From contig DUUM01000119.1 in assembly GCA_012841565.1 (NCBI GenBank), positions 1-64,000 on the forward strand: a stretch of DNA of 64,000 nt, given 5' to 3'. How positions within the stretch are numbered: position 1 is the stretch's first letter; the number at the start of each line of letters is the position of its first letter. This document shows positions 1 through 64,000 of this stretch, piece after piece. A model generated the notes under the pieces. It saw only the letters and a list, made by a program, of their open reading frames with translations, was not told the DNA's origin and searched no databases. This DNA comes from Candidatus Epulonipiscium sp. GTDB taxonomy: Bacteria; Bacillota_A; Clostridia; Lachnospirales; Cellulosilyticaceae. The translations under genes and the position numbers were made by a program.

Positions 1-985
1 TCTCATATCAATGGTGCTTATATTTTCTTTAAGAAAGTGATGCACCACAAAATCATCAAAATGACATATTTTAGTTTTGCTGGTACTCATTTTTACAAGT
101 CTCAAAGCTTCATTAGCCTGATTAAAAAGGTGTGTAAGATAGGTTTATATTTATTCTATGAAGGTCACACAAGTACTTGAGATTGTCTATATCTGTTATT
201 TTACCCATTAAGAGTTCGTCTAGAAAGTCTCTTCTGATCCTGTTTTTAGTTCTTTCAATTTCATTATTTCTGATTCGTTCCAGTGCAAAAGACATGGTAC
301 TGTGCTCAAGAGCCACATAGTCAATGTCTGAGAATTCCTTAACCGTTTTAAAAACGAGGATATAGCCATAATGTATATTTTGAATATAAACAGGTGTAAT
401 AAGCGTATCTATTGTATGACCTGGCAAATCAAGTTGTCTTGCCAAAGGTTTTTGGAGTAGCTCAAATTCAAGCGGAAGAGAGCTGATATACTTTGTATCA
501 AGTATTGTACTTCCCGAATCATTGCTCAGATAATCTTTGAGAGGATAAGGGTTTTCAACTCTATCAGACCAGTTAATAATGTTAAAAAACTTATCCATCA
601 GAATAACTGGATTGGATATCATTTCAGATAAAGCTTTAGAAATTTTAGAAACTCCGCCACCTTCCAAAGAAATTTTAAAAAAGGCCTGATGTATATCTAA
701 AGACTTCTTGTTTAAAATATCGTAATTTCCAGATAGTTCTGCCCGAATAACATCGGATATTTTTGAAAATGGCATACCGTATGGTATCTCAATTACGGGA
801 AGATTAAGTTCTTCCGCTAAAATTATAATGTTCTGCGGGATAGTGCCTAGGTATTTTTTGGGTTTAATACAAAGAGCAGGGCAGTTTATACTCCTTAATT
901 GCCTTACAACACGGTCCTGAATTTCTTGGCCCTCCTTAAAAAAATAACCTGAGGTTAATAGAAGTTCACCAGGAAAAAATCTCAT
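1..985 (-). pseudogene. PucR-family transcriptional regulator, broken (partial at window edge)
   Basis: This is a purine-catabolism-type regulator. The N-terminal PucR domain is recognisable from its PGELLLTSGY motif, about ten residues in. Family members normally have some 40-50 residues before this motif, so the N-terminus is missing. The reading frame stops at 122-124. One base out of frame, the sequence continues on the minus strand below 121 as a PucR C-terminus-like stretch (NQANEALRL, then CHFDDFVVHHFL). A run of five A's on the plus strand at about 123-127 would restore the frame if it were one base shorter. The roughly 100-residue central GGDEF-like region expected between these parts is also absent, so there is probably an internal deletion as well. 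The 5' end abuts the permease gene with no intergenic space. It probably once regulated the purine/oxamate genes beside it. The family call is fairly sure, and the damage is read directly. Confidence 0.75.
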
Positions 986-2312
986 GAAGAAAACGGGAAG
1001 AGAGGATGTTACAGCGCTTCCATCAGGACCAAGTGCGCCTTCGATTTTTATAATTGTATTTATGGTTATTATGCCAATTGCAAAATCAACAGGAGATATT
1101 TATTATGCATGGCAAGTGGCACTAGGGTGGTGTTTCTTAGAAGCCCTTATTGAATTGTCAGGGGCATTTATTGGCGATTGGTTAAGACGAATCATACCAA
1201 GGACAGTATTATTATCAGCACTTGCAGGCCTCGGACTTTTACTTCTTGCAATGAATCCAATTCTTCAATCATTTGAATCACCTTATGTATCATTAGTGGT
1301 TATTGCAGTAATCTTTATAAACTGGTTTGGTAAAAAACCTATATTTCGTAGAATACCAACTGGATTCCTTATTCTTGCACTTGGAACCCTTTTAGCATGG
1401 GTATTTGGTCAAATGAACGTAGCAGGAATTACTGATGGTTTAGCGAATATCGGATTTTCTTTTCCAACGCTTCAACTTGGAGATCTTTTTAAAGGTATAT
1501 CTCCTGCTTTCGTATTTTTGATTTCAGCAATACCTTTAGGCGTAACCAATTTTATCTTTACACATGAAAATATTGAATCAGCTGCAGCCGCAGGTGATGA
1601 GTATAATGTTAGAAATATAATGCTTGCAAACGGTATTTCATCAATCGTTGGGTATTTTTTTGGAAACCCATTCCCAACAACAGTATACATCGGACATCCT
1701 GGTTGGAAATCAATTGGAGCGGGCGTAGGTTATACACTCGTCACTGGATTTTCAGTGTTTTTAATAACCCTATTTGGACTCGGTGGACTTTTCCTTGGGG
1801 TCATACCTTTAAGTGCTGTATTCCCAATTTTATTCTATGTTGGAATAGTAGTTGCAAAACAAGCTGTGACTGAATCACCAGCAATAGAGATACCAGCTGT
1901 ATTTGTATCCCTGTTTCCATGGATTGCAAACTGGGCATTAACACTTTTAAACAATACACTATCAGCAGCAGGAACTAATGCAGCAGAAGTGGGATTAGAG
2001 GCTTTCCAATCAGCGGGCGTGTATCATAGAGGACTTGTAGCATTAGGGAGCGGGGCACCAATTAGTAGTATTATTTGGGGATGTCTTGTAGTCTTCTCAA
2101 TAAGAAGTGACTCACCAAAAGCAATTATTACTGCATTAGTTGGAGCAGCACTCACATATACAGGGGTTATTCACTCAGTAGCAGTAGGCTGGGCACAACA
2201 ACCTAGTATTACAGTAGGATATCTATTAATAGTAGCAACTTTTGTTTACAAGTATTTTGCGGATAAGCATGCATCAGAAGATGAAATAAAAGCGCCTGAA
2301 CAAACGGCATAA
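984..2312 (+). CDS. NCS2-like xanthine/uracil-type permease, N-terminally truncated
   Basis: This is a polytopic membrane protein of about ten hydrophobic segments, resembling the NCS2 nucleobase:cation symporter superfamily. Conserved family stretches are visible: GREDVTALPSG near the start, ESAAAAGDEYNVR and GNPFPTTVYIGHPGWKS in the middle. In relatives about 60-70 residues, including the first membrane segments, precede the REDVTALP motif, whereas here it begins at residue 6. The ATG shares its bases with the start of the divergent PucR pseudogene, so no promoter region remains between them. An AGGA at 974-977 could serve as a ribosome-binding site but lies inside the PucR codons. It is probably a non-functional or altered transporter. 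The substrate is inferred from the neighbouring purine/oxamate genes. Confidence 0.7.
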   Translation: MKKTGREDVTALPSGPSAPSIFIIVFMVIMPIAKSTGDIYYAWQVALGWCFLEALIELSGAFIGDWLRRIIPRTVLLSALAGLGLLLLAMNPILQSFESPYVSLVVIAVIFINWFGKKPIFRRIPTGFLILALGTLLAWVFGQMNVAGITDGLANIGFSFPTLQLGDLFKGISPAFVFLISAIPLGVTNFIFTHENIESAAAAGDEYNVRNIMLANGISSIVGYFFGNPFPTTVYIGHPGWKSIGAGVGYTLVTGFSVFLITLFGLGGLFLGVIPLSAVFPILFYVGIVVAKQAVTESPAIEIPAVFVSLFPWIANWALTLLNNTLSAAGTNAAEVGLEAFQSAGVYHRGLVALGSGAPISSIIWGCLVVFSIRSDSPKAIITALVGAALTYTGVIHSVAVGWAQQPSITVGYLLIVATFVYKYFADKHASEDEIKAPEQTA

Positions 2313-2337
2313 TACGTTATGAAGGGAGAGTAATAAT

Positions 2338-2802
2338 ATGGATTTAAAACTAGTAGAAGCTGCAGAGAATGAAGATATTGAACTGGTACGTTTGCTCATA
2401 GATAGCGGTGAACCAATAGACAAGCAGGATAAGGACGGTAGAACGCCTTTAATGGTAGCTGTTCAAAAAAACAATGTTGAATTGGTAAAGTTATTGTTAA
2501 GGCGAGGGGCAGATGTTAATAAGAGAGACATCAGTGCAAACCCAGATTACTTCTTCTATCTTTATCACAAATCAAATTATCTAAGGGAACTTGGAAAGCA
2601 CGAGGAAGCTGTAGAGGCAATGGATAAAGCCATTAAGGTAGATATTAATAACCCGCTTTATGTATTCCACAAAGCTCAGTCTCTTGCTCTAATGAAACGG
2701 TACTCGGGAGCTTTTGTATTACTTGAAGAAGTTGTAAAAGTGAAACCTACTGAGGTTTATATGAAAGAATTAGAAACTGTTAAAAAGGCAGCTAATAAAT
2801 AA
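2338..2802 (+). CDS. Small ankyrin-repeat/TPR-repeat protein
   Basis: This is a soluble 154-residue protein with no signal peptide. Residues 1-65 form about two ankyrin repeats (DGRTPLMVAVQKNNVELVKLLL is typical). Residues 75-150 read as two TPR-like helical hairpins (YFFYLYHKSNYLRELGKHEEA). The switch occurs in the middle of an ankyrin repeat, right after GADVNKRD, where another TPLH-type repeat would be expected. That suggests a fusion or internal deletion. Both repeat types mediate protein-protein contacts. The gene lies 25 bases after the permease and 19 before the DUF2877 gene, preceded by GGGAG, so it is probably co-transcribed with the oxamate cluster. The molecular role is unknown. 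Confidence 0.7.
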   Translation: MDLKLVEAAENEDIELVRLLIDSGEPIDKQDKDGRTPLMVAVQKNNVELVKLLLRRGADVNKRDISANPDYFFYLYHKSNYLRELGKHEEAVEAMDKAIKVDINNPLYVFHKAQSLALMKRYSGAFVLLEEVVKVKPTEVYMKELETVKKAANK

Positions 2803-2821
2803 GTGTTAGGAGGGTTGAGAT

Positions 2822-3685
2822 GTGAGGGGGATTTCATTACATGGTGAATTATTAAGAATCATAAGTCAGGGACTTAAATACGGAAAAGTACATTCAGTCT
2901 TTAATAGAACTATCAATATAATAGATGATAATGGATATATGATTTCTTTAATAACAAAAACTTTGGATGAAGCTCCCATTTCAATTCTCGTAGACACAAA
3001 AGATTTTAGTAGCAGTGGGATTTTAATTGGAAAAGATGTTTGTTTTAGCGAAAGAGAAGTTGCAGTGGGTTCTAATGTAATAGATATATCTAAAGCAAGA
3101 ACCTATGATCTTAAAAGAGGAACTTTTCGAGCTAATTATTCCTTGCTTGAAAAGAACCTTAAAATCCTAAGGCATCTTATGGACACCAAAGGGCCTAAGG
3201 AAACACAAAGTTTTGATCTTATGGCTTTTCAAATGGTTAGATCTCGAACGAAATCATTAAAAAGAGCCTGTCTTAGGGAAGATTTAAAAGAAATGACTAT
3301 ACTAGGTAGAAGTTTGATGGGCCTAGGCCAGGGGCTTACACCCTCAGGAGATGATGTTCTTATGGGATTGTTTCTAGTCCTAGGTCTTGAAGGCTCCCCT
3401 ATGAATTACCTTGATTTTATCTTGAGAGAAATAATTCAAGAAAAAACAGAAGATACGACAGATGTAAGTTATCAAGGTCTTTTAAGAGCTTCAAATGGAT
3501 TTTATAGAAGCATTCTTGTAGAAGCTGTAGAAGCCCTAACGACATGGGGAAATATAGAGCAAATCCTAATAGAGGTATTATCAATTGGACATTCATCAGG
3601 CCGAGATTTGCTCTATGGAATTCTAACTGGATATGAAATTTTAGTTGAAAAGGAGAATGGAAATGTCAATGAGGACAATTATTAA
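2822..3685 (+). CDS. allH: DUF2877 protein, putative oxamate carbamoyltransferase component (AllH/YlbF type)
   Basis: This is a soluble 287-residue protein of the DUF2877 family. The family hallmark GLGQGLTPSGDDVLMGLF lies at about residues 165-182, and a second conserved stretch, HSSGRDLLYG, lies near the C-terminus. The GTG start follows an AGGAGGG at 2809-2815; an overlapping ATG two bases upstream is followed immediately by TGA. It overlaps the FdrA gene. In E. coli the DUF2877, FdrA and DUF1116 genes sit together in the allantoin region and have been linked to oxamate carbamoyltransferase, which makes carbamoyl phosphate from oxalurate. The same trio here supports that role. The individual contribution of this subunit is not known to me. 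Confidence 0.8.
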   Translation: MRGISLHGELLRIISQGLKYGKVHSVFNRTINIIDDNGYMISLITKTLDEAPISILVDTKDFSSSGILIGKDVCFSEREVAVGSNVIDISKARTYDLKRGTFRANYSLLEKNLKILRHLMDTKGPKETQSFDLMAFQMVRSRTKSLKRACLREDLKEMTILGRSLMGLGQGLTPSGDDVLMGLFLVLGLEGSPMNYLDFILREIIQEKTEDTTDVSYQGLLRASNGFYRSILVEAVEALTTWGNIEQILIEVLSIGHSSGRDLLYGILTGYEILVEKENGNVNEDNY

Positions 3686-5210
3686 GAAAAACACTTATTT
3701 TGATTCGGTTTCTCTTATGGCTCTCTCAACAAAAGCCAATAATATTGAAGGAATTAAACGAGTTAATATAGCTATGGGAACTGCCATGAACAAAGAAGTT
3801 TTACAAAATGTAGGTCTTTATACAGATGAAATTGAAGAAGCTGGAAGAGGAGACCTTATGATTGTTGTTGAAGCTAAGGAAGGCTACAACTTAGATGATC
3901 TTATAGAAAAAATTGAAGAAGCAATGATCAGGAAAGAAGACAATAAAGGGGCTGCTAACCGGGTATATTCTGGTGTAGAAGCAGCAGCTAGGGATAATGT
4001 GGACTCTAATCTGGCTGTTATATCAGTAGCTGGAGCATATGCTGCAAGAGTCGCTAGAAAGGCCTTAAGAGAGGGTCTTCATGTCATGATGTTTAGTGAC
4101 AATGTATCACTAGAAGATGAGATTAGTCTAAAAAAAGAAGCCCACGAAAAAGGACTTCTTATGATGGGACCAGACTGTGGTACTGCTATCATTAATGGAA
4201 AAGGACTTTGCTTTGCAAATGGTGTTCGAAAAGGAAAAATAGGAATCGTTGCAGCATCAGGAACAGGTGCACAAGAAGTAAGTGTAAGAATTCATGATTT
4301 TGGTGGAGGTGTTTCCCAACTGCTTGGTACAGGTGGTAGAGATCTATCAGCTGAAGTAGGTGGAATAATGATGCTTGATGCAATGAGAGCACTGGCAGAT
4401 GATGCAGAAACCGAAATTATTGTCTTAGTATCAAAACCACCAGCAAAAGAAGTTGCAGAGAAAATATACAAAGAGGTAAAAAACACTCATAAACCTGTCG
4501 TTATCTGCTTTATTGGCGGAAATAAAGAAGAAATAGAAGCTTCAGGTGCACACTATGGAAAAACCACTAAACAAGCAGCACTTCAAGCGGTTATTCTTTC
4601 AGGTGTTCCTGAAGAAACAATTAATAAACGTTCCCTTAACCTTTCTTTAATTGATGAAATCAAGGTAAAACTTAATTCAGAGCAGAAATATATAAGAGGA
4701 TTGTTCTGCGGTGGAACAATCTGCGAGGAAGTTATGTCCTTAGTAAAAGAAAAATATCCAAACGTTTACAGTAATATATCAAAGGACCCAACCTATAAGT
4801 TGGAGAATTTAAATAAAAGTAAAGAACACACAATGATTGATTTTGGTGACGATAGCTTTACACAGGGAAGACCTCATCCTATGATTGATCCAAGTTTAAG
4901 ACTTGAAAGAATTGTTCAAGAAGCAAAGGATCCAGAAGTTGGTGTTATTGCTATGGATATAATTCTTGGATACGGTTCTCATGAGGATCCGGTTGAAGTA
5001 ACGTTACCTGCCATTAGAGAAGTTAATGCCATTGCTAAAAAAGAAGGAAGACATATTGAAATTCTTGCTTTTGTTCTTGGAACTGAACTTGATCCACAGA
5101 ACTTCGATCTCCAAGTTAAAAAGCTTATGGATGAAGGCGTAACCATTTCAAGTAGTAGTGAAAACACAGGGTTACTTTCTAGAGGATTTGTACAGAAGGA
5201 GGAAGTTTAG
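3663..5210 (+). CDS. fdrA: FdrA family protein (acyl-CoA synthetase-like)
   Basis: This is a 515-residue protein related to the alpha subunit of succinyl-CoA synthetase. A CoA-binding-like Rossmann region lies at about residues 110-190, and a ligase-like region begins at KIGIVAASGTGAQEVS (about 190). The family's GTGGRDLS motif follows. A TTG at 3645 also opens this frame, but ATG 3663 lies seven bases after AGGAG at 3651-3655 and gives the usual FdrA N-terminus, so it is preferred. It overlaps the DUF2877 gene by 23 bases and is followed at once by the DUF1116 gene, forming a tightly coupled operon. The family is associated with oxamate carbamoyltransferase in allantoin degradation. Confidence 0.85.
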   Translation: MSMRTIIKKNTYFDSVSLMALSTKANNIEGIKRVNIAMGTAMNKEVLQNVGLYTDEIEEAGRGDLMIVVEAKEGYNLDDLIEKIEEAMIRKEDNKGAANRVYSGVEAAARDNVDSNLAVISVAGAYAARVARKALREGLHVMMFSDNVSLEDEISLKKEAHEKGLLMMGPDCGTAIINGKGLCFANGVRKGKIGIVAASGTGAQEVSVRIHDFGGGVSQLLGTGGRDLSAEVGGIMMLDAMRALADDAETEIIVLVSKPPAKEVAEKIYKEVKNTHKPVVICFIGGNKEEIEASGAHYGKTTKQAALQAVILSGVPEETINKRSLNLSLIDEIKVKLNSEQKYIRGLFCGGTICEEVMSLVKEKYPNVYSNISKDPTYKLENLNKSKEHTMIDFGDDSFTQGRPHPMIDPSLRLERIVQEAKDPEVGVIAMDIILGYGSHEDPVEVTLPAIREVNAIAKKEGRHIEILAFVLGTELDPQNFDLQVKKLMDEGVTISSSSENTGLLSRGFVQKEEV

Positions 5211-5211
5211 A

Positions 5212-6642
5212 ATGATAAATGAACTTTTTAAAAATGAATTAGAAGTTGTAAATATCGGGCTAGAGATGTTTCGAGATGATTTATCTAGGCAAGGAATTAA
5301 GGTAAATCATGTTCAGTTTGCGCCACCAGCAGATGGTGATGAAGACGTTCTTGCAGCTTTAGATTATCTTGACTTGGGGCCTATTAAAGAAAAAATAGAA
5401 GCAGCTAACAAAGAAGTTGTTGAAAGGATTATTAATTCAACTCCAGTGCTTGTAGGATATGACAAGGCTATTAATGTTATTCCAGGAATGAAAAAGAATA
5501 TGATTATTCATGCAGGTCCTCCTATCAAGTGGGAGAATATGTGTGGCGCCATGAAGGGCGCAGTTACAGGGGCAATTGTATTTGAGGGACTTGCAAAAGA
5601 TATTGAAGAAGCAGAGCAAGTAGCTGCATCTGGCGCCATTGAGTTTTCGCCGTGTCACGAACATAACACTGTAGGATCCATGGCCGGGGTAACCTCGCCA
5701 TCTATGTATGTTCATATTGTTAAAAACAAGACTTATGGAAATATTTCCTACACAAATCTAAGTGAGCAACTTTCAAAGATACTTAGAATGGGTGCCAATG
5801 ATCAAAGTGTTATTGATAGACTTAACTGGATGAGGGATGTTCTTGGCCCAATGCTCAAGGAAGCCATGGAGATTGCTGGAGAGATTGATTTAAGACTTCT
5901 ATTATCCCAAGCACTTCACATGGGTGATGAGTGTCACAATAGAAACGTTGCGGGAACAACACTTCTGGTTCAAGCCCTTACACCTTATCTAGTACAAACC
6001 AAGTTTTCGCAGGAGGACAAGGTTGAAGTATTTAACTTTATTGGATCCTCAGATTATTTCTCAGGACCGACATGGATGGCCTTAGCAAAAAACGCACTAG
6101 ATTCAGCCCATGGCATAGAATACAGCACGATCCTTACAACTATGGCAAGGAACGGCGTTGAGTTTGGTATTAGAGTCAGTGGAATGGAAGGCAATACATG
6201 GTTTATAGGACCGGCGCAAAAGGTTATTGGACCATTGTTTGCTGGATTTAAACCTGAAGACTCAGGTCTTGATATAGGGGACTCTGCTATAACAGAGACT
6301 TATGGTATTGGCGGCTTTGCAATGTCAGCAGCTCTAGCCATCGTATCTCTTGTGGGTGGAACCGTTGATGAAGCTATTAACACCACAAGAAAGATGTACG
6401 AAATTACCACAACAGAAAATCAAAATGTAACCCTACCGATTCTAAACTTTAAAGGAATCCCGACTGGTATTGACTTAAGAAAGGTTCTTGAATCAGGCAT
6501 GTTACCTGTTATTAATACAGCTATTGCCCATAAGGAAGCAGGAATTGGTATGATTGGTGCTGGAATCACAAATCCTCCTATGGAATGCTTTAAAAAGGCG
6601 GCCATTGGATTGGCAGCTCATATTAGAACTTTAGAAGCATAA
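5212..6642 (+). CDS. ylbE: DUF1116 protein, putative oxamate carbamoyltransferase subunit (YlbE/AllG type)
   Basis: This is a 476-residue DUF1116 protein, the usual family length. Conserved features include HAGPPIKWENMCGAMKGA (about 100-117), FSPCHEHNTVGSMAGVTSPS (about 144-163) and HMGDECHNRN (about 240-249). The frame is open upstream, but ATG 5212 directly follows AGAAGGAGG at 5193-5201 and overlaps no family-specific residues, so it is chosen. It is the last gene of the permease-ankyrin-DUF2877-fdrA-DUF1116 operon and is followed by a hairpin terminator. It probably acts with FdrA and the DUF2877 protein to form carbamoyl phosphate and oxamate from oxalurate. No carbamate kinase, which would complete ATP recovery, lies in the window. 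Confidence 0.82.
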   Translation: MINELFKNELEVVNIGLEMFRDDLSRQGIKVNHVQFAPPADGDEDVLAALDYLDLGPIKEKIEAANKEVVERIINSTPVLVGYDKAINVIPGMKKNMIIHAGPPIKWENMCGAMKGAVTGAIVFEGLAKDIEEAEQVAASGAIEFSPCHEHNTVGSMAGVTSPSMYVHIVKNKTYGNISYTNLSEQLSKILRMGANDQSVIDRLNWMRDVLGPMLKEAMEIAGEIDLRLLLSQALHMGDECHNRNVAGTTLLVQALTPYLVQTKFSQEDKVEVFNFIGSSDYFSGPTWMALAKNALDSAHGIEYSTILTTMARNGVEFGIRVSGMEGNTWFIGPAQKVIGPLFAGFKPEDSGLDIGDSAITETYGIGGFAMSAALAIVSLVGGTVDEAINTTRKMYEITTTENQNVTLPILNFKGIPTGIDLRKVLESGMLPVINTAIAHKEAGIGMIGAGITNPPMECFKKAAIGLAAHIRTLEA

Positions 6643-6671
6643 GGAGTATAATGCTGATATGAAAACTTCTC

Positions 6672-6709
6672 AATCCATCTTACAATATAATTGTAGGGTG
6701 GATTTTTTT
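6672..6709 (+). terminator. Rho-independent terminator of the oxamate operon
   Basis: A 15-bp inverted repeat around the loop ATA (AATCCATCTTACAAT paired with ATTGTAGGGTGGATT, one mismatch plus a G-U) is followed by seven T's. It lies 30 bases after the DUF1116 stop codon and before the convergent deaminase gene. Confidence 0.85.
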
Positions 6710-6723
6710 ATTGTAAGCAGTTA

Positions 6724-7227
6724 TTAGATTTCATCAATATTAAAAGAAATTTCTATTGTATCTACCGTTGGGATCAGTTGTGTTAACTTAACACCTGCTG
6801 CAACTAACATCTTTTTAGAGGCTATGACAATAGGAGTATCGGCATATTTATCACTTAGATAAACTATTTCTTGGATGCCAGATTGGATAATAGCTTTTGC
6901 ACATTCATTACATGGGAATAGGGCAACAAATATTCTAGCTCCTTCAAGAGAGACACCTCTGTTGTTAAGAATGGCATTAAGCTCAGCGTGGACCACGTAA
7001 GGATATTTTGTGTCAAGAAAGTCTCCCTCTCTATCCCAAGGGAACTCATCATCAGAACAACCAAAAGCAAATCCGTTATAGCCAACTGAAAGTACTCTGT
7101 TATTAGGGCTTACTATACATGCACCTACTTGGGTTCCAGGGTCTTTGCTTCTTTTGGCAGATAGTAAAGCAAGTCCCATAAAGTATTCATCCCATGAAAT
7201 ATAATCTTGTTTTTTCAAAAAACTCAC
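6724..7227 (-). CDS. dCMP deaminase-like cytidine/deoxycytidylate deaminase
   Basis: This 167-residue zinc-dependent deaminase converts dCMP to dUMP in most close relatives. The zinc site is visible as HAEL (about residues 80-83) and PCNEC (about 104-108). DPGTQVGACIVSPNN near residue 29 is the usual dCMP-deaminase start of the fold. The gene faces the oxamate operon convergently and is probably transcribed alone. Its ribosome-binding site is AGGTG upstream of the ATG at 7227. It is closer to the dCMP deaminase type than to tRNA or cytidine deaminases because of the insertion between the zinc motifs (FPWDREGDF). Role: supply of dUMP for thymidylate. Confidence 0.82.
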   Translation of the reverse strand: MSFLKKQDYISWDEYFMGLALLSAKRSKDPGTQVGACIVSPNNRVLSVGYNGFAFGCSDDEFPWDREGDFLDTKYPYVVHAELNAILNNRGVSLEGARIFVALFPCNECAKAIIQSGIQEIVYLSDKYADTPIVIASKKMLVAAGVKLTQLIPTVDTIEISFNIDEI

Positions 7228-7483
7228 CTCTTATGTTATTTAATATGTATGTTTACTTATAATTATTATACCATGGGCACAGTTGGTAAAGAAAGTAGTA
7301 TTAGAATTTATGATACAAACCATTATAAGAAGACGAATATGAAGATGTTAGAAGAGAGATAATTGAAATGATTAATTGACACACAAACTAATTAACCGAA
7401 GATCCTTTTTATTAAGGCTACAGCAATAGGAAAATTAATGGTATAATTAAGCTTAATAATATAAAGAGAAAAGGACGATATAT
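7228..7483. other. Intergenic region with possible small gene remnant and promoter
   Basis: This gap separates two diverging genes. A TATAAT at 7441-7446 precedes the flavin-reductase-like gene and may be its -10 box. At about 7273-7380 there is a short protein-like stretch (YDTNHYKKTNMKMLEE, then REIIEMIN one frame over) that may be the tail of a lost gene. The evidence is weak. Confidence 0.3.
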
Positions 7484-8059
7484 ATGTCGAAGCAGTTATG
7501 GAAAGCAGGGAACATGGTCTACCCACTACCGGCCGTGATGGTAAGCTGTGGTAGCATGGAAAAGGGGAATATTATTACTGTTGCATGGACGGGAACAATT
7601 TGTACAAATCCTCCTATGGTATATATTTCTATAAAACCATCCAGGTATTCATATGAATTGATTAAGGATAGTATGGAATTTGTGATTAATCTTACAACAG
7701 AAGAACTAGCAAAAGCAACGGATTTTTGTGGTGTGAGATCAGGGAAAGATTATGATAAATTTAAAGTCAATAACTTAACATCCATCAAAGGGCATTATGT
7801 AAGTGCACCGATGATTGAAGAAAGTCCAGTCAATATTGAATGCCGTGTAACCGAAATTAAAGAATTAGGATCTCATCATATGTTTATTGCAGAGGTTTTA
7901 GGGGTTCATGCGGATGAGCAATATATGGATGAAAAAGGTAAGTTTAAATTATCTGATGCCAAGCCCATTTGTTATTCCCATGGAACTTATTTTGGACTTG
8001 GCGATTCATTAGGTACCTTTGGATACTCAGTTGCAAAAAAGAAGAAAAAGAAAAAATAG
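7484..8059 (+). CDS. Flavin reductase-like FMN-binding protein
   Basis: This is a 191-residue protein of the flavin-reductase-like, FMN-binding split-barrel family. Typical segments are NIITVAWTGTICTNPPMVYI (about residues 28-47), the FMN-contact region SRYSYELIKDS, and CGVRSGKDYDKF. The substrate cannot be told from sequence; relatives reduce flavins or serve as flavoprotein partners of oxidoreductases. The C-terminus is a run of seven lysines after AVA, encoded by an A-rich tract (8035-8056). The ATG follows AAAGGA at 7472-7477. The gene stands alone, with the carAB leader starting just downstream. Confidence 0.8.
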   Translation: MSKQLWKAGNMVYPLPAVMVSCGSMEKGNIITVAWTGTICTNPPMVYISIKPSRYSYELIKDSMEFVINLTTEELAKATDFCGVRSGKDYDKFKVNNLTSIKGHYVSAPMIEESPVNIECRVTEIKELGSHHMFIAEVLGVHADEQYMDEKGKFKLSDAKPICYSHGTYFGLGDSLGTFGYSVAKKKKKKK

Positions 8060-8088
8060 GTGTGATAACTGATTAATACAAAAATATA

Positions 8089-8118
8089 TTGACGATAATA
8101 TATTTTTAGTGTTATACT
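8089..8118 (+). promoter_or_regulatory. Sigma-A promoter of carAB leader
   Basis: TTGACG at 8089-8094 and TATACT at 8113-8118 are separated by 18 bases. It is placed just upstream of the PyrR-type leader. Confidence 0.65.
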
Positions 8119-8149
8119 TTTTAAGAAGTAAAAAAACCAAATAAATATC

Positions 8150-8325
8150 ATCGCCTTTAAATTGGTCCGAGAGGCCAGCAAGGAAGAACATACATATGCG
8201 TATGTATAGAGCAATGAGAATATAATCATTGTGATTTTTGGGAAAATATTGAATAAAACTTACCCGTTATGGGTTATTAGGGGCAATGAAAGATTGAAAT
8301 CAATCTATTTATTGTCTCTTTTTGT
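8150..8325 (+). promoter_or_regulatory. PyrR-type attenuator leader of carAB
   Basis: The leader contains TTGGTCCGAGAGGCCAGCAA at 8163-8182, which fits the PyrR-binding loop (GGTCC-GAGAGG-CC core) of pyr attenuators. Downstream, 8280-8318 forms a strong stem (GGGGCAATGAAAGATTG paired with CAATCTATTTATTGTCTC) followed by five T's at 8319-8323, which is a terminator. In Bacillus-type pyr regulation, UMP-bound PyrR stabilises the anti-antiterminator so that the terminator forms. The same logic is inferred here: carAB transcription falls when pyrimidines are plentiful. No pyrR gene lies in the window. A 76-codon open frame across this leader is not credible as a gene. Confidence 0.8.
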
Positions 8326-8420
8326 TGTCCCAATAAATAACTTTACTTACGAGGATGTAATACATTTCCTAACAAAAGAGTGGCTGTGTTACCATGTTGG
8401 AAAAGAGGAGTCGTGTAACT

Positions 8421-9482
8421 ATGAAAGCACAATTAATTTTAGAAAATGGAATGGTATTTGAAGGGCAGGCTTTTGGATATTTTAAAGAAAAAATTGGAGA
8501 GGTAATCGTTAATACGAGTATGACAGGTTATCAAGAGATCCTTACAAATCCTGCATACTACGGACAAATTGTCATTATGACCTACCCTATGATTGGAAAC
8601 TATGGTATCAACTTAGATGATATGCAATCAAAAAAGGTCCAGATAAAAGGGTTAGTGGTACGAGAGAAGTGTGATATTCCAAATAATTTTCGTTGTGAGT
8701 TAACATTGGATGGCTATATGAAGGCGAGTGGCATCATTGGTATTGAAGGAATCGATACAAGAGCTCTTGCTAAAGTTGTCAGGGAGTGCGGTGTTATGAA
8801 AGGTATTATTGCCGTTAGAGAATTGACACCGAGTCAGATTAAGTTGAAACTAGAGGCCTTTTCAAATAGTGAGGCAGTGGGTAAAGTAACAAGAGCAGAG
8901 ATTTCTTATATTGAGGGAACAGGTAAACATATTGGCATTGTTGATCTAGGGGTTAGACAAAGTGCCATTCATTCTCTAAAAGCCAAAGGATGTAAAATCA
9001 CATTATTTCCCGCATTCACAAGTGCTAAAGAATTTTTAGAGTCTAATTTTGACGGTATCTTAGTGTCGAGTGGCCCAGGATCGCCACATGACATACCCCA
9101 AGTGACAGAGGAAATTAAAAATCTGGTAGGAAAGATTCCTCTAATAGGGATGGGGTTAGGTCATCAAGTATTGGCCCTTGCCATAGGAGCAGAGGTTAGT
9201 AGATTGGGATTTGGCCATCACGGAGGCGCTCAATCTGTAAAAGATACACTGACCAATAGGATACAATCAACTTCTCAGACGCATAGTTACGTTGTTTCTA
9301 GGCTGCCAAGTGAAGCTGTTATTTCCCATATTAATATCAATGACGAAACCATAGAAGGTATGTATGTAAAAGAAAAAAGAATCTATAGCATTCAATTTCA
9401 TCCTCAGTCACCGACAGTAAGTGGTGAGATTGACTCAATCTATGATAACTTTCTAACTATAATCCAAGGAGGCCAACTATAA
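8421..9482 (+). CDS. carA: Carbamoyl-phosphate synthase small subunit with lost glutaminase triad
   Basis: This is a 353-residue class I glutamine amidotransferase subunit of carbamoyl-phosphate synthase. It normally hydrolyses glutamine and passes ammonia to CarB. The fold is intact ([27 protein letters not shown]), but the nucleophile in the usual ICLGHQ motif is glycine (MGLGHQ, residue 245, codon GGG at 9153). The triad glutamate of HPEAS is glutamine (HPQS, residue 329). Glutamine-binding positions are also altered (SQNHG reads SQTHS). It is therefore probably unable to use glutamine. ATG 8421 is chosen over an upstream in-frame ATG (8394) because it follows GAGGAG and gives the family N-terminus. 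Its stop overlaps the carB start (TAATG). Expression is controlled by the upstream PyrR-type leader. Confidence 0.9.
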
Positions 9483-12400
9483 TGCCAAGAGACATGAAGA
9501 TAAAAAAAGTATTAGTCATTGGATCAGGACCCATTGTTATTGGCCAAGCGGCAGAATTTGACTATTCAGGGACTCAAGCTTGCCAAGCGCTCAAAGAAGA
9601 AGGCGTAGAAGTTGTTCTAGTCAATAGTAATCCAGCCACAATCATGACCGATAAAGATGTGGCAGATAAAATATATATAGAACCTTTGAATATTGGATTT
9701 ATAGAAAAAATCATTGCAAAGGAAAGACCAGATAGCTTACTTGCAGGCGTGGGCGGACAAACAGGGCTTAACCTTGCAGTTGAACTAGATGATCAGGGCA
9801 TTCTTGAAAAATATGGTGTGCGGGTTATAGGGTCTCAAATTAGTGCTATTAAAGAAGGTGAAGATCGTGAGAAGTTTAGAGATCTTATGAACCGGATTAA
9901 CCAGCCTATGATTGAAAGTAAGACTATAGAAACAGTAGAAGATGCGGTGGAATTTTCACATAAAATCGGATATCCAATCGTTGTTAGACCGGCTTATACA
10001 TTAGGAGGTACAGGTGGTGGAATTGCCGAGACAGAAGAAGAGTTAAAGGAAATATGCGCCCATGGTTTACATTTGTCAAGGGCTAAACAAGTCCTAATAG
10101 AAAAATGTATTAGAGGCTGGAAAGAAATTGAATACGAAGTTATGCGAGATAGTTTTGGAACAGCCATTGCTATTTGTAACATGGAAAATATTGACCCAGT
10201 AGGGATTCATACAGGGGATAGTATTGTTATAGCACCGACCCAAACATTATCTGATAAAGAACATCAAATGCTACGGAAGGCATCTTTAGATATTATATCG
10301 GAGTGTGACATAAGGGGAGGGTGTAATGTTCAGTTAGCGCTTCATCCTGAAAGCTTTGAGTACGCTGTTATAGAAATTAATCCACGTGTTAGTCGTTCAT
10401 CAGCTTTAGCATCCAAAGCTACAGGCTATCCTATTGCTAGGGTAACTGCCAAAATAGCCTTAGGTTATGGACTTCATGAGATTATTAATGAAATAACAGG
10501 TAACACATATGCTTGTGTTGAACCTACCTTAGATTATGTAGTTGTTAAAATACCGAAGTGGCCTTTTGATAAGTTTTATAAAGCAAATAGGTCCTTAGGG
10601 ACAAAAATGATGGCAACAGGTGAAGTTATGGCCATAGGTACTAGCTTTGAGTCAGCCTTCTTAAAGGGAATTAGATCTCTAGAAATTGGTCAGTATTCTC
10701 TTTATCATCATAAGCTCATGGGGAAATCCTTAGATGAATTAAAGAAACTAGTCGTAGTTCCAGACGACGAACGTATTTTTGTTTTAGCATCTATGCTAAG
10801 GATGCAATACAGGGAAGAGCAAATATGTAAGATTACAGGAATGGATTCATTTTTTATAAAAAAAATAAAGTGGATTGTGGAGGAAGAAGAAAAACTAACA
10901 CAAATGAGATTCGAAGATTTAACTCCAAAATATTTAATGCAACTCAAAAAAAGGGGTTTTGCAGATAAAGGAATTGCTCAATTAATAGGTGTAACAGAAG
11001 ATGATCTGAGGCAATTAAGAGAGAAGTGGAAAATTATACCTGTCTATAAAATGGTTGATACCTGTGCAGGGGAGTTTGGAGCCAAGTCTCCATACTACTA
11101 TTCTACCTATGATACAACAGATGAAGTAACTGTTTCGGATAAGAAAAAGGTTATTGTTATGGGTTCAGGTCCTATTCGAATTGGTCAAGGAATAGAGTTT
11201 GATTACTGCTCGGTACACGCTATTATGGCGCTAAAGGAGCAAGGCATTGAAACGATTATCATTAACAATAATCCCGAGACTGTTAGTACAGATTTTCATA
11301 CATCAGATAAGCTTTATTTTGAACCATTGACTGATGAAGATGTGTACCATATTATTCAAAAAGAAAAACCAATGGGTGTCATCTTACAATTTGGCGGGCA
11401 AACAGCTATTAAGCTAGCTAAGTTTTGTGAGAAAATGAATATTACAGTTTTAGGGACACAACCAAAGCAAATGGATGAGGCGGAAGATCGGGAAAAGTTT
11501 GATGCTATTTTAGAGAAACTAGATATAAAACGTCCAAAAGGTAAAGCCATTTGGAACATTACGGAAGGTTTAAAGGCTGCTGATGAGTTAGGATATCCAG
11601 TGTTAGTAAGGCCTTCTTATGTGTTAGGTGGGCAAGGAATGGAAATAACCTATGAAAAAGAGCAACTATCTAGATATCTTGAAAATGCCTTTGACAGGGA
11701 TACGGAGAATCCTGTCCTAATTGATAGGTACTTAATGGGGCGTGAAATAGAAGTAGATGCCATTTGTGATGGGGAAGATATTTTAATCCCAGGCATTATG
11801 GAGCACCTAGAAAGAGCAGGTATACATTCTGGAGATAGTACGAGTATTTATCCTAGTATTCATATATCCCAGGCAATAAAAAATAAAATATTAGAATACA
11901 CTAAACTTTTAGCAAAAGAGTTAAAAGTAATTGGAATGATTAATATTCAATATATAGAGTATGAGGATGAACTTTATATTATTGAAGTTAACCCTCGTTC
12001 AAGTCGTACGGTACCCTATATTTCAAAGGTAACAGATGTTCCAATCATCTCTATAGCAACTAGGATTATCTTAGGTGAAAAACTTTCAGATATGCCTTGG
12101 GGAAGTGGTTTATATCCTGAAATTAAAAATCGGTATGCGGTTAAGGTACCCGTTTTTTCAACAGAAAAACTACCATTAGTTGAAGTGAGCTTAGGACCTG
12201 AAATGAGATCCACAGGAGAAGTTTTAGGTGTTGGGGAAACGATTGAAGAAGCTCTTTATAAAGGATTTGCGGCAGCAGGAAATAGGCTTCCTAAAAAAAA
12301 TGGAATCGTTTTGGCTACGGTACAAAAACACGATAGAGACGAATTTATGCAAATAGCAAAACGCTTCGCAGCATGCGGATACAAATTTATAGCCACAAAA

Positions 12401-12703
12401 GGAACAGCAAAGCAATTACTAGAAAATGGAGTTGTATCTGAAGTTGTGGGTAAGATTAGCGAAAAAAGACCTAATATCTTAGACACAATCAGAAGTGGCC
12501 AAATTGATATTGTTATAAATACACCAACTAAAGGGAATGATTCTCATAGAGATGGATTTCAAATTCGCCGAAGTGCTATAGAGGCTTCCTTACTAGTCGT
12601 AACCTCCTTAGATACAGTCAAGGCCATGTTAGATATTATTGAAAAGGGAATGACAATAGAAGGCGCTCAGGTTTATGATATGGGAAAGCAATTAATTAAA
12701 TAG
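9482..12703 (+). CDS. carB: Carbamoyl-phosphate synthase large subunit
   Basis: This full-length 1073-residue synthase makes carbamoyl phosphate from bicarbonate, ammonia and two ATP. Two tandem ATP-grasp halves are visible: [20 protein letters not shown] at the start and [20 protein letters not shown] at about residue 556. ATP-grasp glycine loops lie at about 175 (GGTGGGI) and about 719 (GGQGM). The last 130 residues form the MGS-like allosteric domain ([11 protein letters not shown]). No catalytic gap was noticed. It overlaps carA by one base, with AGGAGG in the end of carA as its ribosome-binding site. Because its partner CarA looks glutaminase-dead, this enzyme may run on free ammonia. 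Confidence 0.95.
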
Positions 12704-12742
12704 ATATACTTTATCTTAAAGAGTCGAAGGTCAACAGATAAA

Positions 12743-12787
12743 ACACATAGTGCTCAGTATCCATAATTGATACTGAGCACTATGTGT
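12743..12787. terminator. Bidirectional terminator between carB and cheX
   Basis: A perfect 19-bp inverted repeat (ACACATAGTGCTCAGTATC and its complement) has a 7-base loop. It lies between convergent genes. There is no long T-run, but the stem is very strong. Confidence 0.75.
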
Positions 12788-12794
12788 TGGTATG

Positions 12795-13256
12795 TTAAGC
12801 GTTGAAAGCTATATTAATTTCGATTGGTATATCGTCTGCAAAAAGTTGAACGCATAGAATCTGGCCAGTTCCCATTTTTAAGGATATACTGTCTCCTTGA
12901 AGTAAGGTAGGTGTTGAGATATCAATCAAAACGCCTATGCTGGAAAAAAGAGTAACAGCACTTGCTGTTAGCATATTGGATAGTTCTGATAATGCACTTT
13001 TTTCCATTTCGCCTAATTCATCTACAGGCATACCCATCATCATTTTGGATGCTACTTGTTTTGCTGATTCTAAATCCAGGGAATAAGCGACATTTCCTTT
13101 GATTCCCCCAACGATACCAACTAATATAAGTATACCGGAACTAACTAATTCCTTGTTTTTTACACTTAATGTACCTTTTCGTATTTCTGAAAACCCTAAT
13201 TGGGGCATAATAGAAGTAAATGATTCCATAAAAGGATTAATATTTTTTACATCCAA
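12795..13256 (-). CDS. cheX: CheX-family chemotaxis phosphatase-like protein
   Basis: This is a 153-residue CheC/CheX/FliY-family protein; such proteins dephosphorylate CheY-P. The family signature is seen as ALSELSNMLTASA (about residues 88-100), where the E and N are the catalytic pair. A GNVAYSLDLESAKQVASKMM strand-helix unit also fits. It overlaps the upstream response-regulator/CheX gene by 10 bases, so translation is probably coupled. The pair is not beside flagellar or other che genes. Its target may be the receiver domain encoded next to it. Confidence 0.82.
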   Translation of the reverse strand: MDVKNINPFMESFTSIMPQLGFSEIRKGTLSVKNKELVSSGILILVGIVGGIKGNVAYSLDLESAKQVASKMMMGMPVDELGEMEKSALSELSNMLTASAVTLFSSIGVLIDISTPTLLQGDSISLKMGTGQILCVQLFADDIPIEINIAFNA

Positions 13257-14110
13257 TTTGTAACACTCCTTTTAAATCCGACATTAAGAAATATTTCCCC
13301 AAAATCAGTTTTTGCCAGCACAGTGGTTGTAGTGAAATTTGGTGGGGATATGACAACTTTTTCCCCGCGAAGTATTGACGGCGGTGCGACACGAAGACCT
13401 AATGCTTTATTCTTACGGTTAAGGATGGAGGATGCGTTCCCTGAAATGATATTAGCAAACTCCCCCAGTGCTAAAAGAACCTCGTTGTGATCCATTGGTT
13501 CTCTTCGTAAAACTGCACTTACTAAATTAGTAGCAGTTTCTTTAGAGAGGTCAATTAACATCCTACCAGGGAATTCGCCAATAATCCCAACGATAATAGA
13601 GATGCCTTTAGAGGTAAATTCTTTCTCCTGAGGATATTCTGCGTCATATGTGATAAGGGTTTTTGTCATCTTATTGAAGCAATCTAGTAGACTCTCTTTA
13701 AATATTGAACAATGGGTGTCTTCTAGAAAACGATATAACTCATCAGAATTTACAATTCTCTTAACGGCAATAATCAGTTCATCTGGATCGACAGGTTTTT
13801 GGATATAAGCAGATACATTGTTTTTCTTTGCTTCTTTTACTATTTCATCATCCATCATGGAACTTACAACAATCACTTTAATATTTTCGTTAATTTTATG
13901 TATGGCACGGGTACACTCAAAGCCATCTGTACCAGGTAATGTCATATCCATTGTTACTAAAGCGGGATTGCTTTTTGCTACAACCTCTTTCACCCCTTCT
14001 AAAGAGCTAGCCTCTCCAACAACAGTAAAACCATTATCTTCAAGAATATTTCTTAGCATTGCGATTGAAAAAGGTGAATCATCAACAATAACGATTCCAT
14101 TTTCGTTCAT
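13247..14110 (-). CDS. Response regulator receiver domain fused to CheX-like domain
   Basis: This is a 287-residue two-domain protein. Residues 1-120 are a CheY-like receiver: the acidic pocket is DD at 10-11, the phosphoacceptor is in TMDMTLPG (about 54-61), and the lysine is in IQKPVDP (about 105). Residues 130-285 are CheX-like (GISIIVGIIGEFPGRMLID, then ALGEFANIISGNASS, with the E/N pair preserved). A receiver carrying its own phosphatase-type domain implies fast auto-dephosphorylation, or sequestration of the partner CheX. It is the first gene of a two-gene operon reading leftward. GGAGG precedes the ATG at 14110. Confidence 0.85.
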   Translation of the reverse strand: MNENGIVIVDDSPFSIAMLRNILEDNGFTVVGEASSLEGVKEVVAKSNPALVTMDMTLPGTDGFECTRAIHKINENIKVIVVSSMMDDEIVKEAKKNNVSAYIQKPVDPDELIIAVKRIVNSDELYRFLEDTHCSIFKESLLDCFNKMTKTLITYDAEYPQEKEFTSKGISIIVGIIGEFPGRMLIDLSKETATNLVSAVLRREPMDHNEVLLALGEFANIISGNASSILNRKNKALGLRVAPPSILRGEKVVISPPNFTTTTVLAKTDFGEIFLNVGFKRSVTNWM

Positions 14111-14343
14111 ACGAATACCTCCTATATTAAATTCAAACCTATATTTGAAATTATATCATAGTTATCAGTATTGTAGAAGTAAAATACCTATAACTAAGAT
14201 GAAAAGATTCGATTGAGAAGAAGTGGGTTACACAAGTGTGGAGGGTATGAGTGTGTCGCAGTAATTAGAATCTTAAATTAGGTTACAAAAGAGATAAACT
14301 ATGATATTATTGATAAGTCATATTTATATTATAGGAGGAAATT

Positions 14344-14958
14344 ATGGGAAAAAGTGAAGTTAAAAACGTAAACATTGTTACAGCAGATCCATCAGCATTA
14401 GGTCTTTTTGGGTTAGCAATGGTGACATTAGTTGCATCATCACAAAAGCTAGGGATAACAACAGGATCATCATTTGTCATTCCCTGGGCAATATTTTTAG
14501 GTGCATTTGCTCAATTATTTGCTTGTATTAATGACTCTAAGAGAAACAATACTTTTGGCACAACAGCTTTTGGCGCTTATGCATTTTTTTGGATGGCAAT
14601 GGCTACATCATGGATGATAAAAATGGGTGTATTTGGCGAAGCACTAGCTTCAAATGTTGATCCAAAACAATTAGGATTTGCATTTATTGGATACTTAATA
14701 TTTACCTTATTTATGACAATAGGGGCTATGGAGACACATAAGGTGCTATTTCTTATACTCTTCTTTATTAACTTCCTATTTATTGGGCTATCACTTGATA
14801 GTTTTGGTATCATGGGGGAATTCCCACATAAATTAGCAGCTTATTCAGAGCTAATCATATCCTTATTATCTTTTTATGGTTCAGGGGCATCAGTGTTAAA
14901 TACACACTTTGGAAAAGTATTTTTACCAGTAGGTAAGCCTTTTGGGATTTTCAAATAA
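14344..14958 (+). CDS. GPR1/FUN34/YaaH (SatP) family acetate/succinate transporter
   Basis: This is a 204-residue integral membrane protein with six predicted helices. The N-terminal DPSALGLFGLAMVTLVAS corresponds to the family NPAPLGLMGFGMTT signature, and the C-terminal GSGASVLN also fits. Relatives carry acetate or succinate with protons or act as channels. ATG 14344 follows AGGAGG at 14334-14339. It is a single-gene unit with a terminator immediately downstream. The transported acid cannot be decided from sequence. Confidence 0.85.
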   Translation: MGKSEVKNVNIVTADPSALGLFGLAMVTLVASSQKLGITTGSSFVIPWAIFLGAFAQLFACINDSKRNNTFGTTAFGAYAFFWMAMATSWMIKMGVFGEALASNVDPKQLGFAFIGYLIFTLFMTIGAMETHKVLFLILFFINFLFIGLSLDSFGIMGEFPHKLAAYSELIISLLSFYGSGASVLNTHFGKVFLPVGKPFGIFK

Positions 14959-14988
14959 CCTACTACAAATTTGAAAACAAGTTTAAGA

Positions 14989-15025
14989 ATAACCTTGATA
15001 GATAAAATATCAAGGTTATCTTTTT
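14989..15025 (+). terminator. Terminator after SatP-family gene
   Basis: A 12-bp perfect stem (ATAACCTTGATA and TATCAAGGTTAT) is followed by CTTTTT. Confidence 0.85.
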
Positions 15026-15093
15026 AGGGTTTTTCTTCTTGCCAGTTTCTTCTGTCCAAGAGGTAATAGCTAATTCTGAAAAAATAGGTAAAC

Positions 15094-15122
15094 TTGACAA
15101 TAATAAAAGATTACAGTAAACT
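15094..15122 (+). promoter_or_regulatory. Promoter of the TPP-riboswitch operon
   Basis: TTGACA at 15094-15099 and TAAACT at 15117-15122 have exactly 17 bases between them. It lies just upstream of the riboswitch aptamer. Confidence 0.7.
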
Positions 15123-15132
15123 AATAGCATAT

Positions 15133-15220
15133 TAAGGGTGCTCGATGAATCGGGCTGAGAGGAGACGTATGAGTCTCTAACCTTCGAACCTGATCTGGAT
15201 AATGCCAGCGTAGGAATAAT
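15133..15220 (+). promoter_or_regulatory. TPP riboswitch (THI element)
   Basis: The thi-box core is clear: GGGTGCTC near 15137, GGCTGAGAGGAGAC at 15153-15166, then CCTTCGAACCTGATCTGGAT and AATGCCAGCGTAGGAA from 15181 on. With the hairpin terminator at 15254-15286 it should shut off the downstream thiamine-precursor transporter when thiamine pyrophosphate is abundant. Confidence 0.95.
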
Positions 15221-15253
15221 AGCGTACTGTTTTTTGTATAGGTATTGTATATT

Positions 15254-15286
15254 ATCCTCTCTGGCCCTGGGTCAGGGAGGATTTTT
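15254..15286 (+). terminator. Riboswitch-controlled terminator
   Basis: A 12-bp stem with G-U pairs (ATCCTCTCTGGC paired with GTCAGGGAGGAT) is followed by TTTT. It sits between the TPP aptamer and the first gene, as the expression platform would. Confidence 0.8.
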
Positions 15287-15317
15287 AATGTTTTATAAAT
15301 ATAAAGGAGGCAAAATA

Positions 15318-15614
15318 ATGAACGCAAGTGTTGCGATTCAAGTATTACCAGGAGTTCAGGATATAGATTTAGTGTGTGAGATTGTAGATGAGGTCATCGC
15401 CTATATAAAAAGTACAGGCCTATCTTACTATGTAGGACCATTTGAGACCGCTATTGAAGGTGAATATGATGACCTAATGGAAATTGTTAAACAGTGTCAA
15501 TACATTGCTATTAAAGCAGGGTGTCCATCAGTTATGTCTTATGTAAAGATTAATTTTAAGCCAGAGGGCGGTGTTCTAACAATTGATAAAAAGGTTACAA
15601 AGCATCACAAATAA
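15318..15614 (+). CDS. MTH1187/YkoF-type thiamine-binding protein
   Basis: This is a 98-residue protein of the MTH1187 (thiamine-binding, DUF77-like) family; relatives bind thiamine or its hydroxymethylpyrimidine precursor in the cytoplasm. MNASVAIQVLPG at the start and YYVGPFETAIEGEYDDLMEI (residues 34-53) are typical. ATG 15318 follows AAGGAGG at 15304-15310; the open frame upstream runs through the terminator and is not used. It is the first gene of the TPP-riboswitch operon. The next gene starts within its last 32 bases. Confidence 0.85.
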   Translation: MNASVAIQVLPGVQDIDLVCEIVDEVIAYIKSTGLSYYVGPFETAIEGEYDDLMEIVKQCQYIAIKAGCPSVMSYVKINFKPEGGVLTIDKKVTKHHK

Positions 15615-16368
15615 GATTTCATCATCTATAGCAGTCGTAGGAATTCTTGTTAGTTGGCAACTCCTATCGGCTGTAAAGATTGTCCCGAAATATATGTTGC
15701 CATCACCCTTAGATGTGATAAGAGCTTTGATACTAGATTTTCCACTGCTCATGCATCATGCAAGATTTACCCTATTAGAAGCATTTTTTGGGTTGACAAT
15801 AGGAGTGCTGTTAGGATTTGCCATTGCTGTTCTGATGGACCGATTTGAAATTATATACAAAGCAATTTATCCAGTACTAGTGATTACCCAGACCATACCA
15901 ACTGTAGCCATAGCCCCTTTGCTTGTTCTGTGGCTAGGCTACGGCATGGCACCTAAAATAACGCTGATTGTTATTGTAACATTTTTTCCCATTACAGTAG
16001 GACTTCTAGATGGCTTTATGTCTGCTGATGTAGATACCATAAAACTTTTGAGATCTATGAAGGCTTCAAGAGGACAGATTTTTAGGCACATTAAATTACC
16101 AAGTGCTTTATCACATTTTTTTGCAGGCCTTAGAATTTCAGTCTCTTATTCAGTCGTAGGTGCGGTGATTGCAGAATGGTTAGGTGGCTACAGTGGGCTA
16201 GGCGTTTATATGACAAGGGTAAAAAAATCCTACGCTTTTGACAAAATGTTTGCAGTCATCTTGCTTATATCTGTCATTAGCCTGTTGCTAATGTGGGGGG
16301 TAACCACTGTTCAAAAATTTAGTATGCCATGGACTAACAATGAAAGTGATTTAAAACAAGAAACTTAA
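15583..16368 (+). CDS. ABC transporter permease, thiamine-precursor uptake (ThiX-like)
   Basis: This is a 261-residue permease of the SsuC/TauC-like binding-protein-dependent family. It has six membrane segments and the cytoplasmic EAA-type loop at about residues 140-170. The TTG at 15583 is the only suitable start and overlaps the preceding gene; the next ATG would remove the first membrane helix. It works with the binding protein and ATPase that follow. The TPP riboswitch and the NMT1-type binding protein point to uptake of a pyrimidine precursor of thiamine (formylaminopyrimidine-type). Confidence 0.85.
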   Translation: MIKRLQSITNKISSSIAVVGILVSWQLLSAVKIVPKYMLPSPLDVIRALILDFPLLMHHARFTLLEAFFGLTIGVLLGFAIAVLMDRFEIIYKAIYPVLVITQTIPTVAIAPLLVLWLGYGMAPKITLIVIVTFFPITVGLLDGFMSADVDTIKLLRSMKASRGQIFRHIKLPSALSHFFAGLRISVSYSVVGAVIAEWLGGYSGLGVYMTRVKKSYAFDKMFAVILLISVISLLLMWGVTTVQKFSMPWTNNESDLKQET

Positions 16369-16378
16369 GGAGCATAAA

Positions 16379-17353
16379 ATGAAATCAAAATTAGTATTTT
16401 TAATATGTATATTAGGAATAGGGATAGGTATAGCAGGATGTAGTAAGAAGGATGATAAAATAAGTATTGTTCTTGACTGGACACCTAACACAAATCATAC
16501 AGGTTTATATGTCGCCCAAGAGCTGGGCTACTTTGAAGAGTTAGGCCTTAATGTAGATATTATTCAACCACCAGAAGGTGGGGCTACAACTCTCGTAGCA
16601 TCAGGGAAAGCTGAATTTGGAATTGACTTTCAAGACAGTATAGCTCCTGCTTTTGCTACAGATGAGCCTCTACCAGTAACAGCAGTAGCAACGCTTATTC
16701 AGCATAATACATCCGGTATTATATCTCTAAAAGATAATGGAATCGACACACCCAAGGGAATGGCAGATAAAGTCTATGCAACGTGGGATTTACCAGTGGA
16801 GAAAGCAATTATCAGACAAGTGGTTGAAGCTGATGGGGGAGATTATAACGCCATTAACATGATACCTAGCACAGTAGCTGATGTTATAACAGCGCTTAAT
16901 ACAAATGTAGATGCTGTATGGGTGTATTATGCTTGGGATGGTATTGCAACCAAGGTAAAAGGTATAGAAACAGATTACTTTGCATTTAAGGATATTGATC
17001 CGGTGCTCGACTATTATAATCCTATAATCGTGAGTAATAATACATACCTTGAGAAAAATGAAGAGCAAGCTAAAGCAGTTTTAAAGGCAGTGGCTAAAGG
17101 GTATGAATATGCTATAGAAAACCCAGAAGATGCAGCTAACATACTAGTGAAAGCTAACCCTGAGCTAGATATGGCCATCGTACAAGAAAGTCAAAAATGG
17201 CTTGCAGATCAATATAAGGCAGAAGTTAGCCAATGGGGATATATCGATGCTAATAGGTGGGATAACTTCTATCAGTGGCTATCACAAAAAAATCTTATTG
17301 AACAAGAAATTCCATTAGGATATGGGTTTACAAACAAATATCTTTCAGAATAG
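16379..17353 (+). CDS. NMT1/THI5-like thiamine-precursor-binding lipoprotein (ThiY-like)
   Basis: This is a 324-residue substrate-binding protein with a lipoprotein signal: a hydrophobic stretch ends in IAGCS, with lipid-modified Cys21. The NMT1/THI5-like signature is plain: VLDWTPNTNHTGLYVAQELG at about residues 32-51, GYFEELGLNV, and then ASGKAEFGIDF. Family members bind aminopyrimidine precursors of thiamine outside the membrane. It is 10 bases after the permease gene and 12 before the ATPase gene. Confidence 0.9.
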   Translation: MKSKLVFLICILGIGIGIAGCSKKDDKISIVLDWTPNTNHTGLYVAQELGYFEELGLNVDIIQPPEGGATTLVASGKAEFGIDFQDSIAPAFATDEPLPVTAVATLIQHNTSGIISLKDNGIDTPKGMADKVYATWDLPVEKAIIRQVVEADGGDYNAINMIPSTVADVITALNTNVDAVWVYYAWDGIATKVKGIETDYFAFKDIDPVLDYYNPIIVSNNTYLEKNEEQAKAVLKAVAKGYEYAIENPEDAANILVKANPELDMAIVQESQKWLADQYKAEVSQWGYIDANRWDNFYQWLSQKNLIEQEIPLGYGFTNKYLSE

Positions 17354-17365
17354 AGGAAAACACGT

Positions 17366-18109
17366 ATGAGTAAGCTTAGTGCAAACAATATATCAAAATC
17401 CTACAATAACAAAGAGATCATAAAAGATATTACATTACAGTTATATGAAGGAGAAATTGTGTGCCTACTAGGAGTAAGTGGTGTTGGAAAAACTACATTA
17501 TTTAATATACTATCAGGCCTACTATCTCCAGATGAAGGTAGTGTATTATTAGATAATACGGATATAACAGGGGAAGCGGGACAGATTAGTTATATGCTAC
17601 AAAAAGACTTGTTACTGCCGTATAAAAAGGTTATTGACAATGTCTCTTTACCACTCGTTATAAAGGGAGAAAACAAGCCAGATGCAAGATTTACAGCAGA
17701 AAGTTACTTTGAAATGTTCGGCATTGATGGTACCCAAAACAAGTATCCACACCAGCTATCAGGCGGAATGAGGCAACGGGCAGCACTTTTACGTACTTAT
17801 TTGTTTTCACAGGATGTGGCGCTTTTAGATGAGCCATTTAGCGCCCTAGACACCATTACTAAAAGTAAAATGCATGGTTGGTATCTTGAGGTTATGGAGA
17901 AGATTAAATTATCAACCTTGTTTATCACACATGATATAGATGAAGCGATTATATTATCAGATCGTATTTATATTATGACAGGGATGCCGGGAAAAATAAC
18001 ATCAGAAATAAAGATTCATCATCCTAAACCAAGAGAAGATGAGTTCATTTTAAGCCCGGAATTTATTACTTACAAAAGAGAGATTATCCAAACTTTGGCA
18101 AGTGATTAG
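17366..18109 (+). CDS. ABC transporter ATP-binding protein (ThiZ-like)
   Basis: This is a 247-residue ABC ATPase of the nitrate/taurine/thiamine-precursor branch. The Walker A motif is GVSGVGKTT (residues 35-43), the signature is LSGGMRQR, and Walker B is VALLDEPFSALD, followed by an H-loop (FITHDIDEAI). It energises the preceding permease and lipoprotein. It is the last gene of the TPP-riboswitch operon and is followed by a terminator. Confidence 0.88.
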   Translation: MSKLSANNISKSYNNKEIIKDITLQLYEGEIVCLLGVSGVGKTTLFNILSGLLSPDEGSVLLDNTDITGEAGQISYMLQKDLLLPYKKVIDNVSLPLVIKGENKPDARFTAESYFEMFGIDGTQNKYPHQLSGGMRQRAALLRTYLFSQDVALLDEPFSALDTITKSKMHGWYLEVMEKIKLSTLFITHDIDEAIILSDRIYIMTGMPGKITSEIKIHHPKPREDEFILSPEFITYKREIIQTLASD

Positions 18110-18157
18110 ATGTTTATAAGTAAATAAATGTGTTTGAAGAGTATGGATAAAGATGAA

Positions 18158-18187
18158 GTAGCAATCAAATTGGTTGCTGCCTTTTTT
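18158..18187 (+). terminator. Terminator of the thiamine-precursor operon
   Basis: A 9-bp stem (GTAGCAATC paired with GGTTGCTGC, with G-U pairs) is followed by CTTTTTT. Confidence 0.8.
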
Positions 18188-18308
18188 ATGCAATAATATA
18201 GACCTACAGTTTAAGCTATTGCAGACAACCTCTTTACGGCATATAATTGGAATTGAATGAGTACAGGGGGAACTAGTGATTCATGTTTAACAAAGGAGAA
18301 TAAGACAT

Positions 18309-19322
18309 ATGGGGATTAATAATAAAAACAGACAAAATAGGCGTCCACCAATTATATTTATTGGTACTTTCGTGAGTGCACTTATTACACTAGGCATTGT
18401 TATTGTAGGCATAATATATTGCAAAGTTAAGATGAATGCCATCGGATTGGAAAATATAGAGCAATATACACAGTATAATAAGCACTATGCTTTTATTATG
18501 GAAGATGGGGATAATCCCTTTTGGGATAATGTCTACAAAGGAGCCAAAGAAAAAGGAGAACAACTCAATACATATGTTGAAAGATTTGGGTGGGAGCTAC
18601 CTATTAAATATACAGCCAAAGAACTTTTAAAGATTGCTATTGCAGCAAATGTGGATGGCATTATTATGCAAGGGGATAGTGACATAGAAACTCAGCTCTT
18701 GATTAACGAAGCAAAAGACTTAGGTATTCCAGTTGCTACTGTTCTAGAAGATTCTCCGAAAAGTGATCGGATATGCTTTGTAGGAGTCAATAACTACCAA
18801 TTAGGCAAGGAATATGGTAATCAAGTACTAGAGATTGCAGATGATCAGACCCAAAAGGTCATGGTGCTATTAGATGCCAATACCAATGATGCAAGTCCTA
18901 ATCTTATACTTTCAGGTATTAATGATACATTGGTAGACTCTAAGATGGCAGTATCTGTTAGAACCATTGATAGAAAAAGTGCTTTTAGTTCTGAAGAGGT
19001 CATTCATGATATTATGTTAGATTCAGAAAATGTTCCAGATATCTTTATTTGCTTAGATCTGATTGATACGATTTGTGTTTATCAAACAATTGTGGACTAC
19101 AATAAAGTTGGCAAGGTTAAGATGATTGGATATTATAATTCACAAAACATTACCCAAGCGATTAAGAAAGAAATTATTCATTCAACTATTGTTATTGATA
19201 CACAAGGGATGGGGGCATATGCTGTAGAGGCATTATATGAGTATGATAATATAAAACGCGTAAGCGAATATATTCCAGTTGATATGAAACTGATATCTCG
19301 CAAAGATATTGGTGAGGAGTAG
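18309..19322 (+). CDS. Membrane-anchored periplasmic-binding-protein-like sugar sensor (XylFII-like)
   Basis: This is a 337-residue protein with one N-terminal membrane helix (about residues 15-40) and a LacI/ribose-binding-type sugar-binding fold outside the membrane (YAFIMEDGDNPFWDNVYKGA from about 60, then VDGIIMQGDSD). It has no lipobox. It lies 21 bases before a LytS-like kinase gene and an AraC-type regulator. In the known clostridial XylFII-LytS type of system, such an anchored binding protein signals ligand to the kinase. It is inferred to be the sensory input component here. The ligand is unknown, probably a sugar. Confidence 0.8.
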   Translation: MGINNKNRQNRRPPIIFIGTFVSALITLGIVIVGIIYCKVKMNAIGLENIEQYTQYNKHYAFIMEDGDNPFWDNVYKGAKEKGEQLNTYVERFGWELPIKYTAKELLKIAIAANVDGIIMQGDSDIETQLLINEAKDLGIPVATVLEDSPKSDRICFVGVNNYQLGKEYGNQVLEIADDQTQKVMVLLDANTNDASPNLILSGINDTLVDSKMAVSVRTIDRKSAFSSEEVIHDIMLDSENVPDIFICLDLIDTICVYQTIVDYNKVGKVKMIGYYNSQNITQAIKKEIIHSTIVIDTQGMGAYAVEALYEYDNIKRVSEYIPVDMKLISRKDIGEE

Positions 19323-19343
19323 GATGAGAAGGAGGTTATAAGG

Positions 19344-20858
19344 ATGAGTATAAAAGAAAAAATAGCCTATCGGCACAAGAATCTTTCAATAGGGACAAGA
19401 CTCATTATTGTTTTTATCGCTACCCTAGCAATTGTGCTGACTGTGAATATATATATGTATATGAATATTAATAGAACTGTTAGCATGATTGATAATGTAT
19501 ATGTAAGTAATGTCAGTTTAAATGAATTAAGCATTGAGTTAGACAATATTCAAAAGAGTATGTATGAATACCTTAATACAAAAAGTTCAGATGCCCTTAA
19601 AAACTATTATGCTAGTTCAAGTAACTACCAGCGCCTCATTAGCGAATTAAATGAGATACCCTCAGATAACCATATTATGCTGATGGAAAAAAATATTAGG
19701 CAAATGTCGTTAAAATACTTAGAGACAACCAATAAAACCATCCAGTCTAAAAGAGGGCGTAATATTGAAAGATACAAAATGGGTTATGAAAAAGCCAGTG
19801 AAATCCATACGTATATTAATAATAATGTTTATAGCTTAAATAATGAACTGTTTAAGAATAACTTTAATAATTATGAGCTACTTTTGGTATCGTTGAAATA
19901 TGTAGAAATGGTTAGTACCATTATACTATTTGTTATTTCAGTATTAAGCATGGTAATCATTATTATTGTAACGAAGAGTATTACAAAGCCTCTCGGTAAA
20001 TTAGCACTAGCGGCTAATGAAGTAGCATCTGGTAATTTTAATATTATATTAATAGAAGCCAATTACAATGATGAGATAGGTGTTGTTGCCAAAGCTTTTA
20101 ATAAAATGATTATTAGTATCAGGACATATGTTATTCAAGTAAAAGAAAGTATGGAATTTGAAAACAAAGCAAAAGAAACAGAACTATTAATGAAAAATCA
20201 TCTTAAGGATGTGCAACTAAAATATTTACAGGCACAAATTAATCCTCATTTTTTATTTAATACTTTAAATGCAGGTGCTCAATTAGCCATGCTGGAAGAA
20301 GCGGAGAAGACGAGTGTTTTTATTGAGAAAACAGCAGATTTTTTTCGTTATAATATTAAAAAAATGAGTGAAGATTCCAGTCTAGAAGAAGAAATTGAAC
20401 TTGTAGATGCCTACATATATATAATGAATGTTCGCTTTTCAAATGAAATTAACTTTATAAAAGAAATTGATGAGAGCCTCCTTCAACTAAGGGTACCTAG
20501 TATGATCTTGCAACCGATTGTTGAAAATGCTGTTAATTATGGTATTAGAGGGATTGAAAGAGATGCTACCATCCAACTTTTGGTGTATCAAGATGAAGAC
20601 GAAATATTAATTAGCATTAAAGATAATGGATGTGGGATGCCACAAAGTGAAATAGATAAGGTGAAGAGCAAAGAAATAAGAGAAGAAGTTATAAGTAAAG
20701 AAGCTATTATTAAGGACTCTAATGGAATTGGTCTTAGAAATGTAATTAGTAGATTGAATATTTATTATGGGAAACAAGATAGTGTTGACATTGTAAGTGC
20801 GGGAACAGATCAAGGGACAGAAGTTATTCTCCATATCCCAACTAACGAGAGCATATAA
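19344..20858 (+). CDS. LytS/YesM-type sensor histidine kinase
   Basis: This is a 504-residue membrane kinase. TM1 is at about residues 19-41, followed by an extracytoplasmic helical region to about 185, TM2 at about 190-210, and a HAMP linker (SITKPLGKLALAANEVASGN). The His_kinase domain begins at QLKYLQAQINPHFLFNTLNA with the conserved histidine at NPHFLFN. The ATPase part follows with VENAVNYGI (N box) and DNGCGMP (G box). Together with the binding-protein-like gene before it and the AraC regulator after it, it forms a sugar-responsive signalling unit. Confidence 0.88.
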   Translation: MSIKEKIAYRHKNLSIGTRLIIVFIATLAIVLTVNIYMYMNINRTVSMIDNVYVSNVSLNELSIELDNIQKSMYEYLNTKSSDALKNYYASSSNYQRLISELNEIPSDNHIMLMEKNIRQMSLKYLETTNKTIQSKRGRNIERYKMGYEKASEIHTYINNNVYSLNNELFKNNFNNYELLLVSLKYVEMVSTIILFVISVLSMVIIIIVTKSITKPLGKLALAANEVASGNFNIILIEANYNDEIGVVAKAFNKMIISIRTYVIQVKESMEFENKAKETELLMKNHLKDVQLKYLQAQINPHFLFNTLNAGAQLAMLEEAEKTSVFIEKTADFFRYNIKKMSEDSSLEEEIELVDAYIYIMNVRFSNEINFIKEIDESLLQLRVPSMILQPIVENAVNYGIRGIERDATIQLLVYQDEDEILISIKDNGCGMPQSEIDKVKSKEIREEVISKEAIIKDSNGIGLRNVISRLNIYYGKQDSVDIVSAGTDQGTEVILHIPTNESI

Positions 20859-20886
20859 AAAGAGTATATAATATAGGAGGCTAAAA

Positions 20887-22482
20887 GTGTATAAAATAAT
20901 GATAGCAGATGATGAAGGAATTGTTATTGAATCTTTAACGCATATTATTAAACAAGAATATGGCGACTCTTGTATCATAAGAAGTGCAAAAACAGGTAGG
21001 AGTGTCATTGAGCTTGCAGAAGAATTTAGACCTCATATTGCATTTATGGATATTAAAATGCCAGGCATTAATGGAATAGATGCAATGAAAGAAATTCGAA
21101 AGATTAATCAGTCCGTTTTATTTATCGTTATGTCAGCCTATGATAAATTTACCTATGCCAAAGAAGCTATTGCCTTAGGAGTACTAGATTATTTAACAAA
21201 ACCTACCAATAAAAGTAAGATTATAGAGACGTTAGAAAAAGCAATGGCAGTGATTGATGATAAACGGGAAAAAAGAAATCATGATTTGCTCACTAAAGAA
21301 AAGTTAATGACTGTCGTTCCAGTGATTGAAAGTGGCATGATTTATACAATCCTATTTCAAGAAGATTACCTGGAGGAGGCCCGAAACTTTAAGCGGTTGT
21401 TGGGAATCCAAGAGGATCATGGCTTTATACTGGTGATTCAGTATGGAGATATGGATGCAGAAGGGGATATGACGAACTCAGTGGGAGTTAGCGTAAAAGC
21501 CCATTCTTTTTACCCTAAATTAAGTGAGATTGTAAAAGAATTTTTTGATGCGGTCGTAGGGCCTATTATGATTAACCAAATGATTGCATTTATACCCTGT
21601 AATCAAGATGCTAATATCTACGATGAACGTATTAAAATTATTGAAAAGGCTAGAAACTTAAGGCGAAAGCTGAAAAAGCAAATAGATTTAGACTTTAGAA
21701 TTGGGCTTGGTTCTGTAAAGCCACTGGAGGAATTAACCGCCTCGTATAAAGAAGCAATCGTAGCAATGCGGCAAAAAAGTGGTATGGTGGCACATATAAA
21801 AGATATTCCTGCCTTTTTAAAATGTGAACAAGCCCAGCCCATGGAAATAGAAAAGGCCCTTATACATTATATTAAAAAGGGAGATTTTGCAAGAGTCATG
21901 AATGAAGCAAATACCTATTTTGATTGGTTGGTCGAGAGTGACCAAGGAGAGGCCATAGATATTCAAACTAAGGTGTTTGAAATGATTGTACATATAGAAA
22001 ATGAGACCCAGTGTATGGGGATACAACCCTATTCCTTTAGATATCGTGGCGAATATTTAAAAATTATTATGGGATATAAAGAAAATGAGAAACTAAAAGC
22101 ATGGTTTTTAGAAAAAGCTTCTGAGATTTGTCGTACTATGATTATTAGCAAAGAAGAGCAATCAAATAGTATCATCATAAAAGCAAAGAGATATATAGAT
22201 AAGTATTATTACAAAGGAATTTCATTAGATGATGTATCAAGAGAAGTGGATATTAGCCCCTATTATTTTAGCAAATTATTTAAAGAAGAAACGGGAGAGA
22301 ATTTTATTTATTATTTAACAACTATACGTATTGAAAAAGCTAAACAATTGCTGAATAATAAAGCATTAAGTGTAAAAGAAATCGGGATTGAAGTCGGTTA
22401 TAGTGATCCTAATTATTTTAGCCGAATTTTTAAAAAAAGTGTAGGACAAACACCAACAGAGTACAAAGAGAGGATAGGTTGA
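20887..22482 (+). CDS. AraC-family response regulator (YesN-like)
   Basis: This is a 531-residue response regulator. The receiver spans residues 1-120 (acidic DDE near the start, phosphoacceptor in AFMDIKMPG, lysine in LTKPTNK). A middle region of unknown fold follows. At the C-terminus are two helix-turn-helix units of AraC type (ISLDDVSREVDISPYYFSKL and GIEVGYSDPNYFSRIFKKSV). The GTG start follows AGGAGG at 20876-20881. It probably activates the ABC sugar-transport genes downstream, whose promoter has a poor -35 box. Confidence 0.88.
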   Translation: MYKIMIADDEGIVIESLTHIIKQEYGDSCIIRSAKTGRSVIELAEEFRPHIAFMDIKMPGINGIDAMKEIRKINQSVLFIVMSAYDKFTYAKEAIALGVLDYLTKPTNKSKIIETLEKAMAVIDDKREKRNHDLLTKEKLMTVVPVIESGMIYTILFQEDYLEEARNFKRLLGIQEDHGFILVIQYGDMDAEGDMTNSVGVSVKAHSFYPKLSEIVKEFFDAVVGPIMINQMIAFIPCNQDANIYDERIKIIEKARNLRRKLKKQIDLDFRIGLGSVKPLEELTASYKEAIVAMRQKSGMVAHIKDIPAFLKCEQAQPMEIEKALIHYIKKGDFARVMNEANTYFDWLVESDQGEAIDIQTKVFEMIVHIENETQCMGIQPYSFRYRGEYLKIIMGYKENEKLKAWFLEKASEICRTMIISKEEQSNSIIIKAKRYIDKYYYKGISLDDVSREVDISPYYFSKLFKEETGENFIYYLTTIRIEKAKQLLNNKALSVKEIGIEVGYSDPNYFSRIFKKSVGQTPTEYKERIG

Positions 22483-22483
22483 G

Positions 22484-23533
22484 ATGAAAAACATCGTACG
22501 AACTTTCATAATGACAGGGATAGGTGTTGTATTGTTAGTCGGATGTAGTAGGGGAGGTGCCAAGAATCCAACAGTGAACCAGGTAGAAAATGATAGGATT
22601 CAAATTGGATTATCCTTTGATTCATTTGTCATAGAACGTTGGCAACGTGATCGTGATATTTTTGTATCAACAGCAAAAGAACTAGGAGCAGATGTAAACG
22701 TTCAAATTGCCAGTGGGGATGTAAACAAACAAATTAGTCAAATAGAATATTTTATAGACAAGAATATGGATGTTATTGTTATTATTCCCACAGATGCAAA
22801 TTTGCTTAAAGAGTCTGTACTGAAGGCGAAACAAAAAGGTATTAAAGTGATAGCCTACGATCGGTTGATTCAAAACTCCGATGTCGATTTATATATTTCT
22901 TTTGATAATGAAAAGGTTGGAACTTTAATGGCACAAGCAATTGTTGAGAATATTCCAAGACAAGGGGAAATTGCTTTTATTTTAGGATCGGAAGTAGACC
23001 ATAATGTTATGCAGGTTAAAAAAGGATTAGAAGATGTTATTAATAATACGGATATTAAAGTTGTATCCATTGATTATGCACAAGGATGGATTGCAGAAGA
23101 AGCTTTTTCAGCAGTTAATCAGGTATTAAAGACGAAACCTTATATTAATGGTCTAGTTTGCGGGAATGATGACTTAGCCAGTCAGGCTATTAAAGCTCTT
23201 TCGGAGCATCGACTAGCCGGTAGCGTATATGTCGTAGGGCAAGATGCAGATTTAAATGCATGTCAAAGAATTGTAGAAGGTACACAAACTATGACGGTTT
23301 ATAAATCAATCGAGCAACTAGCGAAAAAAGCAGCGGAGTACGCAGTTACATTAGGGAAAAATGAAGAGATATTAGGGAGAAATAAAATTTTTGATGGATC
23401 TTATTATGTGCCATATGAAAAGTTAGAACCAGTGGCAGTTACAAAAGAAAACATGGATGAGATTATTATTGATGGGGGATTTCATCTAAGAGAAGAAGTG
23501 TACCTGAATGTGCTTGACCCAGTAGAGGAGTAG
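22484..23533 (+). CDS. XylF-like sugar-binding lipoprotein
   Basis: This is a 349-residue sugar-binding protein with a lipoprotein signal peptide ending VGCS. The mature part has the xylose-binding-protein pattern (IGLSFDSFVIERWQRDRDIF, VIVIIPTDANLL, KVIAYDRLI). It starts one base after the response-regulator stop, so it belongs to the regulatory operon rather than the transporter operon. It may feed ligand to the membrane sensor or serve the downstream transporter as a second binding protein. The E-rich tail after YVPYEKLEP is longer than usual. Confidence 0.82.
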   Translation: MKNIVRTFIMTGIGVVLLVGCSRGGAKNPTVNQVENDRIQIGLSFDSFVIERWQRDRDIFVSTAKELGADVNVQIASGDVNKQISQIEYFIDKNMDVIVIIPTDANLLKESVLKAKQKGIKVIAYDRLIQNSDVDLYISFDNEKVGTLMAQAIVENIPRQGEIAFILGSEVDHNVMQVKKGLEDVINNTDIKVVSIDYAQGWIAEEAFSAVNQVLKTKPYINGLVCGNDDLASQAIKALSEHRLAGSVYVVGQDADLNACQRIVEGTQTMTVYKSIEQLAKKAAEYAVTLGKNEEILGRNKIFDGSYYVPYEKLEPVAVTKENMDEIIIDGGFHLREEVYLNVLDPVEE

Positions 23534-23670
23534 CATTATTTGGATAACAAAAATATCCTATATTATAATAAATATTTGAGATTAAGTGAAAATATACAGT
23601 TATTAGCAATCTAGTCCTAATCTTCCTATGCTATAGTACTAGTATAAACAAATTAAAGGAGGAGAAATGT

Positions 23671-24810
23671 ATGAAAATTAGTCTTAAAAAATCACTATCA
23701 TTGTTAGTTGTTGGGGTTATGTCATTGTCCTTAGTTGCTTGTGGAGGTTCTAAACCAGCTCAGGAAACAGTGGAAGAGGAGCCTAAACAAGAAACGGTTC
23801 AAGAAGAAAAAGCACCAGAAGTAGCTGTTAAAAAAATTGGTGTTGCAATGCCTACAAAAGATTTACAACGTTGGAATCAAGACGGTGCAAATATGAAAGC
23901 TGAGTTAGAAGCAGCTGGTTATGAAGTTGACTTACAATATGCAAACAATGAAATTGCAACTCAAGTATCTCAAATTGAAAATATGATTACTGGAAAATGT
24001 GATGCTTTGGTAATCGCATCTATTGATGGTAGTTCGCTAGGAACTGTTTTAGCTAAAGCAAAAGAAGAAAACATTCCTGTTATTGCCTATGATCGTTTAA
24101 TTATGGAAACAGACGCAGTTAGTTATTATGCAACATTTGATAACTATATGGTTGGTACAATTCAAGGAGAATTCCTTAGAGATGCTCTTGATTTAAATAA
24201 TGCAGCTGGACCATTTAATATTGAGTTATTTACTGGTTCTTCAGATGATAACAATGCAAGATTCTTCTTTGGTGGTGCAATTGATGTTCTTCAACCATTT
24301 ATTGATAGTGGAAAACTTGTCGTTCTTTCAGGTCAAACTAAATTTGAAGAAGTGGCAACTCCTAACTGGTCAACAGAAGAATCACAAAAGCGTATGGAAA
24401 ATATTATTGCTGCAAACTATGCAGGTGGAGAAAAATTAGATGCTGTTCTTTCTTCTAATGACTCTGTTGCAAATGGTATTACAAATGCTTTACTCAGTGG
24501 TGGTTATACAGCTGAAAACTTCCCAATCCTAACAGGCCAAGATTGTGATATTACATCTGTAAAGAATATTGTTGCAGGAACACAATCTATGTCAATCTTT
24601 AAAGATACACGTACACTTGCTACACAAGTAGTTTACATGGTAGATTCAATTATGCAAGGTTCTGAGGTAACGGTTAATGATACAGGAACTTATGATAACG
24701 GAACAGGTACTATCCCAACCCTACTGTGTGAACCAGTATTTGCAGATAAAACAAATTATCAAGAGTTATTAATCGCCACAGGTTACTACACAGAAGATCA
24801 ATTAAAGTAA
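23671..24810 (+). CDS. ChvE-type multiple-sugar-binding lipoprotein
   Basis: This is a 379-residue lipoprotein: the signal ends in LVACGGS, and a charged E/Q-rich linker (about residues 27-50) follows. The fold matches the ChvE/xylose-binding family (GVAMPTKDLQRWNQDGANMK, LVIASIDGSSLG, PVIAYDRLI). It is the first gene of the transporter operon, with AGGAGG at 23659-23664. A -10-like TATAGT at 23632-23637 has no good -35 partner, which fits activation by the response regulator upstream. Relatives bind xylose, glucose, galactose or arabinose. Confidence 0.88.
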   Translation: MKISLKKSLSLLVVGVMSLSLVACGGSKPAQETVEEEPKQETVQEEKAPEVAVKKIGVAMPTKDLQRWNQDGANMKAELEAAGYEVDLQYANNEIATQVSQIENMITGKCDALVIASIDGSSLGTVLAKAKEENIPVIAYDRLIMETDAVSYYATFDNYMVGTIQGEFLRDALDLNNAAGPFNIELFTGSSDDNNARFFFGGAIDVLQPFIDSGKLVVLSGQTKFEEVATPNWSTEESQKRMENIIAANYAGGEKLDAVLSSNDSVANGITNALLSGGYTAENFPILTGQDCDITSVKNIVAGTQSMSIFKDTRTLATQVVYMVDSIMQGSEVTVNDTGTYDNGTGTIPTLLCEPVFADKTNYQELLIATGYYTEDQLK

Positions 24811-24853
24811 ATTAAGAAACTAAAATAAGAAACTAAATAAATAAGTACAAAAT

Positions 24854-24875
24854 GGGGGCAGTTTATAACGCCCCC
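24854..24875 (+). terminator. Intercistronic stem-loop after sugar-binding protein gene
   Basis: GGGGGC and GCCCCC flank a loop with an inner GTT/AAC pairing. Only two T's follow. It probably protects the binding-protein mRNA or reduces read-through into the ATPase gene rather than ending transcription completely. Confidence 0.6.
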
Positions 24876-24896
24876 TTCATGTTAGGAGGGATTTGC

Positions 24897-26435
24897 TTGG
24901 GTAGTATTATATTAGAAATGAAAAATATAACCAAACTGTTTCCCGGAGTTCGTGCATTAGATAATGTGAATCTTCAAGTTGAAAAGGGAGAAATACATGC
25001 CTTAGTTGGGGAAAACGGTGCGGGAAAGTCAACTTTAATGAATGTTTTAAGTGGTGTTTATAGATACGGTAGTTATGATGGAAACATTATCTACAAAGGT
25101 GAAGAATGTAAGTTTAAAGAAATTAGAGATAGTGAATTAAAAGGGATTGCTATTATTCACCAAGAACTTGCACTAGTACCTTATATGACAATTGGTGAAA
25201 ATATGTTTTTAGGTAATGAAATAGGGAGAAAATCATCTGTTAATTGGGATAAGACTTATAAAAAGGCGGATGAATTATTAAAAATAGTTGGTTTAGATGA
25301 GTCCTCAAGAACCTTGATTAAAGACATTGGTGTTGGAAAGCAGCAGATGGTTGAGATTGCAAAAGCTTTAGCTAAAGATGTAGAATTATTAATTTTAGAT
25401 GAGCCGACAGCGTCTTTAAATGAGACAGATTCTAAAAAATTATTAAATTTATTGTTAAAGTTCAAAGAAGAAGGATTAACATCTATTATTATTTCTCATA
25501 AGTTAAATGAAATAGAATATATTGCTGATAAGATTACGATTATCCGTGATGGTGCAACCATTGAAACGTTAGACAAAAAAGTAGATGAAATTAGTGAAGA
25601 TAGAATTATTAAAGGAATGGTTGGACGTGAATTAGTTGATCGGTATCCAAAACGTAAAGATGTAGAGATTGGTAATATAAATTTAGAGGTAAAAGATTGG
25701 ACGGTCTATCATCCGCTTTTTACAGAAAGAAAAGTAGTAGATAATGTGTCTATTAATGTCCGCAGAGGTGAAGTTGTAGGGATTTCTGGCCTAATGGGAG
25801 CAGGAAGAACTGAACTTGGGATGAGTGTATTTGGTAAAAGCTATGGTTCTAAAATAAGCGGGAAACTTATTATAAACGATAAAGAGGTCGTCTTAAATAA
25901 TGCCCAGCAAGCAATCGATAATAAACTAGCCTATGTTACAGAAGATCGAAAAGGAAACGGATTAATATTATCTAATCCCATTCGTGTTAACACTACAATG
26001 GCTAAGATTGAAAAAGTAAGTCATAATCAGATTATTAATATTGACCAAGAAATTATCGTAGCAAATGAGTATAAGCAAAAGTTAAATACAAGATGTACAT
26101 CTGTAGAACAACCAGCAGGCAACCTAAGTGGTGGTAATCAGCAAAAAGTTTTACTGAGCAAGTGGATGTTTGCAGATCCAGACATTATGATTCTGGATGA
26201 ACCGACTAGGGGTATTGATGTAGGCGCAAAATATGAGATATATAGTATTATTAATCAATTGGTAGCTGAAGGAAAATCAGTTATTATGATTTCTTCAGAA
26301 CTTCCAGAGATAATAGGAATGTGTGACCGGGTTTATGTTATGAATGAAGGGAAAATTGTTGGGGAACTCACTCAGGCAGAAGCGACCCAAGAAAAAATTA
26401 TGGCACATATCCTAAAATCAAGTAAAGGAGCGTAA
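24897..26435 (+). CDS. Sugar ABC transporter ATP-binding protein (MmsA/GguA-type, two ABC domains)
   Basis: This is a 512-residue duplicated ABC ATPase of the MglA/XylG/GguA group. The first half has GENGAGKSTLMNVLSGVY and Walker B LLILDEPTAS. The second half has the degenerate Walker A GLMGAGRTELGMSV and the signature NLSGGNQQKVLLSKW. The start is TTG 24897, six bases after AGGAGGG; an ATG at 24852 would place the upstream hairpin inside the gene. It powers uptake of the sugar delivered by the ChvE-like lipoprotein. Confidence 0.88.
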   Translation: MGSIILEMKNITKLFPGVRALDNVNLQVEKGEIHALVGENGAGKSTLMNVLSGVYRYGSYDGNIIYKGEECKFKEIRDSELKGIAIIHQELALVPYMTIGENMFLGNEIGRKSSVNWDKTYKKADELLKIVGLDESSRTLIKDIGVGKQQMVEIAKALAKDVELLILDEPTASLNETDSKKLLNLLLKFKEEGLTSIIISHKLNEIEYIADKITIIRDGATIETLDKKVDEISEDRIIKGMVGRELVDRYPKRKDVEIGNINLEVKDWTVYHPLFTERKVVDNVSINVRRGEVVGISGLMGAGRTELGMSVFGKSYGSKISGKLIINDKEVVLNNAQQAIDNKLAYVTEDRKGNGLILSNPIRVNTTMAKIEKVSHNQIINIDQEIIVANEYKQKLNTRCTSVEQPAGNLSGGNQQKVLLSKWMFADPDIMILDEPTRGIDVGAKYEIYSIINQLVAEGKSVIMISSELPEIIGMCDRVYVMNEGKIVGELTQAEATQEKIMAHILKSSKGA

Positions 26436-26437
26436 GT

Positions 26438-27601
26438 ATGGATATAAATAGAGTAAAAGATGGATTAAAGAAAAACACAATGTTACTTGCATTAATTGTA
26501 ATTACAATATTTTTTGCATGGAAGACAAATGGAACCTTATTAGCACCACAGAATATTACCAACTTAATTTCACAAAATGGATATGTTGTTATATTAGCAG
26601 TGGGTATGCTGCTATGTATTTTAACAGGTGGGAATATTGATCTTTCAGTTGGGTCGATTGTTGCACTTGTTGGGGCTTTAGCAGGTAAATTGATTGTTAC
26701 ATATAAGATGAATATCTATGTTGCTATTTTAATTTGTCTTTTAGCAGGGATTTTATTGGGTGTGTGGCAAGGGTACTGGATTGCCTATACACGTATACCC
26801 GCATTTATTGTTACACTAGCTGGAATGCTTTTATTCCGTGGGATTGCACTTATGATTTTAGATGGATTAACTATTTCACCTTTCCCAGAAGATTTTTTAA
26901 ACTTATTTAATAGTTTTATACCAGATGTTTTTGGGGGCACTATTAATATCCTTGCCATTGTAGTGGGAGTTGCCATATGCGCTATCTATATTGCAATGAC
27001 CTTTATGACCAGATCAAAAAGGGCCCGCAGTGGCTATGAGATGGATAGTACAAGTCAAATGGTTGGAAAGATACTCACGGTTTCAATTTTAATAATGGTG
27101 TTATCTTACTCCTTAGCAAAATATAAGGGGATTCCTTCAATTTTAATACTCCTAACTGTTATTGTGCTAGGCTATACGTACTTCGCATCTAAGACCGTTC
27201 CAGGACGTCATTTTTACGCAGTTGGTGGGAATGAAAAGGCGGCAAAATTAAGTGGTATTAATACAGATAGGATTCTAATGATTGCTTATATTAATATGGC
27301 TTTTTTAAGTTCTATTGTAGCTCTAATCTGTGTAGCGCGCTTTAACTCTGCAGCGCCAACAGCAGGGCAGAACTACGAGCTAGATGCAATCGGAGCTTGC
27401 TATGTAGGTGGTGCATCAGCATATGGTGGTATTGGTACGGTTGCTGGTGTTGTCGTTGGTGCTATCTTTATGGGTGTTCTGAATAACGGAATGTCTATTA
27501 TGGGGATTGATGCTAATATTCAAAAAGCAATTAAAGGGTTAGTCCTTTTAGCAGCAGTAGCATTTGATGTTATTTCTAAAAAAAGAGGACAAACAGCATA
27601 A
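26438..27601 (+). CDS. Sugar ABC transporter permease (MmsB/GguB-type)
   Basis: This is a 387-residue permease with about ten membrane helices. Family motifs are LCILTGGNIDLSVGSIVALV (about residues 60-79), IPAFIVTLAGMLLFRGIAL, and the C-terminal YVGGASAYGGIGTVAGVVVG. The sequence is of the GguB/XylH type rather than RbsC. It begins two bases after the ATPase stop codon and closes the operon, with a long perfect hairpin behind it. Confidence 0.9.
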   Translation: MDINRVKDGLKKNTMLLALIVITIFFAWKTNGTLLAPQNITNLISQNGYVVILAVGMLLCILTGGNIDLSVGSIVALVGALAGKLIVTYKMNIYVAILICLLAGILLGVWQGYWIAYTRIPAFIVTLAGMLLFRGIALMILDGLTISPFPEDFLNLFNSFIPDVFGGTINILAIVVGVAICAIYIAMTFMTRSKRARSGYEMDSTSQMVGKILTVSILIMVLSYSLAKYKGIPSILILLTVIVLGYTYFASKTVPGRHFYAVGGNEKAAKLSGINTDRILMIAYINMAFLSSIVALICVARFNSAAPTAGQNYELDAIGACYVGGASAYGGIGTVAGVVVGAIFMGVLNNGMSIMGIDANIQKAIKGLVLLAAVAFDVISKKRGQTA

Positions 27602-27611
27602 AAAATAACGG

Positions 27612-27653
27612 GCATAGAAAAGTAGCAATCATTTGATTGCTACTTTTCTATGC
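27612..27653 (+). terminator. Terminator of the sugar transporter operon
   Basis: A perfect 19-bp stem (GCATAGAAAAGTAGCAATC and complement) surrounds an ATTT loop. It lacks a clean T-run downstream but contains TTTTC in the stem. Confidence 0.75.
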
Positions 27654-27706
27654 GTAAAATAAAGATATTTATGGTATAATTAATTTATTAAAGAGGGGGA
27701 ATTAAC

Positions 27707-28429
27707 ATGTTAAGAACAATCGCATGGTATACAAACTTTGGTACTAGCTTAATAGGAACACTTCCAAAATTATATAAAGTAAAATCATTGACAAAACAGG
27801 GTAGAGAAGATGAAAAACAAGCATATGTACATAAAGTAGCATCGAAATGGGCAAAGTCTCAGCTGAAGATGAGTGGCGCTAAAGTAACAGTTTACGGAGA
27901 AGAAAATATTCCAAAAGATATTCCAGTGGTATTTATGAGTAACCATCAAGGTAATTTTGATATTCCTTTGCTGATGGTTCATATCAATAGATTTAAAGGG
28001 TTTGTCGCTAAAACTGAATTAAAGAAAGTACCGCTTTTACGAGATTGGATGGAACAAATAAATTGCGTATTCATGGATCGAAATGATTTAAGGCAATCCG
28101 TTAAAACAATTATAGAAGCTATAAAAATCATACAAGCAGGACATTCCTTAGTCATATTCCCGGAAGGGACAAGAAGCAAAGGGGGGCCAATGGGTGAATT
28201 TAAGGCAGGAAGTTTTAAACTTGCCACAAAGCCGAAAGTACCAATTGTACCTATAACAATTAATGGCTCTTATAAGCTTCTAGAGAAAAATGGCAACAAA
28301 GTAAAAGCAGCAGAGGTAGAGATCTATATTCACCCTATGATAGAAACAGCTAATCTTACAAAAGAAGAAATAGATGAGTTACCAAATAGAGTCAAAACAA
28401 TTATTGCAAGCAAGGTAGATGAAGATTAG
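27707..28429 (+). CDS. plsC: 1-acyl-sn-glycerol-3-phosphate acyltransferase
   Basis: This 240-residue membrane-associated acyltransferase adds the second acyl chain in phospholipid synthesis. The catalytic NHQGNFD (HX4D box) is at about residues 78-84, and the substrate-binding FPEGTRSKGG is at about 151-160. The ATG follows GAGGGGG. It stands alone after the sugar transporter terminator and has no partner genes nearby. Confidence 0.9.
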   Translation: MLRTIAWYTNFGTSLIGTLPKLYKVKSLTKQGREDEKQAYVHKVASKWAKSQLKMSGAKVTVYGEENIPKDIPVVFMSNHQGNFDIPLLMVHINRFKGFVAKTELKKVPLLRDWMEQINCVFMDRNDLRQSVKTIIEAIKIIQAGHSLVIFPEGTRSKGGPMGEFKAGSFKLATKPKVPIVPITINGSYKLLEKNGNKVKAAEVEIYIHPMIETANLTKEEIDELPNRVKTIIASKVDED

Positions 28430-28457
28430 CAATATGGAGTAATGGCAAAAAGGTGAG

Positions 28458-29474
28458 GTGGCAATAAGGATGGAATCTATAAAGGTTAAAAACAAATATA
28501 GAATCATGACATTTATAATATCTTCTACAATTTGTTTGATTGTCATATATCTCACGCTTTTATCCCATGAGAAGACGCAAAAAATCTATTTAGACCAAAC
28601 TGAAAAGGCAATTGTAGATTTAAAAAAAGACTTTCTAAAAGATACAGTTAATAATGTTTTTTTAGAAATAGATCGGCTAAGAGAGACGAAGCATGCTAAT
28701 TATAAGAGAAATACAGAATCTAAACTAAAAAGATTACAAGATGAGCTCGATTTATCAAATGAAGAATTTGTCAGATTCTTCATAAATACGTTTAAAGACG
28801 ATGTAAATTCTAAAATATGGACAGCCTTTTTATGGGATAGCACAACGGGAGAATTCTTATATATGGGTAAATGAGATCATTAGCTATGAGGGTGGCAAAG
28901 ATTATGCTGTTAGGAGAGTTCATCCCAATATGGATGAGACAGAAGGAGAATATTTATCGACAGATATGCAAGATATAAAAGGTAATTTCCCCTATTTAGA
29001 AGAATTGGAAGGTATAAAGGAAAATGGAGAGCTATTTTTCAACTATTACTTTAAAGAGCTGAGTAGCCTAGATGTATCAGAAAAAATCACGTATGCTAAG
29101 TTATATAAGGACTATGATTGGGTCATAGCCATGGGGATTCATTTAAATGATATTGATGCCTATACAGACAAAATAAAGGGTGAGATCCATTATTTGTCCA
29201 ATTCATCAATCATACGATTATTAAGATACCTCTTTGTAGTGTTATTAATAGGATTTGGGCTGCTGTATTTAATAGAAAAACGTAACCTTTTAAATTCAGC
29301 GAAATTCTTGGAAAAAGAAATAAATATAGATATATTGACGAAGGCATAACTATTTCCATAGGTTTTTCCTCTTTTAAAATGACAGATCATGATTATAATG
29401 ATGTTTTAAAAAGAGCAGATACTGCTATGTACAATTCAAAGAAACAAGGTAAAAACACAGTGAATATAGATTAA
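28458..29474 (+). pseudogene. Cache-domain diguanylate cyclase, frameshifted and internally deleted
   Basis: The first part (28458-28874) encodes a membrane helix and the start of a Cache-like sensor domain. It stops just as the frame moves by one base; the sequence resumes as VNEIISYEGGKDYAVRRVHP in the next frame and runs to a second membrane helix and the beginning of a GGDEF domain (INIDILTKA, stop at about 29349). From 29340 a further frame gives the GGDEF C-terminus (GITISIGFSSF, then RADTAMYNSKKQGKN) to the stop at 29474. About 100 residues between, including the GGDEF motif, are missing. The gene therefore cannot make cyclic di-GMP. A single-base frameshift plus an internal deletion is the simplest reading. 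Confidence 0.8.
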
Positions 29475-29486
29475 ATATATAAATAG

Positions 29487-29520
29487 AAAAATCTCCTACC
29501 CCAAAAGGTAGGAGATTTTT
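29487..29520. terminator. Bidirectional terminator
   Basis: A perfect 14-bp stem (AAAAATCTCCTACC and complement) surrounds CCAAAA. It lies between the GGDEF pseudogene and the convergent DUF3298 gene. Confidence 0.85.
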
Positions 29521-29534
29521 CTACAGGTATAAAA

Positions 29535-30002
29535 TTAGCAGCTTGGGCGCCATCCTATTATCTTGTACGGTACAGTAAACACAACGATACCCGTAGAATA
29601 CGGTGCTATGTCATAGTGCTGAAAATAGAGGGACAATCCTTCCGGTGTGAGAAAATAATGATTTTCAGTAAAGTTTTGGGCAATAAGTTCTTCATAGTTA
29701 TCGAAATAAATACCTGGATTATCTTTTAACTGATCATTTGCTTGCTTTATCATTTCTTGGGTAAGTAGTAGTTTATAATCTATCCCTTTTTTAAAATAAC
29801 AATAAAGGGGAATTTGTGTGCCAGTTCTTAATTCGAAGGTATTGGAGCTTCTTACGGTCATACCATGAGCCCCACCTGTATATTCATACCTATCATTATT
29901 ATAAAGCATTATACATGGATACTTCAGTGAAAGAGTCATGATTTCTATATCGTTATACCAATAAGTTCTATTAAATTTTTGCATACTTACGTTTGCTTTC
30001 AT
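29535..30002 (-). CDS. DUF3298 (RsiV-like) protein, probably internally shortened
   Basis: This is a 155-residue protein with no signal peptide. The C-terminal DUF3298 part is clear (DRYEYTGGAHGMTVRSSNTF at residues 37-56, PGIYFDNYEELI, SLYFQHYDIAPYSTGIVVF). Residues 1-36 match the beginning of the preceding domain, but some 50-60 residues usually found between it and DRYEYTGG are absent; the sequence runs straight from LYNN into DRYEYT (junction near 29895). The frame is kept. The function of these cytoplasmic DUF3298 proteins is unknown. GGAGGG precedes the ATG. Confidence 0.7.
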   Translation of the reverse strand: MKANVSMQKFNRTYWYNDIEIMTLSLKYPCIMLYNNDRYEYTGGAHGMTVRSSNTFELRTGTQIPLYCYFKKGIDYKLLLTQEMIKQANDQLKDNPGIYFDNYEELIAQNFTENHYFLTPEGLSLYFQHYDIAPYSTGIVVFTVPYKIIGWRPSC

Positions 30003-30205
30003 ATAAATCCCTCCTGAATTTATACTATGCGGATAGGAGAATTAAGGTCCGGGCGATAATACTGCGGGCTACAGCATATAGATATGTATGAGCTAGTATG
30101 GTTTGAATAAGTTTTGCCTATTGATATAGTTTGTACAAGTGCATATAATGTAAATACCCTTAGTTTAGAATAGATAACATAATACCGATATAAAGGATGT
30201 TATAT

Positions 30206-32755
30206 ATGAATAAAAAAAATAGGTTAAAGATAACAAAAATTATAATTTTAGGAATCATACTTATTTTAATTTTTTATGGCGGACATAGGCAGATTAAACT
30301 CATTGATTTTGCCAAAACAATTATACTTATAAGAAGTTTTGAAAAAACCACTATTTTTACATTCTTTTTACTTGGCATAGTAGGTACAAGTCTAATGACC
30401 TTGTATGACTTTATTATTATCGACCATATGAAATTAGGTACAAAAAAAATGACGGTCTTTAATGTTTCTTTTATTGCCAACACAATCAATAATGTTTCAG
30501 GTCTTGGAGGACTTACAGGAGCATCTATAAGAGCAGTTTTTTTCAAGAAAGATACGAATAGTCAAGGTGATATAGAGAAATATGGATTATTGTTACTCCC
30601 AGCTACTGGTGTTGGATTATCCCTTATGTCCATTATCACACTCATTAAGTATAAATATGTTGCGCCCATTATACAGGAAAACAAATGGCTACTTGCTGTC
30701 TTATTAGGTTTTATAGCATATTTAATAATCTACTTTTATATTGATAGAATCTATTGTTGGCTCAAACACAGCGCCTATAAAGAAAATAAAATAGAGATGT
30801 TTTATCTGAAAATGAAATTATTAGGCGTATCATTTCTAGAATGGTTTATAGCAAGCGTTTTCTTTATATATATTGTTAGACAATTTAACACGGATATTTC
30901 TGTGTATGGCCTGTTGGGGGTATTTACCCTAGCTTCAGTGGCTGGCGTTATAAGTTTGCTGCCTGGGGGTATAGGATCATTTGATTTAATCATATTATTA
31001 GGTCTTCAATATTACGGGGCCACAGCTGAGCATGTTTTGGCAACATTAATTTTGTACAGAGTGTTTTATTATTTTATGCCACTTGTTACTGGCCTTATCT
31101 TGACCCTATTAATTCAATTACAAAAAGAAAAGGGGCCATTGTGCCCTAAAAACATAAATAAAATTAAAGAGATAATTAATAATACGTCTAATATTACCAA
31201 TCTTTTTATACGCATATTAGTACTCCTAAGTGGTGTGGTCTTGTTAGTTTCAGCATTAGTTCCAGGGATTGAAAGTAGAATTAAAATTGCAGCAAAGTTA
31301 CTATCATTTCCCATTTTACAGTTGTCACATCAGTTATCTATTTCAATCGGAATTTTACTCATTATTATATCTAGGGAAATTGGAATGAAAGTAAAACGTG
31401 CTTATCACTTGACGTTTTATTTATTATTAAGCGGGGCATTCTTTACGTTTTTAAAAGGATTTGATTATGAAGAAGCAATATTTATAGGGATTGTATTATT
31501 GTTACTTAAGATGTCAAAGAAAAGTTATAGTAGAAAAAGTTTACCGTTTAATTGGATGAGAACCACCTTAAATGTTATTGTAGCATTTATTGGCGTAGGT
31601 ATTTATGTTAATTTGAAGCATCTCATAATAGACGATTTTTTACACAGATACACATTCGCAATTATTTTAAAGCAGGGAACCTTTAATGAAAGATTTAGTG
31701 GCATTATAGCATATGCTTCTCTCATTATATTTTTGGTCGTTTGGCAAAAAAGAAAACCTAAAATTGCCAATGATAAACGTTATGAGGAGCTTGATGAAGA
31801 AAAACTTGGGAGTTTCTTAAATGACTATAATGGCCACTACTTAACCCATTTGATTTATCTAAAAGATAAGCACATCTTTTGGGCAGTAGGTGGTAAGGTT
31901 GCTATTGTATACGAAAAAAGCCATAACATCATAGTGATTCTGGGGGACCCTATAGGTGAAGCGGAAAGCTTTGGTGAGGCCATATCCGAGTTTCAGGAAT
32001 TCATTGATGAATATGGGTATAAGTCAGCCTTTTATCAGGTAAGTGAATCCCTATTATCTATCTATCATGACCACGGATACAACTTTTTCAAGTTAGGAGA
32101 AACGGCATTAGTTGATTTAGAAGCGTTTGACCTAACAGGGGCGAAAAAAAAGGACTTCAGAAATATTCTAAGTCGTTTTAAAAGGGATGGATATGTCTTT
32201 GAATTATTTACAACCTTACCAGATGAATTGTTTGGTCCCTTAAAAGAAGTTTCAGACGAATGGCTACAAGGGCGAAATGAAATGGGATTTTCCCTTGGTA
32301 GGTTTGATGAAGGATATTTAAAGCACTCACCTATTGGGATTATAAAGGAAGTTGCTACAGGTGAAATAATAGCATTTGCTTCTGTAATGCCAAGTTATAA
32401 TAAAAATCAATCAGCATCTATTGATTTAATGCGCTTTAAAAAAGAAACGCCTAACAGCACAATGACGTTCCTTATTTTAAACTTATTAATAAGTTATAAG
32501 GAAAATGGCTATAAAGTATTTAATTTAGGAATGGCTCCACTCTCAAATGTAGGCAAGGCACAAAGTGCTCATTCAAGTGAGAAGATAGCACATTTAGTGA
32601 CCCATTACGGGAATCATTTTTATAGTTTTGATGGCCTTAGGAATTACAAGGAAAAATTCGACCCTAAATGGGGGGCTAGGTACTTAGCATATGAGGATAT
32701 GGTGTTATTGCCATCTTCTCTTATTGAAGCAACAATCTTAATTCATGCCAAATAA
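30206..32755 (+). CDS. mprF: MprF-like phosphatidylglycerol lysyltransferase
   Basis: This is an 849-residue membrane enzyme that transfers an aminoacyl group (lysine or alanine) to phosphatidylglycerol and flips the product, giving resistance to cationic peptides. Residues 1-510 hold about 14 membrane helices, with the flippase signature NTINNVSGLGGLTGASIRAV (about 93-112) and LLPGGIGSFDLIILLGLQ (about 255-272). The C-terminal DUF2156 synthase domain has VGGKVAIVYEKSHN and DLMRFKKETPNSTMTFL. ATG 30206 is preferred over 30197 because AAAGGA lies nine bases upstream. It is a single gene. Confidence 0.9.
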   Translation: MNKKNRLKITKIIILGIILILIFYGGHRQIKLIDFAKTIILIRSFEKTTIFTFFLLGIVGTSLMTLYDFIIIDHMKLGTKKMTVFNVSFIANTINNVSGLGGLTGASIRAVFFKKDTNSQGDIEKYGLLLLPATGVGLSLMSIITLIKYKYVAPIIQENKWLLAVLLGFIAYLIIYFYIDRIYCWLKHSAYKENKIEMFYLKMKLLGVSFLEWFIASVFFIYIVRQFNTDISVYGLLGVFTLASVAGVISLLPGGIGSFDLIILLGLQYYGATAEHVLATLILYRVFYYFMPLVTGLILTLLIQLQKEKGPLCPKNINKIKEIINNTSNITNLFIRILVLLSGVVLLVSALVPGIESRIKIAAKLLSFPILQLSHQLSISIGILLIIISREIGMKVKRAYHLTFYLLLSGAFFTFLKGFDYEEAIFIGIVLLLLKMSKKSYSRKSLPFNWMRTTLNVIVAFIGVGIYVNLKHLIIDDFLHRYTFAIILKQGTFNERFSGIIAYASLIIFLVVWQKRKPKIANDKRYEELDEEKLGSFLNDYNGHYLTHLIYLKDKHIFWAVGGKVAIVYEKSHNIIVILGDPIGEAESFGEAISEFQEFIDEYGYKSAFYQVSESLLSIYHDHGYNFFKLGETALVDLEAFDLTGAKKKDFRNILSRFKRDGYVFELFTTLPDELFGPLKEVSDEWLQGRNEMGFSLGRFDEGYLKHSPIGIIKEVATGEIIAFASVMPSYNKNQSASIDLMRFKKETPNSTMTFLILNLLISYKENGYKVFNLGMAPLSNVGKAQSAHSSEKIAHLVTHYGNHFYSFDGLRNYKEKFDPKWGARYLAYEDMVLLPSSLIEATILIHAK

Positions 32756-32823
32756 GAGGTAAGGTAGACTTGATTATATGGTATGATAGGTCTAAAACAT
32801 AAGTAAAGGATTTGAAATAGCAT

Positions 32824-35463
32824 ATGAAAAAATTAGTCATTGGAATATTAGCACATGTAGATGCTGGTAAGACGACATTATCAGAAAGTATGCTTTATTT
32901 GAGCGGTAAAATTAGGACATTAGGAAGAGTAGATAAGAAGGATGCTTATTTAGATAATTATGATTTGGAACGAGAAAGAGGAATCACTATTTTTTCTAAA
33001 CAAGCAGTATTTGAGGTGGACAAAACTCAGATTACTTTATTAGATACGCCAGGACACATAGATTTTTCCGCTGAGATGGAGAGAACGCTTCAGGTGTTGG
33101 ACTATGCAATCTTAGTTATAAGCGGCGCAGATGGCGTACAGGGTCACACACAAACACTGTGGCGACTACTAAGTATGTATAAGATACCTGTTTTTATATT
33201 TATCAATAAGATGGATCAAGAAGGAACCAATAAGAATAAACTAATCAAGGAACTAAAAAGACAGCTTAGTGATGGCTGTATTGCGTTTGGTAGGGAAAAG
33301 GAAGAAGTCTTTTATGACCAATTAGCCATGAGTGATGAGACGCTGATGGAAACTTACTTGGAAACAGGCCATATAGAAACCACCCAAATTACACAAGTCA
33401 TTAAAGAGCGCAAGGTATTTCCATGTTTTTTTGGGTCTGCTTTAAAATTAGAAGGGGTTGAAGCCCTTATAAAAAATATTGTAAAGTATACTAATGCACC
33501 CACTTATTCACAAAGCTTTGGAGCGAAAATATTTAAGATAGCCAGAGATGAGCAAGGCAATCGACTCACTTATATGAAGCTCACTGGAGGGATAATGAAA
33601 GTAAAAGATACTTTAACCAATGACATTTGGGAAGAGAAAGTAAATCAAATTCGGATCTATTCAGGAGAGAAATTTGAAAAGGTGAATGAAATAGAAGCGG
33701 GATCCATATGTGCAGTAGTGGGCCTTACTCAGGCGCGGCCAGGAGAAGGACTCGGAATAGAGAGGACTTCCCTTGCGCCTTTATTAGAACCTGTATTATC
33801 TTATCAAGTGTTGCTCCCAGAAGGCTGTGATCCAAGAGTCATGCTACCTAAGCTGCGTGAGATTGAGGAAGAGGAACCAGAGCTACATATTGTTTGGAAT
33901 GAGGAGTTACAAGAAATTCAGGCACAGATTATGGGAGAAGTACAAATAGAGATTTTACAAAGTCTTATACAAGATCGTTTTGATACCCTTGTGAAATTTT
34001 ATAAAGGAAGCGTTGTTTATAAAGAGACCATTGCCAATAAGGTGGAGGGGGTTGGACATTTTGAACCCCTAAGGCATTATGCAGAGGTTCACTTGTTAAT
34101 GGAGCCAGGAGCTTTAGGAAGTGGTTTGCAATTTGCTACCCAATGCAGTGAGGATATATTAGAAAAAAACTGGCAGCGACTAGTTATATCGCATCTTGAG
34201 GAAAAAATCCATAAAGGTGTGCTGACAGGTTCAGCCATTACAGATATAAAAATTACCTTAGTGACAGGACGAGTCCACAAAAAACATACTGAAGGTGGCG
34301 ACTTTAGAGAAGCGACCTACAGGGCAGTGCGCCAAGGATTAAAACAGGCCAGATCCATATTGCTAGAGCCTTATTATGAATTCCAATTAGAACTCCCTAG
34401 CCAAATGGTAGGACGCGCTATGACTGATATTGAGCAAATACATGGTACATGTGAAATTTCCCAAACAGATGAAGAGATAACAATGCTAGTAGGAAGTGCT
34501 CCTGTTGTTAATATGAGAAATTATCATCAAGAGGTCATTTCCTATACAAAAGGCCATGGTAGGTTGTTTTGTAGTTTAAAGGGCTACCAGCCGTGCCATA
34601 ATGCAGAAGAAGTGATCGGGGATAGGGGATATGATTCTGAAAGAGATACAGAAAATCCAACCGGTTCTGTGTTTTGTACACATGGTACTGGATTTTTAGT
34701 CAATTGGGATGAAGTTGAAGACCATATGCATGTTGACTATTATTTTAAGCAAGAAGAAGTCGTATCACAAGAAGTAAGCCAATATAAACCTAGTTTTGCA
34801 AATGAAACATGGATGAGTGTAGAAGAAATTGATGAGATTATCAATAGAACCTTCAATGCTAACAAAGGGAAAAAGACTGCTTGGACTAAGCCTAAAATAG
34901 TCAGGGGGAATTATTCTGAACCGACGGCACATTTAAGTAGGGCAAAAGAAGTCAGGGAAGAGTATCTCCTGGTGGATGGCTATAATATTATCTTTGCATG
35001 GCCTGAACTAAAGAGCATGGTAGAAGATAATATGGATGGTGCTAGGATGAAACTCCTTGATTATTTAAGTAACTATCAAGGCATTCGGGGATCTCGTGTG
35101 ATTGTGGTATTTGATGCTTACCGTGTTAAGGGACACCGCACCGAGATAACGGAGTACCATAATATTCACGTAGTCTATACAGAAGAAGCCCAAACAGCAG
35201 ACCATTATATTGAAAAGTTTGTCTATACGCACCATGGAAAGCACCATATAACAGTGGCCACATCAGATGCGCTAGAACAAATTATTATAAGAGGAAAAGC
35301 AGGCGCCTTACTATCTGCTAGGGAACTAAAAGAAGAAGTGGACAAAGCGAATGAAAGAATGATGCAGGCATACGAAGCAAACCAAATAGCAGATAAGAAT
35401 TATCTTATGGATGCATTACCAGAAGAAATAAAACGGCGTATTGAAACCTTCCTAAGGGAATAA
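32824..35463 (+). CDS. TetM/EF-G-like ribosomal GTPase fused to C-terminal NYN (YacP/Rae1-like) domain
   Basis: This is an 879-residue protein. Residues 1-650 are a TetM/TetO-type translational GTPase: G1 AHVDAGKTTLSES, G3 DTPGHIDF, G4 NKMD, with EF-G-like domains III-V after. Residues about 715-860 form a NYN nuclease-like domain (LLVDGYNIIFAWPELK, RVIVVFDAY, then ITVATSDALEQ) as in YacP/Rae1, which cleaves mRNA in the ribosomal A site. The fusion suggests a factor that enters the A site and cuts mRNA or clears a blocked ribosome; this is inference. It may not confer tetracycline resistance. It is a single gene with no nearby mobile element. Confidence 0.85.
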   Translation: MKKLVIGILAHVDAGKTTLSESMLYLSGKIRTLGRVDKKDAYLDNYDLERERGITIFSKQAVFEVDKTQITLLDTPGHIDFSAEMERTLQVLDYAILVISGADGVQGHTQTLWRLLSMYKIPVFIFINKMDQEGTNKNKLIKELKRQLSDGCIAFGREKEEVFYDQLAMSDETLMETYLETGHIETTQITQVIKERKVFPCFFGSALKLEGVEALIKNIVKYTNAPTYSQSFGAKIFKIARDEQGNRLTYMKLTGGIMKVKDTLTNDIWEEKVNQIRIYSGEKFEKVNEIEAGSICAVVGLTQARPGEGLGIERTSLAPLLEPVLSYQVLLPEGCDPRVMLPKLREIEEEEPELHIVWNEELQEIQAQIMGEVQIEILQSLIQDRFDTLVKFYKGSVVYKETIANKVEGVGHFEPLRHYAEVHLLMEPGALGSGLQFATQCSEDILEKNWQRLVISHLEEKIHKGVLTGSAITDIKITLVTGRVHKKHTEGGDFREATYRAVRQGLKQARSILLEPYYEFQLELPSQMVGRAMTDIEQIHGTCEISQTDEEITMLVGSAPVVNMRNYHQEVISYTKGHGRLFCSLKGYQPCHNAEEVIGDRGYDSERDTENPTGSVFCTHGTGFLVNWDEVEDHMHVDYYFKQEEVVSQEVSQYKPSFANETWMSVEEIDEIINRTFNANKGKKTAWTKPKIVRGNYSEPTAHLSRAKEVREEYLLVDGYNIIFAWPELKSMVEDNMDGARMKLLDYLSNYQGIRGSRVIVVFDAYRVKGHRTEITEYHNIHVVYTEEAQTADHYIEKFVYTHHGKHHITVATSDALEQIIIRGKAGALLSARELKEEVDKANERMMQAYEANQIADKNYLMDALPEEIKRRIETFLRE

Positions 35464-35579
35464 AACAAATAAGTTTGAGGCAAGATATTGATATGACAAG
35501 ATTCCACACTGAGATTGATAAAAAATGGATATTATGATATTATTAAGAGGTAATAAACAACAAATAAGGAGGAATATAA

Positions 35580-36641
35580 ATGAAAAAACTTTTATCTGTT
35601 TTATTAGTGACAATGCTTGTGTTTACAATGGTAGGATGTAATAAAAAATCAGGGTATGAATTAGCTTTAATAACAGACATCGGTACGATTGACGACAAAT
35701 CCTTTAACCAAGGTGCATGGGAAGGTGTAGAAAAGTACGCAAAAGAGAAAAATGTTACATACAAATACTACCAACCTGCAGAAAAGACAACAGATGCCTA
35801 TTTAAATACAATTAGCTTAGCCATTGATGGTGGGGCAAAATTAGTTGTATGTCCTGGTTACTTATTTGAAGAAGCAGTGTATAAAGCACAAGATTTATAT
35901 GCAGATACTAAATTTATTATTTTAGACGGACAGCCTCATGATGCAGATTATACAGATTTTAAAATTAATGATAATGTATACTCCATTTTCTATGCTGAAG
36001 AACAAGCAGGATTTTTAGCTGGATATGCAGCAATCAAAGATGGTTATACTAAACTAGGATTTATGGGTGGTATGGCAGTACCAGCTGTAAAGCGCTTTGG
36101 TTATGGTTTTGTAGAAGGTGCTGAATATGGTGCTAAAGAACTTGGATTATCAAGTGTCGATGTAAAATACCACTATACAGGCGGATTTGACGCAACACCA
36201 GAAGCAAAAGCAATGGCAACATCATGGTTTAACGAAGGTACTGAAGTAATCTTTGCATGTGGTGGAGCAGTTGGAAACTCTGTAATGGCAGCAGCAAAAG
36301 ATACTGATTCAAAAGTAATTGGTGTAGACGTTGACCAATCAAGTGAATCTGAAACGGTTATAACATCAGCTCTTAAAATGCTTTCAATCTCAGTTTATGA
36401 TGGTATTGCAGCATACTACGCTGATGCATTTCCAGCAGGCCAAATTGTTAGCCTTAGTGCAAGTGATGATGGTGTAGGCTTACCAATGGAGACTTCAAAA
36501 TTCAGTACATTTACTCAAAGTGATTATGATGCTATTTATGCAGAACTATTAACTGGCAACATAAAACTTGTTAGAGACGAAGATGTTGAAGATGAAACTA
36601 AAATACCAGTTGAGATTGTCAAATTAGAAGCAATCAATTAA
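35580..36641 (+). CDS. BMP-family nucleoside-binding lipoprotein
   Basis: This is a 353-residue BmpA/PnrA-type lipoprotein with a lipobox at MVGCN. The BMP signature is clear: ELALITDIGTIDDKSFNQGA at about residues 26-45, and later GFMGGMAVPAVKRFGYGFVEG. Relatives bind purine nucleosides. AAGGAGG precedes the ATG. It is the first gene of a four-gene ABC operon (lipoprotein, ATPase, two permeases), separated from the rest by a hairpin that should keep its expression higher. Confidence 0.9.
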   Translation: MKKLLSVLLVTMLVFTMVGCNKKSGYELALITDIGTIDDKSFNQGAWEGVEKYAKEKNVTYKYYQPAEKTTDAYLNTISLAIDGGAKLVVCPGYLFEEAVYKAQDLYADTKFIILDGQPHDADYTDFKINDNVYSIFYAEEQAGFLAGYAAIKDGYTKLGFMGGMAVPAVKRFGYGFVEGAEYGAKELGLSSVDVKYHYTGGFDATPEAKAMATSWFNEGTEVIFACGGAVGNSVMAAAKDTDSKVIGVDVDQSSESETVITSALKMLSISVYDGIAAYYADAFPAGQIVSLSASDDGVGLPMETSKFSTFTQSDYDAIYAELLTGNIKLVRDEDVEDETKIPVEIVKLEAIN

Positions 36642-36650
36642 TTATTTATT

Positions 36651-36678
36651 AAAAAGGTGCTTTGGCACCTTTTTTTTT
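36651..36678 (+). terminator. Partial terminator after BMP lipoprotein gene
   Basis: The hairpin AAAAAGGTGC / GCACCTTTTT with loop TTTG is followed by further T's. It lies between the binding-protein gene and the ATPase gene of the same operon, so partial read-through is expected. Confidence 0.85.
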
Positions 36679-36696
36679 ACAGTTAGGAGGGAATAG

Positions 36697-38223
36697 ATGG
36701 ATTATATTATTGAAATGAATGGTATTACCAAAGAATTTCCGGGGATTAAAGCCAATGATAATATTACCCTTCAGGTTAAAAGAGGAGAGATTCATGCCTT
36801 ACTTGGGGAAAATGGAGCAGGTAAGTCAACACTTATGAGTGTGCTTTTTGGATTATACCAACCAGAAGAAGGTCATATTAAAATAAGGGGCACCGAAGTT
36901 CAAATCAACAATCCTATGGACGCCAATGAGCTTGGTATAGGAATGGTGCATCAGCATTTTAAATTGGTGCATAATTTTACAGTACTGCAAAATATTATCT
37001 TAGGAGTAGAAACCACAGAACACGGATTTTTAAAAATGAATCAAGCACGTGAAAAAATTGTGGCACTAAGCCAGAAGTATAACCTAAGGATCGATCCAGA
37101 CGAACTCATTTCAGACATTACAGTTGGTATGCAGCAACGGGTAGAAATATTAAAAATGTTATATAGGGATAATGAAATATTAATTTTAGACGAACCGACA
37201 GCTGTATTAACACCACAAGAAATAGACGAGTTAATGAATATTATGCTTACACTTGTTAAAGAAGGTAAGTCTATTATCTTTATTACCCATAAGCTAGCTG
37301 AAATAAAGCAAGTAGCCGATAGGTGTACGGTTCTAAGACGGGGAAAATATATCGGTGTTATTGACGTTAAAGAGACAGATGCGGAAGAAATGTCTGAAAT
37401 GATGGTGGGTAGAAAAATAAATCTCAATATTGAAAAATCAGAATCCAAGCCAACAGATAATATTCTTGAAGTAAAAGGATTATCAGTCAAATCAAAACGC
37501 CAAGGTCAGAGTAAAAATATTGTTGACAATGTGAGTTTTAATGTTAGACGTGGTGAAATATTATGTATTGCAGGCATTGATGGAAATGGTCAAACAGAAC
37601 TGATTCAAGCTATTACAGGATTATTGGCAGCTGATTCAGGTCAAATCATTTTAAATGGTGAAGATATAACCAAACGCTCCATTAGGTATAGAAATACCCA
37701 TGGGTTATCTCATATCCCAGAAGATAGACATCGTTATGGACTTGTGCTTGATTATAACCTAGCAGAAAACAGTGTATTACAACAGTATTTTGAACCTGAA
37801 TTTAGTAAAAAAGGCTTTTTGAAATATAATAATATTAATCAGTATGGTGAAAAACTTATAGAAGACTACGATATTAGAAGTGCTCAAGGGGTTAAAACAC
37901 CCGCAAGAAGTATGTCTGGTGGTAATCAGCAAAAGATTATTATTGCTAGAGAAGTCTCAAGAGAACCTGATATCTTAGTTGCAGTACAGCCTACAAGAGG
38001 ATTAGATGTAGGGGCTATTGCAAACATTCATAAGCAATTAGTGGTTGAACGGGACAAAGGTAATGCTGTTTTATTAGTATCTCTAGAGCTAGATGAAGTA
38101 ATGAATTTAAGTGATAAAATCTTAGTTATCTATGAGGGGGCCATTGTAGCATCTCTAGATCCTGCGGCTATTACGACTAGGGAACTGGGCTTATATATGG
38201 CTGGTTCAAAAAGGGAGGAATAA
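36697..38223 (+). CDS. Nucleoside ABC transporter ATP-binding protein (NupA/YufO-like)
   Basis: This is a 508-residue ATPase with two ABC domains, of the BMP-linked branch. The first Walker A is GENGAGKSTLMSVLFGLY, and the switch region MVHQHFKLVHNFTV is diagnostic of this subfamily. The second half has GIDGNGQTELIQAITG and SMSGGNQQKIIIAREVS. AGGAGGG is followed by ATG 36697. It serves the two permeases that follow and the BMP lipoprotein before it. Confidence 0.9.
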   Translation: MDYIIEMNGITKEFPGIKANDNITLQVKRGEIHALLGENGAGKSTLMSVLFGLYQPEEGHIKIRGTEVQINNPMDANELGIGMVHQHFKLVHNFTVLQNIILGVETTEHGFLKMNQAREKIVALSQKYNLRIDPDELISDITVGMQQRVEILKMLYRDNEILILDEPTAVLTPQEIDELMNIMLTLVKEGKSIIFITHKLAEIKQVADRCTVLRRGKYIGVIDVKETDAEEMSEMMVGRKINLNIEKSESKPTDNILEVKGLSVKSKRQGQSKNIVDNVSFNVRRGEILCIAGIDGNGQTELIQAITGLLAADSGQIILNGEDITKRSIRYRNTHGLSHIPEDRHRYGLVLDYNLAENSVLQQYFEPEFSKKGFLKYNNINQYGEKLIEDYDIRSAQGVKTPARSMSGGNQQKIIIAREVSREPDILVAVQPTRGLDVGAIANIHKQLVVERDKGNAVLLVSLELDEVMNLSDKILVIYEGAIVASLDPAAITTRELGLYMAGSKREE

Positions 38224-38225
38224 TT

Positions 38226-39317
38226 ATTAAAACTACAGATAAAAATAATAAATTTAAATTAAGTTTAGGGGTTTGGTCTTCCGTTTTTGCAATAGTTGTA
38301 GGGTTGCTTTTTGGATTTTTGGTTTTATTAATGAGTAACCCCTCTCAGGCATTTGGGGGATTTATGGCTATTTTGACAGCAGGTCTTACCAATGGACCCA
38401 AGGGAATTGGCCAAGTCCTTTATTTTGCAACCCCAATTATGTTAACAGGATTATCAGTTGGATTTGCATTTAAAACAGGTCTGTTTAATATTGGTGCATC
38501 AGGGCAATTTATTATGGGTGCATTTGCGGGGATTTATGTAGCTGTAGCCGTTAAACCCATGGGTTCTGGCCATTGGATCATCGCGTTGCTTGCTTCATTT
38601 GTTGCAGGGGCTTTATGGGCTTTGATTCCGGGATTATTGAAAGCTTATTACAATGTACATGAAGTAATTTCGTCTATTATGATGAATTATATAGGCATGT
38701 ACCTGGTCAATTACTTAGTTGGAAACAGTTCGGTGTTATTTGATCAAAAAAGAAATCAATCCCTTCCAGTGCCAGAGTCATCACAAATACCCAAATTCGG
38801 ACTAGATAAGATTTTTGCGGGCTCTAGTATTAATAGTGGTATTATAATCGCTATTATAGCCGTCCTTATCATGCATATTATATTGAATAAAACAACGTTT
38901 GGATATGAACTCAAAGCTGTTGGATTTAACAGAGATGCTAGTAAATATGCAGGCATCAATGAAAAGAAAAGTATTATATATTCCATGCTGATTGCTGGTG
39001 CATTAGCTGGTTTAGCAGGTGGATTACTGTATCTTGCTGGATCAGGTAAACATATTGAAATTGTTGATGTTATTGCGGCAGAAGGATTTACCGGAATCTC
39101 TGTTGCTCTACTGGGGTTATCCAACCCAATAGGCATCCTCTTTTCCGCCCTATTTATTGCCTATATTATGCAAGGTGGATTTTACTTACAACTTTACAAT
39201 TTCTCACCTCAAGTAATTGAGATTATAATAGCTGTTATTATATATTTCAGTGCATTTTCACTCATTATTCAATCATTTATTTCTCGAATCAGTAAGAAGA
39301 AAGGGGACGATGAATAA
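38226..39317 (+). CDS. Nucleoside ABC transporter permease 1 (NupB/YufP-like), apparent ATT start
   Basis: This is a membrane permease (about 363 residues if started here) with the family stretch GLSVGFAFKTGLFNIGASGQ and later VALLGLSNPIGIL. No ATG, GTG or TTG occurs in frame before TTG 38304, which lies inside the first membrane helix and has no ribosome-binding site. A well-placed GGGAGGA (38213-38219) instead precedes two ATT codons at 38223 and 38226, giving an N-terminus (KTTDKNNKFKLSLGVWSSVF) like that of relatives. So initiation at ATT, or a mutated ATG with coupling to the ATPase gene, is proposed. It overlaps the next permease gene by one base (TAATG). Confidence 0.75.
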   Translation: MKTTDKNNKFKLSLGVWSSVFAIVVGLLFGFLVLLMSNPSQAFGGFMAILTAGLTNGPKGIGQVLYFATPIMLTGLSVGFAFKTGLFNIGASGQFIMGAFAGIYVAVAVKPMGSGHWIIALLASFVAGALWALIPGLLKAYYNVHEVISSIMMNYIGMYLVNYLVGNSSVLFDQKRNQSLPVPESSQIPKFGLDKIFAGSSINSGIIIAIIAVLIMHIILNKTTFGYELKAVGFNRDASKYAGINEKKSIIYSMLIAGALAGLAGGLLYLAGSGKHIEIVDVIAAEGFTGISVALLGLSNPIGILFSALFIAYIMQGGFYLQLYNFSPQVIEIIIAVIIYFSAFSLIIQSFISRISKKKGDDE

Positions 39318-40276
39318 TGGATACAATTTATTTTATTTTCCAGCAAACAATGATTTTTACAATACCCTTACTCATCGTAGCACTAGGTGGAATGTTCTCA
39401 GAGCGAAGTGGCGTGGTAAATATAGCCCTTGAAGGTATTATGACCATGGGTGCTTTTTGTAGTATTTTATTAATTAATTTTCTACAAGGTAGTATGAGTG
39501 GACAACCATTATTACTATTAGCAGTCCTCGTTGCAGCCTTATCAGGTATGTTATTTTCTTTATTACATGCCTACGCATCGATTAATATGAAAGCAGACCA
39601 AGTTATTAGTGGTACTGCCCTAAATATGTTTGCACCAGCATTTGCGATATTTGTGGCAAGATTAATTACACCCAATAAAACCCAGCAAGTGCAATTTGAT
39701 AATACATTTTTTATTAGAAAAGTTCCAATGCTTGGGGATATACCAGTAATCGGGCCTTTACTATTTCAAAATGCATATATCACAACCTACTTAGGTATAT
39801 TGATATTGATTGTTTCTACAATTGTTATTTATAAAACAAAATTTGGTTTAAGGCTACGGGCTTGTGGAGAACATCCTCATGCAGCCGACTCAGTAGGAAT
39901 CAATGTTTATAAAATAAGATATGCAGGTGTCATGATATCAGGTGCTTTGGGGGGGATTGGTGGATTGGTATTTGTCATCCCAACATCAACTAACTTTAAT
40001 GCTACTGTAGCAGGTTACGGATTCCTAGCATTGGCCGTATTGATATTCGGTCAATGGCATCCCATAAAAATTCTTTATTCAGCATTCTTTTTTGGTTTAA
40101 TGAAGACTATTGCGGCTTCATACTCAGGCATTCCCATACTTAAGACGTTGGGAATACCAAATAGTTTTTATAAGATGATACCGTATATTGCAACACTAGT
40201 TGTGTTGGCATTTACATCAAGTAAATCCCAGTCTCCAAGGGCAGCAGGTACGCCTTATGATAAAGGTGCAAGATAA
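39317..40276 (+). CDS. Nucleoside ABC transporter permease 2 (NupC/YufQ-like)
   Basis: This is a 319-residue permease with about eight to ten helices. The family start IPLLIVALGGMFSERSGVVN (residues 16-35) and NIALEGIMTMGAF are clear, as are RACGEHPHAADSVGINV and GALGGIGG. It is the last gene of the nucleoside-transport operon, translationally coupled to permease 1 by the TAATG overlap, and is followed by a terminator. Confidence 0.9.
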   Translation: MDTIYFIFQQTMIFTIPLLIVALGGMFSERSGVVNIALEGIMTMGAFCSILLINFLQGSMSGQPLLLLAVLVAALSGMLFSLLHAYASINMKADQVISGTALNMFAPAFAIFVARLITPNKTQQVQFDNTFFIRKVPMLGDIPVIGPLLFQNAYITTYLGILILIVSTIVIYKTKFGLRLRACGEHPHAADSVGINVYKIRYAGVMISGALGGIGGLVFVIPTSTNFNATVAGYGFLALAVLIFGQWHPIKILYSAFFFGLMKTIAASYSGIPILKTLGIPNSFYKMIPYIATLVVLAFTSSKSQSPRAAGTPYDKGAR

Positions 40277-40282
40277 TAAATG

Positions 40283-40325
40283 AAAAGAATCGTCATTGAC
40301 ATACTTTGTTAATGACGATTCTTTT
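40283..40325 (+). terminator. Terminator of the nucleoside transporter operon
   Basis: A perfect 15-bp stem (AAAAGAATCGTCATT and complement) has a 13-base loop and T's in the descending arm. Confidence 0.85.
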
Positions 40326-40366
40326 GTTTGTCTAATACTTTTACATGTTTAATAATTTCTAAATTG

Positions 40367-40395
40367 TTGATTTTTGTTCTATATCTTGCTATCAT
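40367..40395 (+). promoter_or_regulatory. Promoter of aspartate dehydrogenase-like gene
   Basis: TTGATT at 40367-40372 and TATCAT at 40390-40395 are 17 bases apart, about 35 bases before the start codon. Confidence 0.55.
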
Positions 40396-40429
40396 AGAGA
40401 TATCAAAATAAGATAGGAGCATTAAAAAT

Positions 40430-41215
40430 ATGAAAAAAGTAAAATTAGCACTAATGGGATCAGGATATTTAAATGAGATTGTGGCCAATGCCTTAAAAGA
40501 TAATCGTTTGCCAGAATATGAACTGGTTGGTGTATTAGGGAGAAATCCTGAGAAAACAGAGGCTTTTGCTAAGCGTCATAACTGCAAGGCTTGCACAAGT
40601 ATTGAAGATTTAATGGCTCTAAAGCCAGATATCACAGCAGAGGCAGCTTCCCCTCAGGCTATTATAGATTATACAGAGACAGTCCTAAAAAGTGGCTCTG
40701 ACTTAGTGGTACTCTCCATTGGAGCCTTTGCAGATACAGAGTTATACAATAAGGTAAAGGAAACTGCCAGAGAGAATAATCAAAAAATATATATTGCTAG
40801 TGGCGCAGTAGGAGGTTTTGATGTTCTTCGTACAGCAGCCCTCATGAGCCCTATTAAAGCAACCATGACATCTATGAAAACACCGGGGTCACTGTATCAC
40901 AGTCCCCTATATAAAGACGGTTTAATGGATATTAAGGAACCAGAGAGAGTCTTTAGTGGCAATACAAAACAGGCCATTGAGATGTTACCATTTCACTTTA
41001 ACGTTGCAGTTGCAATAGCTCTTGCTAGTGCTGGCCCTGAGCAAACAAACTTCAATATAGATGCAGTTCCTGGTTTTAGCGGAGATCAATATAAAATTGA
41101 AATTCAAGGAGAAGAAGTGGCAACTGACCTTAATATTTATTCTAAAACTTGCAATATTGCTGGATGGAGCGTTGTTGCAGTCCTCCAAAATATTGTATCA
41201 CCAATTGTTTTTTAA
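40430..41215 (+). CDS. L-aspartate dehydrogenase-like protein (NadX family)
   Basis: This is a 261-residue NAD(P)-binding protein. The N-terminal Rossmann region (LALMGSGYLNEIV at 6-18) is somewhat altered from the usual GxGxxG. EAASPQAI near 71 and SGAVGGFDVLRTA (about 125-137) match the aspartate dehydrogenase (DUF108) family, as does the C-terminal FNVAVAIALASAGPEQT. Relatives convert aspartate to iminoaspartate for NAD synthesis or aspartate breakdown. There are no NAD-biosynthesis genes beside it. It is monocistronic as far as can be seen. Confidence 0.78.
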   Translation: MKKVKLALMGSGYLNEIVANALKDNRLPEYELVGVLGRNPEKTEAFAKRHNCKACTSIEDLMALKPDITAEAASPQAIIDYTETVLKSGSDLVVLSIGAFADTELYNKVKETARENNQKIYIASGAVGGFDVLRTAALMSPIKATMTSMKTPGSLYHSPLYKDGLMDIKEPERVFSGNTKQAIEMLPFHFNVAVAIALASAGPEQTNFNIDAVPGFSGDQYKIEIQGEEVATDLNIYSKTCNIAGWSVVAVLQNIVSPIVF

Positions 41216-41343
41216 ATTTATCGACAAATATTTTGGATAGAGGCAGACTTTTGTAGAGAAGTCTGTTATTATAGCTATGAGACAAGCAGAAATATTCAAA
41301 ATAGGTCTTGTCAATAAAAAATATAGATAGGAGAGAGATATCA

Positions 41344-42003
41344 ATGGAAAAAGGTAAATTTGGAATAAGCGTTAGTATAATTGCAGTGATTGCTTTTATT
41401 TTTGCCATACTGCAACAGCCCCAATCTGTATTACTTGTTGTAGGATTTGCGCTGCTAGCAGAAAAGAATGAATGGCTTAATAAACAGGTTATGCAGTCGC
41501 TTCTACTTACAATTACATATTATGTGGCGTCCTTAGTTGTAGGGTTTATATTTGGAGGGATATCCCGAGGTTTTGCTACTGTAGATTTTTACACATTGAG
41601 CAACCTAGCGGGTGGTATTAATTCATTTATAGGAGGGGTTTTACAAATTGCATTAATCATATTTTCAGTTATTGCAATTCTTAATGTGATGAGAGGGAAG
41701 GATGCAGGAGTACCTTACTTTTCAAAGCTTATGGATAGTGAATTTGAATCAAATCTATCAGGTAGACCACAACCTATCAAACCACAATCTGTTAAGCCTC
41801 AACAGGTTAAGCCAATTTATGTGTCATCAGTTGAACCAGAACCGGTTACACCTAAGCAATCTGAAATAGTAACGCCACCAGTAGCACCACTAGCGCCTAA
41901 ATTGGAATCAAAGCCAGTCTTAGAAACTAAGGTCTGTGGTTCTTGTTCTTCTCCTTTAGATGATGATGCCAGTTTTTGTGTTGAATGTGGTGAACAAGTT
42001 TAG
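41344..42003 (+). CDS. Membrane protein with C-terminal zinc ribbon
   Basis: This is a 219-residue protein. Three to four membrane segments occupy about residues 8-115, followed by a Pro/Val/Lys-rich linker (KPQSVKPQQVKPIYV) and a C-terminal zinc ribbon with CGSC and CVEC. The start at ATG 41344 follows GGAGAG. The next gene, 35 bases on, encodes the reverse arrangement (zinc ribbon first, then helices), so the two are probably a pair. Function unknown. Confidence 0.7.
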   Translation: MEKGKFGISVSIIAVIAFIFAILQQPQSVLLVVGFALLAEKNEWLNKQVMQSLLLTITYYVASLVVGFIFGGISRGFATVDFYTLSNLAGGINSFIGGVLQIALIIFSVIAILNVMRGKDAGVPYFSKLMDSEFESNLSGRPQPIKPQSVKPQQVKPIYVSSVEPEPVTPKQSEIVTPPVAPLAPKLESKPVLETKVCGSCSSPLDDDASFCVECGEQV

Positions 42004-42037
42004 CATAGAAAATATGAAAACGAAAGGAGACAGAAAT

Positions 42038-42466
42038 ATGTTTTGTGCAAAATGTGGTAAAAGTCTTCCAGAAGGAATAAAATTTTGTGGTGGGTGTGGC
42101 GAAAAAGTAGTGCCAAAGACTCCGTCAGCATCTCAAGTGGTTGATTCAATAGCGCCATCTTCCAGTCACCAAAGTTACACGTCACAACAACGGTCTTACA
42201 GGGATCCTAAACAAGTAACAGAGAATTTAAGTGTTGGAGATTACATAGGAATGATGTTATTAATGACTATTCCCTTCCTTAATATGATTTTCTTATTTAT
42301 CTGGGCTTTTAGTAACGCCACCAATATAAATAAAAAGAATTTTGCTAGAGCTTACCTACTTATAGGGGTTATTGTTGCAGCATTATTCTTTGTTATAATG
42401 ATATTAATTGGCATTACTGGCGGCGGAGCGCTTATGCGCAGTCTAAATAATAGTATGTATTATTAG
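42038..42466 (+). CDS. Zinc-ribbon membrane protein
   Basis: This is a 142-residue protein starting with a zinc ribbon (FCAKCGKSLPEGIKFCGGCG). A Ser/Gln-rich linker follows, then two membrane helices (about residues 70-92 and 105-130, GVIVAALFFVIMILIGI). AAAGGAGA precedes ATG 42038; an earlier in-frame start would overlap the upstream gene without a ribosome-binding site. It is paired with the upstream zinc-ribbon protein. Function unknown. Confidence 0.75.
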   Translation: MFCAKCGKSLPEGIKFCGGCGEKVVPKTPSASQVVDSIAPSSSHQSYTSQQRSYRDPKQVTENLSVGDYIGMMLLMTIPFLNMIFLFIWAFSNATNINKKNFARAYLLIGVIVAALFFVIMILIGITGGGALMRSLNNSMYY

Positions 42467-42470
42467 GCAA

Positions 42471-42509
42471 TAAAATCCCCTACCTAAAAAAGGTAGGGGA
42501 TTTTATTTA
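42471..42509 (+). terminator. Terminator after zinc-ribbon gene pair
   Basis: A perfect 15-bp stem (TAAAATCCCCTACCT and complement) ends in TTTTATTT. Confidence 0.85.
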
Positions 42510-42582
42510 GTTTACAAGCAACAACTTATATGTTATTATAAAGTTGTTGCTTTTTGAGAGAGAATAAGTAAGGGGGAAATAA

Positions 42583-43437
42583 GTGTACGATACAATCATT
42601 AAAAAGGGTCATTCACAGATTCAGCATGGACCACAGAATGATAGAATATACTTGATGGATTTAGCAAAAGAAGACATGCCGGAGATACTAGGTACTTTAG
42701 ATCAAATGGCAGCTACATACGGCTATACAAAAATATTTGCTAAGGTTCCAAAAGGATTTTCTAAATCATTCGTAGAAAACGGATATGCTACAGAAGCAGT
42801 CGTTCCAGATTTTTTTAATGGCACTGAGGACTGTCTATTTATGGGGAAGTATAGGGATAAGCAAAGAGAAAAACAAGTCGATCATAAATTAAATAATGAG
42901 GTTATAGAGAGAGCTCTTTTAAAGAGACCTATAAAGTCACTAGAACTTAAAGTTGATAACTATCAATTACCGAATCATTTTTCTCTTAGAAAAGCAAAGC
43001 CAAGTGACGCAGATGAAATGTCTAAGCTGTATGCTAAAGTATTTGATTCTTATCCTTTTCCAGTTTTCGAATCCAAATATATTCGTGAGACAATGGATAA
43101 CCATGTTGTTTATTTTACAATATGTAAAGGCTATGAAATCGTTGCGCTCTCCTCTTGTGAGATGTATATGAAAGATGCAAGTGTAGAAATGACTGATTTT
43201 GCAGTTTTTCCAGCGTATAGAGGATACAATTTTTCTTATTTACTACTTCGTGAAATGGAAAAGGAAATGAAGAAACAGGGGATTAAGACGGCTTACACAA
43301 TAGCACGTTCGTGCTCTTATGGTATGAATAATACTTTTGCTAAATGTGGATACGATTTTTCAGGTATCCTTGTAAAGAATACTCAAATTGGCGGAAAAAT
43401 TGAAGATATGAACGTTTGGTATAAGTCTTTAAAGTAG
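42583..43437 (+). CDS. ablB: Beta-lysine N-acetyltransferase
   Basis: This is a 284-residue GNAT acetyltransferase that acetylates the epsilon-amino group of beta-lysine to make the osmolyte N-epsilon-acetyl-beta-lysine. The C-terminal GNAT core is at about residues 130-270 (DFAVFPAYRGYNFSYLLLRE is the acetyl-CoA-binding loop region). The N-terminal half (HSQIQHGPQNDRIYLMDL) is characteristic of AblB. The GTG start follows AAGGGGGA. The lysine 2,3-aminomutase gene lies 50 bases downstream, which supports the assignment. Confidence 0.87.
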   Translation: MYDTIIKKGHSQIQHGPQNDRIYLMDLAKEDMPEILGTLDQMAATYGYTKIFAKVPKGFSKSFVENGYATEAVVPDFFNGTEDCLFMGKYRDKQREKQVDHKLNNEVIERALLKRPIKSLELKVDNYQLPNHFSLRKAKPSDADEMSKLYAKVFDSYPFPVFESKYIRETMDNHVVYFTICKGYEIVALSSCEMYMKDASVEMTDFAVFPAYRGYNFSYLLLREMEKEMKKQGIKTAYTIARSCSYGMNNTFAKCGYDFSGILVKNTQIGGKIEDMNVWYKSLK

Positions 43438-43487
43438 AGATTATGAGTTAGGTAACTGTTAACAAGAAATTAAAAAAGGGGTTTTTT

Positions 43488-44816
43488 ATGAGTAAGGTAT
43501 TAATATCAAAACGAGTAAAACTAGGTATTACAGGTATTTCAGTACGAAATAATTCGAAGAAAAAAGAATGGGCTTCAAATAAAGAACATTTTTTTGGGGA
43601 TGTTAGTCAGGAAGATTGGGATAGCTGGAAATGGCAAATCAGAAATAGGATAGAAACGGTAGAAGACTTAAAAGAACATATCCAACTGACTAGGGAAGAA
43701 GAAATTGGCATAAAGAAGTGTCTTAATAGCTTAAGAATGGCTATTACACCATATTATTTTTCGCTTATGGATCCAGAGGATCCAGATGATCCTATTAGAA
43801 AGCAGGCAATACCAACTTCACAGGAGTTAGAGAACTCAGATTCTGATTGCGAGGATCCACTCAATGAAGAAGCAGATTCACCAGTCCCAGGGCTTACCCA
43901 TAGATACCCAGATAGGGTCCTTCTTTTAGTGACAGATAAATGCGCTATGTACTGTAGACATTGTACGAGAAGAAGGTTTGCAGGTAACAATGATAAATCC
44001 TTGCCAATGGGTCAGATCGACAAAGCGATTGACTATATAGCCAAAACTCCAGAGATAAGAGACGTTCTTATCTCTGGGGGTGATGCGCTGATGATATCAG
44101 ATACAAAACTTGAACAAATCATAAAAAAACTAAGAGGGATACCTCACGTTGAAATTATAAGAATAGGTAGTCGGGTGCCGGTTGTTATGCCTCAAAGAAT
44201 AACACCAGCACTGGTAGATATGCTTAAAAAGCACCACCCAATCTGGTTAAACACCCATTTTAATCATCCCAATGAGGTAACACCAGAGTCTAAAAAAGCA
44301 TGTGAGATGCTTGCAAATGCAGGAATTCCACTTGGCAATCAGACCGTGCTTTTAAGAGGTGTTAATGACTGCCTATATGTGATGAAAAAATTAATGCACG
44401 AACTTGTCATGATGAGGGTTAGGCCATACTATATCTATCAGTGTGATTTATCCATGGGAATAACGCATTTTAGAACAAAGGTTTCAAAAGGCATTGAAAT
44501 TGTAGAGGGACTTCGTGGTCATACATCAGGATTTGCAGTACCAACCTTTGTAATAGATGCGCCTGGTGGCGGAGGGAAAATCCCTATTATGCCTAACTAT
44601 GTAATTTCTCAGTCTGAAAACAAAGTTATTCTTAGAAACTTTGAAGGCGTTATAACAACCTATAGTGAATCGGAGAATTATGTTTCTCATTGTAACTGCA
44701 AAGTATGTTCAGGCAAAAGCAAAGAAAAAATGGTAGGGATCTCAAGGTTAATCTATAACGAAAAGATATCACTAGAGCCCTCAGGTCTTAGAAGAAATAA
44801 AAGAAATGGCAATTAA
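43488..44816 (+). CDS. ablA: L-lysine 2,3-aminomutase
   Basis: This 442-residue radical-SAM, PLP-dependent enzyme converts L-alpha-lysine to L-beta-lysine. The radical-SAM cluster motif is CAMYCRHC (about residues 146-153). The PLP lysine lies in DAPGGGGKIP. SPVPGLTHRYPDRVLLL just before the cluster motif and LNTHFNHPNE are family-specific. The length and C-terminus are normal. With AblB it makes a compatible solute, suggesting salt adaptation; lysine fermentation is an alternative but the other genes for it are absent here. Confidence 0.92.
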   Translation: MSKVLISKRVKLGITGISVRNNSKKKEWASNKEHFFGDVSQEDWDSWKWQIRNRIETVEDLKEHIQLTREEEIGIKKCLNSLRMAITPYYFSLMDPEDPDDPIRKQAIPTSQELENSDSDCEDPLNEEADSPVPGLTHRYPDRVLLLVTDKCAMYCRHCTRRRFAGNNDKSLPMGQIDKAIDYIAKTPEIRDVLISGGDALMISDTKLEQIIKKLRGIPHVEIIRIGSRVPVVMPQRITPALVDMLKKHHPIWLNTHFNHPNEVTPESKKACEMLANAGIPLGNQTVLLRGVNDCLYVMKKLMHELVMMRVRPYYIYQCDLSMGITHFRTKVSKGIEIVEGLRGHTSGFAVPTFVIDAPGGGGKIPIMPNYVISQSENKVILRNFEGVITTYSESENYVSHCNCKVCSGKSKEKMVGISRLIYNEKISLEPSGLRRNKRNGN

Positions 44817-44819
44817 AAC

Positions 44820-44988
44820 GAAATAATATGCGTTGCTTTAGCCAGTACAGTGGTTATGTGGTGTCCCTAAAAAGCTAGTATATTTCATATGATTAGGTTA
44901 TAATTAATAGGTAAAAACAAACATAAAAGAAGTAATATTTAGGTTTGTTTAATAAAATTATGTGCATTAATTGCACTAGGAGGACAAA
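44820..44988 (+). promoter_or_regulatory. Upstream region of transaldolase gene
   Basis: A TATAAT lies at 44899-44904 without a clear -35. Downstream, AAACAAAC and GTTTGTTT (about 44916-44950) and GTGCA/TGCAC flanking TTAAT near 44962-44976 could form leader structures. These are weak observations. Confidence 0.3.
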
Positions 44989-45642
44989 ATGAAATTTTTT
45001 ATAGACACTGCAAATGTAGAAGACATCAAGAAAGCTAGCGATATGGGAGTAATCTGTGGGGTTACTACAAACCCATCACTTATTGCAAAAGAAGGTAGAG
45101 ATTTTGTAGAAGTTATTAAAGAAATAACATCTATTGTAGACGGGCCAATCAGTGGTGAAGTAAAAGCTACAACAACAATGGCAGATGATATGATTAAAGA
45201 AGGCCGTGAAATTGCTAAGATTCATAAGAATATGATTGTAAAAATTCCTATGACTATAGAAGGCTTAAAGGCAGTAAAAGCACTAGCAGCCGAGGGAATT
45301 AAGACAAATGTTACATTAATATTTTCTGCAAACCAGGCATTACTTGCAGCAAGAGCAGGCGCTACTTATGTATCTCCGTTCCTTGGCAGGTTAGATGATA
45401 TTAGCTACCCGGGAATAGAACTCATTAGGACAATTTCAGATATATTTGATATATATGGGATAGAAACAGAGATTATTGCAGCATCTGTTCGTAGCCCTAT
45501 TCATGTTACAGATTGTGCTCTTGCAGGTGCAGACATTGCAACGGTTCCTTACTCTGTAATCGAGCAAATGACAAAGCATCCTTTAACAGATCAGGGAATC
45601 GAAAAGTTTAAAAGTGATTATGAGTCTGTATTTGGAAAATAA
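44989..45642 (+). CDS. Transaldolase, TalC/fructose-6-phosphate aldolase type
   Basis: This is a 217-residue small transaldolase. The start [20 protein letters not shown] and [16 protein letters not shown] are family hallmarks, with the Schiff-base lysine in NMIVKIPMT (about residue 86). [10 protein letters not shown] is also conserved. It acts in the non-oxidative pentose phosphate pathway and would complement the pentose-related genes elsewhere in the window. AGGAGG precedes the ATG. A 32-codon in-frame stretch follows its stop directly. Confidence 0.92.
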
Positions 45643-45741
45643 ACAAGTAAAAGTTTAATTGAACGGTTAGAACAGGCATCAGATCAATTAAATGCCTATT
45701 ATAAAAAAGAAGATGCTAAAAAAGGTGAATTAAACTATTAA
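45643..45741 (+). other. Orphan in-frame coding-like tail after transaldolase
   Basis: Immediately after the TAA of the transaldolase, in the same frame, 32 sense codons (SLIERLEQASDQLNAYYKKE and following residues to ELNY) run to a second TAA just before the terminator. It reads like an amphipathic protein C-terminus, has no start codon of its own and is not part of the transaldolase family. It is probably the tail of a lost gene. Confidence 0.4.
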
Positions 45742-45743
45742 AT

Positions 45744-45771
45744 AAAAAAGTGGCCTTAGGTCACTTTTTTT
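45744..45771 (+). terminator. Terminator after transaldolase
   Basis: The hairpin AAAAAAGTGGCC / GGTCACTTTTTT has loop TTA and a following T-run. Confidence 0.85.
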
Positions 45772-45782
45772 GATTTTATACA

Positions 45783-45820
45783 TTGACAGGCGAGGTACTA
45801 TATATTATTATATATATAAG
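45783..45820 (+). promoter_or_regulatory. Promoter and possible operator of PadR operon
   Basis: TTGACA at 45783-45788 and TATTAT at 45806-45811 are 17 bases apart. The -10 lies inside an AT-rich near-palindrome (about 45799-45818), a plausible autoregulatory PadR site. The operator role is inferred. Confidence 0.5.
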
Positions 45821-45831
45821 GAGGTGGTAGT

Positions 45832-46152
45832 GTGCTTGTGATTTCTGATGTCATTCGTGGTTATACAGACACTATAATATTAGCGCAACTTAAAAAAGGT
45901 GACAGCTATGGATACGAAATCAATAAAACCATACAATCTATCACTAGCAATGAATTTGAACTAAAAGAAGCGACCCTGTACACAGCTTTTAGAAGACTGG
46001 AAGATGCGGGCTACATTATATCCTACTGGGGAGACGAGACCATAGGCGCAAGAAGGCGTTATTATACCATTACAGATGAGGGTGTAAAACTATATGAAGA
46101 AAATGTCCAGGACTGGGCTAGATTTAAAGTGATGATTGATGATTTATTATAA
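45832..46152 (+). CDS. PadR-family transcriptional regulator
   Basis: This is a 106-residue winged-helix repressor of the short PadR subfamily (GDSYGYEINKTIQ, then ATLYTAFRRLEDAGYI, and RRRYYTITDEG for the wing). The GTG start follows AAGGAGG. Such regulators are usually followed, as here, by a DUF1700-type and a DUF4097-type membrane protein and control that operon. The inducing signal is unknown, often cell-envelope stress. Confidence 0.9.
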   Translation: MLVISDVIRGYTDTIILAQLKKGDSYGYEINKTIQSITSNEFELKEATLYTAFRRLEDAGYIISYWGDETIGARRRYYTITDEGVKLYEENVQDWARFKVMIDDLL

Positions 46153-46165
46153 TAAGGGGGTTTAT

Positions 46166-46843
46166 ATGATGAATAGCAAAATTAAAAATTATGTAGAGGT
46201 TTTATTTTCGGATATCCCTCGTAGTAAAAAAGCAAACGAATTAAAGGAAGAGATTTTATCTAATATGTCTGAGCGTTTTGAAGACTATATTAAGACAGGG
46301 AAAACAGAAAATCAAGCATACAGTTTGGTTATTAGTAGTTTAGGAGATATAGATGAAATGCTTGCTGAAGTAATGCCTAGCGATGAATTTTTAAAAAGTG
46401 CTAACTATTATCGCAAGCGTAATGCAAAAAATACTGCTATCAGTGTAGCAATGTATATCATAGGAGCCGTTTTCTTAATAGGTTTTGGTGGAATTGGGCA
46501 GCTTTTAGGCAATGAGGAGTTATATGGAATAATAGGTCTGCTGATATTGTTGGTTATTTCTGCTATTGCAACAGGAATTATCATATACAGTAATATGTCA
46601 ATGCCCCTAGAATATAAAGACTATAATGAGAAAATCACTAAAGAGTTTACTGCTATTGATAATAAACATAGTAGACTCTTAAAAAATATACTATCTATAT
46701 ACTGGCTTATCATGACATTTATCTACCTTGCTATAAGTTTTCTAACAGGGCAGTGGGGAATTACCTGGATCATTTGGATTTTAGCAGCAGTATTTGAATC
46801 TATCATTAAGACAATTTTTGAAATGAGGTATGGCAATGAGTAG
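46166..46843 (+). CDS. DUF1700-like membrane protein
   Basis: This is a 225-residue protein. Residues 1-75 form a soluble helical domain (NELKEEILSNMSERFEDYI is typical of the permease-prefix/DUF1700 N-terminus). Four membrane helices follow to residue 220. ATG 46166 follows AAGGGGG; the frame open upstream overlaps padR. It is the middle gene of the PadR-DUF1700-DUF4097 operon and overlaps the next gene by 14 bases. Confidence 0.78.
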   Translation: MMNSKIKNYVEVLFSDIPRSKKANELKEEILSNMSERFEDYIKTGKTENQAYSLVISSLGDIDEMLAEVMPSDEFLKSANYYRKRNAKNTAISVAMYIIGAVFLIGFGGIGQLLGNEELYGIIGLLILLVISAIATGIIIYSNMSMPLEYKDYNEKITKEFTAIDNKHSRLLKNILSIYWLIMTFIYLAISFLTGQWGITWIIWILAAVFESIIKTIFEMRYGNE

Positions 46844-47684
46844 AAAACAGTGGCTAATGGTAAAACTAATGCTCCTTTCTTTTATATTTATCATGTTATG
46901 TTTTATTAGTATGACGGTTATGAATCCTTCAAGACCCGGTGACCCTAAGTTTAGATTCAATAAGGCCAATAGTATGCCTAGTGAAACAGGAGAGAAGAAG
47001 GCGTTTTCAGCAGTTGATAAAATTGTCATAGATGCTATTAGTTTACCAGTTGAGATTTATGAAAGTGATGTGGCAGAAGTAACTTTACAGGATAATTCTC
47101 AAATATATGGGTTAGGTAAAGGGAAACCAAATAAAATATTTTACAACGATGGCACTCTAGGATTTGAGCAATCAAAAAAAATCTCTTTTCTATCTCATGT
47201 AAGGGGAAATATTATTATTGAAGTTCCAAGAGGAAGTGTTTTAGAATATGATTTAGGAAATGTTAGTGGTAACATTAACCATAATGCAGTTAGTAGGGGG
47301 ACCCTGAGAGCAGAAACCATCAGTGGTTCAATAAAGATTTATCAAAGAGGAGAAAAGGTTTCGGCAGAATCAGTTAGTGGGTCGGTGCGAATATATGCAC
47401 CCTATGAAGAAGCAAGGGGAGAATCTGTAAGCGGTAGCATTAGTCTAATTGCAAACCAAGATTCAAAAGAAGTTTCAGGCTTTAGTGTTAGTGGCTCAAT
47501 CAAAATTCAATTAGAGAAGGTACTTGGCTATGAAATGGACTATTCAACAACATCAGGTAGTGTAAAAGATACCTACTCCAATATTGACTATTCAAAATCG
47601 GGAAAAAGTGAAAATGGAGATTCATCCTTAAAAATTAATGCGGTCAGTGTCAGTGGCTCTATAAAACTAACAGACTGGGAGTAG
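46830..47684 (+). CDS. DUF4097-family repeat protein
   Basis: This is a 284-residue protein with one N-terminal membrane helix (about residues 10-30) and an extracytoplasmic region rich in beta-strand repeats. The motif SVSGS(I/V) or a variant (NVSGNI, TISGSI, TTSGSV) recurs seven times between about residues 145 and 280, at roughly 15-25 residue spacing, as in DUF4097 beta-helix-like proteins. Either ATG 46830 or ATG 46836 could start it. It is the final gene of the PadR operon. Confidence 0.82.
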   Translation: MAMSRKQWLMVKLMLLSFIFIMLCFISMTVMNPSRPGDPKFRFNKANSMPSETGEKKAFSAVDKIVIDAISLPVEIYESDVAEVTLQDNSQIYGLGKGKPNKIFYNDGTLGFEQSKKISFLSHVRGNIIIEVPRGSVLEYDLGNVSGNINHNAVSRGTLRAETISGSIKIYQRGEKVSAESVSGSVRIYAPYEEARGESVSGSISLIANQDSKEVSGFSVSGSIKIQLEKVLGYEMDYSTTSGSVKDTYSNIDYSKSGKSENGDSSLKINAVSVSGSIKLTDWE

Positions 47685-47709
47685 CTTACTTGTCTGGGCT
47701 ATAGAAAAA

Positions 47710-47746
47710 CCCTTGAATTTAGAATGATAAAATCTAAATTCAAGGG
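47710..47746. terminator. Bidirectional terminator
   Basis: A perfect 14-bp stem (CCCTTGAATTTAGA and complement) with a 9-base loop lies between convergent genes. Confidence 0.85.
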
Positions 47747-47757
47747 CTTTATTATTT

Positions 47758-49494
47758 TTATTGTTTAATCAGTAATGCTAACGTTTCACATAAGCCTTGT
47801 GCAAGTATAAAGTCATTGTCTTTTAAAGCCAACTCTATTTTGGTCTCAAGGGACTTTTTCGTGTCCTCAAATTCTAAATAGTCCCTGTCAAAGTGACGTG
47901 CATAAATCATTTTTTTAAATTTCCTCATATTAACTTTTCGAATTGTTTTATCTTCAATGAGCAAAACATAATCCATACAATTTACAATAGAATAAAAATC
48001 ATGTGAAATCATAAGAATCCCACCGTTATAGTTTTCTACAGCTTTTTCAAGTGCTATTTGTGAGTAGGTGTCCAAATGACTGGTAGGCTCATCAAGCAGT
48101 AAAAAGTTTGCATTACTAGAGGAAACCTTAGCCAATTGAAGAATATTTTTTTCGCCTCCAGATAAAGATGCAATCTTTTGATTCAGAACATCTTCTTCAA
48201 AACCGTAGCCTGAAAGATAGGTAATAATGGCACTGTTAGTTTCAAAGCCACAATCAAAGAATTCTTCAAGTAGGGTATTGGATTCATTTAACATTTCACC
48301 TTGTAGCTGGGATAAGTAGGCCATCTTAACAGCGTCATCAATCATAATAGAGTCTTGATTGTTTTTAAAGATTGCTCTTAGCAAAGTCGTTTTTCCCGTT
48401 CCATTGGGGCCGATTAGGGCTACTTTGTCATTGGATTTAATCTCAAAGTTAACATTTTCTAAAAGAAGATCTTCAAAGGAAACGCTGTAATCTTTGACGG
48501 TTAAGGCAATAGTTTCTTCAATTGGATTATCTGTTACTAAGGTGATGTTAGGCTGTTTAATATAAACAAAGGGGGCTTTAATTCTACGTGCCTCTAGTCG
48601 CTCCAATAGCCTCACTCTAGATTTTAAGGATTTCCCCCTAGAGGCCTCAGAATTGTAAGTTGCTATGGTTCTAAAGTTATTGACGACCCCCTCATGTCTC
48701 GCTATTTCATCCGTATCAGCTTGAGCTAGTTCCTGTAACTCGATTTTATTCTCAAGTAGTGAGAAGTTATATTCAATATAGGTCCCATCAAATTCTTGAA
48801 GCGCCATATTTTCAAGGTGAATAATTTTATTAAAGCAGTGGTTAAGGAGATATCTACTATGGGTAATAACGAGGAGTGTGCCTTTGTGGGCGTTAATTAG
48901 ATTTTTAAGAGAATTAATATTTTCAAAATCTAAGAAAACATCAGGCTCGTCCATAATTAGTAAATCTGGGGCAGTGAGCATCTCTTTAATAACTTGAATA
49001 AGTTTGAATTCCCCACCACTAATTTCAGATATCATTAAATCTTTTTGCGTCATTAAATTAGATAAATTTAATTTTTTATTTATTTCGCTTTCAAAATCAT
49101 TTCCACCCGCAGCATCAAATGCATCTAAAGTTAATTGATAGCGTTCTAGGAGTGGTTCTATGTCTGAGGAAGTCTCCATTTCAACACAGATAGCTGCTAA
49201 CTCTTTTTGCAACGTAATACATTCACCTGCTATATAGTCAAAAACAGTCAATTTGTTTGCTTTATCTTGAATGTAGAACTGACTTACATACCCAATACGG
49301 CAGTCAGGCCTTACTTTTAATTCGCCTTCAAACATATATTTGTCGGCATCCATAATTAAATCGGTCAATGTACTCTTTCCACTACCACTGACACCGATAA
49401 AAGCGCAGTGCTGACCATCTTCTAGTGTAAATGAAATATTGTTATAGAGGTCTTTTTGGGGAAACGAGTAGGATAAGTTATCAATTTTTATCAT
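47758..49494 (-). CDS. ABC-F family ATPase
   Basis: This is a 578-residue soluble protein with two ABC domains and no membrane segments. The first Walker A is GVSGSGKST with signature ISGGEFK. The second is GPNGTGKTTLLRAIF with signature LSGGEKNILQLAKV and Walker B LLLDEPTSHLD. The linker between them (about residues 230-320) is charged and basic (RGKSLKSRVRLLERLEARR). ABC-F proteins act on the ribosome in translation or antibiotic protection. The first signature deviates from LSGG. Which subfamily it belongs to cannot be said. Confidence 0.85.
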   Translation of the reverse strand: MIKIDNLSYSFPQKDLYNNISFTLEDGQHCAFIGVSGSGKSTLTDLIMDADKYMFEGELKVRPDCRIGYVSQFYIQDKANKLTVFDYIAGECITLQKELAAICVEMETSSDIEPLLERYQLTLDAFDAAGGNDFESEINKKLNLSNLMTQKDLMISEISGGEFKLIQVIKEMLTAPDLLIMDEPDVFLDFENINSLKNLINAHKGTLLVITHSRYLLNHCFNKIIHLENMALQEFDGTYIEYNFSLLENKIELQELAQADTDEIARHEGVVNNFRTIATYNSEASRGKSLKSRVRLLERLEARRIKAPFVYIKQPNITLVTDNPIEETIALTVKDYSVSFEDLLLENVNFEIKSNDKVALIGPNGTGKTTLLRAIFKNNQDSIMIDDAVKMAYLSQLQGEMLNESNTLLEEFFDCGFETNSAIITYLSGYGFEEDVLNQKIASLSGGEKNILQLAKVSSSNANFLLLDEPTSHLDTYSQIALEKAVENYNGGILMISHDFYSIVNCMDYVLLIEDKTIRKVNMRKFKKMIYARHFDRDYLEFEDTKKSLETKIELALKDNDFILAQGLCETLALLIKQ

Positions 49495-49597
49495 ATTATT
49501 ACCTTTCTATAGTAAATAAAATATATTTTTAGTATGCGTTCAAAGTATATCACTATTGGGACTTACTTTCAATAAATTAGTTTTGGGATAAAAATTG

Positions 49598-49626
49598 TTG
49601 CAAAAAATGAGATAATGACTTAAAAT
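49598..49626 (+). promoter_or_regulatory. Promoter of GGDEF-EAL gene
   Basis: TTGCAA at 49598-49603 and TAAAAT at 49621-49626 are 17 bases apart. This leaves only about 20 bases between transcription start and the GTG codon. Confidence 0.55.
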
Positions 49627-49655
49627 GTTAAACTGTAAAAGAAAGCTTTATAATA

Positions 49656-51698
49656 GTGATTTTTTTAATCAGCATTCCTATCATATCATTACAATTTTTA
49701 GAAGCTACAGCAAAAACAATATGGGTACTGCCTCTTGTAATGATTATTAGCTCATTCCCATTTAGGAAACGTACATTATTAATTTCAGCAATCCTTATGA
49801 CTATTATAACACACAGATTAGTTTGGATATTAAAGCCTGAAGAATTAGTGCTTGTAGGAAAATACATTTACATAGGAAGAATAGGAATATTTATAATAGC
49901 AAGTTTCATTGGGCTATATATAAATAAAATTTATGTTGATAAAGCTAAAGAGAATCAAGATCAAATGGCATTTCAAAAGATGAATTCAGACATTTCGTTT
50001 GATTTTGTTACCACCAATCAACAGAATTTTGCAGAGAAAATTGATAGACTACTACATCGGATAGGCGAGTTCTTTCAAGTAGACCGATCATATTTTATTG
50101 CCATAAATAGTGATGAAAGAACTATGATTTGCCTAAATGAGTGGTGTAATGTCGGAATTAATTCAGAAATTGAAATGATGAAAGAGATGCCTAAAGAGAA
50201 ATTTTACAAGTGGTTTGATGAATTAGAAAACAATAAATCTATTCTCACAGTCCCTGTTATGAGTGAAGGTAAAATTCGAGGTTTAATAGGTATGGATTCA
50301 GTTAAATTATATAAAAAATGGTCGGAAGAAAATGTAAAACGTCTAAAAATCATGGCAAACCTACTAGCTAATGGATTGGCACAGGTAAATGCAGATAAAG
50401 AAATTGAATTTATGGCCTACTATGATCATTTAACCAAACTTCCAAATAGATTCTTATTTAAGGACAGGGTTAACCAAGCAATTCAGTTAGCTAAGGAAAG
50501 TTCCAAGTATATTGCCATTGTATTGATAGACATAGACAACTTTAAGTCTATCAATGATACAATGGGGCACGAGAGTGGGGATTGTCTGCTTAAAGAAGTG
50601 GGAGAGAGCTTTCTTAAACAGATATATGAAACAGACACGGTCGCTAGATTTGGAGGGGATGAGTTTATAATCCTACTCGGTAACATAGAAGATTTGAAAG
50701 ATGTTGAAGAAATTGTAGCTAAAGTTATGCATCTGTTCTTAAAATCCTTCAATATCAATGACCAGGAATTTTTTATCACAGCTAGTGCAGGGGTTTCGCT
50801 TTATCCAGCAGATGGTGACAGTGCGGACTCATTAATGAAAAATGCTGATATAGCCATGTATGAAGCCAAATCTATGGGTAAGAATCAGCATGCATTATGT
50901 ACTAGGGATATGAAAGAAAAAATAGAAAAGAACGTGGCACTATCTAACGATCTCTATAGGGCATTAGAAAAAAACGAGTTAGTTGTTTATTACCAAGCAC
51001 AAATAGATTTGTCGACAGGTAAAATAGCAGGAATGGAAGCTTTGGTTCGCTGGATGCATCCAACCCGCGGTATGATATCTCCATTAGAATTTATTCCACT
51101 AGCTGAAAAATACAACTTGATTAATAGTATTGGTGAATGGATACTTAAAACAGCAAGTGCCCAAACTAAAAAGTGGCAGGATATGGGACTAGGCGATACA
51201 ACAATAGCAGTTAATCTATCAGCGGTTCAATTTATAAATCCAAGGCTAGCGGAAAATGTTGAGAGTATTCTCATGGAAACAGGATTAGACCCTGAATATC
51301 TTGAATTAGAAATCACAGAAAGTATTGCCATTAAAGGACAGAATAATGCTTTAGATATTTTAAATAAACTTAAAAAAATAGGAATAGCAATTGCCATAGA
51401 TGACTTTGGAACAGAATACTCATCTCTCAGTCGGCTAAAAATGCTTCCCATTGATCGAATTAAAATTGATATACAATTTATACAAGGTATTCAAAATAAT
51501 GAAAAGGACCGGGCGATTACGATGGTCATTATTAACTTAGCTAAACACTTAGGACTTAATGTTTTAGCAGAAGGTGTAGAAACAGCGCACCAGTTAGAAT
51601 TCCTTAATCAAAATAAATGTGATTATGTACAAGGCTACTATTACCACGAGCCTTTAACAGTAGAGGAAATGGAGAAAGTATTACTATCAAGGATTTAA
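49656..51698 (+). CDS. GGDEF-EAL protein with membrane and GAF domains
   Basis: This is a 680-residue cyclic-di-GMP enzyme. Membrane helices span about residues 1-90. A GAF domain (about 122-240) follows, then GGDEF (RFGGDEF at 331-337, intact) and EAL (GMEALVRW, ELEITES, DDFGTEYSSL, AEGVET, all present). So both synthesis and hydrolysis motifs look intact. The GAF domain seems short: ELENNKSILTVPVM runs together where about 25 residues usually intervene (near 50235). The GTG start has no strong ribosome-binding site and the first helix begins at once, so the N-terminus may also be shortened. Confidence 0.85.
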   Translation: MIFLISIPIISLQFLEATAKTIWVLPLVMIISSFPFRKRTLLISAILMTIITHRLVWILKPEELVLVGKYIYIGRIGIFIIASFIGLYINKIYVDKAKENQDQMAFQKMNSDISFDFVTTNQQNFAEKIDRLLHRIGEFFQVDRSYFIAINSDERTMICLNEWCNVGINSEIEMMKEMPKEKFYKWFDELENNKSILTVPVMSEGKIRGLIGMDSVKLYKKWSEENVKRLKIMANLLANGLAQVNADKEIEFMAYYDHLTKLPNRFLFKDRVNQAIQLAKESSKYIAIVLIDIDNFKSINDTMGHESGDCLLKEVGESFLKQIYETDTVARFGGDEFIILLGNIEDLKDVEEIVAKVMHLFLKSFNINDQEFFITASAGVSLYPADGDSADSLMKNADIAMYEAKSMGKNQHALCTRDMKEKIEKNVALSNDLYRALEKNELVVYYQAQIDLSTGKIAGMEALVRWMHPTRGMISPLEFIPLAEKYNLINSIGEWILKTASAQTKKWQDMGLGDTTIAVNLSAVQFINPRLAENVESILMETGLDPEYLELEITESIAIKGQNNALDILNKLKKIGIAIAIDDFGTEYSSLSRLKMLPIDRIKIDIQFIQGIQNNEKDRAITMVIINLAKHLGLNVLAEGVETAHQLEFLNQNKCDYVQGYYYHEPLTVEEMEKVLLSRI

Positions 51699-51744
51699 AA
51701 ATAGCCATTGGTTCATTGAGTTTTATGAACCAATGGCTATTTTT
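51697..51744. terminator. Bidirectional terminator
   Basis: A perfect 20-bp stem (AAAAATAGCCATTGGTTCAT and complement) with an 8-base loop and T-run lies between convergent genes. Confidence 0.9.
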
Positions 51745-51756
51745 TTACCTCAAACA

Positions 51757-52332
51757 TTATGCCTCAATGTGGACAGAAACTTCAATGTCTGGGGAAAGAG
51801 TTGTGGCATCACTTGAAACAGATTCAGCTGGAGCACCCTGGGATGCTTTAGAAGATATAGGGGCGGACGGGTTAGTAGGTTTATCTGATTTGTCATCTTC
51901 TAATACACTCTTATGGTCCTTAGGCTTCTCCTTTTGACGCCTTAAGAGCATAGCCCGTCCAAGCATTCCAGGGTCGTGTTCTGCTAAAAAGGCTCGATCT
52001 TTATTGGGAACATTATCCCCGCTCATAATGCGCATAGCAATTTTAAGACACTGAAGCTGGATTTTTAAAGGATTATCTGAGTCATCGGTGGCTACTTTAA
52101 ATTGCTCAAACATTGCTTCCAGTTCTGCAGGGCTATAGTTATTAAAAAGAGCTTTTTTATCTTGTTCTTCCTCTAAAAGAGCTTTTGCTTCATCAGAAAT
52201 AGAAATGGTGTCATCTATGCTAGGTCCATTGGGGACGGGTAGTTTTAAAGGTGTGACCTCTAAAACTGTGTTTTTCTGAGCATAGGACATATCCTTATTT
52301 ACTCCTATACCAGAAGCATTTACAATGTGCAT
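51757..52332 (-). CDS. Hypothetical protein, Ser/Pro/Asp-rich tail
   Basis: This is a 191-residue soluble protein without signal peptide or membrane segment. The N-terminus is unstructured, with ISISDEAKALLEEEQ at about residues 43-57. A helical middle follows (YSPAELEAMFEQFKVATDDS to GDNVPNKDRAFLAEHDP), then a low-complexity Ser/Lys/Pro/Asp tail. The ISxEAK pattern recalls flagellar-associated or anti-sigma small proteins, but this is only a resemblance. The ribosome-binding site is AGAGAGG before the ATG at 52332. I do not recognise a family. Confidence 0.6.
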   Translation of the reverse strand: MHIVNASGIGVNKDMSYAQKNTVLEVTPLKLPVPNGPSIDDTISISDEAKALLEEEQDKKALFNNYSPAELEAMFEQFKVATDDSDNPLKIQLQCLKIAMRIMSGDNVPNKDRAFLAEHDPGMLGRAMLLRRQKEKPKDHKSVLEDDKSDKPTNPSAPISSKASQGAPAESVSSDATTLSPDIEVSVHIEA

Positions 52333-52449
52333 TTAAATCATCCTCTCTGTATAGACACATGGTTAGTCCCATATAATACCTTATACAAGTAATATCGGCA
52401 TTAGATAAAAAAGGCTTAGATTAATATCCCACAAGACTTATTAACTTAG

Positions 52450-52635
52450 ATTAAGCTGAGTGTTATTCTTACATTTCAACATAAACTTGCAGATCCTAAA
52501 TTTGTCAATAAATCTGAAAGAGTCGAGTATGAAGAAATATCAGTCTCAAAAACATATAAAATTGGTGATGTTATGGGACCAGGCCTTGTTATGAATGTCG
52601 TTAAAGCAGGGGCAGATGTGGGTAGGCTAATTTAA
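52450..52635 (+). pseudogene. C-terminal remnant of an unidentified gene
   Basis: An open stretch of 61 codons without a start codon is bounded by TAG before 52450 and TAA at 52633. It reads as real protein (HKLADPKFVNKSERVEYEEI, then SKTYKIGDVMGPGLVMNV) and is followed directly by a terminator. It looks like the 3' end of a gene whose front has been lost. Confidence 0.45.
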
Positions 52636-52639
52636 TAGA

Positions 52640-52670
52640 AAGCGACATCCTAGTTGGGTGTCGCTTTTTT
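52640..52670 (+). terminator. Terminator after gene remnant
   Basis: The hairpin AAGCGACATCC / GGGTGTCGCTT has loop TAGTT and a T-run. Confidence 0.85.
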
Positions 52671-52699
52671 GTTTTCAGAAGTATATTAAGGTAATCTTA

Positions 52700-52927
52700 C
52701 TAGTACCTATTTCTACCGCCACAACCACAATTTTGGTAGCTAGATTCGCATCTGCCGCATTCATAGCCATATCCATATTCGTATCCACATCTTTGCCTAT
52801 TAGGTTCACAACACCTATCGTATCTATTGTACCCACCATAACATTGACATCTGTTGTACTGATTGTTGCATCTACAACAAGAATTATACCCTAAACCTAA
52901 TCCTAATATTAGCCCTGCTCCAAACAT
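52700..52927 (-). CDS. Small Cys/Gly/Tyr-rich protein
   Basis: This is a 75-residue protein with a glycine-rich start (GAGLILGLGLGYNS) followed by a region very rich in Cys (13), Tyr, Gly, Arg and Asn (CCRCNNQYNRCQCYGGYN). It ends CGCGGRNRY. A strong AAAAGGAGG precedes its ATG, so it is probably expressed. The composition resembles small spore-coat or metal-binding proteins, but no defined spacing motif is recognised. It is transcribed leftward and alone. Confidence 0.65.
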   Translation of the reverse strand: MFGAGLILGLGLGYNSCCRCNNQYNRCQCYGGYNRYDRCCEPNRQRCGYEYGYGYECGRCESSYQNCGCGGRNRY

Positions 52928-53164
52928 AGTTGGACCTCCTTTTCACTTATTCCAAAGTTTTTCCCCTTTGTTATTTATAATATTCTAAAGTTAGGCTAAA
53001 TGTGACAGGGACTAATTGACTTCAAGGATGTGATGTTTTTTGTGCAAAAGATTATGTATAACTTATGAGGATATGTTACAATAGGAGATATATGTTTAAC
53101 AATTCACAATGATGTGTATTTGAAAAAAAGAAATTTATTATTTTGATGAGAGAGGCCATAAGAT

Positions 53165-54055
53165 ATGTATGAAAAATTATTAAATATTAGCTATTATATG
53201 GGATTTATACCGTTTTACTGGTTATTTAATGCTATTCAACATAGAAAACCTAGGAAGAATTATCATTACTTACAAGCATTAGCTATAAATTTTCTATTAT
53301 TCTGTAGTTTTATAATCTTTTTTATTTGTTTTAGTATACAAACGCTTATAGTGTATTATTATCGTAACCTTGCATTAACCATGCCCATGGAGCTTTGTTT
53401 CTACATATTGGGTTGCTTATTATTCATATGTTTAATTATTTGGCTAGAAGGAATTGTTAGTGCAATAATTGGATGTGCTCCAAGAATATCACTATTTTCA
53501 AGTTTTACTATTACAAGGTTTTCAAGAATATTAACAGCATTTAATCATTTTTTAGTTATACTGATAATTATAGTAGCAATTCACTCATCTTCTATAACTC
53601 AAACAGAGGTAGAAGATGCAGAGATATTTCTACTATATGATGATATGGGGTATGTACCAAGGTGGGTATTTACTCTTGGGTTTTATTGTGATTCAATAAT
53701 TGCTATTAACCGTTGGGGAGACAATAGTGTTGCCATTGTACCCTTGAATAACAATACAATAGATTATGCTCTGGAGAATGGACGTTTTATATTTGCTGCA
53801 TCTCATGGATCAGAAGGGTATATAATACTTCAACATAATATTTTCTACGGACCTGAAAATATTGAAAGTAATAATATAAGTGCAAATCTTCAGTATGTTT
53901 ATTTATCGGGTTGCGATACAGGATCAAAACGAGAAGAATGGGAGAATGCACTAAGTCCCGCATATGTTAAAACATTTGACCGTTTATCTACAACTTTTGA
54001 ACATTTTTATTGGTTGGTTATTAAGGGACCTAAAGTCATTAATTCTTTGATTTAG
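53165..54055 (+). CDS. Membrane protein with CHAT/caspase-like His-Cys domain
   Basis: This is a 296-residue protein. Three membrane helices lie at about residues 39-66, 76-103 and 122-142. The C-terminal soluble domain carries RFIFAASHGSEGYI (His214) and YVYLSGCDTGSKREEW (Cys250), matching the A-HG and SACETG-type dyad of CHAT/caspase-fold proteases. ALSPAYVKTFDRLSTTFEHF near the end also looks conserved. Its substrate is unknown, and proteolytic activity is inferred. It has its own upstream region with TACAAT near 53086 and AGAGAGGC before the ATG. It lies in an accessory stretch rich in gene fragments. Confidence 0.65.
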   Translation: MYEKLLNISYYMGFIPFYWLFNAIQHRKPRKNYHYLQALAINFLLFCSFIIFFICFSIQTLIVYYYRNLALTMPMELCFYILGCLLFICLIIWLEGIVSAIIGCAPRISLFSSFTITRFSRILTAFNHFLVILIIIVAIHSSSITQTEVEDAEIFLLYDDMGYVPRWVFTLGFYCDSIIAINRWGDNSVAIVPLNNNTIDYALENGRFIFAASHGSEGYIILQHNIFYGPENIESNNISANLQYVYLSGCDTGSKREEWENALSPAYVKTFDRLSTTFEHFYWLVIKGPKVINSLI

Positions 54056-54107
54056 CTATTGTTGGGGTTGATAACAGGGAACACTTATAAAATTGTAGAA
54101 TTGGTAA

Positions 54108-54389
54108 ATTAAGAACATCAGGAATACGGGAGCATTGATAGTTGGAAAGTGTAATTTATTAGATGGCATGGATGTTACAACTCACCATCTATCATTAGAG
54201 TTATTAAAAGAAATAGCACCAAAAGCAAATATAGTATCACATAAAAAATATGTTGATAATGGGAAAATAATATTGTCAGGTGGTATATCAGCTGGGATAG
54301 ATATGTCACTATATGTTGTACAAAAGCTTTTAGGTGAGGAAGTTAAATCAAAAACGGTGAAAGTTATGGAATATCAAGAATACACGTAG
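54108..54389 (+). pseudogene. DJ-1/PfpI-family fragment (C-terminal half)
   Basis: The frame opens after a stop at 54105-54107. It encodes TGALIVGKCNLLDGMDVTTH and NGKIILSGGISAGIDMSLYV, which match the second half of DJ-1/PfpI proteins. The first hundred or so residues and the nucleophile cysteine that normally precedes TGA (VCTGA) are missing; Asn stands there. There is no convincing start codon or ribosome-binding site. It is probably a remnant of a deletion. Confidence 0.65.
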
Positions 54390-54401
54390 GGGGTGTAGAT
54401 A

Positions 54402-54940
54402 TGAAGATATTAGAAACTGAAAGGCTCATTCTAAGGGGGTGGAATCTAACAGATAGTGAAGATTTATACGAATATGCACAAAGTGAATTAGTAGGTCCTA
54501 ATGCAGGGTGGAAGCCACATAAGAGTGTAGCAGAAAGCTAGGAAATAATTAAGATGTTTATTGAAAATAACGATGTATATGCGATTGAATTGAAATCGGA
54601 AAACAAGGTAATAGGGAGTATAGGGATACATGAACGTTGCCCTGATGATCAGTTAAGTGAATTAAATCAAAGAGAAATAGGATATGTTCTAAACCCTAAA
54701 TACTGGGGAAATGGTTACATACCTGAAGCTGTTCAATATGTTATACAGTATTGTTTTGAAGAGATGAAGTTAGATGTTATTTGGTGCGGACATTTTGATT
54801 TCAACAAGAATTCAAAGAGAGTAAACGAAAAATGTGGCTTTCAGTATCATTTCACCAAATCTGAAAGATTAAAACTGATGGACAATAAGGAAGTTACCAC
54901 GCTTTATTACAATTTGTTTAGGAAAATTAGGAGTGTGTAA
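54402..54940 (+). pseudogene. GNAT acetyltransferase (RimJ-like), frameshifted
   Basis: The gene starts at ATG 54402 ([15 protein letters not shown], a RimJ/RimL-type N-terminus) after GGGGGTG. At about 54539 the frame changes by one base: SVAES is followed in frame by WK and a stop, while the -1 frame continues LEIIKMFIENNDVYAIELKS to the normal C-terminus. Restoring one base in the AGCTGG would rejoin the two. It is the first of four acetyltransferase genes in a row. Confidence 0.75.
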
Positions 54941-54985
54941 GGCATTATCCAACACACTGATTATATCAATAATACGGAGGGAAAT

Positions 54986-55438
54986 ATGAACGGTGAATAC
55001 ATAGTTAGGCTGATAAGAAAAGAAGAGTTAAGAGCTCTCTTAAACTTATACAAGCATTTGGATAATGGAGATCCTGAATTAAAAGATTGTGAAGCTTTAC
55101 AAGACCTATGGGATGGAATTTTCACTGATCCACACTTATATTATATAGTTGCGGAGAAAGATGGTTTACTGGTGTCAACGTGTACTATTTCAATCATCAA
55201 AAATCTTACAAGAGGAATGTGTGCTTATGGGTTGATTGAGAATGTAGTGACACATTCAGAATATAGAAACTTAGGATTAGGAAAAAAGGTGTTAAATAAG
55301 GCGGTTGATATAGCAAAAGATAATCACTGCTATAAAGTAATGCTATTAACAGGCTCAAAGAAGAAAGCGACGTTAGATTTTTATAAGAGCGTAGGGTTTA
55401 AAGATGATGTGAAGACGGGATTTATAATAAAACTATAA
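54986..55438 (+). CDS. GNAT-family N-acetyltransferase
   Basis: This is a 150-residue GNAT protein. The acetyl-CoA-binding motif is NVVTHSEYRNLGLGKKVLNK (about residues 91-110), followed by MLLTGSKKKATLDFYKSVGF. GGAGGG precedes the ATG. The substrate is unknown. It is the second of four adjacent GNAT genes. Confidence 0.85.
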   Translation: MNGEYIVRLIRKEELRALLNLYKHLDNGDPELKDCEALQDLWDGIFTDPHLYYIVAEKDGLLVSTCTISIIKNLTRGMCAYGLIENVVTHSEYRNLGLGKKVLNKAVDIAKDNHCYKVMLLTGSKKKATLDFYKSVGFKDDVKTGFIIKL

Positions 55439-55484
55439 TTTGGTAGCTTGCTGTGGGGGAAAAACAATTTTTATGGAGGTGAAT

Positions 55485-56072
55485 ATGATTGACTATAAAA
55501 ATATCATGAAAGAAAATGATAGATTAGAATCAGACAGATTATTTTTAAGACCGTTTTGTATAGAGGATGCAAAAGATGTGTTTTGTTATGCTAACAATGA
55601 TGATGTAACGAGATATTTAACATGGGAATCTCATACTGATTTATCAGAAAGCGAAAAGGTGTTAAAAGAGTTTTATATGAATGATACAGGCATATATGCA
55701 ATTGAATTAAAGTCGGAACATAAATGTATTGGTTGCATAGACTTAAGGTTGGATATTGAAAATAGTAAAGGAAGTTTTGGGTATGTAATGAATAAGAATT
55801 ACTGGGGGCAAGGTTATATGCCGGAGTCTTTAAATGCAGTATTAGATTTTGCATTTACAAAACTAAGCTTAAACCGTATTGAATCAACATATTATGTGGG
55901 CAATGAAGCTTCTGGCAGGGTTATGAAAAAATGTGGTATGCAGTATGAAGGAATAGGGTTACAAGAAGTAAAAGTTAAAGGCATATATTATGATGTTGTA
56001 CATTATGCAATTCTAAAACAAAATTGGATTGATTTAAAAAATAAATTAACTTCAAGGGGATTAAATAGATGA
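55485..56072 (+). CDS. GNAT-family N-acetyltransferase (RimJ/RimL-like)
   Basis: This is a 195-residue RimJ-type acetyltransferase: [20 protein letters not shown] near the start and [20 protein letters not shown] at about residues 104-123. ATG 55485 follows GGAGGTGA and gives the family N-terminus. It overlaps the next GNAT gene as ATGA, so translation is coupled. It is related in pattern to the frameshifted copy at 54402. Confidence 0.85.
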
Positions 56073-56506
56073 ATAATAATGATACTCTTATTAGGGAAAT
56101 ATTAAGCGAAGAAGATTTATTAAAAGCATTTGTAGTAATGAAACAATTAAGAACTCATTTAGATGAAAGATCTTATCTAGCTCTGGTTACAGATATGAAA
56201 AAAGAAGGTTATAAGATGTTTGGCCTCTGGGTGGAAGAAAAAATTGTTGCAGTTACAGGGATAATCCAGTTAACAAATCTTTACTATGGGAAACACATAT
56301 GGGTAAATGATTTAGTCGTTGACGAGACCCAAAGATCAACAGGGTATGGCCAAGAATTATTAAATTTTGTTATTGCTTGGGGGAAGGAAAATCATTGCGG
56401 AGTAGTTGCTTTGTCTTCCGGATTAGAAAAAGAATATGCACACAAATTTTATGAATCAAAGATGGCGTTTAATAAGGTGAGCTATGTTTTTAAAAAGCAG
56501 ATTTAG
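56069..56506 (+). CDS. GNAT-family N-acetyltransferase
   Basis: This is a 145-residue GNAT protein. [20 protein letters not shown] is the acetyl-CoA loop at about residues 81-100, and [20 protein letters not shown] follows. It overlaps the preceding gene by four bases and lies 11 bases before the VanW gene. Substrate unknown. Confidence 0.85.
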
Positions 56507-56517
56507 GGAGGAAGAGT

Positions 56518-57327
56518 ATGCAACCTAAAAATAGGTCGAATTTACGGATAGCATTGGGTAAAAAATATTATATGGGTAAGAGATATTTTGAATGGTGTTT
56601 TGGAGGGACAGAATTTGCTTTGAGCATAGATTCTGAATTAAAACCATACACGGTGTTTGAACATAGGACTCCTTTATTAAGGAAATTAAAGGATGTAGAT
56701 ATGTGGTTACAGTATAATAAAATAACAAATATTAAGCTAGCTATTAAGAAAATAGATGGCCTTATTATTTATCCAGGGGAGACATTTTCTTTTTGGAAAT
56801 TAGTAGGGAAAACAACAGTAGGTAAAGGGTATGTTGAAGGAATGGTTCTTTCTCATGGGAAATTCAAGCCAGGAGTTGGGGGAGGATTATGTCAATTATC
56901 AAATTTAATATATTGGATGACCCTACATACGCCTTTAAAAGTTACAGAGAGACATCGTCATAGTTATGATGTTTTTCCTGATTCAGACAGAAAATTACCT
57001 TTTGGGAGCGGAGCAACTTGTTTCTATAATTATATCGATTTGAGAATTGCAAATGATACAGATCAACCCTATCAATTACATCTATATTTAAATGATGAAT
57101 ATTTAATGGGGGAGTGGAGAACTACAATAGAACAAAAAGAGCGGTATGAAGTTTACCAAAAAGAACATTGGATAAGTCATGAATATTGGGGTGGCTATGC
57201 TCGGCATAATACGATTTTTAGAAAGAAATATGATCAGAGCTCAAAGTTAGTGGATGATGAGTATATTACAGAAAATCATGCAATTATGATGTATGAACCT
57301 TTATTATCTAATAGATATCACAAATAG
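56518..57327 (+). CDS. VanW family protein
   Basis: This is a 269-residue VanW-type protein. The family core is GKTTVGKGYVEGMVLSHGKF and GGGLCQLSNLIYWMTLHTPL (about residues 97-141), followed by TERHRHSYDVFPDS. The function is unknown; some members accompany vancomycin-resistance genes. GGAGG precedes the ATG. It closes the GNAT cluster and is probably co-transcribed with it. Confidence 0.87.
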   Translation: MQPKNRSNLRIALGKKYYMGKRYFEWCFGGTEFALSIDSELKPYTVFEHRTPLLRKLKDVDMWLQYNKITNIKLAIKKIDGLIIYPGETFSFWKLVGKTTVGKGYVEGMVLSHGKFKPGVGGGLCQLSNLIYWMTLHTPLKVTERHRHSYDVFPDSDRKLPFGSGATCFYNYIDLRIANDTDQPYQLHLYLNDEYLMGEWRTTIEQKERYEVYQKEHWISHEYWGGYARHNTIFRKKYDQSSKLVDDEYITENHAIMMYEPLLSNRYHK

Positions 57328-57364
57328 AAGTTGATATAATCCTAAAGTTCAGTTATTATTAAGA

Positions 57365-57376
57365 TAAAACGTTTTA
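57365..57376 (+). promoter_or_regulatory. LacI-type operator upstream of its regulator gene
   Basis: TAAAACGTTTTA is a perfect 12-base palindrome with the central CG typical of LacI-family sites, 32 bases before the lacI-type start codon. A near copy lies at 61710-61721. Confidence 0.6.
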
Positions 57377-57407
57377 CCTAAATGTCCTACTATGAAAGGA
57401 ATGAAAA

Positions 57408-58448
57408 ATGGTTACATTAAAAGAAATAGCCCGAATCTGTGATGTTTCAATAACCACTGTATCTAATGTGTTAAACGATAAACCTAAAGTTAGTGAAGAA
57501 ACTAAGCAAAGGGTACTTGAGGTGGTGAAACAAACCGGATATAAACCCAATTATTTTGCTCAAGGAATGCGAAAGCAAAAGACTAAAATTATCGGAATTA
57601 TTGTAGAAGATTTGAATTTATTTAGTACACCGCATATTATAGAAGCTATAATGGCATATTGTGATGATCATGATTACCGAACCATACTTGTGAATATGAG
57701 ACTTTATGATAGATGGCAAGATAGATGGTATTCTGATGAGAAAAAAGTACAGTCAGTACTTCAGCCAGCCATTAGAGAGTTGTCATCAATTAAAGTGGAC
57801 GGTATTATCTATGTGGCTGGACATTGCCGGGATATTAATTATTTTATGGATGATTTTAAAATTCCTACTATTATAACATATGCTTTATCGACATCATCCA
57901 GATTTCCCTCTGTTGTATTTGATGACGAAAAGGGTGGTTATGATATAACTAAATATTTAATTTCAATGGGACATCGTAAAATAGGTGTGATTGCGGGAGC
58001 AGCGAATAATCTGCATACTCAAAAGCGAAGTTTGGGATATCAAAAAGCTTTGTTTGAGGAGCAAATTCTATTTAATCCAGACTGGATTAAATATGGTGAT
58101 TGGGAAAGATTATCCGGATACATACAAATGGAGAAATTGATAAAAAAGGGGATTACAGGAGTTTTTTGTATGAATGATTTGATGGCTGGTGGGGCATATG
58201 ATTATCTTTATGAGAATAATATAATCGTCGGACGTGACATTTCTATCGTAGGGTATGATAATAATGAAATTTCTAAGTATCTAAGACCACAACTTACAAC
58301 CAATGACATCCCATTAGGAGAAATTGGTAGGACAACAGCGGAATATTTTTTAAATCTACTTGAAGAAGATTTAGATAATAGTGGGAAGCAGAAGATTATA
58401 AAATTACCATGTAACATGATTATAAGAGAGTCAGTAAGAAGCATTTAA
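57408..58448 (+). CDS. LacI-family transcriptional regulator
   Basis: This is a 346-residue LacI-family repressor. The N-terminal helix-turn-helix is TLKEIARICDVSITTVSNVL with the hinge region TGYKPNYFAQGMR. The sugar-binding part has KIIGIIVEDLNLF, VFDDEKGGYDITKYLISMGH and SIVGYDNNEISKYL. Its likely operator is the palindrome just upstream, giving autoregulation. The same site near the ABC transporter promoter suggests it controls the arabinoside/xyloside genes downstream. Confidence 0.9.
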   Translation: MVTLKEIARICDVSITTVSNVLNDKPKVSEETKQRVLEVVKQTGYKPNYFAQGMRKQKTKIIGIIVEDLNLFSTPHIIEAIMAYCDDHDYRTILVNMRLYDRWQDRWYSDEKKVQSVLQPAIRELSSIKVDGIIYVAGHCRDINYFMDDFKIPTIITYALSTSSRFPSVVFDDEKGGYDITKYLISMGHRKIGVIAGAANNLHTQKRSLGYQKALFEEQILFNPDWIKYGDWERLSGYIQMEKLIKKGITGVFCMNDLMAGGAYDYLYENNIIVGRDISIVGYDNNEISKYLRPQLTTNDIPLGEIGRTTAEYFLNLLEEDLDNSGKQKIIKLPCNMIIRESVRSI

Positions 58449-58476
58449 CTAGTTACTGAAAAACTGGAGGTATCAT

Positions 58477-59634
58477 ATGGGCAAGTGGAAGTATATGGAC
58501 AAGTTTTTAAATAATCATATTAAAACAGGCCCTGCCGGCTGTGGTTGTGCTGTTGTGAAAGACGGAGAAATTCTATTTGAAAATTATTATGGTTTTGCAG
58601 ATATAGAAAAGAAAAAACCAATAACAGAGAGTTCTGTCTATAGGCAGTTTTCAACTACAAAGCTTATGGTTGTTACTGCAGCAATGATTTTGTTTGAAAG
58701 AGGAGGATTCCTCTTAAACGATCCAATTTCTGAATACTTTCCTGAATGGTGTGATACTCAAGTTGCTGAGAGACTTGAGAACGGTACTTATAATATAAGA
58801 TCAGCTACAAGGCCGATACAGGTAAAGGATTGTTTTTCTATGACGATGGGAATAGGGTATGGTGGCCATGACTATACTCATCAAATGATGGAAAAAGTAA
58901 GGAAAGAATTAAAAACAGAAATAGGAGATTACACCCTTCGGCAAGATATCTATGCAATGTCAAAGGTTCCAATCATGTTTGACCCAGGTACTCATTGGCT
59001 TTATGGTTTTGGTCATGAATTGGTTGCCGGACTAATTGAAGTGGTATCAGGAAAAACAGTTGGAGAATTTTTAAAGGAAGAACTGTTTGAACCATTGGAG
59101 ATGAAGCGGACAGGATACCGTTATTTTGGTGATATAAGGGAACAGATGGTAACCACGTATCAAATAAATGAAGATGGAATTAGGGTGCCTGTTAAAGGAA
59201 TGTTTGATGAAAGGCTGGAACCTGAATCTAAGTATGAAGGGGGGGGAGCTGGGTTGTTTTCCAGTGTACGAGATTATCTTACTTTTTCCCAGATGTTAAC
59301 TTCCGGAGGTAGCTATAAGGGGAATCAAATTATAGGGAGAAAGACAATTGATTTAATGCGTACAAATCAGTTGAATAAGCAGCAATTGAAGGAGTTTCAA
59401 AATTCCTATCTTGACGGATATGGATATGGTCTAGGTGTAAGGACTATGATGGACCCGTCCAAGGGGAGCAACACCTCAATTGGAGAATTTGGGTGGACTG
59501 GTATGATGGGTACTTATGTAGCTATGGATCCAACCGAAGGTGTTTCGCTTGTATATATGCACAATTCACAGCCTAACATGGAAGAGTATACCCATCATCG
59601 TATTCGTAATATTGCTTTTGGAGCTATAAGATAA
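58477..59634 (+). CDS. Beta-lactamase-family serine hydrolase (class C-like)
   Basis: This is a 385-residue serine hydrolase of the beta-lactamase/transpeptidase-like group. The SxxK motif is STTK (Ser59-Lys62), the second motif region is WLYGFGHELV, and FGWTGMMGTYV precedes the C-terminus. There is no signal peptide, so it probably acts in the cytoplasm as an esterase (perhaps on acylated sugars) rather than as a lactamase. It lies 28 bases after the LacI gene and is probably co-transcribed. A terminator follows. Confidence 0.82.
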   Translation: MGKWKYMDKFLNNHIKTGPAGCGCAVVKDGEILFENYYGFADIEKKKPITESSVYRQFSTTKLMVVTAAMILFERGGFLLNDPISEYFPEWCDTQVAERLENGTYNIRSATRPIQVKDCFSMTMGIGYGGHDYTHQMMEKVRKELKTEIGDYTLRQDIYAMSKVPIMFDPGTHWLYGFGHELVAGLIEVVSGKTVGEFLKEELFEPLEMKRTGYRYFGDIREQMVTTYQINEDGIRVPVKGMFDERLEPESKYEGGGAGLFSSVRDYLTFSQMLTSGGSYKGNQIIGRKTIDLMRTNQLNKQQLKEFQNSYLDGYGYGLGVRTMMDPSKGSNTSIGEFGWTGMMGTYVAMDPTEGVSLVYMHNSQPNMEEYTHHRIRNIAFGAIR

Positions 59635-59684
59635 GGCTGTGGCCTGAACATAAAAAATCACAAATTCAATATATTGTAGAACAC

Positions 59685-59726
59685 AAAACCCAGTAGAAAT
59701 CATGAGGATATCTACTGGGTTTTTTT
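59685..59726. terminator. Terminator between serine hydrolase and GH51 genes
   Basis: A 13-bp stem (AAAACCCAGTAGA / TCTACTGGGTTTT) has a 13-base loop and a T-run. It serves convergent genes. Confidence 0.85.
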
Positions 59727-59756
59727 AATCATTATATGATTGACATACGAGTATAT

Positions 59757-61235
59757 CTATTCGATTTTAAGTACAACAACGGATTTTGCTGGAATACAAG
59801 CATATATTTGATTGTTTTCTAGCTTTAGATTATTAAAAGTAGTTTCCATAATAGTTTCTGGATATTCAAAGGTGTTTCTAGCATCCATTTCATTTGAAGT
59901 CAATATGGTCCCGGATATATTGTTTTTATTTGTTCCCATGAGTTCACAACTTATCTCAATGTTATTAAAAGGATCCAAATTACAAAGAGATATATGAATT
60001 TTACCTTCTGAATCTATAGAAGACGAAGCGCTAAGTTGATTGATTTTTTCGTCGCCATGGTAGTAAAAGGTTTCCTCAAGGTTAGTTTCAAGCAATTGGG
60101 CGTTTTGATGGACAGAAAACATCTTAAACACATGATAAGTTGGTGTTAATATCATTTTATGCCCATCTGTTAAGATGACAGATTGCAATACATTAATCAT
60201 CTGTGCTATATTAGCCATCTGAATGCGGTCGCAGTGATTGTTAAAAAGATTAAGATTTATACCTGCTACTAATGCATCGCGAAGGGTGTTTTGTTGATAC
60301 AGAAAACTTGGATTTGTGCCTTGTTCCACTTGGTACCAGGCACCCCATTCATCCACTATGAGACCTACGCGTTTGTCTTCATCATATTTATCCATTATTG
60401 CAATATTTTTTTCTATCAATTCTTCCATATACAATGTCATTTTTAATATATTAAACCATTCTTTTTCATCAAAATCAACAGCAGATCCCTTAGGGAGGCT
60501 CCAGTCTAATGGCATGGTATAGTAATGAAGGCTTAAGCCGTCCATATATTTCCCAGCATTTTTCATGAGTACTTCAGTCCATTGATAATCATCAGCATTT
60601 GCACCACAAGCTATTTTATACAGTTTATTATCTCCGAAGTTTCCAAGATAGGTAGCATATCTACGATATTCATCTGCATAATATTCTGGGCGCATTTGTC
60701 CACCACATCCCCAGTTCTCGTTACCAACTGCAAAATATTTTAACTTCCAAGGCTCTTCTCTTCCATTTTCTTTTCTTAAATTTGTCATTGGTGATTGGAC
60801 GTTAGAGGTCATATATTCAACCCATTGTTGCATTTCCCTCACTGTACCACTACCAAGATTACCACCAATATAAGGCTCGGCACCTATAAGGTCACAGAAT
60901 TCCATAAATTCATGAGTACCAAAATGATTATTTTCTGTAACACCGCCCCAGTGTGTATTGATAATTGAAGGGCGGTCTTTATAAGGTCCAATACCCTCTG
61001 TCCAGTGATAATTGTCGGCGAAGCAGCCACCTGGCCACCTTAGAACAGGGATTTTCATTAATTTCAAGGCTTCAACCACATCTTTTCGTATACCATTAAT
61101 ATTAGGTATTGGTGAATCCTTGCCAACCCAAATTCCTTCGTAGACACATCGCCCTAAATGCTCTGCAAAATGACCATAAATGTTTTTATTGATGGTGGCT
61201 TTTCTGATCTCTGAATTTACCTTCATTTTTACCAT
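59757..61235 (-). CDS. abfA: GH51 alpha-L-arabinofuranosidase
   Basis: This 492-residue intracellular glycosidase (no signal peptide) removes terminal arabinofuranose from arabinoxylan- or arabinan-derived oligosaccharides. The family start [16 protein letters not shown] and [14 protein letters not shown] are clear. The acid/base is Glu173 in [10 protein letters not shown] and the nucleophile is Glu296 in LIVDEWGAW. It is divergently arranged with the ABC permease operon, and AGGGA precedes the ATG. Confidence 0.93.
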
Positions 61236-61668
61236 AATAGTATCCCTTCTTTCGTTATGCCAATACTCGTTAATTGTAGCTGTTTTGTGGAAATTAAGAT
61301 CTGTTACCGTTTAAGTTGTTAATATATAGGAGAAAAAACGATTAACACCTTAAGTTTAAAACATAATGTGATAAAAGTCCACTATTGTTTAGTTAATCTA
61401 ACTAAATTAGGTCTATAGAGATTAGTTATAGAGAGTTTATCCTTTGTTTGATGGTCTTATGAACTTTTTTAATAAAATTTTAAGTCCTATTTTATTGTTT
61501 GAGTAGCTTCTTTTAGGTGACAATAATAAAGGTGCAAAAACATTATAACTATATTAGGTATAATGTTAAGTATTAATCAATTTTAAATGATATGGGCGGA
61601 CAACTTAACAATAGTCACAACATCTGATGGTATAATACGAAAAAGTTAAAACTTTTATACAAAATCAA

Positions 61669-61697
61669 TTGACAGACTAGATGCTTTAATATATAGT
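61669..61697 (+). promoter_or_regulatory. Promoter of the oligosaccharide ABC permease operon
   Basis: TTGACA at 61669-61674 and TATAGT at 61692-61697 are 17 bases apart. The LacI-type operator follows 12 bases later. Confidence 0.7.
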
Positions 61698-61709
61698 AAT
61701 AGTTAAGAG

Positions 61710-61721
61710 TTAAACGTTTTA
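61710..61721 (+). promoter_or_regulatory. LacI-type operator of the ABC permease operon
   Basis: TTAAACGTTTTA differs at one base from the perfect palindrome upstream of the LacI gene. It lies just past the likely transcription start, where a repressor would block. Confidence 0.6.
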
Positions 61722-61842
61722 CATGCTTTGTACAGTATCAGCAAATAATTTGAAGGATAGGAGGAAAGTTATAAAAAGCCTGAATATAAATTAATCTATA
61801 AAACGGAAACTCAAGAGAGTAATACAAAGGAGGCAACACTTT

Positions 61843-62766
61843 ATGTATAGTTCCAGTAATGCAAAAAAGAGGAAAGGATATATAGAACTTTTATATATCA
61901 TGCCTTTTATAATTTTAGTGGCAGTATTTTCTTATTACCCATTATATGGTTGGATTTATTCTTTTTTTGATTATCAGCCACCACTACCATTTTCTTGGGA
62001 TACTTTTGTAGGATTAAAATGGTTTAGAACATTATTCCAAACTAAATCTTATGTTAAACAAACTTTAGAAGTGCTTCGAAACACCTTTGCTATGAGTGGT
62101 ATTTCATTGGCATTTTCTTGGCTCCCAATGTTTTTTGCTATCTTTCTTAATGAAATAAAAAACGTACGATTTCGTAAATTTGTCCAAACAGCAACGACTT
62201 TGCCAAACTTTATTAGTTGGGTATTGGTTTATTCAATAGCCTTCCTTCTGATGAGTAATAACGGTATGTTTAATTCTGTAGGAATGAGTTGGGGATTAAT
62301 TGAAAGACCTATTAACTTCTTGAAATCGAATGAGCATATGTGGTTAAAGATGTGGCTATGGCTTACTTGGAAGAATCTTGGGTGGGCGGCTATTATGTAT
62401 ATTGCAGCTATTTCAGGAATTGACTCCGAAATGTATGAAAGTGCTGAAGTTGACGGGGCAAACCGTATGCAAATCATACGTCATATTACAATTCCTAGCT
62501 TATTGCCTACTTTTTTTGTACTCTTACTATTAAATATTTCTAATTTCCTTAATAATGGTATGGAACAATATTTTGTTTTCCAGAATTCATGGAACAGGGA
62601 GTATATACAGGTTTTAGATTTATATGTATATAATTTATCTACTAGCAAGCCACCTGTATATTCGGTGTCGACAGCGCTTAGTATGTTAAAGAGTCTTATA
62701 AGTCTCGTTCTACTGTTTAGTGTAAACACTTTCTCTAAACTAGTGCGTAACGAAAGTATAATATAA
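61843..62766 (+). CDS. Oligosaccharide ABC transporter permease (LplB-like)
   Basis: This is a 307-residue permease with six membrane helices, of the LplB/polygalacturonan-type CUT1 family. Typical segments are PFIILVAVFSYYPLYGWIYS (residues 16-35), the EAA-type loop YESAEVDGANRMQIIRHITIP, and the C-terminal VSTALSMLKSLISLVLLF. AAAGGAGG precedes the ATG. It pairs with the next gene; the binding protein is not in the window and may lie downstream. Confidence 0.88.
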   Translation: MYSSSNAKKRKGYIELLYIMPFIILVAVFSYYPLYGWIYSFFDYQPPLPFSWDTFVGLKWFRTLFQTKSYVKQTLEVLRNTFAMSGISLAFSWLPMFFAIFLNEIKNVRFRKFVQTATTLPNFISWVLVYSIAFLLMSNNGMFNSVGMSWGLIERPINFLKSNEHMWLKMWLWLTWKNLGWAAIMYIAAISGIDSEMYESAEVDGANRMQIIRHITIPSLLPTFFVLLLLNISNFLNNGMEQYFVFQNSWNREYIQVLDLYVYNLSTSKPPVYSVSTALSMLKSLISLVLLFSVNTFSKLVRNESII

Positions 62767-62777
62767 AGGAGTTTATT

Positions 62778-63716
62778 ATGAAAAAAAACAATAGTAATAT
62801 ACCATCTAATAAAAACAATAAAATTAAAGATAGTAGTATAAGTGATTTATTACTAGACATAGTAAACTATTTTATTTTTTCAGTGTTTGCTTTTGTGTGT
62901 GTATATCCATTTTATTATATTTTTATTAACACAATTAGTAACAATAAAATAAGTGAAAAAGGTGGCGTCGTTTGGTTTCCTAAAGGAATACACATACAAA
63001 ACTATATTGACGTATTTAAAATACCAGGTCTAGGGCAGGCTGCCTTAGTTTCAGTATCAAGAACGGTTATTGGAACAGTTTTAACTGTATTCATAGCTGC
63101 ATTTCTTGGCTATATGTTTACGAGAGAGACCATGCATAATCGGAAATTTTGGTATCGATTTGTGATTGTGACCATGTATTTTAACGCAGGTATTATTCCT
63201 TGGTATTTAACAATGATGAATCTTGGACTTACTAATAATTTTCTAGGGTATATTTTACCTTCCTTAGTATCTCCTTTTTATATTATTCTAACCAAGACCT
63301 ACATCGAATCAACACCCAAAGAAATTCAGGAAGCAGCCGAATGTGATGGCGCTGGAATTTTAACTATATTTACGAAAATTATGTTACCCGTATGTAAACC
63401 TATTTTGGCTACAATTTCAATATTTACGGCCGTAGGGCATTGGAATTCATTCCAAGACACACTGCTACTTATGACACAAGAAAAATATTATACTTTGCAA
63501 TTTATCTTATATAGATATTTACAATCATCACAATCATTATCAGCAATCGTTAATGCAACAGCAGGTAGTGGATCAGCAATGCTTGCTAACTCACAGACAC
63601 AAACATCCATAAGAATGACGGTTACTATTATTGTAGCACTTCCTATCATTATGATTTATCCTTTCTTCCAGAGATTCTTAGTGAAAGGAATTATGATTGG
63701 TGCCGTTAAAGGATGA
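62778..63716 (+). CDS. Carbohydrate ABC transporter permease (YtcP-like)
   Basis: This is a 312-residue second permease with six helices. The family features are AFVCVYPFYYIFINTISN near the start, IQEAAECDGAGILTIFTKIM (the EAA loop) and the C-terminal PFFQRFLVKGIMIGAVKG. It starts 11 bases after the first permease with AAAGGAG upstream. With LplB-like partners it imports plant-derived oligosaccharides, which fits the flanking GH51 and GH43. Confidence 0.9.
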   Translation: MKKNNSNIPSNKNNKIKDSSISDLLLDIVNYFIFSVFAFVCVYPFYYIFINTISNNKISEKGGVVWFPKGIHIQNYIDVFKIPGLGQAALVSVSRTVIGTVLTVFIAAFLGYMFTRETMHNRKFWYRFVIVTMYFNAGIIPWYLTMMNLGLTNNFLGYILPSLVSPFYIILTKTYIESTPKEIQEAAECDGAGILTIFTKIMLPVCKPILATISIFTAVGHWNSFQDTLLLMTQEKYYTLQFILYRYLQSSQSLSAIVNATAGSGSAMLANSQTQTSIRMTVTIIVALPIIMIYPFFQRFLVKGIMIGAVKG

Positions 63717-63738
63717 TAGTTTAGGTAAGGAGGAAAAA

Positions 63739-64000
63739 ATGAATAAACAAGGATTTAACCCATATCTTCCGTCTTGGGAATATATCCCGGATGGTGAACC
63801 GTATGTTTTTAATAATAGAGTCTATGTTTATGGCTCTCATGACCGATTTAATGGGCTTGCTTATTGTTTGAATGATTACGTGTGCTGGTCTGCACCAGTA
63901 GATGCCCTTTCTGATTGGCGTTATGAAGGTGTTATATACAAAGCTACAGATGTACAAAATAATGAAGATCGCGATAGCTGTCTCTATGCCCCAGATGTAG
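63739..64000 (+). CDS. GH43-family glycosidase, partial (runs off the window)
   Basis: The first 87 codons are visible. NPYLPSWEYIPDGEPYVFNN followed by RVYVYGSHDRF is the usual beginning of a GH43 arabinofuranosidase/xylosidase, including the first-blade catalytic aspartate region. There is no signal peptide, so it is probably intracellular. AAGGAGG precedes ATG 63739. It is probably in the same operon as the two permeases. Confidence 0.8.
   Translation, partial: MNKQGFNPYLPSWEYIPDGEPYVFNNRVYVYGSHDRFNGLAYCLNDYVCWSAPVDALSDWRYEGVIYKATDVQNNEDRDSCLYAPDV

Follow-up and report, generated by a model that had tools for sequence, protein, structure and literature searches.

Analysis of a 64,000-nucleotide stretch of DNA, hereafter the window, showed a carA gene without the residues for glutamine hydrolysis, followed directly by an intact carB. 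This carAB pair (8421-12703) probably encodes a biosynthetic carbamoyl phosphate synthetase (CPS) which has lost glutamine hydrolysis and takes ammonia directly, with CarA as a structural subunit and with probable PyrR-type control. The loss of the glutaminase chemistry, with the CarA fold and CarB kept, is strongly supported; the use of ammonia as donor, its entry route, the binding of CarA to CarB, the control by PyrR and the role in pyrimidine supply are what we infer. The loss is wider than first noted, being present in a clade formed by the window CarA and its nearest relatives, in Fusobacteriaceae and in Omnitrophota, and it is a bacterial counterpart of the CPS I change. Below, a CarA which keeps Cys-His-Glu is called live and a glutaminase-null one is called null.

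The carA gene and its partner carB

The features of the region are summarized in Table 1. The listed ORF begins at 8394, and the ATG at 8421 is favoured as the start by an AGAGGAG stretch (by eye) and by the alignment; residue numbers count from 8394, and Gly254 is residue 245 counted from the Met at 8421.

Table 1. Features in and around carAB in the window
Feature	Position	Strand	Basis
allH, allF (FdrA/AllF) and allG (oxamate carbamoyltransferase), in a row	2822-6642		family matches
Promoter-like TTGACG-18-TATACT, TG before the second hexamer	8089..8118	+	motif scan
PyrR-binding-site-like leader, core GGTCCGAGAGGCC	8150..8239	+	30.2 bits (RF00515 gathering score, 54)
18-bp hairpin followed by a T-rich run, candidate attenuator terminator	8279..8326	+	fold (z -2.5 for the 180-nt leader)
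carA, glutaminase-null CPS small subunit, 353 aa	8421..9482	+	listed ORF from 8394
Ala54 at the place of E. coli Ser47	8553..8555	+	alignment
Gly254 (GGG) at the place of the catalytic Cys (E. coli Cys269)	9153..9155	+	codon reading, alignment
Gln280 at the place of E. coli His295	9231..9233	+	alignment
Thr296 at the place of E. coli Asn311	9279..9281	+	alignment
Gln338 (CAG) at the place of the triad Glu (E. coli Glu355)	9405..9407	+	codon reading, alignment
TVSGE loop, residues 341-345, at the place of PGPxD (E. coli 358-362)	9414..9428	+	alignment
carB, full-length CPS large subunit, 1073 aa	9482..12703	+	ORF, family matches

The preliminary description had read the Cys of the ICLGHQ motif as Gly, HPE as HPQ and SQNHG as SQTHS. 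Codon reading confirmed all three (GGG at 9153-9155; HPQ, residues 336-338; SQTHS, residues 294-298). Of the triad required of a glutamine-hydrolyzing CPS, the Cys and the Glu are thus missing and the His is retained as His336, two residues before Gln338. A substitute Cys at the nucleophile place, which would have spoken against that description, is absent: the Cys residues of the window CarA are those at 93, 101, 132 and 200, all of them ahead of the motif region. Further changes fall at Ser47 and Asn311 of E. coli CarA, which we take to have glutamine-binding roles, at Asp45, whose equivalent in the window CarA is Asn, and at the PGPxD loop, which, with the residues near 359-361, presumably lies beside the ammonia tunnel. 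The protein nevertheless has the CarA architecture, a CPSase small-chain N-domain (PF00988, 170.7 bits) followed by a class I GATase domain (PF00117, 123.4 bits), both above cut-off, and the model TIGR01368 ('glutamine-hydrolyzing') still names it (357 bits against a cut-off of 307.35).

The CarA fold and a full-length carB, both expected from the preliminary description, were borne out. The predicted CarA model has high confidence and an intact fold, with matches of 340-348 residues to E. coli CarA and human CPS1; the structures matched include 1m6v (the G359F mutant) and a C269S structure, as judged by PDB title. The first base of carB is the last base of the carA stop, and the 1073-aa ORF is intact. 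Of 44 positions of CarB chosen for comparison, 38 are equal to E. coli and six differ (Asp207 to Glu, Asp904 to Glu, Glu892 to Val, Ser948 to Thr, Lys954 to Arg and Thr1043 to Ser). The live relative G182 shares all six differences except the one at 954, where it has Gln. A quick tree placed the window CarB as sister to six CarBs from the family (SH-aLRT 99).

The loss is shared by the nearest relatives

A protein search with the window CarA passed 7843 matches, of which the best 120 were listed and read; P0001 among them is the protein of the window itself. The next three, P0002 (80% identical), P0003 (78%) and P0004 (71%), all have Gly/His/Gln at the Cys/His/Glu places, and the remaining 116 have CLGHQ and HPE. 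Since Gly/His/Gln is common to the window CarA and its three relatives, the loss is clade-wide and not an error. Two base changes separate Cys from GGG, as the preliminary description pointed out, and the lack of the same residues in these three proteins, which are 71-80% identical, also speaks against a sequencing error. At the Asn311 place P0004 has Cys and the other three clade members have Thr. With a live reference of 191 sequences (116 from this search and 75 from the search with L013 described below), 20 positions which are at least 97% conserved in live CarAs were altered in the window CarA and in all three relatives. The closest live matches among the best 120 are labelled mostly Cellulosilyticaceae, Epulopiscium and Cellulosilyticum. 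Note that the GATase GPG motif reads GPA in many live Cellulosilyticaceae-type CarAs, such as P0016 and P0033.

The window clade was also sought in 392 genomes of the order and 24 of the family, where the best full-length match was 58% identical, and a scan of the genome contigs gave 56% at best. Two partial matches were higher: G182 with 68% over residues 8-177, whose other piece has a live CLGHQ and HPE, and G013 with 59% over residues 9-235, ending before the catalytic place.

Null CarAs in Fusobacteriaceae and Omnitrophota

An active-site check of the fetched loci covered 115 matches, including duplicates of one place; under a strict motif test, 11 of those extending to the active site did not pass. 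The CarAs of L012 (Fusobacterium sp.) and L013 (Fusobacteriaceae) and the second CarA of L042 (Omnitrophota) are null. Eight of the 11 retain Cys, His and Glu and merely vary around them (for example CMGHQ or CLGQQ), and L113 was flagged solely because its match stops early. The 120 matches listed in a search with L013 comprise 75 live CarAs, 44 of the Fusobacterium null type and a 99% copy of L013. In a search with the second L042 copy, all 120 matches listed lack the motif Cys, one of them being a fragment which ends before the later motifs.

The Fusobacteriaceae null CarAs (L012, L013, L124 and L125) resemble the window CarA in having lost catalytic residues, in having a CarB and in being altered at several of the same conserved positions. 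They differ in the replacements: the main Fusobacterium set has Cys to Val, His to Met and Glu to Asp, and L013 has Cys to Gly and His to Asn with the Glu kept. They also form branches apart from the window clade in both the CarA and the CarB trees. In the Omnitrophota set (L042 8995-10125 and the 120 listed matches), Cys and His are replaced and the Glu is aligned to a gap; unlike the window CarA, this type lies on a very distant branch and, in the one genome examined (G400), occurs together with a live CarA. In L042 the ORF after the live carA (554 aa, 2748-4412) amounts to just about half a carB; behind the null carA, the second of the two, the start of another carB lies at the end of the contig (10112-10585).

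We reconstructed a CarA tree from 59 chosen sequences. The four members of the window clade were grouped (100/100), and this clade joined ten live Cellulosilyticaceae-type CarAs (100/99). L013 joined the Fusobacterium null set (99/96), and the tree needs three live/null changes. A CarB tree by a quick method (30 rows, none from Omnitrophota) also needs three, because the L013 CarB falls outside a group of live and null Fusobacteriaceae (supports 80 and 97). As the two trees place L013 differently, it may or may not be a separate loss event. To count such changes as losses assumes, beyond the tree counts, that the glutaminase is ancestral.

Overlap of altered positions and constraint on null CarAs

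Of 116 conserved positions, all members of the window clade were altered at 20 and all members of the Fusobacterium set (45 sequences) at 18. Ten positions are common to both against 3.1 expected (P = 4.7e-5), and with seven named active-site residues removed there are still eight against 1.93 (P = 3.4e-5); the hypergeometric test used treats positions as equal, which their clustering around one site violates. The overlap of the window clade with the Omnitrophota set (119 sequences, one fragment dropped) was seven against 3.1 expected (P = 0.015; P = 0.033 after removal of the active-site residues), and that between Fusobacterium and Omnitrophota was six against 2.8 (P = 0.034), falling to three against 1.93 (P = 0.30) after removal. 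As a control we took 12 distant live CarAs, each altered at 12-20 of the 116 positions; none of the 12 had an excess overlap (P at least 0.24 with the window set and at least 0.17 with the Fusobacterium set), suggesting that the window/Fusobacterium overlap goes with the loss and not with distance. The more specific positions are Asn204, Ile205, Asp244, Pro358 and Gly359 (E. coli numbers), which are intact in 11 or 12 of the 12 controls. Some other positions were dropped as marks of the loss. His295 is altered in all four null sets and is Gln in human CPS1, but Gln is also present in three of the 12 distant live CarAs; position 195 is Leu in 11 of the 12 controls, and position 223 varies among them.

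The ratio of GATase to N-domain distances describes how the null proteins have changed. Its median was 1.35 within the window clade (six pairs), 1.59 within live Cellulosilyticaceae-type CarAs (45 pairs; ten sequences chosen from 116) and 2.0 between the window and the live CarAs (40 pairs), which we read as faster change on the stem followed by ordinary constraint. In the Fusobacterium null set the ratio was 2.84 (nine of ten pairs from five chosen sequences, one pair being too close), against 1.12 in the live CarAs of the Fusobacterium comparison (36 pairs; nine chosen from 75), suggesting that the constraint on the GATase domain is relaxed there. The dN/dS values (NG86) of null Fusobacterium carA (three genes, three pairs) were 0.14-0.19 for the whole gene and 0.21-0.26 for the GATase domain, and those of two live pairs were 0.11-0.12 and 0.16-0.19, respectively. 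The null Fusobacterium carA is under purifying selection, with the GATase domain in partial relaxation.

Leader and neighbourhood of the window carAB

Upstream of carA lie a promoter-like site, a PyrR-binding-site-like leader and a candidate attenuator terminator (Table 1). The promoter-like site is weak on its own, because 18 such sites occur in the region against 13.1 expected. The PyrR-like element has the core motif and the hairpin and scores below the RF00515 gathering score, with E-values of 0.14 over 2,401 bases and 0.021 over 371 bases; the terminator hairpin was not listed by a simple scan. The window contains a single match to the core GGTCC(N)GAGAGGCC, where 0.05 matches are expected per mononucleotide-shuffled window, and seven relative loci together contain one, ahead of pyrB in L139. 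The L139 leader scores 36.3 bits and is also under the gathering score of 54. The element was found in L139 only of four longer relative loci, in none of 12 short relative loci reaching just 1.5 kb upstream, and in none of four Fusobacteriaceae loci.

In L139-L142 carAB lies inside a pyrB-pyrC-pyrF-carA-carB-pyrK-pyrD-pyrE run, and in L138 a pyrF-like gene precedes it (gene names by eye). No pyr genes adjoining carAB were noticed by eye in the ORF list of the window. In the Fusobacteriaceae loci L012, L013 and L132, pyr genes do not adjoin the null carA; in L132 a pyr-type run starts about 8 kb further on. On the upstream side of the window carA there are allH, allF and allG, separated from it by an opposite-strand gene and a flavin-reductase-like gene; no carbamate kinase beside them was noticed by eye in the ORF list. 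The allFGH genes of E. coli are described, in a passage of PMC11326118, as forming an operon with allK for anaerobic allantoin breakdown, and this breakdown releases ammonia (PMC12535856). The neighbourhood fits the use of ammonia without proving it.

Several other features of the window are recorded here. Upstream of allH, the ORFs at 984-2312 and 122-985 (-) had no family match. Past carB, at 12795-14110, are two opposite-strand ORFs; by eye, one resembles a CheX-like protein and the other a response regulator that includes a CheX-like part. A TPP riboswitch (70.8 bits) is followed by a small ORF and an apparent ABC transporter for a thiamine precursor (by eye) at 15124-18109, and at 32824-35463 a translation-factor-like GTPase has an extra C-terminal stretch resembling an NYN-type nuclease domain (by eye).

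Whole-genome context in Fusobacteriaceae

Four Fusobacteriaceae genomes of unstated completeness (G398, G399, G405 and G406) each gave one carA match, which is null (cut-offs: E <= 1e-20 for G398 and G399; E <= 1e-30 for G398, G405 and G406). Each also gave one transcarbamoylase match, with aspartate carbamoyltransferase (PyrB) above cut-off in all four, and this gene sits in a run of pyr-type genes. In G398, dihydroorotate dehydrogenase, orotidine decarboxylase and a dihydroorotase-family protein, all above cut-off, follow PyrB, and the run also includes a relative of the electron-transfer subunit just under cut-off. Carbamate kinase was above cut-off in none of the eight genomes searched, with weak matches below cut-off in six, and it passed the cut-off in two of 14 control genomes. 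GMP synthase keeps its Cys in all four null genomes (the family scan named it in G406 only), indicating that the loss does not extend to class I GATases at large in these genomes. Loss of glutamine synthetase was rejected as a driver: a match was present in six of the eight Fusobacteriaceae genomes, and the two without one are a null (G399) and a live (G402) genome, giving no pattern with null carA.

Ammonia use and alternative explanations

Ammonia use is the best reading because CarB looks intact, the clade is conserved, the leader is PyrR-like and whole genomes offer parallels. Under this reading, glutamine hydrolysis would have been lost and ammonia would enter the CPS directly. CarB would still form carboxyphosphate, carbamate and carbamoyl phosphate, and CarA would stay bound as a structural partner with its former glutaminase site and the neighbouring loop remodelled. 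Expression of carAB would probably be set by pyrimidine supply through a PyrR-type attenuator. Mutants of E. coli CarA at Cys269 retain ammonia activity. For human CPS1, a passage of PMC4655335 describes a possible path by which external ammonia bypasses the dead site; E. coli CPS may have this path too, though it is less clear there. Since E. coli CPS can take ammonia and CPS1 may have such a path, the window enzyme most likely uses ammonia with CarA as a scaffold. According to a passage of PMC6245113, however, E. coli CPS can use ammonia only at very high concentration, which is likely to be physiologically irrelevant; a better affinity for ammonia must therefore be assumed for the window enzyme. 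The preliminary description had proposed that the small subunit is kept for structure or allostery. The structural part agrees with the conserved N-domain and with purifying selection in Fusobacterium, and the allosteric part gained no specific support, because effector sites lie in CarB, as a passage of PMC6245113 states.

The main live alternative is that the genome of the window also has a normal, glutamine-using carAB and that the window pair is a specialised second CPS for times of plentiful ammonia. A live and a null CarA do occur on one contig in the Omnitrophota genome G400, three genomes of one order (G001, G002 and G004) have two CarA places, the second of which may be live or null, and the carAB of live relatives lies beside pyr genes whereas that of the window stands apart. 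But the window CarB is sister to the six family CarBs rather than a deep paralogue, and of the 24 family genomes 18 have one CarA place, one (G095) has two and four have none, G182 having one CarA which is apparently cut across two contigs. We regard a second CPS as rather unlikely on this evidence. Far less probable is a reversed, catabolic CarAB, converting carbamoyl phosphate from AllFGH to ATP in place of a carbamate kinase that would be missing. Only the neighbourhood favours a link between AllFGH and carAB: allH, allF and allG are present, inspection of the ORF list by eye brought up no carbamate kinase gene, and E. coli has allFGH in an operon with allK (passage in PMC11326118). Against it, carA is preceded by a promoter-like site and a PyrR-like leader of its own, two genes separate it from allG, and CPS is described in a passage of PMC6022934 as irreversibly consuming two ATP.

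It is highly improbable that carA is a decaying pseudogene or owes its changes to misassembly. Decay would fit the missing catalytic residues and the faster change of the GATase domain between the window and live CarAs (2.0, against 1.59 among the latter); however, the frame is open, the fold model is of high confidence, three relatives at 71-80% identity have the same losses, and the ratio within the clade (1.35, six pairs) is no higher than in live enzymes. An assembly error would, moreover, have to make two base changes to turn Cys into GGG. Hydrolysis of glutamine through another nucleophile is just as hard to credit: His336 is kept in all four clade sequences and P0004 has its Cys at the Asn311 place, but that Cys is Thr in the other three, the window CarA has no Cys after residue 200, and the triad Glu and Ser47 are lost as well.

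Comparison with known enzymes and significance

E. coli CarAB (CPS II type; TIGR01368 and TIGR01369) shares with the window pair the separate subunits, the domains, the CarA fold, most of the compared CarB residues and the carA-carB order, and it has the triad Cys and Glu, Ser47, Asn311 and the PGPxD loop which the window CarA has lost. Human CPS1 likewise keeps an inactive glutaminase-like domain, judged for the window by sequence and modelled fold. Its catalytic Cys is replaced by Ser, that of the window CarA by Gly, and both have Gln at the place of E. coli His295, as do three of the 12 distant live CarAs. Unlike the window CarA, human CPS1 keeps the triad Glu and PGP. It is also one fused chain activated by N-acetylglutamate, as a passage of PMC4655335 describes, whereas the window CPS is encoded by two ORFs. 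In Oreochromis Alcolapia, CPS III is described in PMC7657897 as having shifted independently towards ammonia; it is an animal enzyme, likened here without sequence comparison.

Taken together, the results make it reasonably likely that bacteria have a CPS I-like class, that is, ammonia-dependent two-subunit CPSs with a glutaminase-null CarA, which evolved at least three times (in a Clostridia clade nearest Cellulosilyticaceae, in Fusobacteriaceae and in Omnitrophota). Remodelling around the dead site would have affected overlapping positions in the window and Fusobacterium lineages. Some organisms would have such an enzyme as their only source of carbamoyl phosphate, which is at odds with the view that every bacterial CPS uses glutamine. 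Among the open-licence PMC papers listed, none deals with a glutaminase-null bacterial CarA, which is weak evidence of novelty. The NCBI model hides such proteins under 'glutamine-hydrolyzing'. As natural variants, null-CarA enzymes would test the roles of the small subunit beyond making ammonia, as well as the entry of external ammonia, and they would give independent bacterial counterparts of the change behind CPS I.
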